Origin: Demequina sp.
GTDB taxonomy: Bacteria; Actinomycetota; Actinomycetes; Actinomycetales; Demequinaceae
NCBI RefSeq assembly: GCF_016278775.1
Contig: NZ_JADQBF010000004.1
Coordinates: 1-64,000 of the forward strand
DNA: 64,000 nt
Direction: 5' to 3'
Both the position numbers and the translations under genes were made by a program. Under the pieces are notes generated by a model. It ran no database searches, was not told the DNA's origin, and saw only the letters and a list, made by a program, of their open reading frames with translations. Of the stretch, positions 1-64,000 are shown in pieces (within the stretch, counting starts at the first letter, position 1; each line of letters opens with the position of its first letter).

Positions 1-1183
1 CTACGAGGCGCTCGAGCCCTATGCCGACGCCGGCATCGAGGCGCGCTTCGTCTCAAACATCGACCCCACCGACATGGGCCAGAAACTCAAGGGCCTGGAC
101 CCCGAGACCACCCTGTTCATCGTCGCCTCCAAGACGTTCACCACGCTTGAGACCCTCACCAACGCGCGCCTGGCCCGCCAGTGGCTGTGGGACACGCTGG
201 GCGCCGCCGGGGTCGCCGTACGGTCGGATGAGGAGAAGGCCGACGCCGTTGCCCACCACTTTGTCGCGGTGTCGACCGCGCTGGACAAGGTCGCGGCTTT
301 CGGCATCGACACCGACAACGCGTTCGGTTTCTGGGACTGGGTGGGCGGCCGCTACTCGGTGGACTCGGCCATCGGCCTGTCGCTGTGCATCGCGCTGGGC
401 CCTGACGTGTTCCGCGAGCTGCTAGACGGCTTCCATTCGGTGGACGAGCACGTGCGCACCACTCCCCTGGCCCAGAACGTGCCGGTCCTCATGGGCCTGC
501 TCAACGTCTGGTACGTCAACTTCTTGGGCTCGCAGTCGCACGCCGTGCTGCCCTACGCGCAGCAGCTGCACCGCTTCCCCGCGTACCTGCAGCAGCTCAC
601 CATGGAGTCCAATGGCAAGTCGGTGCGCTGGGACGGCACGCCCGTCACGTGCGACACCGGGGAGATCTTCTGGGGCGAGCCAGGCACCAACGGCCAGCAC
701 GCGTTCTACCAGCTGATCCACCAGGGCACTCGCCTCATCCCGGCGGACTTCATCGCGGTGGCCAACCCCGCCTACCCGCTGTCCGATGGTGACCAGGACG
801 TGCACAACCTGTTCCTGGCCAACTACCTGGCGCAGACCAAGGCGCTGGCGTTCGGCAAGACGGCCGACGAGGTTCGCGCCGAGGGCACGACCGGCGCCCT
901 GGTGGCCGCGCGCACGTTCGCGGGCAACCGGCCCACCACCTCGATCTTCGCGCCCGCTCTGACACCTGCCGTGGTCGGTCAGCTGATCGCGCTGTACGAG
1001 CACATCACGTTCACGCAGGGCATCGTGTGGGGCCTCAACTCCTTTGACCAGTGGGGCGTGGAACTGGGCAAGCAGCTGGCCCTGCAGATCGCTCCCGCCG
1101 TGGAGGGCGACTCTGAGGCATTGGCTGCCCAGGATGCGTCCACGCAAGCGCTGATCGCGTACTACAAGGCGAACCGCACCTAG
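1..1183 (+). CDS. pgi: Glucose-6-phosphate isomerase, 5' end truncated by window edge
   Basis: Frame open from position 2 ([55 protein letters not shown]...), typical Pgi motifs; stop at 1183. Confidence 0.95.
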
Positions 1184-1215
1184 GTTTCAGCGGCCGACGC
1201 TGGCGCTGGGTCTTG

Positions 1216-1710
1216 CTACCCGGTCGCCTTGGGGGTGCGCCACTCAGCGCCCGGCGGAACGTACGCGTCGAACCCGGCCCCTTCGTCGGCCGTGGGGCGC
1301 TCGTAGCCCTCGGGCGCGAACTCGGTGACGATGGTGACCAACTGCTCCGCCCCGTCACCGCCGCGCGACCGCAAGCGCCGCACGCATTCGTCGGGTGGGG
1401 CGTCGAGCCAATGCAGTTCCGTGCGGGCACCCGACGCGTCGGCGTAGGAGCGCAGCCGCTCACGTTCCTCACGGGTCCACGAGCCGAACTCGGCCACCAC
1501 GTCGCGCCCGGCAGCGAGGAGCGGCCCGATGGTCGCCTCGATCTCCGGCTGCACGGCAAAGCGGGCCTCGTAGTCCACGATGCTCACGCCGCGCTCACGC
1601 AGGGCCGTGTCCATGTCCACGTGCACCGCGCCGGTGGCGGCCATGATCGCTGCGGCCCTAACGGACTTGCCCGCGCCAGGCAGGCCGGTGAGGACGTAGA
1701 GCGTCGGCAT
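1216..1710 (-). CDS. AAA family ATPase / small P-loop kinase
   Basis: N-terminal Walker A GLPGAGKS (MPTLYVLTGLPGAGKSVRAAAIMAATGAVHVDMD); convergent with pgi. Confidence 0.85.
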   Translation of the reverse strand: MPTLYVLTGLPGAGKSVRAAAIMAATGAVHVDMDTALRERGVSIVDYEARFAVQPEIEATIGPLLAAGRDVVAEFGSWTREERERLRSYADASGARTELHWLDAPPDECVRRLRSRGGDGAEQLVTIVTEFAPEGYERPTADEGAGFDAYVPPGAEWRTPKATG

Positions 1711-1851
1711 GGGGCGAGTGTATCGAGGCCCCCGCGCCCAAGGGCGGCTCGCGTCTGCGGTAGTTGCTGCTGCTGTTGCTGGGAGGGCTGTGGGCGGGTG
1801 TGCGCGCCGTCAGGCGTAGCAGAATCGTGGGAAGCGTGCCAGCCTGAACGG

Positions 1852-2412
1852 ATGCGACCCCTGCGGTATTCGATCAACGTCTCGCTCGACGGCTGCGTCG
1901 ACCACATGGCTGGGAACCCTGATGAGGAGACGCACCACCACGCGGCGCAAACCATCGCCAGCGCCGACGCCATTATCCTCGGCTGCACCACCTACGAGTT
2001 GATGGAGTTCTGGCGCACAGCGGAAGACCTGCCGCCGTGGATGCGGCCCTTTCAAGAGACGATGAACGCAGCCAAGAAGTACCTGGTGTCGAGCACACGC
2101 GAACCCGATGGGTGGAACACCGAAGCGCTGACCGGCGACCCCGTCGAGGCCGTCAGGCGGCTCAAGGAGCAACCGGGCGGCGCGCTGTACGTGGGCGGTG
2201 TGACACTACCCCGTGCCCTGGCCGATGCCGGGCTCATCGATGAGTACGAGTTTGTCGTCTACCCGACGCTCGTAGGCCACGGGCCTTGGCTGTTCGAAGG
2301 CCTGGCGGAACCTCTCAACCTGCGGCATGTGGGAACCACCGAGTTCGCCTCGGGGGCCCGCGCCGAGCGCTACGTGCCAGTGATCAAGAACTCGGGATCG
2401 CATTCTGTTTGA
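1852..2412 (+). CDS. Dihydrofolate reductase family protein (RibD C-terminal-like)
   Basis: MRPLRYSINVSLDGCVDH...; internal ATG of ORF 1213-2412; DAIILGCTTYELMEFW and GGALYVGGVTLPRALADAGLIDEYEFVVYPTLVGHG motifs. Confidence 0.85.
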   Translation: MRPLRYSINVSLDGCVDHMAGNPDEETHHHAAQTIASADAIILGCTTYELMEFWRTAEDLPPWMRPFQETMNAAKKYLVSSTREPDGWNTEALTGDPVEAVRRLKEQPGGALYVGGVTLPRALADAGLIDEYEFVVYPTLVGHGPWLFEGLAEPLNLRHVGTTEFASGARAERYVPVIKNSGSHSV

Positions 2413-2445
2413 CCTGGAGCGCGCTCGAAGGTGTTTCCTGCCTGT

Positions 2446-3393
2446 ATGAACACCACTCACAAGGGACAGATCGCGCTGGGCGCAATGTACTTCGGCACTC
2501 GGCAGGACCGCGACGAGTCGTTCGCGATCCTCGACCGCTTCGTGGAGCTCGGCGGACGCTGGCTCGACACCGCAGACAACTACAGCTTCTGGGAGTCCGA
2601 GACGGGTCGCGGCGGCGCGAGCGAGCGCATGCTGGGCGAGTGGTTCGCCGCGAACCCCGGCATCCGCGAGCAGGTATGGGTCTCGACCAAGCTGGGCGCC
2701 GAGCCGCTGGTCGCAGGCAAGTGGCCCGAGTCGATGGAGGGCCTGTCCCCTGCCGCGATCGAGGCCGCGCTGGGCGGGTCGCTGGACCGGCTGGGCACCG
2801 ATCACGTGGAACTGCTGTGGGCTCACGTCGAGGACCGCACGGTACCGCTCGAGGACCAGGTGGCCGCGATGGGCGCCACGGTCGCCGATGGTCGGGTCCG
2901 GCAGTTGGGTGCCTCCAACCACGCCCTCTGGCGCCTAGAGCGGGCGCGAGCCACGGCGTCGGCGACGGGCGTGGAGCCGTACTCCGCAATCCAACTGCGC
3001 CACACCTACCTGCAACCCATCCCGTTTGCCGAGTTGCCCGACGGCGGGCACGTGGTCGCCACGCCCGATGCCTTGGACTACGCGCGCACCGAGGACCTAG
3101 CGTTCTGGGCGTACAACACCCTGCTCGCGGGCTCGTACGCACGGCCGGACCGCCCGCTCCAGGCCCCCTATCTGCACGCCGACACCGAGCGTCGGCTGGC
3201 GGCGCTCGACCGGGTCGCGACGTCCACGGGTGCGACGCGCAACCAGGTGGTGCTCGCGTGGCTGATGGGCGGCTCCCCCGCCGTGACGCCGATCGTCGGG
3301 GTCTCGTCGGTCGCGCAACTCGAGGAGGTCATGGCCGCGCGTGAACTGACCCTGGACGCCGATGCTCTGGCCGTGCTGAACTCGGTGTCATGA
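2446..3393 (+). CDS. Aldo/keto reductase
   Basis: MNTTHKGQIALGAMYFGTRQDRDESFAILDRFVELGGRWLDTADNYSFWE; AKR catalytic motifs. Confidence 0.88.
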   Translation: MNTTHKGQIALGAMYFGTRQDRDESFAILDRFVELGGRWLDTADNYSFWESETGRGGASERMLGEWFAANPGIREQVWVSTKLGAEPLVAGKWPESMEGLSPAAIEAALGGSLDRLGTDHVELLWAHVEDRTVPLEDQVAAMGATVADGRVRQLGASNHALWRLERARATASATGVEPYSAIQLRHTYLQPIPFAELPDGGHVVATPDALDYARTEDLAFWAYNTLLAGSYARPDRPLQAPYLHADTERRLAALDRVATSTGATRNQVVLAWLMGGSPAVTPIVGVSSVAQLEEVMAARELTLDADALAVLNSVS

Positions 3394-3751
3394 CGGTGAC
3401 ATAGGGCATCAGCATCGGCGAGGCGGCGACCGCCACCGGGCTGAGCGAGGACACGCTGCGTTACTACGAGCGCGAGGGCCTGGTGGGGCCCATCGATCGC
3501 GACGCGTCCGGCCACCGGAGCTACGGCGACAACGACGTGGCGTGGATCGGCGTGGTCACGTGCCTGCGGGACGCGGGCTGGGTATCGCGGACCTGCGCCG
3601 GTTCACTCACTTGCTGAGGGCCGACGGTGAGGCTGGTGAGCGCGTGGAGTTTCTGACCGGGCGGCGCGATGAGTTGGTCCGGCAGGCCGGTGCGCTGGCT
3701 GCCGCGATCAAAGTGCTTGACGACAAGATTGCGTACTACGGGAGTCGCTAG
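3390..3751 (+). pseudogene. MerR-family regulator, disrupted by an in-frame stop and a -1 frameshift
   Basis: Frame from ATG 3390: MTVT*GISIGEAATATGLSEDTLRYYEREGLVGPIDRDASGHRSYGDNDVAWIGVVTCLRDAG, then homology continues one base back as LGIADLRRFTHLLRADGEAGERVEFLTGRRDELVRQAGALAAAIKVLDDKIAYYGSR*. Confidence 0.85.
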
Positions 3752-4120
3752 GAGCGGGCACCACTGCGCCCGTTGTCGCTCCTGCATGCGGCCGATGCTG
3801 GGGCTAGGTCTTGCGGTCAGGTCGCCTTGGGTGTGCGCCAAGAAGTCGCTCCCTCACGGCGGTCAGGCTTGATCCCCTCGGAAGCGCCTTCTCGGCGCAC
3901 TGCGGGTTAGGTGGGGACACGAAGGTCGGGTTGGCCGGGTGCGGTGGCCCCGAGTGGTTACCAGCGCGATAATCCATCGCGTTGAGAGGCAACGGGCCGG
4001 GTCGGGCGGGTTGGTCTCTACGGCGGGAAGCGGATTGCACACGTTCTGCCTCAAGGGCACCAAACGCTAGTAAGCCCTCTGACGGCAGGAATCCCCAAGT
4101 GGGTGTGATGTGATGCCAAG

Positions 4121-4636
4121 ATGAATGCCGTGGACACCACTGCAATCCGTGCGGCATTCGAGGACGTTTTCGATCAGGCGCTTGTTTTTCACGCGTTCTC
4201 TGACTACATGCGCGACTACGACCTGTTCATCTACGCGACGGCTGACCCGAGCACCGGGATTCAACCTGATCACTTGCGCTATCGGTTCACCCACTGTGTG
4301 AGAGCCGATATCCACACTGCTGTCTCCGAAGAGACCTGGGCACGCTCACTCGACGAGCGACTGGTCACCTGCGACGAGGGCGTCAACCTGGATGGGTACG
4401 TCTGGGGCGTAGCGTGGCAAGTGCTCTACCCCGGGATTTCGCTCGTCGAGCGATCACCGGAGACTGCGCGTTGGTCGGCTGCGCTGGGCATCCCGTTCCA
4501 CCACGCTGAGGTCCGCACAAACGGGCACAATCTCGACCTGGTCTTCTCAGATTTGCGTGTGGACAGATTGGGACCGGGCTTCTCGCCATTCGCAGTCCCC
4601 GAGGGTGGGCCAGATTTCAAGATCCCCCTGAGTTAG
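4121..4636 (+). CDS. YxiG-like protein
   Basis: DTTAIRAAFEDVFDQALVFHAFSDYMRDYDLFIYATADPSTGIQPDHLRYRF...GYVWGVAWQVLYPG...GIPFHHAEVRTNGHNLDLVFSDLRVDRLGPGFSPF. Confidence 0.65.
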   Translation: MNAVDTTAIRAAFEDVFDQALVFHAFSDYMRDYDLFIYATADPSTGIQPDHLRYRFTHCVRADIHTAVSEETWARSLDERLVTCDEGVNLDGYVWGVAWQVLYPGISLVERSPETARWSAALGIPFHHAEVRTNGHNLDLVFSDLRVDRLGPGFSPFAVPEGGPDFKIPLS

Positions 4637-4941
4637 TCGCTAAGTGTTACCCATGTCGGCGCGGCTTGTTGACTTGAATATGCAAGAGAACTCGTGGGCA
4701 TTTCGGGGCCGCCGCCGGTGCGTCCTCGCAGGCCTTCTAGGTGTCGCTCGCGGCTGGTACGGGCAGCGCCCGACTTCCGCCGCGCACCCCAAGTCGGCCT
4801 TGTCTCAGGAGGCCTTGCGCCTGGGTGGTTTGGCGACAGGCGGGTAAGGGCGTGCCAATGTGCACCAGACGGGGTGGATTGACGGCAGGCCGCGTTGCCT
4901 GAGTGCGTGGCCGCTTCGGGCGCCCACGGTGCCCTCGTGCA

Positions 4942-5478
4942 CTACGGGTGCCTAGCGACAGTGAGCCATTCGCGCCCATTCCAACCCACGTGCACCGCAC
5001 CTACAGGATCGAGGGTGATATCCGGATCGTCGGACTGAATCAGGAACAGAAACCTGCGCCCGAAACTCATAGCGACCCGTGCCTGCCCGGTGACGATTTC
5101 GAGGACCGTGTGGGCAGTCGCGCGGTCGTCACGCACGAACCTGTCGAAGCCCGTCAGCGCGAGCACCAGTCCCGTAGCTGACGGAGAGCTCCCGTAATCA
5201 CCGACCGCGACGTCGCTCATGCAGTCATTCAGGGCATCGAGATTCCTTCCATAGTAGGAAGGGAAGTTGAGCGCCCGCGACACGTCGTCGTGCATCCGAC
5301 TGGCGTCGCCCCAATCAGACACCGGAAGTGTTACCACGTCATAGCCGTGGGCGCTCAGCCACTCCGTTGACTCCTGCAGGACCTCGAGGCTCCAGAACAG
5401 CACGGGGCCGCCCGAGAGTCGATAGTCGAGCGGATGGGTAGTGAGCGCTTCCAGGTCAAATGCCGCCATACATCTCAT
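4942..5478 (-). CDS. Barstar family protein (ribonuclease inhibitor)
   Basis: Barstar signature FPSYYGRNLDALNDCMSDV; likely start MRCMAAFD at 5478 (or MAAFD at 5469) inside ORF 4942-5520. Confidence 0.82.
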   Translation of the reverse strand: MRCMAAFDLEALTTHPLDYRLSGGPVLFWSLEVLQESTEWLSAHGYDVVTLPVSDWGDASRMHDDVSRALNFPSYYGRNLDALNDCMSDVAVGDYGSSPSATGLVLALTGFDRFVRDDRATAHTVLEIVTGQARVAMSFGRRFLFLIQSDDPDITLDPVGAVHVGWNGREWLTVARHP

Positions 5479-5657
5479 TATGGCCACTGCCTGGGGCCGA
5501 ACCGGACTACCACGGTGCAACTGGCGAGCAGTGGTGTTACCTACCTCTGTCCCCTCTCTAGAGATCGACGCTCCCAGCCACCATCACCAATTCACGCCTA
5601 CGGAACCACAGCTCGCGTTCAGCCTCAGTCGACCTTTGACCTGAGAGACTGACAGTC

Positions 5658-6728
5658 ATGACCAGCCTTCACGACCCCGCCTTACGCGGCTTTGCCTCCG
5701 ACAACTACTCCGGCATCCACCCGGACGTGCTCGCGGCGATCGCCGCCGCCAACGGAGGCCACCAAAGCGCGTACGGCGGCGATGCCTACACCGCGCGCCT
5801 GGCCGAGGTGATGGTCCACCACTTCGGCGAGGGCGTCGAGGTTTATCCGATGTTCAACGGCACCGGCGCGAACGTTGTCGCCCTGCAGTCGATGTTGCCG
5901 CGTTGGGGTGCAGTGGTCACGGCCACCACCGCTCACATCAACGCCGACGAGGGCGGCGCTCCCGAGCAGGTGGCTGGCATCAAGCTGCTGACCGTTGAGA
6001 CGGACAACGGCAAACTCACCCCCGAACTCATCGACCGCGAAGCCTGGGGGTGGGGCAACGAGCATCGCGCGCAGCCGCTAGTCGTGTCGATCACGCAATC
6101 GACCGAACTCGGCACCGTCTATGCCGCCGGCGAGATCGCGGCAATCGCCGACCACGCCCACCGCCTGGGGATGCGCGTCCACATGGACGGTGCGCGCATC
6201 TCCAACGCCGCGGCGTCGCTGGGCGTGCCGCTTCGCGCCTTCACGCGCGACGCGGGCGTGGATGTGCTGAGCTACGGCGGCACCAAGAACGGTGCGATGC
6301 TCGGCGAGGCCATCGTGGTGCTCAACCCCGAGGCATCGGAGGGCCTGAAGTACCTGCGAAAGTCGCACATGCAACTGGCCTCAAAGATGCGCTTTGTCTC
6401 CGCCCAGTTGCTCGCCCTGCTCGACGGCGATCTGTGGCTGCGCAACGCCACGCACTCCAACGCGATGGCCCAGCGCTTGCGCGCCGGCATCGAAGCGGGG
6501 CTTGCGGACGGTTCCATCAAAGGTGTCACCCTCACCCAGCCGACGCAGGCCAACGGCGTCTTCGCCACCCTGCCCGACGGCGTGGCGGATCGCCTGCGCG
6601 CCGTGTTCGCGTTCTACGACTGGGATGCCGCCAAGAACGAGGTGCGCTGGATGTGCAGCTTCGACACCTCAGAGGACGACATCGACGCGTTCGTCGCCGC
6701 CACAGCGCGCGAGACTTCGGCCGCGTAG
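5658..6728 (+). CDS. Low-specificity L-threonine aldolase / beta-eliminating lyase family (PLP-dependent)
   Basis: FASDNYSGIHPDVLAAIAAANGGHQSAYGGDAYTARL; HMDGARISNAAASLG; SYGGTKNGAMLGEAI (PLP Lys). Confidence 0.92.
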   Translation: MTSLHDPALRGFASDNYSGIHPDVLAAIAAANGGHQSAYGGDAYTARLAEVMVHHFGEGVEVYPMFNGTGANVVALQSMLPRWGAVVTATTAHINADEGGAPEQVAGIKLLTVETDNGKLTPELIDREAWGWGNEHRAQPLVVSITQSTELGTVYAAGEIAAIADHAHRLGMRVHMDGARISNAAASLGVPLRAFTRDAGVDVLSYGGTKNGAMLGEAIVVLNPEASEGLKYLRKSHMQLASKMRFVSAQLLALLDGDLWLRNATHSNAMAQRLRAGIEAGLADGSIKGVTLTQPTQANGVFATLPDGVADRLRAVFAFYDWDAAKNEVRWMCSFDTSEDDIDAFVAATARETSAA

Positions 6729-6756
6729 CCCAGCCGGGCGCGCCGTCTAGGCCCGC

Positions 6757-7596
6757 TCAGACCCTGTCGAACGTGTTCGGGTTCGGCCCTTGGCGGCCAG
6801 CCTCGCCCTTGTCGAGCGCGTCGATGCGTGCCACTTGATCGTCCGTCAGCTCGAAGTCGAAGACGGCCAAGTTCTCGATCATGCGCTCGCGGTGGTTGGA
6901 CTTGGGGAAGACGATGTCGCCGCGCTGAATGTGCCAGCGCAACACCACTTGCGACGGCGCGCGGTTGATCTCGGCGGCGATGTCACGCACCACCGGGTCT
7001 CCCAGCGCCTCGCCCTTCGCAAGCGGGCCCCACGCCTCGACCGCGATGCCGTGTGAGCGGGACGCACGCCTGGCGTCGTCGTTGTGGAAGTACGGGTGCG
7101 CCTCGATCTGGTTCACGGCTGGCGAGATGCCGGTCGCGTCGATGATCCGCGTCAGGTGCTCCGGCTCAAAGTTGGACACCCCTGCGGACGTCAGCCTGCC
7201 GTCCTCGATCAACTCGAGCATCACCTTCCATGTCGATACAAAGTCGCCGTTGTAGCGCGTGGGCAGGGGCCAGTGGATGAGGAACAGGTCAAGCCTGTCG
7301 AGGCGCAGCTTGGTGAGCGTCTCGTCGAAGGACCGCAGCGCGTCGTCGCGAGCGTGCATGCTGTTGGTGAGCTTGCTGGTGACGTAGACCTCCTCGCGCG
7401 CGAGCCCTGAATTCGCGATCGCCTCCCCCACCTCCTCCTCGTTGCCGTAACCCTGCGCCGTGTCGATGTGCCGGAAGCCGACGTCGAGCGCGGTGCCCAC
7501 CGTCTCGACCGCATCGTCCGCAAAAACCTGGAACGTCCCGAAGCCGAGTTGCGGAATGATCGTGCCGTTGTTGAGTGTGATCGTCGGAGTCGTCAT
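6757..7596 (-). CDS. Aldo/keto reductase (2,5-diketo-D-gluconate reductase type)
   Basis: MTTPTITLNNGTIIPQLGFGTFQV...VGFRHIDTAQGYGNEEEVGEAI; start at 7596 inside longer ORF. Confidence 0.92.
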   Translation of the reverse strand: MTTPTITLNNGTIIPQLGFGTFQVFADDAVETVGTALDVGFRHIDTAQGYGNEEEVGEAIANSGLAREEVYVTSKLTNSMHARDDALRSFDETLTKLRLDRLDLFLIHWPLPTRYNGDFVSTWKVMLELIEDGRLTSAGVSNFEPEHLTRIIDATGISPAVNQIEAHPYFHNDDARRASRSHGIAVEAWGPLAKGEALGDPVVRDIAAEINRAPSQVVLRWHIQRGDIVFPKSNHRERMIENLAVFDFELTDDQVARIDALDKGEAGRQGPNPNTFDRV

Positions 7597-7655
7597 ATGG
7601 ACCACATTACGGGCTGGCCCGAGGGTCGGCAGAGAATTGTTGGCTAGTGCGCGTC

Positions 7656-7967
7656 CTACCCGCCCGCACCGGCCCTGAGCGCCTCGACCAGCTGAGCCGT
7701 AGTCGGCGCACCACCCAAGCCTTCCGGCGTGGAGTAGACCCGACACACGAGCCCGACGCCCGCATCGGGCTGCCAGAAGAGGTCGCGACCATCCACTATC
7801 ACCGACGGCGAGCCGCGGAAGCCAAGCCGTTCCGCTTGCTCCTGCGTAGTCACCTCGACGAGTTCCACAACATCAACGGCGCCCACCGCGACGAGCGCGT
7901 CCCGCAGGCGCGCCTGTGCCACCTGCCAGTTAGGACAGCCGTCGAAGTACAGGAGTTGAACGTGCAC
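7656..7967 (-). CDS. Thioredoxin-like / small thiol-disulfide protein
   Basis: GTG start; VHVQLLYFDGCPNWQVAQARLRDAL...VEVTTQEQAERLGFRGSPSVIVDGRDLF. Confidence 0.75.
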   Translation of the reverse strand: MHVQLLYFDGCPNWQVAQARLRDALVAVGAVDVVELVEVTTQEQAERLGFRGSPSVIVDGRDLFWQPDAGVGLVCRVYSTPEGLGGAPTTAQLVEALRAGAGG

Positions 7968-7995
7968 GCTCCTATTGTGCGGCGAGACGGCTGAA

Positions 7996-8703
7996 TCAGC
8001 GCGCGAGCGCCCCCAGCGCCACCCCCACCATCGCGGCAAACGTGGTCTCGCGTTCCTCTGAGGGCAGCGAGTCGCCCCGCACCACGTGGTCGGAGATCGT
8101 CGCAACCATGAGCGCCTCGACCCCCTCGGCCGCCGCCACCGCATAGAGTCCAGCGGCCTCCATCTCGACCGCGAGTGTCCCGTAGGCCGCAAGGCGCGGC
8201 ACGAGCGTCGCGTCGGGGTGGTAGAAGGCGTCCGACGTCAAGACGGGGCCGACGCGCAAAGTCACCCCGGCGTCGTCCGCGTAGTCGGCGGCCGCGCGCA
8301 GCAGCGCGAACGACGGCGCGTGCGAGTAGTGCACGCCCGGCAGGCGATGCGCTGTCATGTCAGAGTCGGTATGCGCGGCCGACGCTGCCACGACGTCTCC
8401 CAGCGCCAGGTCCGGATGGATTCCGCCTGCGGTGCCGACGCGCACGAGGCGCTTGACGCCATAGTGGCGAATCAGCTCGGTCGCGTAGATGGTCGCGGAC
8501 GGCATTCCCATGCCGGTCGCCATCACGGACATCGGCCGCCCCTTGTGGGTGCCGGTATAGCCGACGATGCCGCGCACCTCGGTGACCAGGCGGGCATCGT
8601 CAAGGAAGGTCTCCGCAATGCGGGTGGCGCGGCGGGGATCGCCGGGAAGCAGGATGTCGGGCGCGAAGTCGCCCTCGGCGGCAGAAATGTGTGGCGTAGG
8701 CAT
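7996..8703 (-). CDS. deoD: Purine-nucleoside phosphorylase, DeoD type
   Basis: MPTPHISAAEGDFAPDILLPGDPRRATRIAETFL...TGMGMPSATIYATELIRHYGVKRLVRVGTAGG. Confidence 0.95.
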   Translation of the reverse strand: MPTPHISAAEGDFAPDILLPGDPRRATRIAETFLDDARLVTEVRGIVGYTGTHKGRPMSVMATGMGMPSATIYATELIRHYGVKRLVRVGTAGGIHPDLALGDVVAASAAHTDSDMTAHRLPGVHYSHAPSFALLRAAADYADDAGVTLRVGPVLTSDAFYHPDATLVPRLAAYGTLAVEMEAAGLYAVAAAEGVEALMVATISDHVVRGDSLPSEERETTFAAMVGVALGALAR

Positions 8704-8776
8704 GGCACCGAGCCTAGTGCCGCGGCCTCACGCTGGCGTGGGCACCTACGATCGACAAGAACAGGAGGGGGACGAC

Positions 8777-9169
8777 GTGCATGGAACGTGGGGTTTGAGC
8801 GTCACGCGCGTGCTGGTCACGGTCGCAGCGGCGGGCTTCCTGGCGCTGCTGCCCACGGGCGCCACGGCCCTGAAGATCGCGTCGGCCGACGGGCACACAC
8901 CCCTCGTCTGCGACATCTACGCGGAGGGTCCCGATGCGGAAGCGCTTGACGGAAGGATTCCCGAGGAGGCGTTCCAGAACATCGACGCCGACGCCCGGCC
9001 GTTGCTGGGACAGGTGGACTGCACGTGGCGCGAGGCCGAAGGCGGCGTCTACTGGGAGCACACCGTTCACGCGCTGCACCCCGTCGCCGTCGCAGGAAGC
9101 TACGGACTCGCGCTGGTGATTGTCGCGGCGTCGTGGCTGACGCGACCGAGGCCATGGGCTCCGTCGTGA
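8777..9169 (+). CDS. Predicted exported/membrane protein: N- and C-terminal TM segments, central domain with two cysteines
   Basis: GTG start with AGGAGGGGG SD at ~8763; hydrophobic RVLVTVAAAGFLALLP and VAGSYGLALVIVAASWL; single Cys in LVCDIY and VDCTW. Confidence 0.7.
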   Translation: MHGTWGLSVTRVLVTVAAAGFLALLPTGATALKIASADGHTPLVCDIYAEGPDAEALDGRIPEEAFQNIDADARPLLGQVDCTWREAEGGVYWEHTVHALHPVAVAGSYGLALVIVAASWLTRPRPWAPS

Positions 9170-9212
9170 CAGGACAATTGCAGTCGATCACGGCCTTTGG
9201 GACGATGGCGGC

Positions 9213-9362
9213 ATGAACGACGCCGTCTCTGCCATTCTTCTCACCGCGGCGCTCGCGTCCGCCGGGTTCTACATGTTGTACGTCGTGGTGCGCCGCGCCG
9301 TTCGCGATGGCATACAGGACGCCTCCACCGGGCCCGGACCCACTGGCGACGAGGCAACGTAG
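9213..9362 (+). CDS. Small single-TM protein (49 aa), absent from supplied ORF track
   Basis: ATG 9213 to TAG 9362: MNDAVSAILLTAALASAGFYMLYVVVRRAVRDGIQDASTGPGPTGDEAT; TM followed by basic stop-transfer. Confidence 0.55.
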   Translation: MNDAVSAILLTAALASAGFYMLYVVVRRAVRDGIQDASTGPGPTGDEAT

Positions 9363-9451
9363 CCATCGACCTCATCATCTGACTGAAGGCGTCCCGACAC
9401 CAAGGCTTGACTGCCTCTCGATCGTCGACGTTGTGGAAAGGGGAGATCGAC

Positions 9452-10102
9452 ATGGCCACGAAGACTCAACTGAGGGCTTTCGGTATCGCGGGAGCGGCAG
9501 CGCTCGGTCTGGCGGGGTGCGCCACGTCTGGTTCGGACGACGCGCAGCGAACCATCGCGACCGACGGCGCTTACGTCGAGATTGACGGTCCATGGGAGCC
9601 GGACTTTGCCACGACCGTCGCCGCGTCGGACGTGACGGTGGTGATGGAGCCCGTCAGCGTCGGCGAACCCGTGCTGGACTACGGAACCGAGCCAGAGACG
9701 GGCGAGATCATCGAGGACGAGGGTGCCCAGGGCCTCCCCGTGACGATCAACACCTTCCGTGTGACCGACGTGGTCGACGGCGAGGCGCTGGAGCCGGGCG
9801 ATGAGATCGTGGTGGTGCTCACCGCGTGGGACTACGGCGCACTCAGCGAGGCGGGGCTGAGCGGTCTCACAGACGAGACCGTGCTGTTGGCCGCGCTCAC
9901 GCACGAAGACGCTGGCGGAACCTACCTTCTCGACGGCGACTACTACACCCCCACCGGGATGTTCAACGGAGTCATCGAGATCAGCGGTGATGCGCTAGTG
10001 CCGTGGGACTCCAAGCTAGCGACCATCGCAGGTACACCCGTTGACGAGCTGTCCACGTCACAGGCGGTGGACCTGCTGCGATCGGGGGCTGGCTCCGAGT
10101 AG
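9452..10102 (+). CDS. Putative lipoprotein of unknown function
   Basis: MATKTQLRAFGIAGAAALGLAGC lipobox; AAAGGGGA SD upstream; acidic secreted domain. Confidence 0.78.
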   Translation: MATKTQLRAFGIAGAAALGLAGCATSGSDDAQRTIATDGAYVEIDGPWEPDFATTVAASDVTVVMEPVSVGEPVLDYGTEPETGEIIEDEGAQGLPVTINTFRVTDVVDGEALEPGDEIVVVLTAWDYGALSEAGLSGLTDETVLLAALTHEDAGGTYLLDGDYYTPTGMFNGVIEISGDALVPWDSKLATIAGTPVDELSTSQAVDLLRSGAGSE

Positions 10103-10103
10103 T

Positions 10104-10135
10104 GCCGTCGGGAACAGGGGCCGTCGGGAACAGGG
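10104..10135. repeat. Perfect 2 x 16-bp tandem direct repeat
   Basis: gccgtcgggaacaggg at 10104-10119 and 10120-10135, between lipoprotein gene and heliorhodopsin. Confidence 0.95.
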
Positions 10136-10197
10136 CGCCGCCCCGCCGTGTTGGAGCAATCAGTACTCCACTTCACCGCTCAACGACGAGGGACCCC

Positions 10198-10956
10198 ATG
10201 GACACCGCTCTTGCCAAGCTCCGCCCGTTCAACCTGGTAGCAGGGCTGCTTCACCTCGCGTCGTTCGTCGCGATCCTGTTGCTCGCAAACGACGCCTCGC
10301 TGCCAGTGCGCGCCACATACCTCAACGGCCCGCCAGGTTCGGATGCGTTCGGCGAACCCGTGTCGCTGTTCTCCATCAACATCGCTCACGCGGTCGCTGG
10401 CTTCCTGGTGATCTCCGCGCTGTTCCACTTCCTGGTGATCTCCCCCGCTTTCTTCCCGCGCTACACGGCGGGGCTACGGGAGAACCGCAACACGTTCAGG
10501 TGGGTGGAGTACTCGCTCTCCTCGTCCATCATGATCGTGCTGATTCTGCAGCTCAACGGCATCTCGGAGTTCGCCGCGCTCGCCGGGCTGTTCACCGTCA
10601 ACGCCAGCATGATCCTGTTCGGCTGGCTCCAGGAGCGCTACACCACCCCCGGCGACGGCGACCTGTTGCCCTTCATCTTCGGCTCCATGGTCGGCATCGT
10701 CCCGTGGCTCATCATCGCCATCAACCTGATCGGGCCAGGCAACACGAGCGACGCCGCGGCGCCCGGCTTTGTGTACGGCATCATCGTGTCGCTGTTCGTG
10801 TTCTTCAACGCGTTCGCCGTGGTGCAGTGGCTGCAGTACCGAGCCAAGGGCAAGTGGGCCGACTACCTGCGCGGGGAGCGCACCTACATCGTGCTCAGCC
10901 TGGTCGCCAAGTCGGCGCTCGCATGGCAGGTCTTCGCGGGGGCGCTCGCCACTTAG
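10198..10956 (+). CDS. Heliorhodopsin
   Basis: 252 aa, seven hydrophobic segments; RWVEYSLSSSIMIVLI (Glu104 counterion), NASMILFGWLQERYTTPGDGDLLPF, AAPGFVYGIIVSLFVFFNAFAVVQWLQY, YIVLSLVAKSALAWQVF (Lys238); E-K spacing 134 as in HeR 48C12 (E107/K241). Confidence 0.96.
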   Translation: MDTALAKLRPFNLVAGLLHLASFVAILLLANDASLPVRATYLNGPPGSDAFGEPVSLFSINIAHAVAGFLVISALFHFLVISPAFFPRYTAGLRENRNTFRWVEYSLSSSIMIVLILQLNGISEFAALAGLFTVNASMILFGWLQERYTTPGDGDLLPFIFGSMVGIVPWLIIAINLIGPGNTSDAAAPGFVYGIIVSLFVFFNAFAVVQWLQYRAKGKWADYLRGERTYIVLSLVAKSALAWQVFAGALAT

Positions 10957-11579
10957 CGGGCAGCGCGCCGCAGGGCCTCTTCGAACGTCTGGACCGGCTG
11001 CGCGCCGGAGACGGCGAACGTGCGGTCGAACACGAAGAACGGCACGCCAGTCGCGCCCAGCGCGGCCGCCTCGTTGATGTCAGCCTGGACCGCGTCGTCG
11101 TACTGGTTGGTCACGAGCATGGCCCGCACCTCGTCGGCGTTAAGGCCAACCTCGGCGGCGAAGCCAGCCAGCGCGTCGGCGTCGTCCACGATGGCTCCCT
11201 CGGTGAACTGCGCCCTCATGAGGCGGTCCTTCATCTGGTTGCCGAGCCCGCGCTCCTGTGCGAAGTGGATGACGCGGTGGGCATCACGCGTGTTCGCCTG
11301 GATGTAGAGGTCAAAGCGATACTCGAGACCCTCCGCGGCGCCCAGGTCGATGAGCCGCTGGTTCATCTGCTGAATCTGCTCCGGCGGGGCGTTGAACTTC
11401 TTGCCAAGCGCCTCGGCGTGAGGCGTGTGCTGGCCGTGCGGGATCGTGGGGTCCAGTTGGAAACTGTGCCACGTGACGGCCACATCCTCGCCGGACGCCG
11501 CTATCGCAGTCTCCAAGCGGTGCTTTCCCAGGTAGCACCACGGGCACGCCACATCCGACCAGACGTCGACGGAAATCAC
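10953..11579 (-). CDS. DsbA-family thiol oxidoreductase (FrnE-like)
   Basis: GTG start; VISVDVWSDVACPWCYLGKHRLETAI (CPWC), C-terminal GATGVPFFVFDRTFAVSGAQP; stop overlaps heliorhodopsin stop convergently. Confidence 0.92.
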   Translation of the reverse strand: MISVDVWSDVACPWCYLGKHRLETAIAASGEDVAVTWHSFQLDPTIPHGQHTPHAEALGKKFNAPPEQIQQMNQRLIDLGAAEGLEYRFDLYIQANTRDAHRVIHFAQERGLGNQMKDRLMRAQFTEGAIVDDADALAGFAAEVGLNADEVRAMLVTNQYDDAVQADINEAAALGATGVPFFVFDRTFAVSGAQPVQTFEEALRRAAR

Positions 11580-11703
11580 GGGGCTCCTCGCGCTGACGGA
11601 CCGAAAAGAGTGGAGGTCCGCCGGGGACATGGCGCACCTTCTGCCAGCCTCAACCGTGGTGCGGGGCGGGGTATTCCCGCCAGGCACCTCTTACACTCTG
11701 AGA

Positions 11704-12873
11704 ATGGACCGTTCGCAGACGCCCATCGCGCCCTTCACCCCTCCGGTCGACGCCGACGCCGTTGCCGACCTGCGCTCCCGGCTTGCCGCGACCAGGTGGC
11801 CAGACGTCCCCGCCGGCATCGGTTGGGATGCAGGCGCAGACGTCACATATCTGCGCGAACTCGCCGACTACTGGCTCCACGAGTTCGACTGGCGCGCCGC
11901 GCTTGAGCGCTTCACCCGCTTTCCCCAACTTCGCGTCGAGTTGGAGGGGCTGGGGATCCACGCGATCCACGCGCGCGGTGTGACCGAGGGCGAGGCGGCT
12001 CCCGCGCCGATGCCCCTGCTCCTCAACCACGGCTGGCCGGACTCGTCGTGGCGCTACACCAAAGTCATCCCCCTGCTGACGGACCCTGGCGCGCACGGCG
12101 CGGACCCCGCCGACGCCTTCGACGTCGTGGTCCCCGAGATGCCTGGATATGGGTGGTCGGACGTGCCGGAGGACGGCCCGCTCAACTCGATCGAGGTCGC
12201 TGGGCTGTGGGCGCGGCTCATGACTGCCTTGGGGTATCAGGAGTTCGCCACCGCAGGCGGGGACATCGGCAGCCACGTGAGCCGCTACCTCAGCCTCGAC
12301 TTCCCCGAGCGCGTGATCGCGTCGCATCGCACGGACGCCGGAATGCCCCGTTACTGGGGAGATGTCGCCGACCTCACGCAGGAAGAGCGCGACTGGCTCG
12401 CCGACGGGGCGGCTTGGTTCGCCGCCGAGGGCGCCTACGCGAACATGCACCGCACCAAGCCGCAAACCATCGCCGCCGCGCTCACCGACTCACCCATGGG
12501 CCTGGCCGCGTGGATCGTGGAGAAACTGCGCTCGTGGAGCGACTGTCACGGCAACATCGAGTCGGTGTACACCAAGGACGAGATCCTCACCCTGGTGACT
12601 CAGTACTGGATGACGGGCACCATCGGCTCGTCGATGCGGATGTATCGGGCCAACGCCGCGATCGACCCTGCTCAGCTGTCTCGCCGAGTCGAGATACCGT
12701 CGGGCTTCTCGCTGTTCCCCGCTGACATCGCCACGCCCCCGCGCGCGTGGCTGGACCGCACGGCGAACACCACATGGGCGTCCTACCCTGAACGGGGCGG
12801 CCACTTCGCTCCGTTCGAGCAGCCCGAGATCTACGCCCAGGAGCTACGCGAGTTCTTCAAGCCGTACCGCTAG
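11704..12873 (+). CDS. Epoxide hydrolase family alpha/beta hydrolase
   Basis: EHN-type N-terminus (DLRSRLAATRWPDVP), LLLNHGWPDSSWRYTKVIPLLTDP, GGDIGSHVSRYLS, YPERGGHFAPFEQPEIYAQELREFF. Confidence 0.92.
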   Translation: MDRSQTPIAPFTPPVDADAVADLRSRLAATRWPDVPAGIGWDAGADVTYLRELADYWLHEFDWRAALERFTRFPQLRVELEGLGIHAIHARGVTEGEAAPAPMPLLLNHGWPDSSWRYTKVIPLLTDPGAHGADPADAFDVVVPEMPGYGWSDVPEDGPLNSIEVAGLWARLMTALGYQEFATAGGDIGSHVSRYLSLDFPERVIASHRTDAGMPRYWGDVADLTQEERDWLADGAAWFAAEGAYANMHRTKPQTIAAALTDSPMGLAAWIVEKLRSWSDCHGNIESVYTKDEILTLVTQYWMTGTIGSSMRMYRANAAIDPAQLSRRVEIPSGFSLFPADIATPPRAWLDRTANTTWASYPERGGHFAPFEQPEIYAQELREFFKPYR

Positions 12874-12902
12874 CGAATGAGGCCGATGGCGTCGGGCGAC
12901 AC

Positions 12903-13343
12903 CTACTGGTCGAACTGCTCCTTGTACGCGGCACGCAGCCTCACCAGCGCGATGCCACGCAACTGGTCGGCAGTCTCGGCAAGCTCGGCCACGTCGTCGT
13001 GCGTCAGGCGCCGTTCGAGTTCCGCCACAATCTCTTCGCTCGCGCGCCCCGCAGCATTGATCACGAAGACGCGCCCAAAGCGCTCTTGGTAAGCGACTGC
13101 TCCAGCTGCCATGCGGCGAGCCAAGCCAGCGTCGTCCGCCCCACCGTCGGCCGCTTGCTCGCCGATGGGCGGGTGGGCGGCGAGCGCCTCGTCAATCTCG
13201 GCGGTGGTGAGCGGAGTGGCCGCTGCCACTGCCGTGCGCTCGAGCTCAAGCATGGTGCCGTAGGACTGCCCGGACAGGTCCTCTGCCCAGCGCTCAATGC
13301 GCAAGCATTCGAGCAGTTCCTCGTGGCGTGGTGTGACGGTCAT
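12903..13343 (-). CDS. uraD: 2-oxo-4-hydroxy-4-carboxy-5-ureidoimidazoline (OHCU) decarboxylase-like
   Basis: AHPPIGEQA (HPxIGE) and YQERFGRVFVINAAGRASEEIVAELERRL motifs. Confidence 0.82.
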   Translation of the reverse strand: MTVTPRHEELLECLRIERWAEDLSGQSYGTMLELERTAVAAATPLTTAEIDEALAAHPPIGEQAADGGADDAGLARRMAAGAVAYQERFGRVFVINAAGRASEEIVAELERRLTHDDVAELAETADQLRGIALVRLRAAYKEQFDQ

Positions 13344-13397
13344 ATGCCCTCCCTAGACAGACCAGTATGACGGCTGTCGGCCGGTCGGGACGAACCG

Positions 13398-14129
13398 CTA
13401 CTCGACGGAGTTCAGCGTGAGGGTGCTGAGTTTGCGCACGCCCAAGTATACGGCGCCGACGGTGGTGAGCGTGAGCATGATGAGCCCGGTGGTCATGCCC
13501 ACCTCCGAGGCGAACGCCCACTCATCGGCCTGCCTTGAGCCGAGCAGTCTCTCGCCCACCGACAGCGCCCATTGGCGCACGCTGACCGCGCGAATACCAG
13601 GCACGTAGCCGCCCAGCACGGTCTCCCACAGCAGCGCATACAGCAGACCGAACACCACGGCGTTGCGGGTGACGATGCCGAGCGTGACAAAGATCGCGGT
13701 GTAGACGATCGCGGCGAGTATGGCGGAGAGGCCATACGCGAGCGACAGTTCGCCGCCCTCGTCCCCCGCGATGGCCACCCCTGCCATGGTGGGAAGCACG
13801 GCGAACACGAACACGGCAGCGAAGCCCACAGCCAGCTTCGAGAACAGGATCACCCTGCGCTTGAGCGGCTTGGCGAGCATGTACACGATCGAGCCGTCGT
13901 CAATCTCCGCGCCGATCACGCCGGTAGCGACCAGCAGGCACATGAGCGGCAACAGGGTGCCCATCGAGAAGTTGTTGGCCAGGATGCTCGAGGCCTCCGG
14001 CGAGGCGTCGGACGCCCACCGCGTGAGCCCAGCAAGCCCGAGCAACAGCAACGGCAGGATCACCAGGAGCAGCGCCCTGCGCCTGCCCAGCAGGCCGCGA
14101 GCGGTGAGTTTCATGACGGTGACGTTCAT
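13398..14129 (-). CDS. ABC-2 type transporter permease
   Basis: Six hydrophobic segments; downstream of ABC ATPase gene. Confidence 0.82.
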   Translation of the reverse strand: MNVTVMKLTARGLLGRRRALLLVILPLLLLGLAGLTRWASDASPEASSILANNFSMGTLLPLMCLLVATGVIGAEIDDGSIVYMLAKPLKRRVILFSKLAVGFAAVFVFAVLPTMAGVAIAGDEGGELSLAYGLSAILAAIVYTAIFVTLGIVTRNAVVFGLLYALLWETVLGGYVPGIRAVSVRQWALSVGERLLGSRQADEWAFASEVGMTTGLIMLTLTTVGAVYLGVRKLSTLTLNSVE

Positions 14130-14154
14130 CGTGATAGCCCCAATCCGTGCGCGG

Positions 14155-15066
14155 TCATCGCGCTACCAAGTACGCGAACACGCTTTCGAGCGACTCGTCC
14201 GCTGGCGTGACCTCGAGCAGACGCACGTCGCCATCACGGGCGAGCCTTGGCAGCGCCTGGACAAACCTTCCGAAGTCGGAGGCCTGCACCGCGAGCGCCC
14301 CTGAGGACACATCGACACTGTCGGCAGAGCCGTCCGCGATGATGGCGGCCGCGAGCCCGCGGTCGTCGCTCGATCGGATCGTGTACTGGTGCGGACGCTG
14401 AGTCATGAGCTTGCGGATGCGTCGGAAGTCCCCTGACGCCGCGTGCCTGCCAGCCACCACCACCTCGATGGTGCCAGCGATCTGCTCCACCTCTTCAAGG
14501 ATGTGACTGCTGAACAGCACGGTGCGACCCTGAGTCGCGAGCGACTGCAGCAGCTCCATGAGGTGCATGCGTTGGCGCGGGTCCATACCGTTGAAGGGCT
14601 CGTCGAGCAGCAGCACCTTGGGGTCGTGAACCAGAGAGGTCGCCATCTTGATGCGTTGCTTCATGCCCTTGGAGTAGCCGGAGATGTCGCGATCCTTCGC
14701 GTCCATCATGTCCACCTGCTCCACGGCGGCGCGGGCCGCGCCCACAGGGTCCGCGAGTCCGTGCAGCCTTGCGTTGGCGAGCACAAACTCCCACCCAGTG
14801 ACCATGTCGTACATCGCCTCCGTCTCCGGCACCAGGCCGATGGAGCGGTACGCCTCGGTGTTGCGCCAGACGGGCTCGCCGTCAAGCGTGACGGTGCCAG
14901 ACGACGGCGGCAGGAAGCCGCCCATCATCGAGATGAGCGTCGACTTGCCAGCGCCGTTGGGCCCCAAGAGGCCGGTGACGCCTGGGCCCACGGTCATGGT
15001 GACGTCGTTGACGGCCACCACATCCCCGTACCAGCGCGAGACGCCCGTCAGTTGGAGCGTGCTCAT
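14155..15066 (-). CDS. ABC transporter ATP-binding protein
   Basis: MSTLQLTGVSRWYGDVVAVNDVTMTVGPGVTGLLGPNGAGKSTLI; Walker B VLLLDEPFNGMDP; start overlaps upstream stop. Confidence 0.95.
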   Translation of the reverse strand: MSTLQLTGVSRWYGDVVAVNDVTMTVGPGVTGLLGPNGAGKSTLISMMGGFLPPSSGTVTLDGEPVWRNTEAYRSIGLVPETEAMYDMVTGWEFVLANARLHGLADPVGAARAAVEQVDMMDAKDRDISGYSKGMKQRIKMATSLVHDPKVLLLDEPFNGMDPRQRMHLMELLQSLATQGRTVLFSSHILEEVEQIAGTIEVVVAGRHAASGDFRRIRKLMTQRPHQYTIRSSDDRGLAAAIIADGSADSVDVSSGALAVQASDFGRFVQALPRLARDGDVRLLEVTPADESLESVFAYLVAR

Positions 15067-15986
15067 GCCACACCGACCTTCCTGTAGCGGCGCATCAACA
15101 GGCCGATGCCTCCGGCGACCACGACGATGACGGCGGCGGTGAACGCCACGCCTCCCGTGAAGCCGAGAGTGACCTCCCGACCGAAGGCGGAGTCGACCCC
15201 GAACCACAGCACCGCGATCCCGTCCACAAGGCCGTACGGGTCGAGGGCGCCAACATAGTTGCCCAGGGTCTCGTTGCCGTTGTAGATCAGCAATTCCGAG
15301 GCGACGGCTGCGACGCCTGCGACCACGGCCAACACGGTGATGATCGCCGCCACGCCAAGTCCCCTCCGGGGAGTGGCCGCCGCGATGACGAGACCAATCG
15401 ACGTCAACACGAGCGCGTATAGCACCGACACCGCGAGACCCTGCAGGTACCCGGTGATTTGCGCTCCCACTGCCAACTTGGCCAGCAGCGCGCCCACAAA
15501 GAGCAGCGTCTCGGCTGCGGCCAGAATCGCGAACAGGGCAAGCGCCAGGCCCGCGAACTTGGCGAACACGTAATCGTTGCGACGCATCGGCCGCGACAGG
15601 TACAGCGGCATCACTCCGTGGCGCAAGTCGCGTGACACGCAATACGGCGCTCGGCTGGCGACGAAGAGGGACACGATCAACGACAAGGCTTGCGGGTACG
15701 CGGTGTACGACAACGGGAGTTCGTCGAGGCCAAGAAGCACCGCGATGAGGGCAAAAATCAGCGGTGGAGCGAACAGGATCCCGACGAGCACCCACGGCAT
15801 GATCTTGGCCTTCGCTGGGCGTCCGAGGCCGAAGACGCCCCTGAACGTCTCGACCAGCAGGGACCGCACGATCCAGCCGCGGCCGAGGCGCTCACCGTCG
15901 TAGTGGCGGAAGCCGATGTCGTGAATCACGCCGTGCGACTGCGCGGCGGCGGGAGCGGCGTCTGGCACCGCAGAGTTCTCAGCCAT
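15063..15986 (-). CDS. ABC-2 type transporter permease
   Basis: MAENSAVPDAAPAAAQSHGVIHDIGFRHYDGERLGRGWIVRSLL...; multi-TM. Confidence 0.82.
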   Translation of the reverse strand: MAENSAVPDAAPAAAQSHGVIHDIGFRHYDGERLGRGWIVRSLLVETFRGVFGLGRPAKAKIMPWVLVGILFAPPLIFALIAVLLGLDELPLSYTAYPQALSLIVSLFVASRAPYCVSRDLRHGVMPLYLSRPMRRNDYVFAKFAGLALALFAILAAAETLLFVGALLAKLAVGAQITGYLQGLAVSVLYALVLTSIGLVIAAATPRRGLGVAAIITVLAVVAGVAAVASELLIYNGNETLGNYVGALDPYGLVDGIAVLWFGVDSAFGREVTLGFTGGVAFTAAVIVVVAGGIGLLMRRYRKVGVA

Positions 15987-16899
15987 GGAGCGCCTCCTGC
16001 TGGGTGGCAAACATCTCGGATAGGTGGTGACGTCCGTGCTGCATGCGGATCAGCCCGACCTCGAGGTCGACCACCACGCCTCGCACGTCGTCGAGCACTC
16101 GCTCGTCGTTGATAGCGACCGCGAAACTGTTGGGCTGGGCGCCGGTCGTCACGGTGGCGCCCATGGCCTGCAGCCTGTCGACCGCCTCTGGCCCGCGGTC
16201 GGTCACCTCGACCAGCACCACGCCGCTGAAGTCCGTCGCGGCGGCTGTGGAGGTGGAGTGCTGGAGCACGCCGCCCTCGATCGACACGATGTGGTCGGAT
16301 ATCCGCTCCAACTCGCCAAGCAGGTGAGAGGTCACCACCACGGAGATGTTGAAGTCGGCGCTGACGCGCCTGATGAGTTCGAGCATGTCATCACGGCCAG
16401 CGGGGTCGAGCCCGTTGGTCGGCTCATCGAGCAACACCAGTTTGGGATCGTGCACGAGCGCCTGAGCCAGCTTCACGCGCTGGCGCATGCCGGTCGAGTA
16501 GCCGCCGATGGGACGGTAGCGCTCCTCGTAGAGCCCCACGTGCCTGAGAGTGTCCGCGGTGCGCTCGCGCGCCACGCTTGTGGGCAGACCGGACATGCGC
16601 GCCATGTGGACGATGAACTCGGTGGCCGAGACATCGGGCGGCAGGCACTCGCTTTCCGGCATGTAGCCGACAATCTCGCGAATCTTGAGTCCGTCGGTGA
16701 GGCTGTTCATCCCGAGGATGGTGGCGGACCCTGAGGTGGGCGGCAGCAGCCCCAAGAGAATCTTGATGAGGGTCGACTTGCCGGCACCGTTGGCGCCGAC
16801 GAGGCCCACCACTCCGGTGGGCATCTCGACGGTGAGCTGCGACAGCGCGGTCACGGGGCCGAAGACCCTCGTGAGGCCTTGCGTGGCGATAGCGGGCAT
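15979..16899 (-). CDS. ABC transporter ATP-binding protein
   Basis: VVGLVGANGAGKSTLIKILLGLL; YSTGMRQRVKLAQALVHDPKLVLLDEPTNGLDP. Confidence 0.95.
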   Translation of the reverse strand: MPAIATQGLTRVFGPVTALSQLTVEMPTGVVGLVGANGAGKSTLIKILLGLLPPTSGSATILGMNSLTDGLKIREIVGYMPESECLPPDVSATEFIVHMARMSGLPTSVARERTADTLRHVGLYEERYRPIGGYSTGMRQRVKLAQALVHDPKLVLLDEPTNGLDPAGRDDMLELIRRVSADFNISVVVTSHLLGELERISDHIVSIEGGVLQHSTSTAAATDFSGVVLVEVTDRGPEAVDRLQAMGATVTTGAQPNSFAVAINDERVLDDVRGVVVDLEVGLIRMQHGRHHLSEMFATQQEALHG

Positions 16900-16914
16900 G
16901 CACCGAACCTACAG

Positions 16915-18588
16915 TCACGCTCGCGCTGGGGGCGTCGTTCTGTCGGATGAGCGCGCCCCTGAACCGCCGTCAGGGACAACCCTGGGGCTGTGTGGGGTGA
17001 CACCTACCAGGGCCTGCCACTCGAGTGCCAGGTCGATCAGCGCCAGGTCCGATCCACGAGGCCCCACGAGGCACACCCCCACCGGCCCTGCGTCGGTCCA
17101 GGCGAGCGGCACCGAGAGCGCGGGCCTGCCCGTCAGGCCCGCCACCGACGTCATGCCTAGGGTCGCCTCGCGCAACACGTCGAGCCGCTCGTGGCCCAGG
17201 TTCACTCGTGGCGCGGCCGACGCTGCGGACGGCAGTACCAGTACGTCGTCGCCGAGAGCGTCGTCGATCCAGGCGGCCAGCCGAGAAACCTCTTCCAGTC
17301 CAGCCCTCTCGCGGTCGGGCGTGACGGCTTGCGCCCACGCGAAGCGCGCCTCCACGTCGGGCGCGAGCGCACCGGGGTGGGCCTCGACCCACGCTCCGTG
17401 AGACCGCCACGCTTCGGCGCTCTGGGTGACGCGAAAGGCCTCGAACAACTCGCGAGAGTTCGGCAGGTCCACCACGCCTGGGCCGCCATCCCCCACCACC
17501 GCGGTCACGACGGCACTCACCGCCTCCCGCGCGGCATCCGTCGCGACGGCGTCTATCACCGGGGAAGCGACCACGCGCCTCGTGGTCACGATGCCACTCG
17601 GCACCCCATCGGGCGCGCCAGAGAGACCGACGGCCGCGACATCGCGCATCGTCCCGCCATCGCGCGTCAGCCAACCCACCGTGTCGTAGCGCGGCGCCAG
17701 CGGCGCCACGCCTTCGAGCGACACCGCCCCGTGCGTCGTCCGTAGTCCCCATAGTCCCTGGTAGGAGGCCGGTACTCGGATTGAGCCTGCCGTGTCGCTG
17801 CCCACGCCGATGCTCGCTTGACCGAGCGCCACGGCGCTTGCTGGGCCTGAGGAGGAGCCGCCGGGGATCGCCCCACGGACCGCGGGGTTGGGCGGCGTGC
17901 CGTAGTCGGGGTTCAGTCCCGCGATCGAATAGGCAAATTGGTCGCTCTGGGCAATGCCCACCACGTCGGCACCGGCGTCGAGAAGAATCTGGACGGCGGG
18001 AGCGGTGGCCACCTCAACCGGGGCCTCGGCAAGGTACGCGCGCGATCCGACGCCAACGCGCTGTCCCGCGATGGCAAACAGGTCCTTCACCGCGACCGTG
18101 TGTCCCGCCAGTGGACCGTGCGTCGCGCCGAGGACCAGCGGCGAACCGACCACGCGCCACACCCTAGAATCGGTTGCCCGGCTCGGTGCGGTCACGTGGG
18201 AGGCGCGCACCAGCCAGCGTCCGGAACTGCTGTTCCACAGTTGGGTGACGATGCCGCAGCCACCGGACACTGGTGCGTTGACGGAGACCACCAGCCAATC
18301 CTCTCCAGCGAGCAAGAGCCGCAACTGCACGATCGTCCTGGGCTCCATGGCCCCGCGAGAGCCGCGGAACACCGCGATGGCGTCATGCCCCACCAGCAAG
18401 CCGTCTGCGTCAATGCGCAGGGTGTCGGCACTGGGGACGAAGAAGTCGGACAGCGTCGCGAGGTCATCGGCCGCGCGCGCCGACTCGTACGCGAGCACGG
18501 CCTCCACCAGGCCCGCAGGGGCGCGGACGCCGCCCTCGATGTGAACCTCGGGGCGGCCCAAGGCGCCGGCGTCGTACACGTCAACCAT
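16915..18588 (-). CDS. AtzH-like domain / amidase fusion protein
   Basis: N-terminal AtzH-like domain (EAVLAYESARAADDLATLSDFFV...LRIDADGLLVGHDAIAVFRGSRG...RTIVQLRLL) then amidase signature (AVKDLFAIAGQRVGVGS; IPGGSSSGPASAVALGQASIGVGSDTAGSIRVPASYQGLWGLRTTHG). Confidence 0.88.
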   Translation of the reverse strand: MVDVYDAGALGRPEVHIEGGVRAPAGLVEAVLAYESARAADDLATLSDFFVPSADTLRIDADGLLVGHDAIAVFRGSRGAMEPRTIVQLRLLLAGEDWLVVSVNAPVSGGCGIVTQLWNSSSGRWLVRASHVTAPSRATDSRVWRVVGSPLVLGATHGPLAGHTVAVKDLFAIAGQRVGVGSRAYLAEAPVEVATAPAVQILLDAGADVVGIAQSDQFAYSIAGLNPDYGTPPNPAVRGAIPGGSSSGPASAVALGQASIGVGSDTAGSIRVPASYQGLWGLRTTHGAVSLEGVAPLAPRYDTVGWLTRDGGTMRDVAAVGLSGAPDGVPSGIVTTRRVVASPVIDAVATDAAREAVSAVVTAVVGDGGPGVVDLPNSRELFEAFRVTQSAEAWRSHGAWVEAHPGALAPDVEARFAWAQAVTPDRERAGLEEVSRLAAWIDDALGDDVLVLPSAASAAPRVNLGHERLDVLREATLGMTSVAGLTGRPALSVPLAWTDAGPVGVCLVGPRGSDLALIDLALEWQALVGVTPHSPRVVPDGGSGARSSDRTTPPARA

Positions 18589-18708
18589 CCCGCGCCTCCG
18601 TTCCTGCCGGCAAGGGTCTCCCCCGCTCCGTGCGGAAGACTACCGCCGCATCCCCCTGGACGGCAGTGGAAGTGCCGTTATTCCTTGGGCGAAACCAGGT
18701 TGCTCAGA

Positions 18709-18756
18709 CTTGAGCGGAACTCACTCAAGTTGTAACATGAGTGCCATGAACTCAAC
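18709..18756 (+). promoter_or_regulatory. Two tandem HAIR-like (HspR) operators
   Basis: CTTGAGC-GGAACTC-ACTCAAG (18709-18729) and CATGAGT-GCCATGA-ACTCAAC (18736-18756) versus HAIR consensus CTTGAGT-N7-ACTCAAG. Confidence 0.85.
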
Positions 18757-18814
18757 TTTGAGCCCGGATCGGCCGAGGGGCCGATCCGCATCACCCACTG
18801 CAAGGAGGATCATC

Positions 18815-19255
18815 ATGAGACGAGAACTCGTCCGCAACACAGTCCCGGCGACCGCGCCATGGAACGACGACTTCCAGCGCATCGTCAGAACCTTCATTGG
18901 AGACGCCGACGCCTCGTTGACAGGCGCGTTCAGCCCCGCGCTCGACGTCGAAGAGACGGAAGACGGCTTCACCCTGCACGTCGAACTGCCCGGCGTTCCC
19001 GCCGACAACGTGGATGTGTCCATCGAGGAGAACGTCCTCACCGTCTCCGGGTCCCGCGACTTCTACGCGGACAAGGACGCCGACAAGTTCCGGCGTGTGG
19101 AGCGCAGGTTCGGCACGTTCCACCGGGCGGTCCGGTTGCCCGACCGGGTGGACCCCGCTGGCATCAAGGCTGGCTTCAAGGACGGGCTGCTGACCGTGTC
19201 GGTTCCCAAGGCCGAATCGGCCAAGCCGCGCCGCATCGAGGTCACCACCGGTTAA
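18815..19255 (+). CDS. Hsp20/alpha-crystallin small heat-shock protein
   Basis: SALDVEETEDGFTLHVELPGVPADNVDVSIEENVLTVSGSR-type ACD, GLLTVSVPKAESAKPRRIEV; AAGGAGGA SD before ATG 18815. Confidence 0.93.
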   Translation: MRRELVRNTVPATAPWNDDFQRIVRTFIGDADASLTGAFSPALDVEETEDGFTLHVELPGVPADNVDVSIEENVLTVSGSRDFYADKDADKFRRVERRFGTFHRAVRLPDRVDPAGIKAGFKDGLLTVSVPKAESAKPRRIEVTTG

Positions 19256-19299
19256 GGCCAGGGTGATGCCGCGCGCCTCGGCGCGTCGGTCTCGCCCCA

Positions 19300-19336
19300 G
19301 CGAGGGGTCGGGCATGCGAGTGCCCGGCCCCTTCGC
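19300..19336. terminator. Hairpin between convergent genes
   Basis: gcgaggggtcgggca-tgcgag-tgcccggccccttcgc, near-perfect stem between hsp20 and amidohydrolase 3' ends. Confidence 0.6.
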
Positions 19337-19370
19337 TTGCCTTGGGAGTGGCTCCGCCGGAGCGGGTGCC

Positions 19371-20900
19371 CTAAGAGTCGAAGGCCTCGTGCGTGACGCG
19401 GCCGCCCAACACGGTGAGGGCAACCGGCATCTCGCGCAGCGCCGCGGCATCCAGTTCGGAAGGGTCAGCGTCGAGCACCACCAGATCCCCCTGGACGCCC
19501 GGTCGCACCGCAGGTGACGCCCACGCGGAAGTGAGCGCCGTGCCGATGTCGAGGGCATTGCCTGGCTCCCACGCGGGCGACTCGTCGCGAGTGCGGTGCA
19601 CGGCCGCGGAGATGCCGAGCCACGGGTCCAGCGGCGACACTGGCGCGTCCGACCCCAACCGGAGTTGCACCCCCGCGCGCGCCAAATCTCCATACGGGAA
19701 CGCCCGCTGAGTCCTGCCGTGCCACAACACGTCCATCACCTCGCGGTCGTCAAGCATGTGCTCTGGGTGGATGCCCGCCGCAATCCCGAGCGCCGCCATG
19801 CGCGCGACGTCCGCTTCCCTCACCATCTGGGCGTGCTCGACCGAGCCCCCGGCGCCACTCGCCGCAAACGCGTCGAGCGCCTCTGACACGGCGCGGTCGC
19901 CAATCGCATGCAGTGCCACATCAAAGCCGACGTCTCGCGCGTCGGCCAGGATCCTCTCAAGGTCACCACGGGCCTGAGCGGCGTGCCCAAAGTCGGACGT
20001 GCCGGGGTAGGAGTCGAAGCACCACGCCGTGCGGGTGTTGAGCGCCCCGTCGGCAAAGACCTTGAGCGGCCCCACCGTGACCTGGCCCTTGGTGCCGGGA
20101 ACCCGCTTTCCCGTCCGCTCTCCGCGGGCAAGAGACTCCGCGAGATGGTGCGGGTAGACGCCAGCAACCACCCGCAGCGCCTTGATGCCTCCCGTGACCC
20201 TGCTTGCCCACACCAGAGGGTTGTCGGCCATCTCCAGGTCCATGATGCCGGTGACGCCGCGCGCTGCGGCAGCCAACGCCGCGTCGGACACCAACACCTC
20301 GATGCGGCGGGGATCTGCCATCTCCTCGGCCTCAAGCAAGATCTGCGCCTCGAATGCGGCATTCTCGCGCAACAGGCCCGCCGGCAAGCCGTACCGTTCC
20401 CCTGCGGCCGTGTTGATCCACACCGAGTGCATGTCGTGACTGATGAGCACAATGGGGCGACCGTATTGGCCCACATGGACCGCGACCTCATCGAGCATGG
20501 CTGCCGTGGGAGGCTCCGGCCACAGGGCGTCCTGGTATCCGCTTCCCACCAGCGGCTCGACGTCGGCCAGGCTCAGCACAGGGTGATCGACGAGGGCGCC
20601 GCGCACCACGTCAACCACTTCATCGGCAGACCGCGCGCCAGCCAGACCCACACGGCCCCGGTGCTTCGCCCACATCGTGAAGTGGACGTGATGGTCCACG
20701 AGGCCCGGCATGAGCCATCGTCCCTCTAGGTCGATGACGCGTCCGCCGGACGGCGGTACAGTCCCCGTCGGCGTGATCGAGGCGACGCGGCCCTCCGCCC
20801 CGATCGTCACGTCGGCCGGGTCGGGCACCGTCGCGTCCCGAGGGAACGCTGGGTCTGACCACAACCGTGCGCCGATGAGCGTGAGGAGCGGTGGCTTCAT
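19371..20900 (-). CDS. Amidohydrolase family protein (YtcJ-like)
   Basis: GRWLMPGLVDHHVHFTMW; ADGALNTRTAWC; HAIGDRAVSEALDAF; LGSDAPVSPLDPWLGI. Confidence 0.93.
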   Translation of the reverse strand: MKPPLLTLIGARLWSDPAFPRDATVPDPADVTIGAEGRVASITPTGTVPPSGGRVIDLEGRWLMPGLVDHHVHFTMWAKHRGRVGLAGARSADEVVDVVRGALVDHPVLSLADVEPLVGSGYQDALWPEPPTAAMLDEVAVHVGQYGRPIVLISHDMHSVWINTAAGERYGLPAGLLRENAAFEAQILLEAEEMADPRRIEVLVSDAALAAAARGVTGIMDLEMADNPLVWASRVTGGIKALRVVAGVYPHHLAESLARGERTGKRVPGTKGQVTVGPLKVFADGALNTRTAWCFDSYPGTSDFGHAAQARGDLERILADARDVGFDVALHAIGDRAVSEALDAFAASGAGGSVEHAQMVREADVARMAALGIAAGIHPEHMLDDREVMDVLWHGRTQRAFPYGDLARAGVQLRLGSDAPVSPLDPWLGISAAVHRTRDESPAWEPGNALDIGTALTSAWASPAVRPGVQGDLVVLDADPSELDAAALREMPVALTVLGGRVTHEAFDS

Positions 20901-20925
20901 GGCGCAAGCCTAGGCGCCGTGTGCG

Positions 20926-21756
20926 TCAGATACCCGCTTGCGCTGTCGCGGGTGCGGCGGCCGCACGTGCGTACGCGGAACGCGCCACTGCATACGCGCC
21001 TACTGCGTACACCGTGCCAGCGACCGCGTCCAGCAAGTAATGGTTCGCGGTTCCGATCACCACGTATGTGGTGGTCAGCGGATACAGCCACGCGAGGTTC
21101 CACCAGCGGCTTCGTGTGGTCATGACGACCGCGAGCGCACACCACACCGCCCAACCCACGTGAAGGCTCGGCATCGCGGCGTATAGGTTCGCCAAGCCGG
21201 TCACGCTCTCTTGGCCAGCGAAGAGCACGGGGTTGGCAGCCATCGTGTCAACCGTGCCATGCAAAGCGAAACGCGGCGGCGCCAGGGGGAAGAGCCAGTA
21301 GGTGGCCAGCCCCGACACCATCAGCAGCGCTAGCGAAGTGCGCAGCGCACCGTAGTGTTCACGGCGCCTTTGCCACAGCCACAGCAGGACTCCTGCTGTG
21401 ACCACCATGTGCGTGATCTGGTACCAATAGCTCGCGGCATCCGCCAGCCACTGGTTCCTCACGAACAGCTGGTTGAGGGCCAATTCCATGTCGAGTCCCA
21501 CCGCGCGTTGCGCGTTTTCCACAAGATTGGCGTTCGACATGGCGACCGACACACGATCGGGGGATGCAGAACGCATCACCGAATACAGGTAGTACAGGCC
21601 AATGATGAGGCCGATCTCGGTCATCCAAGGACGATGCCGACGCCACAGTGACGACGCAGTGCCGCCTGCCTCCGCTTCGGACGCCAGCGTGAGATCGCTC
21701 AGGGAGTCAGAAGACGCGCGTGGCGGGGCCACGGATCGGCTCTCGTCGGTACTCAT
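20926..21756 (-). CDS. PAP2-superfamily integral membrane phosphatase-like protein
   Basis: Multi-TM with YAAMPSLHVGWAVWCAL and TTTYVVIGTANHYLLDAVAG. Confidence 0.9.
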   Translation of the reverse strand: MSTDESRSVAPPRASSDSLSDLTLASEAEAGGTASSLWRRHRPWMTEIGLIIGLYYLYSVMRSASPDRVSVAMSNANLVENAQRAVGLDMELALNQLFVRNQWLADAASYWYQITHMVVTAGVLLWLWQRRREHYGALRTSLALLMVSGLATYWLFPLAPPRFALHGTVDTMAANPVLFAGQESVTGLANLYAAMPSLHVGWAVWCALAVVMTTRSRWWNLAWLYPLTTTYVVIGTANHYLLDAVAGTVYAVGAYAVARSAYARAAAAPATAQAGI

Positions 21757-21868
21757 GTCGTCCCCCACTGTAGTTGTCGCAGGGCTTTCCCCTGGGAATT
21801 GTATGGCTGGCGGCGCTCATGTGCGCCGCCGGGTCTTGGAAAGCTATGGGCCGCGTAGGCCGCCTAGG

Positions 21869-22891
21869 TCACGCGGAAGATCGTACGACGAGTTCCGTCG
21901 GAAGAAGGGTCATCTGAGGGTGAGCCTCGACACCGTTGAGAACATCGATGAGGATGCTCGCAATGGTGACACCCATCATTTCTGAGGGTTGCCGCACGGT
22001 GGTGAGCGGCACGTCCGTGGTGAGAGCCGCCGCGGAGTCATCGTAGCCGACTACTGCCACATCATCCGGCACCGTCATGCCGTTCGATCGCAGCACCGTC
22101 ATGGCGCCGGCAGCCATCATGTCGGACGCGACAAAGATGCCGTCGATGGCAGCGTCTTGGCGCAGCACCTCGCGCATCGCCTCCGTGCCGCTGCGCAACG
22201 TGAAATCGCCCTCAACAATCGGCCCCGGCTCAAGCCCAGCGTCCGCCAGCGCCGCCAGGAAGCCAGTGAGGCGGTCGATGCCACCCGGCATCGTCTGCGG
22301 TCCCGTGATGGTCGCAATGCGGCGTCGACCCCTGCTGATGAGGTGCTCGGTACCCGTGCGCGAGCCCGCCACGTTGTCCACGTCCACCACGTGGCCGCCC
22401 GTCACGCGCACTGCCGGCCGTCCACCGAACACCACTGGCAGTGTTTGCGTCAGCGTCGACAAGAACGTGTCGTCAGTGTGGTGGGAGATCACGATCGCCC
22501 CGTCGACGTTCCCGCCTTGGAGATACCGCATGGTTTTGCCGTCGGCTTGAGTGGACGCGACCATCAAGTTGAGCACGTAGTCGGACGCCTCGAGCCGGTT
22601 GTGAATCCCGCCGATGATGGACGCGAGGTAGAGGTCGCCGAACAGTCGCGACATGTCTTCCGGGACGACCAATGCGATGGCATGCGCCTGCTTGCTCGCC
22701 AAGGAGCGGGCGGCGCGGTTGGGAACGTAGCCCAACTCCACGATCGCCGCTCGCACGGCCTGGACCACCTCGTCGGAAACGCGCGGCGAACCGTTGACCA
22801 CGCGCGACACCGTCGCGCGTGACACTCCCGCAAGAGCGCCCACCATCTCCAGCGTCGGCGCCGGAGGCATTTCGGGGGATCGCATGTTCAT
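21869..22891 (-). CDS. LacI-family transcriptional regulator
   Basis: VGALAGVSRATVSRVVNGSPRVSDEVVQAVRAAIVELGYVPNRAARSLAS; last gene of sugar ABC operon. Confidence 0.94.
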   Translation of the reverse strand: MNMRSPEMPPAPTLEMVGALAGVSRATVSRVVNGSPRVSDEVVQAVRAAIVELGYVPNRAARSLASKQAHAIALVVPEDMSRLFGDLYLASIIGGIHNRLEASDYVLNLMVASTQADGKTMRYLQGGNVDGAIVISHHTDDTFLSTLTQTLPVVFGGRPAVRVTGGHVVDVDNVAGSRTGTEHLISRGRRRIATITGPQTMPGGIDRLTGFLAALADAGLEPGPIVEGDFTLRSGTEAMREVLRQDAAIDGIFVASDMMAAGAMTVLRSNGMTVPDDVAVVGYDDSAAALTTDVPLTTVRQPSEMMGVTIASILIDVLNGVEAHPQMTLLPTELVVRSSA

Positions 22892-22907
22892 CTCTCGTCT
22901 GATCGTA

Positions 22908-22948
22908 GTGACGGGTCAACCCCCCGCTCGGGCGGGTCGACCCGTCAC
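22908..22948 (-). terminator. Intercistronic hairpin between permease and LacI gene
   Basis: GTGACGGGTC (22908-22917) / GACCCGTCAC (22939-22948), perfect 10-bp arms plus inner ACCC/GGGT pairing. Confidence 0.7.
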
Positions 22949-22960
22949 CACGTGATCCTG

Positions 22961-23815
22961 TTAGCCCTTGACGGCGCCCTGCATGATTCCGGACACGAGC
23001 TGGCGTCCAGTGAAGATGAAGAGAATCAGCAAAGGCAAGGTGGCGACGAGCACGCCCGCCAACACCAAAGAGTAGTCAACGAAGTAGTTGGCCTGAAGTA
23101 GCGACAACGCCACGGGCAGGGTTGGGTTCTGCTGGTCGAGCACGATGAACGGCCAGAAGAAGTTGTTCCACGTAGTGGTGAACGTGAACAGTGCGAGCAT
23201 CGCGGCTGCGGGACGCGCAGCCGTGAGGCCCAGGTGCCAGAACGTGCGGATCATGGAACAACCATCCACACGCGCCGCCTCGATGAGTTCTGTGGGCAAT
23301 GCCTGAGACAGGTATTGCGTCATCCAGAACACTCCGAAGGCCGTCACCAGTGCCGGGATAATGACGGCACCGAGCGTGCCGGTCCAGCCCAACTTTGACA
23401 TCGCGATGTACAGCGGCACCACACCCAACTGGACGGGCACGGCCATCGTCGCGATGACGGCGACCAGCAGCGGGCCCGAACCCTTGAAGCGGAGTTTCGC
23501 GAACGCGAAGCCAGCCAGCGTGGACAGAAAGACGGTGCTCGCGGCGGTGACGGTCGACACGATGATTGAGTTGACCAGCGCCTTCCAGAAGTTCACTGCC
23601 GGGTTGCTGATGGCCTCCTGTGCGTTCGACAGAAAGTTTCCGCCCGGCCACCAAGAAAGGTTCTGGCTGTAGATGGTGGAGGCGTCTCCCGAACCGATCA
23701 GGAATGACCAGTAGAACGGGAACATAGAGCCAACCAAGACGACGGCCAACATCGCATACACGAAGGGCGTTGGACGCCCCGTGCCGATGCTAGTTCTCGT
23801 GCGGCGCGCCATCAC
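22961..23815 (-). CDS. Sugar ABC transporter permease (MalG-like, CUT1)
   Basis: Multi-TM, ELIEAARVDGCSMIRTFWHLGLTAARPAAAMLAL (EAA motif). Confidence 0.93.
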   Translation of the reverse strand: MMARRTRTSIGTGRPTPFVYAMLAVVLVGSMFPFYWSFLIGSGDASTIYSQNLSWWPGGNFLSNAQEAISNPAVNFWKALVNSIIVSTVTAASTVFLSTLAGFAFAKLRFKGSGPLLVAVIATMAVPVQLGVVPLYIAMSKLGWTGTLGAVIIPALVTAFGVFWMTQYLSQALPTELIEAARVDGCSMIRTFWHLGLTAARPAAAMLALFTFTTTWNNFFWPFIVLDQQNPTLPVALSLLQANYFVDYSLVLAGVLVATLPLLILFIFTGRQLVSGIMQGAVKG

Positions 23816-24837
23816 TTGCCTCCCTTTGCTGTGAGCTTGAGCGATGTCTTCTTCGACTTCTTGACGGCGTCTTCACCCGACACGAATCGGCGCGTGAGGT
23901 AGTTGTTCATCAGGGTGATCGCAATGATGATCAGGAACAGCAGCCAGGCCACTGCGGCGGCGCGACCAAAGTTGAACTTGCCCCAGCCGATGTTGTAGAG
24001 GTACATGGTGATGGTGAGCCACTGTTTGTTGGCCCCGCCGGTACCGGTTTGGTCGTACATGCGCGGCTCGTCGAAGATCTGCAGACCACCGATCGTCGCG
24101 GTGATGATCACAAAGATCATGGTGGGACGTATCTGCGGGATCGTCACGGAGAAGAAGCGCCGGACCGTCTTGGCGCCGTCGATCGCCGCCGCCTCGTACA
24201 AGTCGCGCGGAATGGCCTGCATCGCGGCGAGCAGGATCAACGCGTTGTAGCCGGTCCAGCGAAAGTTCACCATGGTCGCAATGGCGATATGGCTGGGGAT
24301 GATGTCGGTGTGCCACAAGATCGGGTCAATACCGATGTCCGAGAGCAGCGTGTTGATGAGACCGAACTTGTCTCCAAACATGTTGGAGAAGATCAACGAG
24401 ACGGCCACGGGGGCGACCACGTAGGGAAGCAAGACACCCATGCGCCACAACGTTCTGGCCCGAAGATTCTGGTCCAGCATCGCGGCGATCACCGTGGCGG
24501 CGACCAGCTGCGGGATGGCGGAGAGCAGGAAGATGGAGAAGGTGTTGCGCAGCGCAATCCAGAACTCTCGGTCGTGCAAGACCCAGTTGTACTGACCGAA
24601 ACCGATGTACTCACCGGAGTTGCGGACCAGGTCCCAGTCTTGTAACGAGATGAACGCCGTGTAGATGATGGGGAAGAGGCCCGCGACGCCGAAGACGATG
24701 AAGAAGGGGGCTATGTAAAGGTACGGCGAATACTTGACGTCCCACTGCCCGCGGCGCTGCCGCCAGTTCAGTTGGCTCTTGTCCTGCCGTACACGCTCTT
24801 TCGAGCCGCCGCTTTGTGGAGCAATGGTGGTTGACAT
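23812..24837 (-). CDS. Sugar ABC transporter permease (MalF-like, CUT1)
   Basis: YIAPFFIVFGVAGLFPIIYTAFISLQDWDL; DLYEAAAIDGAKTVRRFFSVTIPQIRP. Confidence 0.93.
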   Translation of the reverse strand: MSTTIAPQSGGSKERVRQDKSQLNWRQRRGQWDVKYSPYLYIAPFFIVFGVAGLFPIIYTAFISLQDWDLVRNSGEYIGFGQYNWVLHDREFWIALRNTFSIFLLSAIPQLVAATVIAAMLDQNLRARTLWRMGVLLPYVVAPVAVSLIFSNMFGDKFGLINTLLSDIGIDPILWHTDIIPSHIAIATMVNFRWTGYNALILLAAMQAIPRDLYEAAAIDGAKTVRRFFSVTIPQIRPTMIFVIITATIGGLQIFDEPRMYDQTGTGGANKQWLTITMYLYNIGWGKFNFGRAAAVAWLLFLIIIAITLMNNYLTRRFVSGEDAVKKSKKTSLKLTAKGGK

Positions 24838-24870
24838 GGAGGTCCTTCGTGAGAGATGCGGACGCGGTTG

Positions 24871-24901
24871 CCCGGGCCGCCCCCTGAGGGGGCGGCCCGG
24901 G
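24871..24901 (-). terminator. Strong intercistronic hairpin downstream of the substrate-binding protein gene
   Basis: CCCGGGCCGCCCCC-TGA-GGGGGCGGCCCGGG: perfect 14-bp inverted repeat with 3-nt loop. Confidence 0.85.
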
Positions 24902-24915
24902 ACCGTTGTGGCGTC

Positions 24916-26250
24916 TTAGCCGATACCTTCGACTTCAGTCACGAACTGGTTCCAAGAGGTGGTCGGGTCCTGAGATCCGTCCTCGACACGCGTCAGAGCG
25001 TTCTGCATCGCGTCGTTCACCTGGAAGTAGAACTCGCCCTTGAACGGCGAGACCTCGATGGCGTTGGCACGGTTCGAGAAGATCGTGCCAAGGCTGTCGT
25101 TGTTGAAGAACTCAGCGTTGGTCGGGGCTTCGCCCGATGCCATCGCAGCGTTCAGTGCGGCCTCGTCCTCGAGCGCCGAGTTCTGGCTCGGGAACGTGCC
25201 GGCAGCTGCCAGCGCCTTGAGCTGCTGCTCAGGAGCGGTCAGCCAGTTGGCCAGTGCCTTCGCGGCGTCGACGTTGTCGCCGGCTTCGGGGACGGTCAGG
25301 TACGAACCGCCCCAGTTGCCGCCGCCACCGGGGAAGACGTCTGCGACGTTCCACGTGGTGGTGTCAGGCGCAGCGCCCTTGATGACGCCGAGCATCCAGC
25401 CGGGGCACAGCATCGTGGCGTAGGTGCCCGTGGCCAGACCGGCGAACCAGTCGTCGGACCACTGGCTGAGGTGAGCCGAGATTTCCGGCGTCACGGCGGT
25501 CAGCTGGTCGAAGATCGCCTTGACTTCGGGGTTCTCGGTAGCGATGATCTCGCCGGTCTCCGGGTTCTCGTAAGCAGCCTCGACCTGGTTGATCATGCCC
25601 TGGTAGGTACCGCCGGCACCGTCGAACCACGCCTTGCCTGTGGCGTCAACGTAGTCCTGGCCCACCTCGAAGTAGGTGTCCCAGTCGCCCTCAAGGAGCG
25701 CGGCAACCTCGTCGGGGTCGGACGGCATCCCTGCCGCTTCGAGCAACGCGGCGTCGTAGCAGACGGCCTCCGGGCCGATGTCCGTGCCGTAGGCAATCAG
25801 ACGGCCGTCGGGGTCGGTAGCAGCTGCGGTCTTCCAGTCGAGCCAGCGACCCTCAACCTCGGGGTCGGTCAGGTCTGCGAGGAAGTCGGTGTACTGCATG
25901 ACCTCTGGCATCCAGTCAACCTCGATGGCTTCGATGTCGGCAAGACCGCCGGCGCCGAGCTTGGCGAAGTAGTTGGTGCGAGCGTCGTTCGACGTTGCGG
26001 CAACGTTGTGGACAACGGTCACGTGGGGGTTCAGGTCCATGTACTCCTGAAGCAGTTCCTCCGTGTAGCCGAAGTTGTTGAAGGTGGCAACCGTGAGCGT
26101 TACGGGCTCGGTGTTCTCGGTTGTCTCGGTCGCCTCTGTGGTGTCGTCAGCTGGATCGCTCGAGCCACATGCAGCGAGGGTCAGGGCAAATACGGTCGCT
26201 CCAGCGGCCATGCCCAGGGTCTTCTTGCGTCGTGAGAGACTCACGTTCAC
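24916..26250 (-). CDS. Sugar ABC transporter substrate-binding lipoprotein
   Basis: MNVSLSRRKKTLGMAAGATVFALTLAACGSS lipobox; extracellular solute-binding fold. Confidence 0.93.
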   Translation of the reverse strand: MNVSLSRRKKTLGMAAGATVFALTLAACGSSDPADDTTEATETTENTEPVTLTVATFNNFGYTEELLQEYMDLNPHVTVVHNVAATSNDARTNYFAKLGAGGLADIEAIEVDWMPEVMQYTDFLADLTDPEVEGRWLDWKTAAATDPDGRLIAYGTDIGPEAVCYDAALLEAAGMPSDPDEVAALLEGDWDTYFEVGQDYVDATGKAWFDGAGGTYQGMINQVEAAYENPETGEIIATENPEVKAIFDQLTAVTPEISAHLSQWSDDWFAGLATGTYATMLCPGWMLGVIKGAAPDTTTWNVADVFPGGGGNWGGSYLTVPEAGDNVDAAKALANWLTAPEQQLKALAAAGTFPSQNSALEDEAALNAAMASGEAPTNAEFFNNDSLGTIFSNRANAIEVSPFKGEFYFQVNDAMQNALTRVEDGSQDPTTSWNQFVTEVEGIG

Positions 26251-26280
26251 TCCCTTGTGAAGTAGGTGGTGGTCAGACTC

Positions 26281-26317
26281 TTGAGAGCGCTCTACTCCCG
26301 TGTGAGAGCGCTCCCTT
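26281..26317 (-). promoter_or_regulatory. Two LacI/CebR-type operators upstream of sugar ABC operon
   Basis: ttgAGAGCGCTCTac and gtgaGAGCGCTCccttg, centres 21 bp apart; resemble the CebR-type TGGGAGCGCTCCCA. Confidence 0.8.
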
Positions 26318-26600
26318 GAATCGCCTCAACCGTAGGTCTGGGCGGGGGGCGTGTCAATCGACAAGTGCGTCTTGAGCCTGTTTCGTCATCGAATCGTTAC
26401 CAACACATTTCCCGGTCTCCGCACGCGTCAAGAAGTGACCCGGTTCGACAGATTTCGATAGCAAACGCTCGACATTCGGGGCAGTCGTCGGACGCCTGTT
26501 CCCGACCCCTCCGGTGCCGCAGCACGTGGGACGATCAACCCAAAGAACGCCTTCTTTCGGCTCATAGGCTGATTCCTGGCACCCCAATGAAGGAGCGCAC

Positions 26601-26801
26601 ATGAATGCCGACATTCCCTGGGCGGGAGTCCTTCCCATCATCGTGGTCGCAGTCGGGTTCATCGTGTACTGCCTGATCGATATTTCGCGCCATGAGGTCA
26701 AGCACCTTCCCAAGTGGGCTTGGGCTCTCATCTGTCTCATGTCCGTTCCCTTGGGCGGCATCGCGTACCTCATGTTGGGCAAGGACGCGAGCTCAACGTG
26801 A
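26601..26801 (+). CDS. Small PLDc_N-domain membrane protein
   Basis: MNADIPWAGVLPIIVVAVGFIVYCLIDISRHEVKHLPKWAWALICLMSVPLGGIAYLMLGK. Confidence 0.88.
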   Translation: MNADIPWAGVLPIIVVAVGFIVYCLIDISRHEVKHLPKWAWALICLMSVPLGGIAYLMLGKDASST

Positions 26802-27676
26802 TCCGCACCCGCAACCTCGTCAAGCGCTACGGCGCCCACGCCGCGCTTGACGGCGTGGATCTCGACGTACCGGCCGGCTCGATCTACGGCCTCGCTGGCC
26901 CCAACGGCGCGGGCAAGACGACGCTGTTGGGCATCCTTTCCGGCCTACGCATTGCCACCGAAGGTGAGGTGTCGATCGACGCGGAACCCGGCACCTTCGC
27001 CGTCCTCCCGGACACTCCCCAGTTCGATCCATGGCTCACCGGGCGCGAGGTCGTCGCGCTTGCCCACACGTTGACCTCTCCCGCCGTGGACGATGCGCGG
27101 ATCGACGAGGTGCTCGCAGACACCGGCCTGGCCGACGACGCCGGGCGGCGTTGTGGGGGGTACTCGCGCGGCATGCTTCAGCGCCTCGGCATCGCATCAA
27201 CCCTCGTGTCCAGGCCATCGCTGATCCTGCTCGATGAGCCCGCATCAGCCCTCGACCCCCAAGGCCGACGCGAGGTGCTGGACCTCATCTCTCGACTACG
27301 GGGTCAGGCGACTGTCCTGTTCTCCAGCCACATCCTTGGCGACGTTCAAGAGGTCTGCGACACCGTCGGCGTTTTGCAGCACGGTCGACTCCTGTTCCAG
27401 GGCCCGCTCAGCGAGTTGCTCGTGGGCCGGGCAGTACCGCGCTACGCGGTGCGACTGCGCGACGGCGCCGACGCGGTGGCCGCCGCCCTGGCGCGCGAGC
27501 CCTGGGTGGTGTCGGCCGTGGCCGGTGAAGGCGGCGAGGTCATGGTTGAGGCCGCTTCCCTGGCCGATGCGGAAGACCGCCTCGTCTCCGCCCTAGCCAG
27601 TGCGGGAGCATCGGTCGTGTCGCTGGGGCCGGAGGCCGTCTCGCTCGAACGCGCGTTTCTGGAGTTGACGTCATGA
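26798..27676 (+). CDS. ABC transporter ATP-binding protein
   Basis: GTG start overlapping upstream TGA; IRTRNLVKRYGAHAALDGVDLDVPAGSIYGLAGPNGAGKTTLLGIL. Confidence 0.94.
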   Translation: MIRTRNLVKRYGAHAALDGVDLDVPAGSIYGLAGPNGAGKTTLLGILSGLRIATEGEVSIDAEPGTFAVLPDTPQFDPWLTGREVVALAHTLTSPAVDDARIDEVLADTGLADDAGRRCGGYSRGMLQRLGIASTLVSRPSLILLDEPASALDPQGRREVLDLISRLRGQATVLFSSHILGDVQEVCDTVGVLQHGRLLFQGPLSELLVGRAVPRYAVRLRDGADAVAAALAREPWVVSAVAGEGGEVMVEAASLADAEDRLVSALASAGASVVSLGPEAVSLERAFLELTS

Positions 27677-28425
27677 CGCTGTGGAAATTGGAGTGGTTGA
27701 GGCTCAAGCGTCGTCGCACGTGGGTGGCCCTCGCGGCCGTCTACGTGGTCTTCGGCATGATCGGGCCCTTGACCGCGCGCTACATGAAGCAAATCCTGTC
27801 GAGCGTCGGCTCCTCAGATGGCATGGTGATCACGGCACCCGACCCTGTCCCGGCCGACGGGATGATTCAGTTTGTCTCGAACGCCGTGCAGATCGGCACT
27901 CTGGTGGTCGTCATCGTCGCCGCAGGCGCGCTGGCCTTCGATGCGATCCCCGAGATGGGCGTCTTCCTGCGCACCAGGGTCACTCCGGCGTGGCGGATTC
28001 TGGTGCCTCGGTTGGTGGTGTCATTCCTCGCGGCCTCTGCGGCCTTCATTCTTGGCGCGGGCACGGCGTGGTACGAGACGGCGGTGCTCATCGGACCTCT
28101 CGATGCGGGGCCGGTGCTCGGAGGCACGGCGCTCGGGGTGGTGTTCTTGGCATTCGTGGTGGCTCTCACCGGGGCGGTGGCGCAGAGAATGCGCACGGTG
28201 CTCGGCACCGTCATGACGTCGTTGGTGATCCTCGTGTCCATGCCGCTGCTGGGACTCGCACCCGCCATCTCGCGATGGCTTCCCACGTCGCTCGCGAACG
28301 CTCTCGCCGACCTGCCGGGTGGCGGCACGATGGACGACTACTGGCCTGCGCTCGGCGTGACGGTGGTCGCGACCGCCTTGCTCGTGTGGCTCGCGTTCGC
28401 GTGGGCCGGGAGGCGGGACAGGTGA
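27673..28425 (+). CDS. ABC transporter permease
   Basis: Multi-TM; ATGA overlap with upstream ATPase. Confidence 0.85.
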   Translation: MTLWKLEWLRLKRRRTWVALAAVYVVFGMIGPLTARYMKQILSSVGSSDGMVITAPDPVPADGMIQFVSNAVQIGTLVVVIVAAGALAFDAIPEMGVFLRTRVTPAWRILVPRLVVSFLAASAAFILGAGTAWYETAVLIGPLDAGPVLGGTALGVVFLAFVVALTGAVAQRMRTVLGTVMTSLVILVSMPLLGLAPAISRWLPTSLANALADLPGGGTMDDYWPALGVTVVATALLVWLAFAWAGRRDR

Positions 28426-28435
28426 GGCGCGCGCG

Positions 28436-29521
28436 TCAGCGCTCGCGCTTCGCGATGGTCGCCTGGCCGAGCACCCTGGTGCCGTCGTAGATCACGAGCG
28501 ACTGGCCTGCGGCCACACCACGCATCGGCTCATCAAGCTCAACCGTCACGCGGTCACCCGTGCGCACCACACGGCCAGCGACCGGATCGCCATGCGCCCT
28601 GACCTGCGCGAGGCACGGCGTCGGGCTTGCCGCGTCGACGTCTGGCGCCAACCAGACCACGTCTTCTCCCACCAACTCACGCACGCTCAGGAGCGTCTCG
28701 GGACCGACCGTCACCACGTTGCGATCGGTGTCGATTCCTGTCACGTAGCGGGGCGCGCCATCGGCGGCGGGACGCGGCAGGCGCAGGCCCTTGCGCTGGC
28801 CCACCGTGTAGGAGTACGCACCACTATGGGCGCCGACGACCTCGCCAGCCTCGTCCACGATCTCGCCTGGCTTCTCCCCCAGCGCGCGCTCAAGAAAGCC
28901 CTTGGTGTCGCCGTCGGCCACAAAGCAGATGTCGTAAGAGTCGGGCTTATTGCTCACGCCCAGCCCACGCGCGGCGGCCTCTGCCCGCACCTCTGACTTG
29001 GTGGCGATCTCCCCCAACGGGAACATCGCGCGCGCCAACTTCTCCGGCCCCATCACGGCCAGCACATACGACTGGTCCTTCGCGGCGTCGGCCGCGCGGT
29101 GAAGCTCGCGCACACCGTCGTCGCGTATCACCACCCGCGCGTAGTGGCCCGTGGCGACCGCGTCGAAGCCGAGCGACTGCGCCCGCTCCAGCAGCGTGTC
29201 GAACTTGATGTGTTCGTTGCAGCGCACGCACGGGTTGGGGGTGCGGCCGGCTGCGTACTCGTTCAGGAAGTCGGTCACCACGAGGTCGTGGAACTCGTCG
29301 CTGAGGTCCCACACGTAGTAAGGGATGCCCAGCTTGTCCGCAGCTCGTCGCGCGTCGTTGCTGTCCTCAATCGAGCAGCATCCGCGCGAGCCGGACCTGT
29401 ACTCGTCGCGATTGCGGCTGAGCGCCATGTGCACGCCGATCACGTCGTGGCCGGCATCCACGGCGCGCGCGGCAGCCACGGCGGAGTCGACTCCGCCTGA
29501 CAGGGCAGCAAGGACGCGCAT
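28436..29521 (-). CDS. mnmA: tRNA 2-thiouridine(34) synthase MnmA
   Basis: [72 protein letters not shown]. Confidence 0.96.
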
Positions 29522-29597
29522 GGGGAACTCCAAAGGTACGACTGGGGACTCGACCATGGTACGTCGGACGACGGCGTGCGGCGGGCGACGCGGATCG

Positions 29598-30776
29598 CTA
29601 GCGTCGCGCCTGAGCGACGGCGCCCGCGAGCGCGTCGATGGCCGCGTCAACGTCGGCGTCCGTCGAGCTCCACCCCAGGGAGAACCGCACCGTCGACAGC
29701 GCGTGCTCCTCCGGCCCGCCCATGGCGAGCACCACGTGGCTCGGCTCCACGACTCCCGCGGTGCAGGCCGCGCCCGGCGACACCTCGATTCCGGCAAGGT
29801 CGAGGGCCACCAGCAGGGCCTCCGACGACGCGCCGGGAATGATCGCGTGGACGATGTGGGGGGCGCCTTGGCTTGGTCCGTGAACGACCGCGCCGGGAGA
29901 CGCCGACGCGAGCGCCCGTGCCAGCCGCTCCCCCAAAGCCGCCACACGCTGAGCCTCGGCATCCAGCCCGCTCACCGCGTCGTCGAGCGCCGCGGCGAAT
30001 GCCCACGCGGCCGCAACGTCGACCGTCCCCGACCGCAGCCTGCGTTCCTGCCCTCCCCCGTGCGTGAGCGGCGACAGCGCGGCGTCCCTGAGCGCGAGCA
30101 GCGCGCCCACCCCCACCGGTCCACCCACCTTGTGTCCGCTCACCGCCGCGGTCGCCAGGCCGCTGGCCGCGAAGTCGAAGGGCACGTGCCCGATCCCCTG
30201 GACGGCGTCGGAATGCACCGGGATGCCCTGTGCGGCCGCGAGCGCGACCGCCTCCGCCACGGGCTGGACGGTCCCCACCTCGTTGTTGACGCCTTGAACT
30301 GAGACCAGCGCGGTGAGGTGGACATGGGTGTCCAGTTCCGCCGCGAGCGAGTCAAGCAGCAAGCGGGCATCCGCATCGACCGGCAGTTCCGCGGCCACCG
30401 CGCCCTGCTGGGATGCGAGCCACCGCACCGGATCGAGCGCCGCGTGATGCTCCACAGCGGTGGTCACGATGCGGGTGCGGGCAGGGTCCTTGGCACGCCG
30501 GGCCCAAAACGCTCCCTTGATGGCCAGATTGTTCGCCTCCGTGCCGCCCGACGTGAGAATCACCTCGGTCGGGTGCGCCCCCAGCGCCGCGCCAATCCGC
30601 TCGCGAGCGTCCTCGAGGAGCGATCGCGCCGAGCGGCCCGACGCGTGCAGGCTGGACGCATTTCCCACCCGATGCGAGGCCTCGAGCCACGCTTCACGTG
30701 CGACGGGTCGCATCGGCGTCGTCGCGGCGTGATCGAGGTAGTGGCGCACGCGACCATGGTAGGCGGCGGTCACCAC
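29598..30776 (-). CDS. Cysteine desulfurase (NifS/IscS family)
   Basis: [55 protein letters not shown]; start may be GTG 30749. Confidence 0.94.
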
Positions 30777-30813
30777 CGGTAGCGTGACAACTCAGCCCCA
30801 CGAAAGGAACCCC

Positions 30814-31641
30814 ATGGCCACCTGGTTCATCACCGGCTGCTCCACCGGCATCGGCCGCGCCGCCGCGGAGGCTGTCGCGAGCGCAGGGCATACCGTCGTG
30901 GCAACGGCGCGCCGTCCCCAGACGCTCGAAGGCCTCGTGGCCGCTCACCCCGACAGCGTCGTGGCACTTCCGCTTGACGTGACGGACGACGCCTCCGTCG
31001 CGTCGGCGGTCGAGGCCGCCTTGGAACGCGTGGGACACATCGATGTGCTGGTCAACAATGCGGGCGTCGGCTACTTCTCGACCATCGAGGAGTCCGACGC
31101 CGACGACGTGCGGACCATGATGGAGGCCAACTTCTGGGGCGCGGCGCGCGTGACCACCGCCCTCCTGCCCCACTTGCGCAAGCGCCGCGCGGGCCACATC
31201 CTCACGGTGTCCTCGATCGCTGGCGTGCGCGGCTCGGCTGGCCTCGGCTATTACTGCGCCACCAAGTTTGCGGTGTCTGGCTTCATGGAGGCGCTCGCCG
31301 CCGAGGTGGGGCACCTGGGAATCAAGGTCACCCTGATCGAGCCAGGGCCGGTGCGCTCCCTGTGGATCCCGTCAGGCGAGAAGAAGCAAGCCGTGATGGC
31401 GGACTACGCGGAGGTGATGGTGCCGTTCTGGGACCGCATCAACAATCTCCCTGGAAACCAGCCGGGATCGCCCGAGGCCCTCGCCGACGCCATGCTTGCC
31501 CTGGTCGAAGCGCCTGAGCCGCCCCTGCACTTCATCGCTGGCGCCCACGCCCTCGCTGGCACGCGCACCAAGATCGAGCGGCTCGCGGCCGAGGTGGACG
31601 CGTGGGAGGACCTCACGCGTTCCGTCGACCGCCCAGAGTAG
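30814..31641 (+). CDS. Short-chain dehydrogenase/reductase
   Basis: MATWFITGCSTGIGRAAAEAVASAGHTVVATARR; YYCATKFAVSGFMEAL. Confidence 0.94.
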   Translation: MATWFITGCSTGIGRAAAEAVASAGHTVVATARRPQTLEGLVAAHPDSVVALPLDVTDDASVASAVEAALERVGHIDVLVNNAGVGYFSTIEESDADDVRTMMEANFWGAARVTTALLPHLRKRRAGHILTVSSIAGVRGSAGLGYYCATKFAVSGFMEALAAEVGHLGIKVTLIEPGPVRSLWIPSGEKKQAVMADYAEVMVPFWDRINNLPGNQPGSPEALADAMLALVEAPEPPLHFIAGAHALAGTRTKIERLAAEVDAWEDLTRSVDRPE

Positions 31642-31716
31642 GCGGCGGCCGGGGCCCACAGCCCTGCCCGCGCCCGCCTCGACTCCGCCCGCCGAACAGT
31701 GCGAACCGAAACCAGC

Positions 31717-31758
31717 CGCGACACGCCGACGCAGGGGTAGCCGCGTCGGCGTGTCGCG
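31717..31758. terminator. Bidirectional terminator-like hairpin between convergent genes
   Basis: CGCGACACGCCGACGC (31717-31732) / GCGTCGGCGTGTCGCG (31743-31758): perfect 16-bp inverted repeat, 10-nt loop. Confidence 0.85.
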
Positions 31759-31825
31759 AGGCCAAACGGTCAGAACTGTTCAGGCCGGTCCGGGCGGGGC
31801 CGGGTTCGGACGGGATCCGCAGTTG

Positions 31826-34800
31826 CTAGCCGATGACCTCGCACTGTTGGCCGTTCAGCATGAAGGGGCCCACGGGCTCTGCGCTGCCGCGGTGAGTGCC
31901 GAGGTAGCCGAATGAACGCGCGGAGCCAGGCCAGATGGTGGAGTTGTAGAACGCGTTGCTCACTGACACGTCGTTGCCCGTCTGCGTGATGTTCCCATTC
32001 CACCCGAGCCAGATCCTGGCGCCAGGGCTCATGTCGTAGTCAAGAGTCCACCCGTTGATCCGCTCGTCGGTGAGGTTGCGCACCAGCATGGTGGTCACGA
32101 AGCCCCCGCCCCACCACGAGTGGGTCCACGACTGCACGGAGCATGTGGGCGCCGCCGGTTCCACCTCGACGGGCACCTCGAGCGCGCGGTACACGCGCTC
32201 GCCGTTCGGGCCGACCGCCTCGACGTACATGACGTACACGCGCTCGTCTGCGCCGTACTCCTCGGCGCGGAATCGAGCCGTGTCGCCGTCCACGATGGTC
32301 GCGTCGCCAGGCAGGTCGCCTGCGGCCATGCCGTCGTCCGCTTGGGTTGAGAAGGCGTTGATGATCTCGACCGTCCACGGGGCGCTGTCGGGGCCCGCGG
32401 CAGTCACGTCGACGTCCACGAGCGAGTGCTCCGGCCCGGTGACGACGTCTGGTGTGACCGCGAACGTCACCCCCGAGTCGAGGTCCAGTCCCAGCAGGAT
32501 CGGGTCGTGGTCAGACGTCCGGTACATGTCGGGCGCGTACAGCAACGCGATCTGTGCGGGGCTCTGGTAGTTGGTGTTGTAGTCCAGCACCGGCACCTCG
32601 TCGGCGTTGATGTGGAACTCCGTCACCCCGGTGACCTGCGGCTGCAGACTCGGCGACGCGAGTGCGTAGTCGAGGTAGCCCCACTGGCCGTCGAACACGT
32701 ACGAGTAGTTGCCCAGACTCAGATCCGCATAGCCAGCGTCAATGAAGGTCTGAATCGGGTCCTCCTTGGCATAGGCGTTCAGGTCTCCCATGACGACGAC
32801 GTCGGGGTCGCCGTTGCCTGCCTGGCCAGCGTCGATCCAGTCGACGAGCGCCTCGGCGGCCGCGGTGCGCGTCGCGTTCCAGCAGGCAGCGCCATCACCG
32901 GCGTTGTCGTCTGCCGATCCGTCGCCAGGGCACGAGCCCTTGGACTTGAGGTGGTTGACCACGAGCGTGACGTGCTCAGAGCCGTTCATCTGCACAAAGG
33001 TCTGTGCGAGCGACGGCCGGTTGCGGGTGTCGTCAAAGCGCGGGTCCACGGAGGAGTCCATCACCGTGAAGTCCCCGGAAGGCCGCACGAGGTCCCCGCG
33101 GAAGATGAGGCCCACACGGATCACGTCGGTGCCGAGCACTCCCGTGTCGATCGATTCCCAGCCAGTGATCCCCTGTGCCGCGTTGAGGCCAGCCGCGAGG
33201 TCAGCTGCGGGGTCCACGCCTGGAGTGTTCTCCATCTCCATGAGCGCGATCACGTCGGCGTCGAGCGCCTGCAAAGCCTCCAGCAGCTTGGTGCGCTGGC
33301 GTTCAAACTCCTCGGTGGTCTCCGCGCCGCGGCAGTCATCCTCGTAGCCCACGGGTCCGCACTGGTTGCCGGAGGAGTCGAGCGTGAGGAAGTAGTTGAG
33401 GACGTTGAAACTCGCCACCTTGAGGCTGCCGCCCACGTCTTCCGGCTCGGTGGGACGCGGGTTCGCCGCAGCGAACACGGGAACGACGCCTCCTGGCACC
33501 AGCCCGGTGTCGCTCAGGTCGCCCACCGGCCGCACGCGGTACGCGTTGGGCGAGCTGGAGTAGCCGCCCCACGTGTACGTCATGACGCCCACCAGGTCGG
33601 TGACGGTGTCCCCGCCACGCAACGGGTTGCTCGCCGTCAGGGGGTTCCCGCCGCCACCAAAGATCGGGTCGGCGTTCTGCGCGTTGGTCGCGTCGTCGAT
33701 CGTGATGCGGTTGAGGTCATTCGCCGCTTGGATCGCCTGGGCCGGGGCGCCTGGTGCGGCCACGGCGGTGGGCTGCTGGAGCCTCGCGCCCGAACTCAGC
33801 ACCACCTCACCAGAGCGTCCCTGCTGGTAGTACTCGGTGACGTACAAGTCTTGCGGGAAGGTCACGAGCATCCCCTCAAACGCCTCGGCGGCATCGGCCG
33901 ACGCGAAGGGAAGGGTCACGGTCGCTGGCGTCACCGTGGCGCCTGTGTCGACTACCGCAAGCGCAGTCACGGAGCTGATCTGCGTCTGTCCCTGATACTC
34001 GCCCACCGTTCCGGTGAGTTCCACGACGTCGCCCAGGTCAACGTCGTCGTTGTTGTAGTTGAAGACGAAGATGCCCTCCGACGTGGCGGGGTCGGCGTCA
34101 ACAGTGGCGTCCGACTGCTGCAGGTAGAAGCCGCGCAGGGCAGGGCTGGGGCCCTCGTAGTCGCCGACGACGATGCCCTCGACGGTCACCAACTCGCCCA
34201 CCATCGGCGACGAGGCGCCAGCGCCCTGGACGTCGTGGATGGCCGCCACCGTGGGCGTCTCGCCATCTCCGCCGTCTCCGCCGTCGCCTGTGCACGTGGC
34301 GGTGTGAGAGCCGAGACCGTCGAACGTGTCGGAAGCGAAGGCCTCCCACTCAACGGAGGCGTCGAAGGCGTTCGTCTCGTCGGTATCTCCCGTGCAGATG
34401 CCTGGCAGTCGGCGCAAGGTGTCGTTCGCGCCGCCTCCAACCCACTCGGAGCCGGGGTCAACGCCCACCTGGCCGAAGGCGTCAACGGTGACGCCGTCCT
34501 TGCTCAAGACGAGTGCATCGTCTCCGTTGAAGAGGCCAGCGCCGGTGGTGAGGTCTGCCTGCGCGAGGATCGCGGGATCGGCGCTCGAGTGCGCCACCAC
34601 GTACACGTCGCCGGCTGCGAGCGTGCCCGTCAGGTCCAACGTGAGGCTCGCCGAGGTGTTGCCATTCGAGTATTGCGTCAGCACGTACGGTGCGAGGTCA
34701 ACGTCGGCGCCTGTGCCGTTGTAGACCTCAATCGCCTTGTTGTAGGAGCTTCCCTCGATGTACTCAGAGAGGAACAGTTCCGTGGCCGGTTCGGCGGTGG

Positions 34801-34870
34801 CGGGAAGCGCCACCATCACACTTCCGATGAGCGACAGCAATCCGATGGGGGCGGCAAGTGTCGAGCGCAC
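31826..34870 (-). CDS. Secreted ExeM/NucH-type endonuclease/exonuclease/phosphatase with lamin-tail domain and C-terminal CBM2-like domain
   Basis: Signal peptide; LTD (ELFLSEYIEGSSYNKAIEVYNGTG); OB-like domain; EEP nuclease (LKVASFNVLNYF, ALMEMEN, NHLKSKG, VVMGDLNAY, RTSDHDPILLGLDL); C-terminal CSVQSWTHSWWGGGFVTTMLVRNLTDERINGWTLDYDM...FGYLGTHRG...FMLNGQQC (CBM2-like). Confidence 0.9.
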   Translation of the reverse strand: MRSTLAAPIGLLSLIGSVMVALPATAEPATELFLSEYIEGSSYNKAIEVYNGTGADVDLAPYVLTQYSNGNTSASLTLDLTGTLAAGDVYVVAHSSADPAILAQADLTTGAGLFNGDDALVLSKDGVTVDAFGQVGVDPGSEWVGGGANDTLRRLPGICTGDTDETNAFDASVEWEAFASDTFDGLGSHTATCTGDGGDGGDGETPTVAAIHDVQGAGASSPMVGELVTVEGIVVGDYEGPSPALRGFYLQQSDATVDADPATSEGIFVFNYNNDDVDLGDVVELTGTVGEYQGQTQISSVTALAVVDTGATVTPATVTLPFASADAAEAFEGMLVTFPQDLYVTEYYQQGRSGEVVLSSGARLQQPTAVAAPGAPAQAIQAANDLNRITIDDATNAQNADPIFGGGGNPLTASNPLRGGDTVTDLVGVMTYTWGGYSSSPNAYRVRPVGDLSDTGLVPGGVVPVFAAANPRPTEPEDVGGSLKVASFNVLNYFLTLDSSGNQCGPVGYEDDCRGAETTEEFERQRTKLLEALQALDADVIALMEMENTPGVDPAADLAAGLNAAQGITGWESIDTGVLGTDVIRVGLIFRGDLVRPSGDFTVMDSSVDPRFDDTRNRPSLAQTFVQMNGSEHVTLVVNHLKSKGSCPGDGSADDNAGDGAACWNATRTAAAEALVDWIDAGQAGNGDPDVVVMGDLNAYAKEDPIQTFIDAGYADLSLGNYSYVFDGQWGYLDYALASPSLQPQVTGVTEFHINADEVPVLDYNTNYQSPAQIALLYAPDMYRTSDHDPILLGLDLDSGVTFAVTPDVVTGPEHSLVDVDVTAAGPDSAPWTVEIINAFSTQADDGMAAGDLPGDATIVDGDTARFRAEEYGADERVYVMYVEAVGPNGERVYRALEVPVEVEPAAPTCSVQSWTHSWWGGGFVTTMLVRNLTDERINGWTLDYDMSPGARIWLGWNGNITQTGNDVSVSNAFYNSTIWPGSARSFGYLGTHRGSAEPVGPFMLNGQQCEVIG

Positions 34871-35082
34871 AACGACTCCTTATGTCCGTTTTGTACTTCC
34901 GTACTCACGGTAGGCCCTGAGGCCCAAGAGTGCGCGGCGAGCGGATGAACGTTGGGTGAAAACCGCTGGACAACAGTGCGGCGGGCCACCGCGCGACACA
35001 AGTCACAGGCTCCGCATGGCTGGACCTGCAGCACCGGGGACAACACAACCCAGCCCACGTCACACTGTGACTTCGGTGGCCG

Positions 35083-35148
35083 CGGGCGAGCTGCGGGTGC
35101 GCTGCGGGTGCGCTACGGGCGAGCTGCGGGTGCGCTACGGGCGAGCTG
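35083..35148. repeat. Six tandem 11-bp units (two related variants)
   Basis: cgggcgagctg/cgggtgcgctg/cgggtgcgcta/cgggcgagctg/cgggtgcgcta/cgggcgagctg. Confidence 0.95.
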
Positions 35149-35197
35149 CGGGGTTGCCGCGCCGACCTGGTCGCGGCCCTCGTGCCAGGAAAGGCGA

Positions 35198-36157
35198 TCA
35201 GCCCTGGCGGTGCGCCTTGATCGCGGCGATCGCCTGCGGTATCACGTCGTTCAGGTCCCCCACCACGCCGAAGTCGGCGATCTCGAAGATGGGGGCGTCA
35301 GGGTCGATGTTCACGGCAACGATGGTGCCGGAGGCCTGCATGCCGCCCCTATGGTGCACCGCGCCGGAGATGCCGCACGCCACGTACAGGGCTGGCGTCA
35401 CGGTCACGCCGGTCTGGCCCACCATGTGTTCGTGGCTGATCCAGCCTTCGTCTGTCGCGTCGCGCGAGGCACCAACTGCCCCGCCCAGCACGTCGGCGAG
35501 TTCGCGCACGAGCGTGTAGTCGCCGCCAGTGCCGCGCCCTCCAGAGACCACGACGGGCGCCTCTGACAGCGGCACGCCATCCTCGCGTTCGACGGGAGTC
35601 ACCGAGACCATCGACTCGCGCACCTCAGGCAACAGCGGAATCACTGACACGACCTCGGGTGCTGCTGGCGTCTCGGCTGGCAGGGCTTGAGTGGTGTTGG
35701 GGCGCAGGGTGACGACGGCCTTGTCGGCATTGACGCGAGTGCGGACGTCCCAGGTCGCGGCGAACACGGTCTGCGTGGTTTCCACCCGGCCATTGACCAT
35801 CTGCGCACCCGCGGCGTCAACCACCACGCCGGCGCCCGTCGCGAGCGCCAGTCGAGTGGCGATCTCCTTGTTGGCGAACGTCGAGACCATGAGCACCACT
35901 GAAGCGTCGGCGGTGGCCGAGCCCACAGCGGCGGCCGCAGTCACTGCATGACGTGCACCGTCGCCCACCTCCACGACGCGTACTTCTGCGGCGCCATACG
36001 CGCCCAGTCGCTCGATCTGGTCTGCGGGGGGTTGATCGCCCATCCACACCGCCACCGGGGCGCCAAGGCTGCGCGCGAGGGTGAGCGTCTCGAGCGTGGG
36101 TTGCGCGATCTCGTTGCCGCGGTGCTCCACGAGCACTGCCACCATGACGTCGGTCAT
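35198..36157 (-). CDS. etfA: Electron transfer flavoprotein subunit alpha
   Basis: MTDVMVAVLVEHRGNEIAQPTLETLTLARSLG; VVSGGRGTGGDYTLVRELADVLGGAVGASR; GQTGVTVTPALYVACGISGAVHHRGGM. Confidence 0.96.
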   Translation of the reverse strand: MTDVMVAVLVEHRGNEIAQPTLETLTLARSLGAPVAVWMGDQPPADQIERLGAYGAAEVRVVEVGDGARHAVTAAAAVGSATADASVVLMVSTFANKEIATRLALATGAGVVVDAAGAQMVNGRVETTQTVFAATWDVRTRVNADKAVVTLRPNTTQALPAETPAAPEVVSVIPLLPEVRESMVSVTPVEREDGVPLSEAPVVVSGGRGTGGDYTLVRELADVLGGAVGASRDATDEGWISHEHMVGQTGVTVTPALYVACGISGAVHHRGGMQASGTIVAVNIDPDAPIFEIADFGVVGDLNDVIPQAIAAIKAHRQG

Positions 36158-36948
36158 GCCAGCCCCCTTTCCACGAGGAAGGCGGCCAACTGAGTGCCGC
36201 CATCCCCCTTGTCCGTCACTGTGACGCGGTTCTGGCGGGGCGGCCTCGGCGAGGCGTCGATCACGGTGGTGCGGGAGGCCATCGCCCCCACTTGGACGGG
36301 GTCCACGCCGATGTCGGAAAGCGACCACGTGGTGACCGGCTTGCTTCTGGCGGCCATGATGAGTTTGAAATTGGGGTAGCGAGGCTTGTTCGCTTCGTCG
36401 GTCACCGACACGAGCGCCGGCAGCGGGGCCGTCACGGTCTCGTGCGCATCTGCCATGTGCCGCTCGATCGTCGCGGTCCCGTCCGCCACGGTCAGGGACG
36501 ACGCGAGGGTCAGTTGGGCGATGTCGAGCTCGGCCGCGAGCGCGGTCGGCAGCATCGAGGTGAGTCCGTCGAGCGCGGCCATGCCGGTGATGACAAGGTC
36601 GACAGGGCCGTCCTTCTCAATCTGGTGCACGGCAGCGGCCAGCACGCGGGCAGTCCCGAACACGTCGGAGCCCGCGATGGACTCGTCGCTCACGTGCACC
36701 GCATGGTCGACGCCCAACTGCAGCGCCTTGCGCACGGCGGCCACGGCGTCGGCGCCGCCCACCGTGACGGCGTAGACCTCGCCCTCGCCCTCTGGGAGGG
36801 ACTCCCTCAGTTGCAGTGCCGCCTCGACCGCGTTCTCGTCCAGCTCGTTCATGGTGCCGTCTTCCGCTGTGCGGGTGACGGTGCCGTCGGTGAACGAGCG
36901 TTGCGATTGCAGGTCGGGGACAAACTTCACAGTGACCACGATGCGCAT
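36154..36948 (-). CDS. etfB: Electron transfer flavoprotein subunit beta
   Basis: MRIVVTVKFVPDLQSQRSF...MNELDENAVEAALQL; DLVITGMAALDGLTSMLPTALAAEL. Confidence 0.96.
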   Translation of the reverse strand: MRIVVTVKFVPDLQSQRSFTDGTVTRTAEDGTMNELDENAVEAALQLRESLPEGEGEVYAVTVGGADAVAAVRKALQLGVDHAVHVSDESIAGSDVFGTARVLAAAVHQIEKDGPVDLVITGMAALDGLTSMLPTALAAELDIAQLTLASSLTVADGTATIERHMADAHETVTAPLPALVSVTDEANKPRYPNFKLIMAARSKPVTTWSLSDIGVDPVQVGAMASRTTVIDASPRPPRQNRVTVTDKGDGGTQLAAFLVERGLA

Positions 36949-37012
36949 GGGCCAAGACTAACGGGCTCGCGCCTGCGCCTCGCCCGTCGGCCCGCTACTG
37001 CACAATGGGTCC

Positions 37013-39172
37013 ATGGCACTTGTCCCCTCGGCGAATACGTCTCCCGTCCCCCCTTCGCCCGACCGATTCCGACTGGGAGTTCACCTGGTCGAAGGTGGGG
37101 TCTCAGTCGCGGTGACGGCTGCCCACGCGTCGGCCGTGGAGTTGTGCCTCTTCACCGACGACGTCGAGACGCGGTTCTCGCTCAACGGTCCCGACCACGG
37201 CGTGTGGCATGGGTTCGTCGCCGGGATCGAGGCTGGCCAACGGTATGGCTTCAGGGCATCGGGCCCGTGGGCACCCAAGCGCGGGCACCGGTACAACCCC
37301 GCGAAGTTGCTGATCGACCCCTATGGGCGCGGGCTCGATGGCCACGTGGCACCCATGACCGCTCCGGGGGCCAGCGCGTTGAGGTCGAATCGCGACGGGA
37401 CGGACACTGCGCCGTTCACTCCGCGCTCCGTGGTGGTCGGGGATCCGCAGTCCCCCTTCCAGCACCCCAAGCCACGCACGCCGTGGCGAGACACCGTGGT
37501 GTACGAGGCGCACGTCAAGGGCTTCACCAAGACGATGCCAGGGATCCCCGAGGAGTTGCGAGGCACGTACGCGGGCCTGGCACACCCCGCCAGCATCGCG
37601 CACCTCACCGAACTGGGCGTCACCTCGGTGGAACTGCTGCCGGTACAGGCCTTCGCGTCGGAGCCTCACCTGGAAGGCCTCGGCCTGTCCAACTACTGGG
37701 GCTACTCCACGATGAACTTCTTCACGCCGCACGCGCCGTATGCGACCGAGAAGGCCCGCGCCGCTGGTCCCGACGCCGTGCGGGACGAGTTCCGCGGGAT
37801 GGTTGACCTGCTGCACGCTGCCGGCATCGAGGTCATCCTCGACGTGGTCTACAACCACACCATGGAGGGCGGTTGGGGCGACCGCGTAGTGAGCTGGCGC
37901 GGCCTCGACAACTTCGCGTACTACCGCCACAGCCCCATGAACCCCCAGCACTACGACGACGTCACTGGCACCGGCAACTCTCTCGACTTCTCGCGGCCAG
38001 CGGTCATCAGGATGACCCTCGACTCGCTGCGCTACTGGACGGAGGTCATGGGCGTTGACGGGTTCCGCTTTGACCTGGCGGTCACGCTGGGCCGCACCAT
38101 GAACGGATTCTCCACCGACCACCCGTTCCTCGTGGCGCTGACGACGGACCCCTCGCTCGGCGCTGCCAAACTCATCGCCGAGCCTTGGGACATCGGGCTT
38201 GGCGGCTGGCAAGTGGGCAACTTCCCCATGCCGATGACGGAGTGGAACGACCGCTTCCGCGACTATGTCCGCTCGTATTGGCTGACGTTCGGCGCAGGCA
38301 AGGTGGGCACCAGGGATCACGCCACCGCCCCCGAACTTGCCACCCGACTCGCTGGATCCGCCGACCTGTTCAGCCACACCGACCCGCACGGGATGCGCGG
38401 CCCCATGGCGTCGGTCAACTTTGTCACGGCACACGACGGCTTCACTGCCTACGACCTCACGGCGTACAACGACAAGCACAACGAGGCCAACGGCGAACAC
38501 AACAGGGATGGCACCGACGACAACCGGTCGTACAACCACGGCGCGGAGGGCGAGACGGACGACGCTGAGGTGCTGGCGGCTCGCAGGCGTTCCCTGCGCA
38601 ACCTCCTTGGCACGCTGCTGCTGTCGGCAGGGACGCCGATGCTCGTGGCGGGCGACGAGATGGGACGCACCCAAGGCGGCAACAACAACGCGTATTGCCA
38701 AGACAACGAGATCTCGTGGCTCGACTGGGACCTGAAGCCGTGGCAACACGAGTTGCAGGACACTGTCGCCCACCTGATCGCGCTACGCAAGAAGCACCTG
38801 GTGTTGCGCCCCGAACGGTTCTACGACGGAGTCGACGAGGATCCCCGCGATCAGAACCTGCGGGCGGATTCCGCGTGGTTCACCATCAGTGGAGAACACG
38901 AGGACGAGGACTGGTGGGAAGACCCGTCCACCCGCGTGGTGCAGTTCATGCGGTCGCTGTCCAACCCCGAAGAGGCGGACTCCCTCTTGGTGATCAACGG
39001 CTCGCGCGATAGCGCCTTCGTCACGATTCCGGACGACGACGGCGCGCTGTGGAACCTGGCGTGGGACTCCGCCTGGGAGAGCCCAGCGGAGCACACAGAG
39101 GACCTCGTGGCCCCTGGCTCCACCACCGAGATGCGCGCCATGTCGATGCGCCTGTACGTCAGCGCGGTTTAG
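37013..39172 (+). CDS. glgX: Glycogen debranching protein GlgX
   Basis: VYEAHVKGFTKTMPGIPEELRGTYAGL; GFRFDLAVTLGR; LIAEPWDIGLGGWQVGNFP; NFVTAHDGFTAYDLTAYNDKHNEANGE. Confidence 0.97.
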   Translation: MALVPSANTSPVPPSPDRFRLGVHLVEGGVSVAVTAAHASAVELCLFTDDVETRFSLNGPDHGVWHGFVAGIEAGQRYGFRASGPWAPKRGHRYNPAKLLIDPYGRGLDGHVAPMTAPGASALRSNRDGTDTAPFTPRSVVVGDPQSPFQHPKPRTPWRDTVVYEAHVKGFTKTMPGIPEELRGTYAGLAHPASIAHLTELGVTSVELLPVQAFASEPHLEGLGLSNYWGYSTMNFFTPHAPYATEKARAAGPDAVRDEFRGMVDLLHAAGIEVILDVVYNHTMEGGWGDRVVSWRGLDNFAYYRHSPMNPQHYDDVTGTGNSLDFSRPAVIRMTLDSLRYWTEVMGVDGFRFDLAVTLGRTMNGFSTDHPFLVALTTDPSLGAAKLIAEPWDIGLGGWQVGNFPMPMTEWNDRFRDYVRSYWLTFGAGKVGTRDHATAPELATRLAGSADLFSHTDPHGMRGPMASVNFVTAHDGFTAYDLTAYNDKHNEANGEHNRDGTDDNRSYNHGAEGETDDAEVLAARRRSLRNLLGTLLLSAGTPMLVAGDEMGRTQGGNNNAYCQDNEISWLDWDLKPWQHELQDTVAHLIALRKKHLVLRPERFYDGVDEDPRDQNLRADSAWFTISGEHEDEDWWEDPSTRVVQFMRSLSNPEEADSLLVINGSRDSAFVTIPDDDGALWNLAWDSAWESPAEHTEDLVAPGSTTEMRAMSMRLYVSAV

Positions 39173-39365
39173 GACGCGATTGCCCGCTCGCAGCACCCCT
39201 GCTGGCACGCGGCAGCTACCTCAAACCGTTGGTGTATTCTGAAAGTTGAACGTTAACATTGGTGCGTTTCGACCGGATGCAAGGGGGCCACACCGCGATG
39301 CTGAAGCCAGTTGTGCCGGCGAGGACGCTTGCGGAGTGGAGTCTCGCCACACGTCACGGCACACC

Positions 39366-40523
39366 ATGACGATTCCCCCTGGCCTCGTCGAGGGTTTCAC
39401 GACGCTGTACGGCACTCCCCCGACCGGCGTCTGGTCCGCTCCCGGCCGCGCCAACCTCATCGGCGAACACACGGACTACAACAACGGCCTCGTTCTCCCC
39501 TTCGCCATTGACGACAGAACGTGGTGCGCCGCTCGCGTCAATGGCACAGGCGTGGTGAGCGTCGCCAGCACGGCTCAGCCGACGCGGCACGCGGTCGCGA
39601 TCGCCGACCTCGACCAAGCGCGCTTCGAAGGCTGGTCTGGCTACGCCTTGGGCGTCGCGTGGGCGCTGCACGCTTCCGGTCACGACCTGTCCCGCGCCCC
39701 CGGCGTCGACATCCTCATAGACTCCACCGTCCCCCTCGGCGCTGGCCTGTCATCGTCTGCCGCACTCGAGTCGGCCGTCGCCGTGACCCTCAACGACCTG
39801 TGGGAACTCGGTCTCGACCGGATGGCTCTCGCCAAGGCTGGGCAGCTGGCGGAGAACGGCGCGATCGGCGCCCCCACCGGGATCATGGACCAGGTCGCGT
39901 CGCTCTTCGGACAGGCCGACCACGCCGTGTTGCTCGACTGCGCCTCGTTGAGCACAAGGGCGGTGCCTCTGAGCCTGGAGCGCAGCGGTCTCGCGTTGCT
40001 GGTGATCGACTCCACGGTGAAGCATGCTCACGCGGACGGCGGCTATGCCTCGCGACGCGAGGCCTGCGAGAAGGGTGCGCGAGCGATGGGCGTGCCCTTT
40101 CTGCGGGACCTCACAGTCGCAGACCTCGCCAAGGCCGAGGCGATTCTCGACGACGAGACCTTCAGGCGGGTGCGCCACGTCGTGACGGAGAATGCGCGGG
40201 TGCTCGACACGGTCGAGACACTGGCCAGTTCTGGCCCAGAGGCCATCGGTGAGCTGTTGCTCGCTTCCCACGCCTCGATGCGGGACGACTTCGAGATCTC
40301 CGTCCCCGAGATCGACCTCGCGGTCGAGACTGCCATGGAGGCGGGCGCGGTGGGCGCGCGGCTCACCGGAGGCGGATTTGGCGGTTCGGCCGTGGCGCTC
40401 CTGCCTGCCACCCAAGTGCACAACCTGACAGAGTTGGTACATGCCGCAGCCAGCGATCGCGGGTTCGCCACACCCGCAGTGCTCATCGTGACCCCCTCTG
40501 AAGGAGCACGTCGTGATCAGTAG
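39366..40523 (+). CDS. galK: Galactokinase
   Basis: PGRANLIGEHTDYNNGLVLPFAID; VPLGAGLSSSAALESAVAV; GARLTGGGFGGSAVAL. Confidence 0.97.
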   Translation: MTIPPGLVEGFTTLYGTPPTGVWSAPGRANLIGEHTDYNNGLVLPFAIDDRTWCAARVNGTGVVSVASTAQPTRHAVAIADLDQARFEGWSGYALGVAWALHASGHDLSRAPGVDILIDSTVPLGAGLSSSAALESAVAVTLNDLWELGLDRMALAKAGQLAENGAIGAPTGIMDQVASLFGQADHAVLLDCASLSTRAVPLSLERSGLALLVIDSTVKHAHADGGYASRREACEKGARAMGVPFLRDLTVADLAKAEAILDDETFRRVRHVVTENARVLDTVETLASSGPEAIGELLLASHASMRDDFEISVPEIDLAVETAMEAGAVGARLTGGGFGGSAVALLPATQVHNLTELVHAAASDRGFATPAVLIVTPSEGARRDQ

Positions 40524-40553
40524 CCTTCGCGCCGAGCCCCCTGGAATGCAGTC

Positions 40554-41531
40554 GTGACCGCGTGGCTCGTCACCGGCGGCGCCGGATACATTGGCGCTCA
40601 CGTGGTGTCAGCCCTTCTCGAGGCGGGCTTCGAGGCCGTGGCTTACGACAACCTGTCGACCGGCCGCACAGAGTTTGTGCCGGAAGGCGCCGCGTGGGTC
40701 GAGGGCGACATCCTTGACGCCGAGGCGCTGACATCGGCTCTTTCTGCGCACGGTTGCTCAGGAGTGATTCACTGCGCTGGCTACAAGTACGCGGGCGAGT
40801 CGGTCAAGTACCCCACCCACACCTACCTTCAAAACGTCTCCGGCACCGCCACTTTGCTCGATGCGATGGCGGCGGCCCGCGTCGGCGGCCTCGTCTTCTC
40901 GTCGTCGGCCGGGGTGTACGGAACGCCGGAGACCGAGGTCGTCACCGAAGACACTCCGTGCCGCCCTGAAAGCCCCTACGGCGAGAGCAAGCTCGTGGCC
41001 GAGTGGCTCATCCGCGACCAGGTGACAGCGACGGCCTCCTCCGACGCGCCCCTCGCGGCCACGAGCCTTCGCTACTTCAACGTCGTCGGCTCGGGACGGC
41101 CCGATATCTACGATGTCTCCCCTCACAACCTGTTTCCCAAGGTGTTCGCCACGCTCCTGCGCGGCGAGCCCGCTCGAATCAACGGAGACGACTACGCCAC
41201 GCCAGACGGCACGTGCGTGCGGGACTATGTCCATGTGGCTGACCTTGCAGAAGCCCACGTGGAGGCGGCGCGCGCGTTGGACGAGGGGCGCGCCGTGGAG
41301 CCGGTCTACAACCTTGGTTCGGGGGCAGGAACCTCCGTCCGCGAGATCGTGGACGCCATGCGCGATGTCACGGGAATCACCACTGAACCCTTGATCGGTC
41401 CGCGCCGCGCTGGCGACCCGGCACGCATCGTCGCGGCAGGAGACTTGGCCGCCCGCGACCTCGCGTGGCAGACGCGGTTCACGATCGAGCAGATGGTGCG
41501 CACCGCGTGGGAGGCGCTCCCGCGGGAGTGA
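40554..41531 (+). CDS. galE: UDP-glucose 4-epimerase
   Basis: WLVTGGAGYIGAHVVSALLEAGFEAVAYDNLSTG; SPYGESKLVAEWLIRD; YATPDGTCVRDYVHVADLAEAHV. Confidence 0.97.
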   Translation: MTAWLVTGGAGYIGAHVVSALLEAGFEAVAYDNLSTGRTEFVPEGAAWVEGDILDAEALTSALSAHGCSGVIHCAGYKYAGESVKYPTHTYLQNVSGTATLLDAMAAARVGGLVFSSSAGVYGTPETEVVTEDTPCRPESPYGESKLVAEWLIRDQVTATASSDAPLAATSLRYFNVVGSGRPDIYDVSPHNLFPKVFATLLRGEPARINGDDYATPDGTCVRDYVHVADLAEAHVEAARALDEGRAVEPVYNLGSGAGTSVREIVDAMRDVTGITTEPLIGPRRAGDPARIVAAGDLAARDLAWQTRFTIEQMVRTAWEALPRE

Positions 41532-41621
41532 CCTCGCGCCAGGCGTGCGCCCTGCGGCATGCACGCCAGCGTGGCAACCGCCCGCCTTGGACGCCGACAC
41601 TTTCCCGAGTAGGTTCGTGAC

Positions 41622-43619
41622 ATGGAGCGAAGCCAGGAGTTGTCCGTCGGCAGGATCCCCATCGTCAATGTCCAGCCGTCCCTTGAAGAAGGACGTTGGC
41701 CAGCTCGCGCCGTCGTAGCAGAGGCCGTCCCCGTGACGGCGACAATCTTTCGCGAGGGCCACGACGCCGAGGGTGCAACCTTGGTCGTGACCGACCCAAG
41801 CGGCAAGCAGCACACCATGCCGATGCCTCAAGACGACTGGGGAAACTCGCTGTACAAGGCGGTCTTCATTCCCACTCACGAGGGCATGCACTCGTTCCGA
41901 GTGGAGGCATGGTCGGACCCTGTCGGCTCGTGGGTACACGCCGCCGAAGTGAAGATTCACGCGGGCGTTGACGTTCAACTCATGCTCGCCGAAGGCGTAG
42001 ACGTCCTCACGCGCGCCAGGGACACCGTGCGCAGAGGCGCCGCGTCCAAGCAACACCTCACCGACGCGATCGCCGCGCTCACGGATGGGAAACTCGCCCC
42101 AGAGGCGCGTCTTGAAGCGGCGCTGTCCGACCAGGTGAGGCAGACGCTCGCGAAGGCGCCGCTGAGGGAGTGGGTGACCACGTCGGCGGAGTACCCGCTG
42201 CTCGTGCAACGCGAGAAGGCCCTGGTGTCGGCTTGGTACGAGATCTTCCCTCGGTCGGAAGGCGCCAAGCAAGACAAGAAGACGGGCGAGTGGACCTCCG
42301 GCACCTTTGCCACCGCGGCCAAGCGCTTGCCTGCGATCGCCGACATGGGATTCGACGTCGTCTACCTCACGCCGATTCATCCCATCGGCTCCACCCACCG
42401 CAAGGGCCGCAACAACGCGCTCGAGGCGGCGTCTGGCGACCCAGGCAGCCCCTATGCGATCGGATCGGAGGACGGCGGGCACGACGCTCTTCACCCCGAC
42501 CTGGGGACGATGCGGTCATTCAAGAACTTCGTGACGCACGCCAGGGACCTAGGGCTGGAGGTCGCTCTCGACGTGGCGCTCAACGCCTCGCCCAACCACC
42601 CCTGGCTTGACGAGCACCCGGAGTGGTTCACGACTCGGGCAGACGGCACCATCGCCTATGCGGAGAACCCTCCCAAGAAGTACCAAGACATCTACCCTTT
42701 CAACTTCGACAATGACCCAGAAGGGGTCTACCACGCCTGGCGAGGCGTGTTCAAGACCTGGATCGACGCGGGCGTCACGCTGTTTCGCATCGACAACCCT
42801 CACACGAAGCCGCTGACGTTCTGGGAGCGCCTGCTCAAGGACATCGCGCAGGAGCGTCCAGACGTCATCTTCCTGGCAGAGGCGTTCACGCGCCCGGCCA
42901 TGATGCACACCCTCGCCAAGATCGGGTTCCACCAGAGTTACACCTACTTCACGTGGCGCCAGACTGCAGAGGAGATGGGTGAGTACCTCGAGGAACTTGC
43001 TGGCGAATCGTCGTTCTACATGCGTCCCAACTTCTGGCCGACCACCCACGACATCCTCACCCCCGATATGCAGCGCGGAGGGCCTCCGTACTGGAAGATG
43101 CGCGCGGCACTCGCGGCCACGGGTGCGCCGTCCTACGGCATCTACACGGGTTACGAGTTTGTCGAGTCGGTGGCCAGGCCTGGCGTCGAGGAGCAAATCG
43201 ATAACGAGAAGTACGAGTACAAGCCGCGCGACTGGTCGAAGGCGGATGAGCATGGAATGCAGACGCTGCTCACCACGCTCAACTCATTGAGGTCGGATCA
43301 CGTGGCGTTGCGCAGACTGCGCGGACTCACCGTCCACCGCACCACCAACCCCAACATCTTGTGCTTCACCCGGCACGTGCCTGCGAACGAGTCGCCCAAG
43401 GGGCGAGCAGACACCGTCGTGGTGGTGGCGTCGTTCGATCCGCATGCAATCAACGATGCGATCGTCACTCTCGACATGAGTGCGATCAGCAAAGAAGACG
43501 ACGATCCGATTCACGTCCTGGACGCGATCACCGGAGCCACCTACACCTGGGGCCGTGAGTTCTTTGTGCGCCTCGATCCCTCGCAGACCCTGGTGCACGT
43601 GGCCACGGTGCGGCCGTGA
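41622..43619 (+). CDS. glgE: Alpha-1,4-glucan:maltose-1-phosphate maltosyltransferase
   Basis: SAWYEIFPRSEGAKQDKKTGEWTSGTFATAAKRLPAIADMGFDVVYLTPIHPIG; FRIDNPHTKPLTFWERL; IFLAEAFTRPAMMHTLAKIGFHQSYTYFTWR. Confidence 0.97.
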   Translation: MERSQELSVGRIPIVNVQPSLEEGRWPARAVVAEAVPVTATIFREGHDAEGATLVVTDPSGKQHTMPMPQDDWGNSLYKAVFIPTHEGMHSFRVEAWSDPVGSWVHAAEVKIHAGVDVQLMLAEGVDVLTRARDTVRRGAASKQHLTDAIAALTDGKLAPEARLEAALSDQVRQTLAKAPLREWVTTSAEYPLLVQREKALVSAWYEIFPRSEGAKQDKKTGEWTSGTFATAAKRLPAIADMGFDVVYLTPIHPIGSTHRKGRNNALEAASGDPGSPYAIGSEDGGHDALHPDLGTMRSFKNFVTHARDLGLEVALDVALNASPNHPWLDEHPEWFTTRADGTIAYAENPPKKYQDIYPFNFDNDPEGVYHAWRGVFKTWIDAGVTLFRIDNPHTKPLTFWERLLKDIAQERPDVIFLAEAFTRPAMMHTLAKIGFHQSYTYFTWRQTAEEMGEYLEELAGESSFYMRPNFWPTTHDILTPDMQRGGPPYWKMRAALAATGAPSYGIYTGYEFVESVARPGVEEQIDNEKYEYKPRDWSKADEHGMQTLLTTLNSLRSDHVALRRLRGLTVHRTTNPNILCFTRHVPANESPKGRADTVVVVASFDPHAINDAIVTLDMSAISKEDDDPIHVLDAITGATYTWGREFFVRLDPSQTLVHVATVRP

Positions 43620-43637
43620 GCACGCTGGAGGAAAACT

Positions 43638-45806
43638 GTGACACGTGACATTGACCCGACGGCGTTGGCTGACATCCTCGCTGGCACCCACCACGAGCCG
43701 CACGCGGTTCTCGGACCACACGTCCAAGACGGCGGCGTCGTAGTAAGGGTATTGCGCCCTTTCGCCCGATCGATCATCATCGAGACGCTCGACGGCACCT
43801 TTCCCGCATCCCACGTTGAGGATGCTCTGTGGGAGGCGCAACTGCCCGGGGACGAGGTACCCGACTACCGAGTCAAGGTGACATACGACGGCGAGGAAAC
43901 CGCCTCCGACGACCCGTACCGCTTTCTCCCGACCTTGGGCGAGTTGGACCTGCACTTGATCAGGGAGGGCCGTCACGAACGGCTGTGGGACGTGCTCGGT
44001 GCGCACGTCAAGACCTACCCGTCCGTCATGGGCGAGGTGCACGGCACGTCATTCAGCGTGTGGGCGCCCAACGCCAGGGCGGTGCGCGTCGTGGGCGAGT
44101 TCAACCACTGGCAAGGAGTGGGCCACTCGATGCGCTCGCTCGGATCCTCCGGCGTGTGGGAGCTCTTCATCCCAGCGGTGACGGACGGTGCGCACTACAA
44201 GTTTGAGATCCTGGGCAAGGACGGCCACTGGAAGCAGCAGGCCGACCCCATGGCACGACGCACGGAGGTGCCGCCGCACACCGCCTCAATCGTCACCGCG
44301 AGCGACTACGCCTGGAGCGACGAGACGTGGCTGGACAACCGCGCCAAGCACTCCGCGCACAACTCCCCCATGTCCGTCTACGAGGTCCATTTGGGGTCGT
44401 GGAAGCAGGGCCTCAGTTACCGCGACCTCGCCGACGAGCTCATCCCCTACGTGCGCGACATGGGCTTCACGCACCTCGAACTGCTGCCCGTCATGGAGCA
44501 CCCGTTTGGCGGCTCGTGGGGCTATCAGGTGACGTCGTACTACGCCCCCACCTCACGGTTCGGCGAGCCAGACGACTTGCGGTACTTCATCGACCGCGCA
44601 CACCAAGAGGGCCTCGGCGTGTTGCTCGACTGGGTCCCTGGCCACTTCCCCAAGGATGCGTGGGCATTAGGACGTTTCGATGGCAGCCCGCTGTACGAGC
44701 ACCCGGACCCGCTGCGTGGTGAGCAGCCAGACTGGGGCACATTCATCTTCGACTTCGGCCGGGCGGAGGTGCGCAACTTCCTCGTGGCGAATGCCCTGTA
44801 TTGGCTTCAAGAGTTCCATGCCGACGGCCTGCGCGTGGATGCCGTCGCCTCGATGCTGTATCTCGACTATTCGCGCGAAGCCGGTCAGTGGCGACCCAAC
44901 ATTCACGGCGGCAGGGAGAACCTCGACGCCATCGCCTTCCTGCAGGAAACCAACGCCACCGCGTACAAGAACGTGCCTGGAATTGTGATGATTGCGGAGG
45001 AGTCCACGGCGTGGCCAGGCGTGACGGCGCCGACGTCTGGGGGCGGGCTTGGCTTTGGCATCAAGTGGAACATGGGGTGGATGAACGACACCCTGCGCTA
45101 CTTGGCGGAGGCTCCCATCCACCGCTCGTATCACCACCACACCGTCACGTTCTCGCTGATGTACGCGTTCTCGGAGCATTTCATGCTGCCGCTGTCCCAC
45201 GACGAGGTGGTCCACGGCAAGGGCTCCCTGTACGAACGCATGCCGGGAGACCACTGGCAGAAACTGGCGGGCCTGCGTACCTTGCTCGCCTACCAGTGGT
45301 CGCACCCAGGGAAGAAGCTCATCTTCATGGGAGACGAATTCGGCCAGTCGGCGGAGTGGTCCGAGGGCCGCTCGCTCGACTGGTGGCTCACGGAGGACCC
45401 TCTCCACGACGGACTGCGGCGCCTCGTGGGCGACCTGAACGCCCTTTACCGCGCTCAGCCAGCCCTCTGGGAGCGAGACGAAGACGCGTCCGCCTTCCGG
45501 TGGATCGATGCCGACGACTCGACGCACAACGTCATCTCCTTTGTCCGCTACGCGACGGACGAGACGCCCGTGGTGGTGGCGGTGAACTTCGCCGGCACGC
45601 CTCACGAGGACTATCGGCTCGCCTTCCCGCACGCGGGCGCGTGGGACGAGGTCCTCAACACCGACGCAGAGAACTATGGCGGCTCGGGAGTGGGCAACCT
45701 GGGGCGTGTCGAAGCCGCGGCGAAACCCCACCAAGGCTACGAAGCCTCGGCCACCGTGAGGCTGCCTCCGCTCGGCGCCGTGTTCTTCACACCTGCGGCC
45801 GAATAG
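43638..45806 (+). CDS. glgB: 1,4-alpha-glucan branching enzyme
   Basis: [88 protein letters not shown]. Confidence 0.97.
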
Positions 45807-45813
45807 GCGCCGC

Positions 45814-46725
45814 CTAGTACAGGGCGCTCGCGAGCCGCTGGCGCGCGGAACTGACGCGCGGGTCTGTGGGCCCCACCACGTCAAACAATTCGATCAACCG
45901 TGCCCTGACGCGTTCCCTGTCAGGCCCCGCACTCGCACGCACTGCATCGATCAGGCGGTCGAACGCGTCGTCGATCATCCCCCCCAACACGTCCAGGTCA
46001 GCAACAGCGAGTTGAGCGTCAAGGTCGCTCGGGGCATCGGCCGCCGCCTTGCGCACCTGGGCGGCGTCCGCGGCGCCGCTGCGAGCGATGAGGGACACCT
46101 GTGCCTTGCCAGCGCGCGCGTCGGCGTCCTTCGGGTTCTCCTTGAGGGCCTGGTCGTAGGCCGCAACTGCCGCCTCGTAGTCCTCGCGCTCGATCGCATC
46201 GAAGGCGGCCTGGTGAAGCGGCGGGAGAGGCTTTTCTTCTGCCTCGCCCTCTTGCTCCGCACCGGGAGCCTCTCCAGAGTCGCGCACGTCCATGCCTGCC
46301 TCCTGGGCGACCTGAGCCACTTGGGAGAACACGTCGACCAACTGCCCATCGTCTGGCGTGCCCTGGAAGAGCGGCACCGGTCGACCCGCCAGGAGCGCAA
46401 GCATGGCTGGCACCGCCTGGAGTTGGAAGGCCTCAGCCAGCCCTGGCTCGGCGTCCACGTCGACGGTGACAAGGGCCACGGTGTCGCCATAGCGCGCCAA
46501 GTGCGCCACGACGCGCTCCCGCAACTCGTCGCATTGCGGCGCCGCCGCAGAGCACAGCAGCACGTAGATGGGCCGCCGAGTCGACTCCTGGAGGTACTCG
46601 CCAGCGTTGGCCTCCGTCATGGCCTGCGGCCCGGCGGCCACGCCGCCTTCCTGCCGTCCCTGCTGAGGCTTGGCCGCGAGGGCGGCGAGGTCAACAACAC
46701 CGCTGAACGGGGGTAGCGAAGTCAT
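45814..46725 (-). CDS. Thioredoxin-fold tetratricopeptide protein (YbbN/CnoX-like)
   Basis: Thioredoxin-like N-terminus (PIYVLLCSAAAPQCDELRERV...VTVDVDAEPGLAEAFQLQAVPAMLALLAGRPVPLFQG) plus C-terminal TPR region. Confidence 0.9.
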   Translation of the reverse strand: MTSLPPFSGVVDLAALAAKPQQGRQEGGVAAGPQAMTEANAGEYLQESTRRPIYVLLCSAAAPQCDELRERVVAHLARYGDTVALVTVDVDAEPGLAEAFQLQAVPAMLALLAGRPVPLFQGTPDDGQLVDVFSQVAQVAQEAGMDVRDSGEAPGAEQEGEAEEKPLPPLHQAAFDAIEREDYEAAVAAYDQALKENPKDADARAGKAQVSLIARSGAADAAQVRKAAADAPSDLDAQLAVADLDVLGGMIDDAFDRLIDAVRASAGPDRERVRARLIELFDVVGPTDPRVSSARQRLASALY

Positions 46726-46748
46726 AGCGTCCTTTCTCGGGGTGTGCG

Positions 46749-47717
46749 TTACGGCTTGATGGACACAAGGTGATGCTCGGCCGCCACTACTCCAGGCAAC
46801 TCCTCCTGGCCGGGCGGGGGTACCGACAGCACCACGAAGTCCCGGTAGTTGTACGTGACCGTGTCCTTCGCTGTGCCTTGCAGCAACGGTGCATCACGTG
46901 CGGACAGTTTGAGGGTCGCGTCCTTGACTTTGAATGACGAGGCGATCTCGATCGGCGCGAAGATCAGCGCGCCGCCGTCGGAGGTGGCAAGCGCGAAGGT
47001 GGAGGCGAAGTCGGGTTGGACGGTGTCCACGTAGGCTCCGCTGGCCCCCTTTGCCGCCTTGGAGAGCGCTGCCCTGGCCCCGAACAGCTGTTCAGAGTAA
47101 GAGTCCGGCGCGAAGGCGGCGGCCAACTCGCTGTCTGCGCCTTGGCGCAGGTACTCAACGTAATCCTCCAGGGCCTTGCGGGGCGAAGGGTCGATGCCCT
47201 CCTCGCCGAGCGCGAGAGGCTCCGCACCGTTGATCTGTCCCGGCATGGCTGGCAACACCGCGCCAGGAATCATGTGCGCCCACGCGACCAGCCGATACGG
47301 CTGCTCGACTGACTCCTGGACCCAGAGGTAGACCACCGGAGTGAGTTCACCTTCTGGCGGTTCTGACACAGCGGCGAACATCCGCGGCCATGTCTCGGAC
47401 CGCGACACGTAGATGCCCTGCATCTGTTCAGGCAAGACGGACACGGGTGCCTCCGCGACCTTGCCCGCGACGGTGTACTCGGCTCCTCTGACAAGCGCGG
47501 CATCGGCCGCGAAACGCGGTGCGAACAACTCCGGGTCCTTGGCAGCGTCCGCGGCGCTCAGCTCGGCAAACGTGGACTCAATGATGGCGGCGGCCTGAGG
47601 CTCCGTCAGCGCCGCCTCCGCCTCGAGCGAGGGGGTGGCGCCTGGCACTGGAGGCGCTGCGGCGCACCCGGCAAGCGCAAGCACGGCAACGGTCACTGCG
47701 ACAACTGTGCGCCTCAT
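46749..47717 (-). CDS. Putative lipoprotein
   Basis: MRRTVVAVTVAVLALAGCAAAPPVPG lipobox. Confidence 0.75.
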   Translation of the reverse strand: MRRTVVAVTVAVLALAGCAAAPPVPGATPSLEAEAALTEPQAAAIIESTFAELSAADAAKDPELFAPRFAADAALVRGAEYTVAGKVAEAPVSVLPEQMQGIYVSRSETWPRMFAAVSEPPEGELTPVVYLWVQESVEQPYRLVAWAHMIPGAVLPAMPGQINGAEPLALGEEGIDPSPRKALEDYVEYLRQGADSELAAAFAPDSYSEQLFGARAALSKAAKGASGAYVDTVQPDFASTFALATSDGGALIFAPIEIASSFKVKDATLKLSARDAPLLQGTAKDTVTYNYRDFVVLSVPPPGQEELPGVVAAEHHLVSIKP

Positions 47718-48613
47718 GACTGGCCTCCCTTCTCGTCCTTGTCGTCTTTCTCGTCGCTCTGGTCCTTGTGGTCTTTCTCGTCGTTCTCGTCCAGGTCAAC
47801 GTCGGGAAGCGTCGAACCCGCCAATCTGCGTTCGCGCCTCGAACCGGGCTTGACGTCTTCGCCCGTCGCGATGCGGGAACGCTTGGTGGTCCATGACTCG
47901 ACGCGCTCCTGAAGCGGGCGCAGGTCCACGAGCGCTGACAGCACCGCGAGCAACCCGAGCGCGGTGAGGGCTGCGCCGATCCAGGTGAGGGGGCTGATCC
48001 ATGCGTCATTGACCTGCCGCTCCGCGCTGATCTCAATCGCGCCAAGGTTGCTGCCATCGACGGAGTTCACGACGAAGTACTCTCCGGGCGGCACCGCTGA
48101 CACCGCGACCGACACGCGGTCAACGCCCGCCCAGTTCTGCCGCCACAGGTCGCCTGATCCGTAGTCGTAGACCTCTTCCGGCGCGTCGGCCCCGGCCTCA
48201 TCCGGGCTGGGCGAGGGGCTCGCCGAGGGGCTAGGCTCGGCCGACGCTGTTGGCTCGGCGCTCGCTGACGGCGAGGGCGACTCGACGTCGGCGGTGATGC
48301 GCGAGGCCGTGCGCGTCGTGAGGATGTCCCACGACTCGTAGCCGGTGATGTAGGTGGCGGAGTGCTCGCCAAGCCACGCGACCGCGTCGACTGGCCGCCC
48401 GGCGTGCGCCTCGACGCCACCGTCCGCCGTCACGGCGAGCCGCTGCAATTCGGGAAGCGCCAGCACCTCTGGGGCGAGCACGACCACCGGAGTGTCGAGA
48501 GTCGCTTGGGTAACCACGGAATGTTCGGGCCTCATGCCCTGGGCAATGAGCCCAGCGATCATCATCAGCAGCCCAAGGGCCCCCGCAATGATCGCTGTGG
48601 TGCGTAACGTCAC
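47714..48613 (-). CDS. Conserved actinobacterial membrane protein
   Basis: GTG start; two TM segments; low-complexity SPSPSASAEPTASAEPSPSASPSPSPDE; ATGA overlap with downstream gene. Confidence 0.75.
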   Translation of the reverse strand: MTLRTTAIIAGALGLLMMIAGLIAQGMRPEHSVVTQATLDTPVVVLAPEVLALPELQRLAVTADGGVEAHAGRPVDAVAWLGEHSATYITGYESWDILTTRTASRITADVESPSPSASAEPTASAEPSPSASPSPSPDEAGADAPEEVYDYGSGDLWRQNWAGVDRVSVAVSAVPPGEYFVVNSVDGSNLGAIEISAERQVNDAWISPLTWIGAALTALGLLAVLSALVDLRPLQERVESWTTKRSRIATGEDVKPGSRRERRLAGSTLPDVDLDENDEKDHKDQSDEKDDKDEKGGQS

Positions 48614-48741
48614 GTCTTTTCCTCCAGTGTCCGGCGTACAGTCTAGGAGACAACGCACGAGAACCCCCAGGTGTCGCTTTGTCATGCCCAGTGGCCGCGA
48701 CTAATGTGGTGTGACGCTGGGCCCAGCGATGAGGAGAACCG

Positions 48742-50679
48742 ATGGCCGACGAGACCCTGCCCTTCCCTGTCGCCATGCGCGGCTACGACCGCGATGCAGT
48801 GACGGCGCACCTGCAAAGGCTCGAAGAGTCACTTGCGCAGGCGCAAGGAACAGCCGATCAGGCGCGCCAGGAGGCGGAACAAGCCAAGCGCGCTCTCGAC
48901 GACGCCCAACGCAATCTCAAAGAGACGGACCAGCCCACCTACAAGGGCCTGGGCGCCCGCGTTGAGCACTTGTTGCGTTCGGCGGAAGAGCAGTCGGCCG
49001 ATGTCATCAATCGGGCCAATACTCACGCTCAAGACACGATCGCCAGGGCAAACGTCGCCGCACAGCAGTTGCGCGCTCGCGCCGACAACGAGGTGTCGGA
49101 GATTCTGGCCCAGAGTCGACGCGAGGCTGACGAGGTCAAGGTCGCCGCCGAGAGTGCTGCGCAGTCGACCCACGAGGCCTCTGAACGCCAAGCGACAGAG
49201 ACGCTCGCCAAGTCTCAGCGAGAGGCGGATCGCATCAGGTCCGTCATCGACACCGAGATCGCCGAGAAGCGCACGGGTGCCGAGCGCGAGGTGCACGCCA
49301 TGCGTGCCACCGCCGAGCGTGAGATCACGGAACTCAAGGTGTCGAGCCAGCGCGAAGCCACCGAGCTGGTGGACGCGGCACGCGGCGAGGCCGAATCCAC
49401 CGTGAGCAACGCTCAGGCTGAGGCGCAGCGACTGCGCGACGAGGCGGAGCAGATTCTTGTCGCGGCGCGCGAGGAGGCCGACAGGCTCTCCGTGGAGGCG
49501 GCCGACAAGTTGGCTGCGGCCGACGCCGACGCTCAGGCCACCCTGGAGCGCGCCAACGACGAGGCGACGACGCTGCAGCGCGAGGCCGCTTCAATCCGAG
49601 CCGAGGCAGACAAGCACGCCGCCTCCGCACTCGCGGCAGGTCGCCGCGAGGCCGCGCAGATCATGTCGTCCGTCCAGGCAGAGGCGGAGAGCCTCAAGGC
49701 CGAGGCCTCGCAATACCATGCGACGACCATTGCGGAGGCTGACAAGTACGAGCAGGCTACGCGCGAACAGGCCGACCGCTACTTCGCCGCGAAGGTGGGC
49801 GAGGCCGACCAGTACCACGGCTCCAAGTTGGTCGAGGCCGACCAGTACCACGCCACCACCACTGCGGACGCGGACCAGTATGACGCCGACCTGAGGGCGG
49901 CTGCGGAGCACTATGACGTGCAGATGCGCCAGCGTGCCGACAACGAGACGGCGGACCTCCGCAAGCGAGCCGACTCCGACACCAAGAAGTTGCGTGCCCA
50001 GGTGGCGGCGGAGGTCAAGGCGTTGCGCGACGAGGCCGCAGCCGAGACCGAGGCCCTGTTGAGCGACGCTCGCGGCCAGGCCAAGAGCATGATCGACTCG
50101 GCCGCCAATGAGGCCCAGCAATTGCGCTCGGAGGCCCACGCGGACGCGGAGTCAGCCAAAGAGGAGGCCCGCCGGACTCGGGAGGACCTGCAGATCGAGG
50201 TCGCTCAGCGCCGCGAGGCGGCAGAGGCGGCCCTCGCGGAACGCCACAACGCCGCGCAGGCCGAGTCGGAGGAGATGGTGGCGGACGCCAGGACCAGGGC
50301 GGACGAGGCCGAGGCGAGGCTCGCTGACGCTCTCGAGCGCGCGGAGCAGGCCCGCCGAGACGCGGAGGAGCACGCTCGCACCCTGTTGAGCAATGCACGC
50401 CACAACGCCGACGACATCGTCTCCCAGTCGCGAGAGCACGCCGAGACGATCATCTCCGAGGCCGTCACCGATGCCGAGAGGGAGCGCTCGATGGCCTCGA
50501 AGGAGGTGGAGGAACTCAACCTGCAGCGCGAGTCGATTACCAACTACCTCGATGACTTGCGGTCCTTGCTGTCATCTGACCCCGTGAATAACCTCGCGGC
50601 AGCCGCGAAGCTGGTGGACGAGCACGCCGCCGAGAATGCGGCGGATTCTTCTGAAGACAACTCCACCCAAGAGAACTGA
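48742..50679 (+). CDS. DivIVA-domain long coiled-coil protein (Scy-like)
   Basis: N-terminal LPFPVAMRGYDRDAVTAHLQRLEESL (DivIVA-like) then ~550 aa coiled coil with 11-residue repeats. Confidence 0.82.
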   Translation: MADETLPFPVAMRGYDRDAVTAHLQRLEESLAQAQGTADQARQEAEQAKRALDDAQRNLKETDQPTYKGLGARVEHLLRSAEEQSADVINRANTHAQDTIARANVAAQQLRARADNEVSEILAQSRREADEVKVAAESAAQSTHEASERQATETLAKSQREADRIRSVIDTEIAEKRTGAEREVHAMRATAEREITELKVSSQREATELVDAARGEAESTVSNAQAEAQRLRDEAEQILVAAREEADRLSVEAADKLAAADADAQATLERANDEATTLQREAASIRAEADKHAASALAAGRREAAQIMSSVQAEAESLKAEASQYHATTIAEADKYEQATREQADRYFAAKVGEADQYHGSKLVEADQYHATTTADADQYDADLRAAAEHYDVQMRQRADNETADLRKRADSDTKKLRAQVAAEVKALRDEAAAETEALLSDARGQAKSMIDSAANEAQQLRSEAHADAESAKEEARRTREDLQIEVAQRREAAEAALAERHNAAQAESEEMVADARTRADEAEARLADALERAEQARRDAEEHARTLLSNARHNADDIVSQSREHAETIISEAVTDAERERSMASKEVEELNLQRESITNYLDDLRSLLSSDPVNNLAAAAKLVDEHAAENAADSSEDNSTQEN

Positions 50680-50680
50680 C

Positions 50681-51091
50681 GTGGCCGCCGATCGCGGGCA
50701 GGATGCGTTCGCTCAAGCCGCGCGGCTCGATCGGCAACGTCAGGCGGAGAGTGCTCAGGCCGCGGCGAAGGTGCGAGCCTTCGCGGCCAGCGCGAAGGCC
50801 GCGGGAATCGAGCCGACGCGGCTGACCGCTCGGCCCTATTCTGGGCGGACGACACTCAAAACCAACGTCACGGGCTGGTACATCAAGCGCGACTGCAGCG
50901 TGGGGGTGAGCGTCGACGGCGACTTCTACTTGCTGCACGCCCCTGGCGGCTGGTCGGCGAGATTCAAGGGCGTGCACCTCGAGCCGGCAGACCCTCCCCT
51001 AGAGCTTGGTCGCGGGGCGCGTGACGGCGAGTCAATGCCCATCGACAAGGCGCTCGCCATCCGGCTTGAGGCTGGCAATACCTGGCCGTAG
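50681..51091 (+). CDS. Conserved hypothetical protein
   Basis: GTG start immediately after upstream stop; VTGWYIKRDCSVGVSVDGDFYLLHAPGGWSARFKGVHLEPADPPLELGRGARDGESMPIDKALAIRLEAG. Confidence 0.75.
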   Translation: MAADRGQDAFAQAARLDRQRQAESAQAAAKVRAFAASAKAAGIEPTRLTARPYSGRTTLKTNVTGWYIKRDCSVGVSVDGDFYLLHAPGGWSARFKGVHLEPADPPLELGRGARDGESMPIDKALAIRLEAGNTWP

Positions 51092-51124
51092 TTGCCGCGA
51101 TGGAGCTGGTGGGACCAAGCCCAC

Positions 51125-51877
51125 TCAGGCCCTGACGACCCCGTCTATCAGGTGCGCGATCACGCCGGGCTCCTCGACGTGCACCAGGTGCCCCGCCCCT
51201 TCGACGACAGTCACGTCCACGCCAAGCGCGTGAGCCAGCGCGTCCGCCTCTTCTGCCGTGGTGAGAGAGTCATCGTCCCCCCGCACCACAAAGGCGGGAG
51301 CGTCGCACGACGCGAGCACCGCCAGCCGGTCTGGCCTGGCAGCCATGGCCCGCTGACCCCAGGCGATGCCCTCCCCCGTCTGCCGCGCCACGTTCGCCGC
51401 AACCGACGCGAGGAGGTCGCCGTCGGCGCGCGCTGCGGCGCCCAGGAGGCTCTCAGCCACCTTCTGGGGCTCGGGCGCCCGCCCGGCGGCGGCGGCCTCG
51501 TCAGCGGCCGTCAGGCGCCGCGCATGAGCCTCCTCCGTGTCGGCCCCTGCCCTGGTCCCGATGAGTCCAAGCCCTGCCACGGCGTCGGCGTGGCGTTCGA
51601 GAACCGCCATGGCGACATATCCGCCCATCGAACTGCCTACCCAGATGGCATCCCGCGAACCGGTCGTTTCGCGCAAGGCAGCCACGGCCGCGTCGGCGAT
51701 CAGGGTCAGCGAGGGATCGCTGGAAGACGAGGGCATATCGCCAATGCCGGGCGGATCGAAAGTGATGATGTCACCGTCAAAGCTGTCGAGCGCCGCGAGC
51801 AGCGGCTCCCACTGTTCGCGGTCGAGCGGAAAGGCGTTCAGGAGGACCAGAGGGGTTCCGGTGGGCAGCAAGCTCAT
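51125..51877 (-). CDS. Alpha/beta hydrolase
   Basis: MSLLPTGTPLVLLNAFPLDREQWEPLLAALDSF; WVGSSMGGYVAMAVLE; VEGAGHLVHVEEPGVIAHLI. Confidence 0.92.
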   Translation of the reverse strand: MSLLPTGTPLVLLNAFPLDREQWEPLLAALDSFDGDIITFDPPGIGDMPSSSSDPSLTLIADAAVAALRETTGSRDAIWVGSSMGGYVAMAVLERHADAVAGLGLIGTRAGADTEEAHARRLTAADEAAAAGRAPEPQKVAESLLGAAARADGDLLASVAANVARQTGEGIAWGQRAMAARPDRLAVLASCDAPAFVVRGDDDSLTTAEEADALAHALGVDVTVVEGAGHLVHVEEPGVIAHLIDGVVRA

Positions 51878-52626
51878 GGTGTGTCTCCAGCGGTGGCGAC
51901 CGCGTTGGCGGGAACGGTGGTGGGGAGCGCCTGCGAGCCTGGTAGCACGGCAGCAAGCAGCAGGTCCAAGACGATGCGCACGTACTTCTCCCCCACCCAC
52001 AGGTGCTTGGCTCCCTCGACAGGGATCACGTGTGCTTGCGTGAGCGGCGCGAAAGCCGGCACGGCGCGGTCTGGGGTAAGGAAATCATCGAACTCAGGCA
52101 CGAGCACCGTGACCGGCTTCCCCGTTCGCGCCCACGCCTCAAGATGCTCGGGCCGCGCCCTGGCAAGCGGAGGCGACAGCAGTACCGCTCCTTCGACGTC
52201 GAGGTCGGCCCCATGCATGAGCGCGAGCTCGGTACCGAAGCTCCAGCCCACGAGCCAGCGACGCGGCAGCCCCCGATCGGCGGCGAACTGGACGGCCGCG
52301 CGCACGTCGGCCGCCTCACCCACACCCTCCTCGAACGCGCCCTGCGAGGTTCCGCGCGGCGAGGAAGTACCGCGGGTGTTGAACCTCAGCACCGCCACAT
52401 CGGCCAGATACGGCAGCCGCCACGCGGCCTTGCGCAGCACGTGAGAGTCCATGAAGCCGCCGTGGGTGGGCAGCGGATGCAGAGTCACGAGCGTGGCGGC
52501 GATCTTTCCCGACGCGGGCAAGGCGAGCTCTCCCACCAGCGTGAGCCCATCCTCGGTGACGATTTCGATAGTCTCCCGTTTGGCGGGCAGCACCGTCATG
52601 GCGCGGATCTCGACCGAATCAGCCAT
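51874..52626 (-). CDS. Alpha/beta hydrolase
   Basis: LVTLHPLPTHGGFMDSHVLRKAAWRL; WLVGWSFGTELALMHG; ATGA overlap with downstream hydrolase. Confidence 0.9.
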   Translation of the reverse strand: MADSVEIRAMTVLPAKRETIEIVTEDGLTLVGELALPASGKIAATLVTLHPLPTHGGFMDSHVLRKAAWRLPYLADVAVLRFNTRGTSSPRGTSQGAFEEGVGEAADVRAAVQFAADRGLPRRWLVGWSFGTELALMHGADLDVEGAVLLSPPLARARPEHLEAWARTGKPVTVLVPEFDDFLTPDRAVPAFAPLTQAHVIPVEGAKHLWVGEKYVRIVLDLLLAAVLPGSQALPTTVPANAVATAGDTP

Positions 52627-52930
52627 GTGTCCTCCCAAAGGTCTGCCAGCAGGCCCGGTGCCAGTGCCTGCGATCCTGTCCCGCGGCATCGGCGCCAAAG
52701 AGGCCGTCCGCCGCCCACGCGACGATGTGTTCTTGAGTACCGGGAACGTCCTTGCCGCACGCGGGGCACGTGTACGTCTTGTCAGAGGGCCTGGGGATCG
52801 CGACCCAGTAGTCCTCTCCGCGAGGCCCTCGCTGACGCTGGGCTCCGAGGCCTCCGCGCACGCGGTCCACGTCCAGTTCGGGGTGGGGCTGTCCATAGGG
52901 GCGCTTGGTGGAGCGACGCTTGGACGGCAT
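52619..52930 (-). CDS. Conserved hypothetical protein with zinc-finger-like CPAC...HxxC
   Basis: DYWVAIPRPSDKTYTCPACGKDVPGTQEHIVAWAADG...RRHWHRACWQ. Confidence 0.8.
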   Translation of the reverse strand: MPSKRRSTKRPYGQPHPELDVDRVRGGLGAQRQRGPRGEDYWVAIPRPSDKTYTCPACGKDVPGTQEHIVAWAADGLFGADAAGQDRRHWHRACWQTFGRTHG

Positions 52931-53021
52931 GGTTCGAGTCTACGGAACGTTTGACGACGGCGGCTCAGGGGGTCAGGCGCCGGCGCCGCACCCGAGGGGG
53001 GATGGGCGCAGCGCCGGACAG

Positions 53022-54467
53022 TCAATAGGACAGCGGGGGCGTATCTACCAGCGACTCTAGTGCGTCGAGTGGGGTGAGTGCGCGGTTGCGAATGGTCTCC
53101 TGGTACCAGTATGCGGAGTCCTTCCACGTGCGTGCCTGCGACGCGTAGTCGACCCTCAAGAGACCAAAACGCTTCGAGTAGCCGTAGGCCCACTCGAAGT
53201 TGTCCATGAGGCTCCACGCCATGTAGCCACGCACATCCGCGCCCTCTTCACGGGCCATGAGCAGCGCCCCCATGTGATCGTGGAGGTACGTGTAGCGGTC
53301 GACGTCGCGGATGCGGCCGTCTTCGCTCACCTCGTCGGGCCACGAGGCGCCGTTCTCGGTCACGATCATGGGTAGGCCCATGTCGCGGTGCATGCGCATC
53401 AGGTGCGCGTGGAAACCGCTCGGATCGACGTTCCAGCCCATCGTGGTGCGCTTGCCGATCAACGGCATGAACTCGGCGTCGTCCGCGCCTGGCCAGCAAC
53501 GGTGGATGGTGGACTTGTGACCGTCCTCGCCAGACAACAGATGTGGCCCGTCGTTGAAGCGGACCATGTGGCTCGAATAGTAGTTGACACCCAACAGGTC
53601 CAAGGTGCCCTTGATCGCGTCCAGGTCTCCTTCGTGCACGAAGGACCAGTCGGTGATATCCGACGTGGATTCCAGGAGGATCGACGGGTACTCCCCCGCT
53701 GTGTAGGGGTCCATGAAGATGCGGTTGGCGAGCGCGTCGATCTTCTGAGCAACCGCCACGTCGCGCGGGTCGGCGACGTTCCACGGCCTCGGCAGGTGTG
53801 AGTTCAACACGATGCTTACCTGAGCGTCGGGGTGAACCTCCTTGATGGCCTTGTAGGCGAGACCGTGGGCGAGGTTGAGATGGTGAGCTGCGGCCAGCGA
53901 AGCGGCCGGCTCGCTGCGCCCTGGGGCGTGGGCGCCGGAGGAGTACCCCAGGAACGCGGTGCACCACGGCTCGTTGAAGGTGGTCCAGTAGGTGACGCGG
54001 TCCTTGAACTCCTCGACCGTGCGCTTGGCGTACTCGACAAAGCGGTCGACGATCGCGCGGTCCGGCCAGCCACCCGCGTCTTCAAGCGGCTGAGGCAAGT
54101 CCCAGTGGTACAGCGTGACGAGGGGCTCGATGCCGTACTTCTCAAGTTCGTCGAGGATGCGGTGATAGAACGCGAACCCCTCTTCGTTGAAGTCGCCGTC
54201 GCCCGTGGGGCGGATGCGCGGCCAGGCCATGGAGAACCGGTAGGCCGTGAGGCCGATCTCGGCCATGGCCTTGATGTCCTCCGCGTACTTGTGGAAGTGG
54301 TCGCACGCCACATCGCCGCTGTCGCCGCCCAGGGTGCGCCCCTGGGCGTGCGCGAAAGTATCCCAAATGCTCGGGAGTCTGCCGCCCTCGCGGGCGCCTC
54401 CCTCGATCTGGTAGGACGCCGTGGATGCGCCAAAGAAGAAGCCGTCTGGAAACTCGGAGGAAGACAT
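53022..54467 (-). CDS. GH1 beta-glucosidase
   Basis: FPDGFFFGASTASYQIEGGAREGGRLPSIWDTF; TTFNEPWCTAFLGY; IVTENGASWPDE; WSLMDNFEWAYGYSKRFGLLRVDY. Confidence 0.96.
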   Translation of the reverse strand: MSSSEFPDGFFFGASTASYQIEGGAREGGRLPSIWDTFAHAQGRTLGGDSGDVACDHFHKYAEDIKAMAEIGLTAYRFSMAWPRIRPTGDGDFNEEGFAFYHRILDELEKYGIEPLVTLYHWDLPQPLEDAGGWPDRAIVDRFVEYAKRTVEEFKDRVTYWTTFNEPWCTAFLGYSSGAHAPGRSEPAASLAAAHHLNLAHGLAYKAIKEVHPDAQVSIVLNSHLPRPWNVADPRDVAVAQKIDALANRIFMDPYTAGEYPSILLESTSDITDWSFVHEGDLDAIKGTLDLLGVNYYSSHMVRFNDGPHLLSGEDGHKSTIHRCWPGADDAEFMPLIGKRTTMGWNVDPSGFHAHLMRMHRDMGLPMIVTENGASWPDEVSEDGRIRDVDRYTYLHDHMGALLMAREEGADVRGYMAWSLMDNFEWAYGYSKRFGLLRVDYASQARTWKDSAYWYQETIRNRALTPLDALESLVDTPPLSY

Positions 54468-54482
54468 GGCGAGCAGTCTACC

Positions 54483-54494
54483 CGAAACGTTTCG
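54483..54494 (-). promoter_or_regulatory. LacI-family operator-like palindrome
   Basis: CGAAACGTTTCG 16 bp upstream of the beta-glucosidase start. Confidence 0.75.
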
Positions 54495-54545
54495 ATTCCC
54501 GGAAGGTTGGGCGTCGCGCGGGGCCGATGCACGTGTGAGGAGGGG

Positions 54546-55247
54546 CTAGAACAGCCGCGCGGAGCCGTCATCGACACCGCGCATTTCGTTGTAGTCAAGC
54601 ACCAAGCAGCGGATGCCCCTGTCTTCCGCTAACACTCGAGCCTGGGGCTTGATCTCCTGCGCAGCGAACACCCCCACCACGGGCGACAGCAGCGGATCGC
54701 GGTTGAGCAATTCGAGGTAGCGGGTGAGTTGCTCGACGCCGTCGATGTCACCCCTGCGCTTGATCTCCACGGCGACCGCACGGCCCGTCGCATCGCGAGC
54801 AAGGATGTCGACCGGGCCGATGGCTGTGGGGAACTCGCGCCTCACGAGGGTGTGGCCCGATCCCAGCAGACCCACTTGCTCGGCGAGCAGCTCCTGAAGG
54901 TGCGCCTCGACGCCATCCTTGACGAGCCCCGGATCGACACCGAGCTCATGCTCGGTGTCCGCAAAGATCGCGAAGAGCTCGATCTCGAGACGGTCGTCCG
55001 TCTTGTCGTGCTGCACGATCCAGCGCGCCATCGGCGCCTCCGCGTCCTCGGAAGCCGCCGCCTCGAGCGTCTCGATCCGCAAGGTGCATGGCGGGCTCAT
55101 CCAGTTGAGCGGCTTGTAGGAGCCGCCGTCAGAATGCAGCAGAACAGAGCCGTCTGCCTTGACCATGATGGCCCGTGTGGCCACGGGCAAGTGAGCGTTG
55201 AGCCGACCCGAGTACCGGGCCGCGCAACGCGCAATGACGACGCGCAC
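54546..55247 (-). CDS. nucS: Endonuclease NucS
   Basis: [92 protein letters not shown]. Confidence 0.95.
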
Positions 55248-55258
55248 GGCCCTGCGCG

Positions 55259-55516
55259 CTAACCCTCGTCGGCGGGTTCGGCCACGATCGTGATCATGTC
55301 GTGGTCGAACGAGAGGAACCCCCCGCCGATGTCAACCAGGCGATCCTCACCGCTGTCCTGCACAATCTTCACCACGCCGGGGCCGAGTACCGCCAGGATG
55401 GGCTCGTGCCCGGGCAGCAGCCCGATCGACCCCTCCGCGGCGGGGGCAGAGACGAAGGTCGCCTCGCCCTTCCACAGCACGCGGTCGGGTGCGACGATGT
55501 CGACGTTGAGCGCCAT
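55259..55516 (-). CDS. atpC: F1 ATP synthase subunit epsilon
   Basis: [49 protein letters not shown]. Confidence 0.95.
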
Positions 55517-55519
55517 GAC

Positions 55520-57962
<2,443 letters not shown>

Positions 57963-57965
57963 GGG

Positions 57966-59600
57966 CTACTTCTTCTTCCTTGTGACGATCTGCTCCTGCT
58001 CGACCTCTGTCTCGCTACCGCCCTCGATGCTCGCGTCTGTGGTGAGCTCCGCGTTGGCGGACTCCAAGAACGTCTCGACAAAACTGTCGACGGCCGTGTG
58101 CAACTCGGCCTCGTCCTCCTCAGACAGCTTGCCCGTGCCAGCGATGTGGTCCATGACCTTGCTGGATTGGCGCAAGTGGTCGATCAGTTCGCGCTCGAAG
58201 CGCATCACGTCGCTCAACGCGACCTTGTCGAGCTTGCCCTTGGTGCCTGCCCAAATGGACACCACCTGCTCCTCGATGGGGTACGGCGAGTATTGGGGCT
58301 GCTTGAGCAACTCCATGAGGCGCGCGCCACGGGTCAACTGCTGACGCGAGGCCGCATCAAGGTCGGAGGCAAACATGGCGAACGCCTCGAGCGAGCGGTA
58401 CTGCGCGAGGTCGATCTTGAGCGTTCCAGACACGCCCTTCATGGCCTTGATCTGCGCCGCGCCGCCGACGCGAGACACCGAGATACCCACGTCGATGGCC
58501 GGGCGCTGGTTGGCGTTGAAGAGGTCCGACTGCAAGAAGATCTGGCCGTCAGTGATCGAGATGACGTTGGTGGGGATGTAGGCCGAGACGTCGTTCGCCT
58601 TGGTCTCGATAATGGGAAGTCCCGTCATCGAGCCCGCGCCCATGTCATCCGACAACTTCGCGCAACGCTCCAGCAGGCGGGAGTGCAGGTAGAAGACGTC
58701 GCCAGGGTAGGCCTCGCGGCCCGGCGGGCGGCGCAGCAGGAGCGACACGGCGCGGTACGCCTCCGCCTGCTTCGACAGGTCATCGAAGATGATCAGCACG
58801 TGCTTGCCGCCGTACATCCAGTGCTGGCCGATCGCAGACCCGGTGTAGGGGGCCAGGTACTTGAAGCCCGCAGGGTCGGATGCGGGAGACGCGATGATCG
58901 TCGTGTACTGCATGGCGCCAGCGTCCTCAAGCGCGCCGCGCACCGCGGCAATCGTCGAGCCCTTCTGCCCGATGGCGACGTAGATGCACCGCACCTGCTT
59001 GGCAGGGTCGCCCGAGTCCCAGTTGGCCTTCTGGTTGATGATCGTGTCGATGGCGATCGCGGTCTTGCCCGTCTGCCGGTCGCCGATGATGAGCTGGCGC
59101 TGACCGCGACCGATAGGAATCATGGCGTCAATGGCCTTGAGGCCGGTCTGCAACGGCTCGTGGACGGACTTGCGGGCCATCACGCCTGGGGCCTGGAGTT
59201 CGAGCGCGCGGCGGCCCTCCGTCTTGAGTTCGCCCAGGCCGTCGATGGCGTTGCCAAGCGGGTCCACCACGCGGCCGAGGTAGCCGTCGCCGACCTCAAC
59301 GGACAGCACCTCGCCGGTGCGCTGCACGCTTTGACCCTCTTCGATCCCCGTGAACTCCCCCAGCACCACCACGCCGATCGAGCGCACGTCCAGGTTGAGG
59401 GCGAGGCCCAGGGTGCCGTCCTCGAAGCGCAACAGCTCGTTGGCCATCACGCCTGGCAGGCCTTCTACCTGTGCAATGCCGTCGGCCGCGAGGGTCACGG
59501 TGCCGACCTCTTCTGTCTTCGTGCCCTGAGGCTCAAATGAGTTCACGTGAGCGTCGAGCGCGGCCCTGATCTCGTCGGGGCTGATCGTCAACTCGGCCAT
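57966..59600 (-). CDS. atpA: F1 ATP synthase subunit alpha
   Basis: [44 protein letters not shown]. Confidence 0.98.
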
Positions 59601-59653
59601 GTATTTCTCTCCTGTCGATACCGCTGGGAAGGCGGAAGTCTTGGCGTCAGCTG

Positions 59654-60466
59654 TTAGCCGACAAGTCGTCGTCGTGCGTCGGCCAGGCGGGCAACGATCG
59701 TGCCATCGACCACCTCGGAACCGACCTGGACCTTGATGCCGCCCAACACCTCTGGGTCGACTGCCACGTTCACCTGAATCTCGTGACCGTACGCCTCCTT
59801 GAGGAGTCCGGCCAGGCGGGTGCGTTGTGCTGCGCTCAGTTCGACGGCTGCCGTCACGCGAGCCACCAACCGCTCGCGACGCTCGGCCGCTGCCTGCACA
59901 AGTTCACGCACAGCACTCAACACGCGGGTCTCGCGCGGCGCGGCAACCTTGCGCTCAAGCAGGGCAAGAGTGGTGGGGACCACCTTGGAGCCCATCACGT
60001 CCCTGAGGAGCGCGACACGGTGGGCGGCGTCTGTGGAGCGGTCCCCGAGCGCGGTGAGGAGGCTCCTGTGTGCCATCAGCTCACGCTCGACTCGGAACAG
60101 CTCTTCCTCCACCTGGTGAAGGGTGCCCTCCGCCTCTGCATGCGCCAAGAGGGCGAGCGACCCGGCATCCTCGATCGATTGAGTGAGGTCGCCCTCTTCT
60201 GACCACCGCGCCCTGACAAGGTCGGCCACCACGGTGCGCACGCGCTCGTCGTAGGACGCGAAGAGCGTGCCCACCAGCGTGGCCTTGTCATCGGCGGCAC
60301 GCGAGGGATCGGTGAGCGCGCGTCGCAGTGAGCCAGAACCGTCGAGAGTGTCGACAACGGCGAACAGCTCACGCGCGAGCAGTGCGCCGTCCTTGCCCGC
60401 GGCAGATGCCACCGGGTCAAAGGCGCGCAGCGCCGTGTCGCGTGCGTTCTGGCTGGTTCCCTTCAT
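59654..60466 (-). CDS. atpH: F1 ATP synthase subunit delta
   Basis: Position between atpF and atpA; C-terminal [44 protein letters not shown]. Confidence 0.95.
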
Positions 60467-60468
60467 TG

Positions 60469-61316
<848 letters not shown>

Positions 61317-62183
61317 CTAGTGGGCTTCTTCTAGGGACATATTGAGGTACACGGTGGCGAGCATGACGAACACATACGCCTGGAGCAGTGCCACGAAGAT
61401 TTCAAACAGCGTAAACGCGAGCGCGGCGGCAAGAGAAACTGCACCTGCTGCTTTGAGAGCGCCTGTCGCCTCCAGCAAGAAGTAGTGGGTGGCGGAAAAG
61501 GTCAGTACGAGCATCAGGTGACCGGCGATCATGTTGGCCGCGAGTCGCAGTGCCAGCGTCGCTGGTCGCAAGAAGAAGACCTGCAGTGCCTCGATGGGCG
61601 TGAGCAGGAAGTAGATGGGCCACGGAACGCCGGGAGGGAACAGGCTCGATCTGAGGTAGCCACCTAGACCGTGCTTGCGCACCCCTGCCCCGAGGTACAT
61701 GACGTACACCCATAGCGCCATGATGATGGGCAAGCCGATGAGCGAGGTTCCCGCGATGTTGAGCAGCGGCACCACACCGGTGATGTTGAAGAAGACGATC
61801 GCAATGAACAAGGTGGTCAAGAACGGCACGTACTTGCGGGCCCGCTCCGCACCCATCACCTCCTCTGCGATCTGCACCCTCACAAAGTCGAGTGCCATCT
61901 CCACAGCGGCCTGACCGCGCCCTGGCACTACCTTGGCGCGAGCAGCCACAAGCCACACGATCCCGATCATCACGACAGCCGCGATGACACGCACCATCGT
62001 GATGCGGTTGAACTCGAGAATCGTGCCGCCGAATAGCAGGGCTTCAGGGTTGAGGTCCCCGACAGACGGCGGGTGAAAACCCGTCGAGGTGAAGAGCCAC
62101 TCGAAGAAGTTCTGCGACGTGCCTTCGGCGGTGCCGTCGTCGACAGCCGTCAGCGCGGTGGCGGCCAGGTTCAGCACTCGCAT
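61317..62183 (-). CDS. atpB: Fo ATP synthase subunit a
   Basis: SLRLAANMIAGHLMLVL-type motif (TLALRLAANMIAGHLMLVLTF), multi-TM, operon position. Confidence 0.97.
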   Translation of the reverse strand: MRVLNLAATALTAVDDGTAEGTSQNFFEWLFTSTGFHPPSVGDLNPEALLFGGTILEFNRITMVRVIAAVVMIGIVWLVAARAKVVPGRGQAAVEMALDFVRVQIAEEVMGAERARKYVPFLTTLFIAIVFFNITGVVPLLNIAGTSLIGLPIIMALWVYVMYLGAGVRKHGLGGYLRSSLFPPGVPWPIYFLLTPIEALQVFFLRPATLALRLAANMIAGHLMLVLTFSATHYFLLEATGALKAAGAVSLAAALAFTLFEIFVALLQAYVFVMLATVYLNMSLEEAH

Positions 62184-62258
62184 CTCTCCCTGGGGTGGGC
62201 GGCAGGGCGCGCGTTCACGTGGCGCCCGTGACTGTGTGGAACTGGACGCAAGCCTAAC

Positions 62259-62699
62259 CTATGACCGCTCGCCGTTAGAACTCGATCCGGTGTACGAAAC
62301 TCGAGATCTCCTCACCGCAAACAGGTCTATCGCCAACGTTGCACTGACGCCAATCAGCACGACAATCCCGAAGGTCGAACGGTCGATGCCGTCGACGCGG
62401 CTCAGCAGCAATACTCCGACGACGATCACCGACATCTTGGCAAGCCACGCACCGCCGACGATGCTGGCGAAGACCGCGGGGTCGCGCCGATGACCCACGA
62501 TCATCGCGCCCTGAGTCACCATCCCTGACAAGGCGGCGAGGGCGACCCCCGCGAGGGCGGCCCAGACACCATCAGGTCCGCGCAGGGCCGCCGCCGCCGC
62601 TGCGCTCACCACCGCGATGGCGGCGAGCGAGATGCCCGTCGCGGTCAAGGCCCACCGGTACGCCCTGGCCTCCGCGTCGTCGTTCGTGTCACCCGCCAC
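62259..62699 (-). CDS. AtpI-like small membrane protein upstream of atpB
   Basis: GTG start overlapping wecA 3' end; four TM segments; conserved operon position. Confidence 0.75.
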   Translation of the reverse strand: MAGDTNDDAEARAYRWALTATGISLAAIAVVSAAAAAALRGPDGVWAALAGVALAALSGMVTQGAMIVGHRRDPAVFASIVGGAWLAKMSVIVVGVLLLSRVDGIDRSTFGIVVLIGVSATLAIDLFAVRRSRVSYTGSSSNGERS

Positions 62700-63888
62700 G
62701 TTGGGCCTCCCGCTCCGTGTCCTGTTCCTGGTGGCGCCCTTCCGGCGTGATCTTACGCACCGGGGCCGCTGCCGCACCCATCCTGCGCCACGCGCGTCCA
62801 AAGAACCGACGCAGCCCAGGTGAGAAGGTAATCGCCGCCGCCGTGACCAGCCCGATTGCGAGCATCAGGGCCGCGTACCGCAAACGCACCACCACCACCG
62901 ACGCCGCGGAGAAGGAGAAGACAAACGTCCACAGCCACAGCACCGCGACGGCCCACCGATGGGAGTGGCCGAAACGTAGCAGCCGGTGATGCAGGTGGTG
63001 GGTGTCCGGCTGGAAGGGAGACTGGCCCTTGCCCAGGCGGCGGAGGAACGCCAGCCCCATGTCGAGCAGCGGGATAGCGACCACCGCGAGCGGCAACAGG
63101 ATCGGCAGGAATGCTGGGATCTGGGCGCGCTGACTGACCACCTCTGGGTCGATCTGGCCGGTCACGGTGATGGAGGCGGCCGCAAAGGCGAGACCCAGCA
63201 CCATCGATCCTGAGTCGCCCATGAAGATGCGGGCGGGGTGCACGTTGTGCGGGAGGAACCCCAGGCACGCTCCCACCATGACCGCCGCAAGCAACGTCGC
63301 GAGCGAGGAGTAGTCGCCTGGGGACGCGTCCCGAGCGAGGGCGTACGTATAGACCATGAACGCCACGCCCCCAATGGCCACCAGGCCGGCCGCGAGGCCG
63401 TCAAGACCGTCCACAAAGTTCACGGCGTTGATGGCGACCACCACGATCACCACGGTCGCGATCAAGGACAGGTAGCTATCGCCGATCGTGCGTCCACCGA
63501 TCGGCAGCGCGACGAGTTGGACACCTCCCCACGCCATCAGCAATGCGGCGAGGATCTGCCCTGCGAGCTTCGCCATCCAGTCGAGGTCCCAGACATCATC
63601 GACGACGCCGACGGCACACACCAGCCCCGCCCCTGCCATCACGGCCCAGGCGCTGTTCGACACCTCGAAGACTCCGGATAGGAACGGGATGGTCGAGGCG
63701 AGTAGCAGACCAGCGGCCAGTCCCAAAAAGATCGCGACTCCGCCGAGACGGGCCGTGGGCACCACGTGCACGTCGCGAGCGCGGACGGCCGTGACGGCAC
63801 CCAGGCGGATCGCCAAGTGGCGCATCGCGGGAGTCGCGACGTACGTGACGAGCGCGGACACCACGAGCAGCGTCAGGTAGACCTTCAT
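62689..63888 (-). CDS. Undecaprenyl-phosphate sugar-1-phosphate transferase (WecA/TagO/MraY family)
   Basis: LGGVAIFLGLAAGLLL; GVVDDVWDLDWMAKLAGQ; NFVDGLDGLAAGL; NVHPARIFMGDSGSMVLG; DTHHLHHRLLRFGHSH. Confidence 0.95.
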   Translation of the reverse strand: MKVYLTLLVVSALVTYVATPAMRHLAIRLGAVTAVRARDVHVVPTARLGGVAIFLGLAAGLLLASTIPFLSGVFEVSNSAWAVMAGAGLVCAVGVVDDVWDLDWMAKLAGQILAALLMAWGGVQLVALPIGGRTIGDSYLSLIATVVIVVVAINAVNFVDGLDGLAAGLVAIGGVAFMVYTYALARDASPGDYSSLATLLAAVMVGACLGFLPHNVHPARIFMGDSGSMVLGLAFAAASITVTGQIDPEVVSQRAQIPAFLPILLPLAVVAIPLLDMGLAFLRRLGKGQSPFQPDTHHLHHRLLRFGHSHRWAVAVLWLWTFVFSFSAASVVVVRLRYAALMLAIGLVTAAAITFSPGLRRFFGRAWRRMGAAAAPVRKITPEGRHQEQDTEREAQRGG

Positions 63889-64000
63889 TTACGCGCCTGC
63901 CTCCTCGTCGAAGGCCTGCACACCGACGATCTCGACGAGTTGGTCCCAACTCACGCCGCCTTCTCGCACCACCCGCAGTGCGGTACCGCTGGCATCCACG
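63889..64000 (-). CDS. C-terminus of Sua5/YciO/YrdC (TsaC-like), truncated by window edge
   Basis: Reverse strand reads VDASGTALRVVREGGVSWDQLVEIVGVQAFDEEAGA*; adjacent to wecA as in many actinobacteria. Confidence 0.72.
   Translation of the reverse strand, partial: VDASGTALRVVREGGVSWDQLVEIVGVQAFDEEAGA

Follow-up and report, generated by a model that had tools for sequence, protein, structure and literature searches.

A 48C12-type heliorhodopsin in Demequina, a genus in which no Blh-type retinal-forming enzyme is found

A predicted heliorhodopsin gene in a Demequina genome raises two questions: where would its host obtain retinal, and what would the protein do with light? The gene lies in a stretch of 64,000 nucleotides (hereafter, the window) from a 2.52-Mb Demequina sp. 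assembly of 115 contigs that is 93.9% complete. We examined the gene and its product, the carotenoid and retinal genes of the host genome and family, and the genomic surroundings of the gene in related genomes. The features discussed are collected in Table 1.

Table 1. Features of the heliorhodopsin locus, with positions in the window.
Feature	Position	Strand	Basis or remark
Small secreted/membrane ORF	8735-9169	+	Also adjoins heliorhodopsin in G034 (71% identity)
Purine/uridine phosphorylase-family gene (PNP_UDP_1)	7996-8703	-	Adjoins the DsbA gene directly where relatives lack heliorhodopsin
Probable lipoprotein gene, LAGC lipobox-like	9449-10102	+	95 bp upstream of heliorhodopsin; not kept beside it in relatives
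Heliorhodopsin gene	10198-10956	+	252 aa, stop TAG; profile, PDB and model matches
Glu104 codon, equivalent to 48C12 counterion Glu107	10507-10509	+	Alignment; invariant in 91/91 relatives
Lys238 codon, equivalent to retinal-binding Lys241	10909-10911	+	Alignment; model helix 223-250
DsbA-fold thioredoxin-like (FrnE-like) gene	10953-11630	-	PF01323, 160.6 bits
ABC-2 transporter cluster: permease, ATPase, permease, ATPase	13398-16899	-	2.4 kb from heliorhodopsin

The gene encodes an intact heliorhodopsin

The original prediction described a complete heliorhodopsin frame, and its translation indeed gives 252 residues and a stop codon, with all of the motifs quoted for it. The family assignment is equally secure, as profile searches, the kind of check proposed with it, return matches far over the cut-offs, both to the Pfam heliorhodopsin family (PF18761, 316.7 bits versus a cut-off of 26.7, E = 1.1e-94, profile positions 1-242 of 242) and to the NCBIfam HeR equivalog (NF038020, 325.9 bits versus a cut-off of 100, E = 1.6e-97). 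The PDB chains of 48C12 match the protein at E ≈ 1e-99. PF18761 is the sole match in the protein, and the type-1 rhodopsin profile PF01036 matches neither the protein nor anything else in the genome, which holds a single heliorhodopsin copy according to a genome-wide search. The ATG at 10198 is favored as the start, given that the homology of relatives begins at residue 1; a longer GTG start has no support from these relatives, which align from that residue. The GC content by codon position (0.59, 0.43, and 0.91) is typical of a real high-GC gene. The gene is thus a genuine, intact heliorhodopsin of the 48C12 type, and the notion of a chance or degenerate seven-helix frame is already refuted by the profile and PDB matches, the structural model, and the conserved residues.

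An AlphaFold2 model built from a 33-row alignment (mean pLDDT 87) has seven long helices, of which one is interrupted at residues 136-138, and a short helix in the B-C loop (residues 86-94), as in solved heliorhodopsins. In Foldseek, its best match is 48C12 (6su4; TM 0.93, 62% identity), followed by TaHeR (TM 0.86-0.88). Heliorhodopsin entries span E values of 5e-23 to 6e-15 and TM scores of 0.86-0.93, whereas the first type-1 entry appears at E = 6e-4 with a TM score of ≈0.6; the predicted fold is therefore nearer to heliorhodopsins than to type-1 rhodopsins. The model places Glu104 in helix C (residues 99-119) and Lys238 in the seventh and last helix, helix G (residues 223-250), in keeping with the retinal-binding position that had been anticipated for this lysine. 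By family analogy, the N terminus would be cytoplasmic, in the inverted topology.

The 48C12 protein, from an uncultured freshwater actinobacterium (PDB 6su3, 6su4, and 6uh3), is 62-64% identical to the window protein over 244-248 columns. The two have in common the fold, the counterion/lysine pair, the cavity residues, and the GPPG loop, which is also present in the Demequina lutea heliorhodopsin, DlHeR (PMC9385722). Glu104 and Lys238 are found at the predicted spacing of 134 residues and align with Glu107 and Lys241. The other functional residues of 48C12 present in the window protein (window/48C12 numbering) are His19/23, Ser73/76, His77/80, Arg101/104, Glu227/230, Ser234/237, Ser239/242, and Trp243/246. 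The positions corresponding to His23, Ser76, His80, Arg104, Glu107, Glu230, Ser237, Lys241, and Trp246 do not vary across 91 relatives, bar one truncated row. Unlike 48C12, in which Gln26 is part of a proposed signaling relay, the window protein has a serine, Ser22, at this position. Serine is the majority state (80 of the 91 relatives), which rules out Ser22 as an unusual variant.

A member from the same genus has been studied directly: DlHeR, expressed in Escherichia coli with added retinal, has a λmax of 550 nm (PMC7807009). It is compared with the window protein here by genus and published properties. Our protein adds one sequence to a large known family, of which a congeneric representative has already been expressed.

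Two heliorhodopsin lineages are patchily distributed in the Demequinaceae

Heliorhodopsin is present in 11 of 47 Demequinaceae genomes and falls into two lineages there. The host genome groups as one genus with those of D. activiva, D. aestuarii, and Demequina sp. NBRC 110052, which also carry the nearest copies in named genomes (87%, 90%, and 90% identity and loci L005, L006, and L004, respectively). These copies match over their full length, and their immediate neighbors differ; the heliorhodopsin sequences of genomes G001, G002, and G027 are the same as those of D. activiva, D. aestuarii, and NBRC 110052, respectively. The Demequina group that includes the window copy is a clade with support of 100/99, which joins the copies of G036 and a Ww84 genome (99/94). 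Across Demequina species, heliorhodopsin identity is 85-90%, and neighboring genes there are ≈75-97% identical. A recent horizontal gain into the host species was considered and is unsupported for this main lineage, which forms a single clade with a divergence similar to that of its neighbors. The second, distant lineage (G033, G044, and G045; L086/L107, L084/L111, and L085) is 55-58% identical to the window copy.

Two further observations concern the wider collection. One contig of G036 (C102, L094) carries a second, partial heliorhodopsin match (profile positions 161-242) besides the full copy on another contig. Public metagenome-assembled genomes titled Bifidobacterium breve and Chitinophagaceae (L029, L045, L046, L050, L056, and L080) also carry heliorhodopsins, and these cluster with freshwater Acidimicrobiia-like and Saccharibacteria sequences; the genomes are probably mislabeled or contaminated bins.

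The host probably depends on retinal from outside

The original prediction noted that no retinal biosynthesis gene occurs in the window and proposed that retinal is made elsewhere or acquired. We find no Blh-type dioxygenase (PF15461) anywhere in the genome, nor in any of the 47 Demequinaceae genomes. Because the same profile does detect Blh in the order (13 of 149 genomes), this negative result is informative. A blh gene could be missed in one genome that is 94% complete, but hardly in all of the near-complete relatives that carry heliorhodopsin. No type-1 rhodopsin was found across the Demequinaceae genomes either, in a profile search run without a positive control. An outside source or an unrecognized route is therefore supported by the absence of Blh from both the genome and the family.

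In the genome-wide search that had been suggested, blh was not found; CarR-type cyclase genes, present as two halves, lie on another contig, and crtB likewise lies outside the window. The genes crtE-crtB-crtI stand at the end of contig C27 (L102:6252-9942). The end of contig C9 (L103:6410-7925) carries the two lycopene cyclase halves, both with a CarR domain, and then a UbiA prenyltransferase gene. Actinobacterial C50 carotenoid clusters of the decaprenoxanthin/sarcinaxanthin type are ordered crtE-crtB-crtI-crtYe-crtYf-crtEb. From the gene arrangement and the CarR-type cyclases, the split cluster looks like one for C50-carotenoid rather than beta-carotene synthesis, and we infer that the two contigs join into one cluster. 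As a C50 product would differ from the substrate that Blh normally cleaves, the gene set agrees with the missing Blh.

Without a recognizable Blh, and with carotenoid genes that suggest a C50 end product, the host most likely scavenges its retinal from the surroundings, and the window copy would be loaded with exogenous retinal. This retinal-auxotroph setting is informative, yet it has precedents: most related aquatic Actinomycetota have rhodopsins without blh and depend on outside retinal (PMC12422013).

An alternative is that retinal arises within the host itself, through an enzyme outside the Blh and RPE65 profiles or through chemical or oxidative carotenoid cleavage, so that the photoreceptor would be self-sufficient. 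Carotenoid precursors are available for such a synthesis, and one would hardly expect approximately nine Demequina species that lack Blh to have retained the gene if they seldom had access to retinal. Nevertheless, the 47 genomes contain a single RPE65-family gene (G041, contig C44, L095), and it belongs to a genome without heliorhodopsin; moreover, uptake of exogenous retinal through a lateral fenestration has been proposed for TaHeR (PMC9385722). We consider self-sufficiency unlikely, and we are similarly doubtful that heliorhodopsin is kept in this genus of probable C50-carotenoid producers because Demequina has an unrecognized retinal-producing enzyme or a different chromophore. Far less probable still is a retained apoprotein, or a carotenoid- or lipid-binding membrane protein, that works without retinal: although it would fit a host in which no retinal synthesis was found, neither Lys238 nor the cavity residues vary, and the Demequina homolog binds retinal.

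The gene neighborhood changes between relatives

We compared eight heliorhodopsin-bearing Demequinaceae regions with several regions that lack the gene. In the window, the heliorhodopsin and DsbA genes are convergent and share 4 nt (TTAG) at their stop codons. The probable lipoprotein encoded upstream has no match in Pfam or NCBIfam. In two genomes without heliorhodopsin (G043 and G004), the DsbA and PNP-family genes are adjacent and in line; in the window (7996-11630) and in G034, heliorhodopsin and one or two small genes split this pair. Loci L113, L114, L106, and L108 belong, with the window, to this comparison of intact and split pairs. Elsewhere, heliorhodopsin lies just past the PNP gene (G027), is separated from DsbA by one DUF4328 gene (G012), or stands 180 bp from a four-gene ABC-2 transporter in divergent orientation (G002 and G016). 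In G039, considered as an empty site, the contig ends directly after the DsbA gene. The four-gene transporter itself (two ATPases and two permeases; also L105 and L109) is patchy and is commoner in heliorhodopsin-bearing Demequina.

Heliorhodopsin therefore moves locally within a small set of neighbors without forming an operon, and no conserved operon or same-strand partner gene stands beside it in the Demequina regions compared. This fits the published absence of consistent neighbors for heliorhodopsins (PMC9385722), so no partner can be named, and a function read from the neighbors was rejected for want of a stable operon. The locus had been recommended as a new member with readable gene context; that context is less informative than implied, and the member is less novel, a Demequina homolog having already been expressed.

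One neighbor nevertheless deserves separate consideration, in that heliorhodopsin might modulate the nearby ABC-2 transporter by light, as the Ornithinimicrobium cerasi protein does with OmrDE, where a heliorhodopsin likewise lies near an ABC exporter (PMC11109279). The cluster is directly divergent in the two genomes named above, lies within a few kilobases in the window and in G034, and is present in 6 of 9 Demequina genomes with heliorhodopsin versus 4 of the 35 others (P = 0.002 in a hypergeometric test that ignores shared ancestry). The linkage, however, is inconsistent among relatives: the cluster lies elsewhere in G012 and G033, is absent from G001, G027, and G036, and occurs in G039, G037, G004, and G013, where no heliorhodopsin was detected. 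Unlike the fused heterodimeric OmrDE, the window transporter is a DrrA-like ABC-2 system, and it is encoded on the opposite strand rather than in one operon with heliorhodopsin. We therefore regard light control of this transporter as an improbable role.

Discussion

We favor, with a probability of roughly 0.7, the reading that the gene encodes a functional heliorhodopsin, a Lys238/Glu104 retinal photoreceptor that would absorb near 550 nm, pass through a slow photocycle, serve as a light sensor or regulator rather than a pump, and rely on scavenged retinal. Retinal binding, absorption at 530-556 nm, a slow photocycle, and the lack of pumping are known from other members (PMC7807009) and would extend to the window protein by analogy. 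All-trans retinal would be bound at Lys238 with Glu104 as the counterion; green light would isomerize it, and Glu104 and the hydrophilic cavity would respond, as in the family. The slow photocycle would then change the cytoplasmic face and thereby alter how active a bound partner protein is.

The view that heliorhodopsins have no settled role has been overtaken by reports for three members, which are reported to raise in light the activity of glutamine synthetase (PMC9529153), an ABC exporter (PMC11109279), and photolyase (PMC9769723). Behavior like that of a sensor is likewise on record for other members. Because no partner gene or same-strand operon partner is conserved in Demequina, the regulator role rests on these other species, and a regulatory function and any partner of the window copy are suggested by analogy. 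For this copy, the evidence supports the receptor part only.

Our analysis adds to the family the absence of Blh from the Demequinaceae, the split carotenoid genes, and a patchy, two-lineage distribution without a conserved operon. What makes the protein useful is its setting, a group of culturable Demequina with and without the gene in which no retinal-forming enzyme or other rhodopsin was found. Demequina is thus a clean background in which to ask whether a heliorhodopsin needs supplied retinal and what it regulates.
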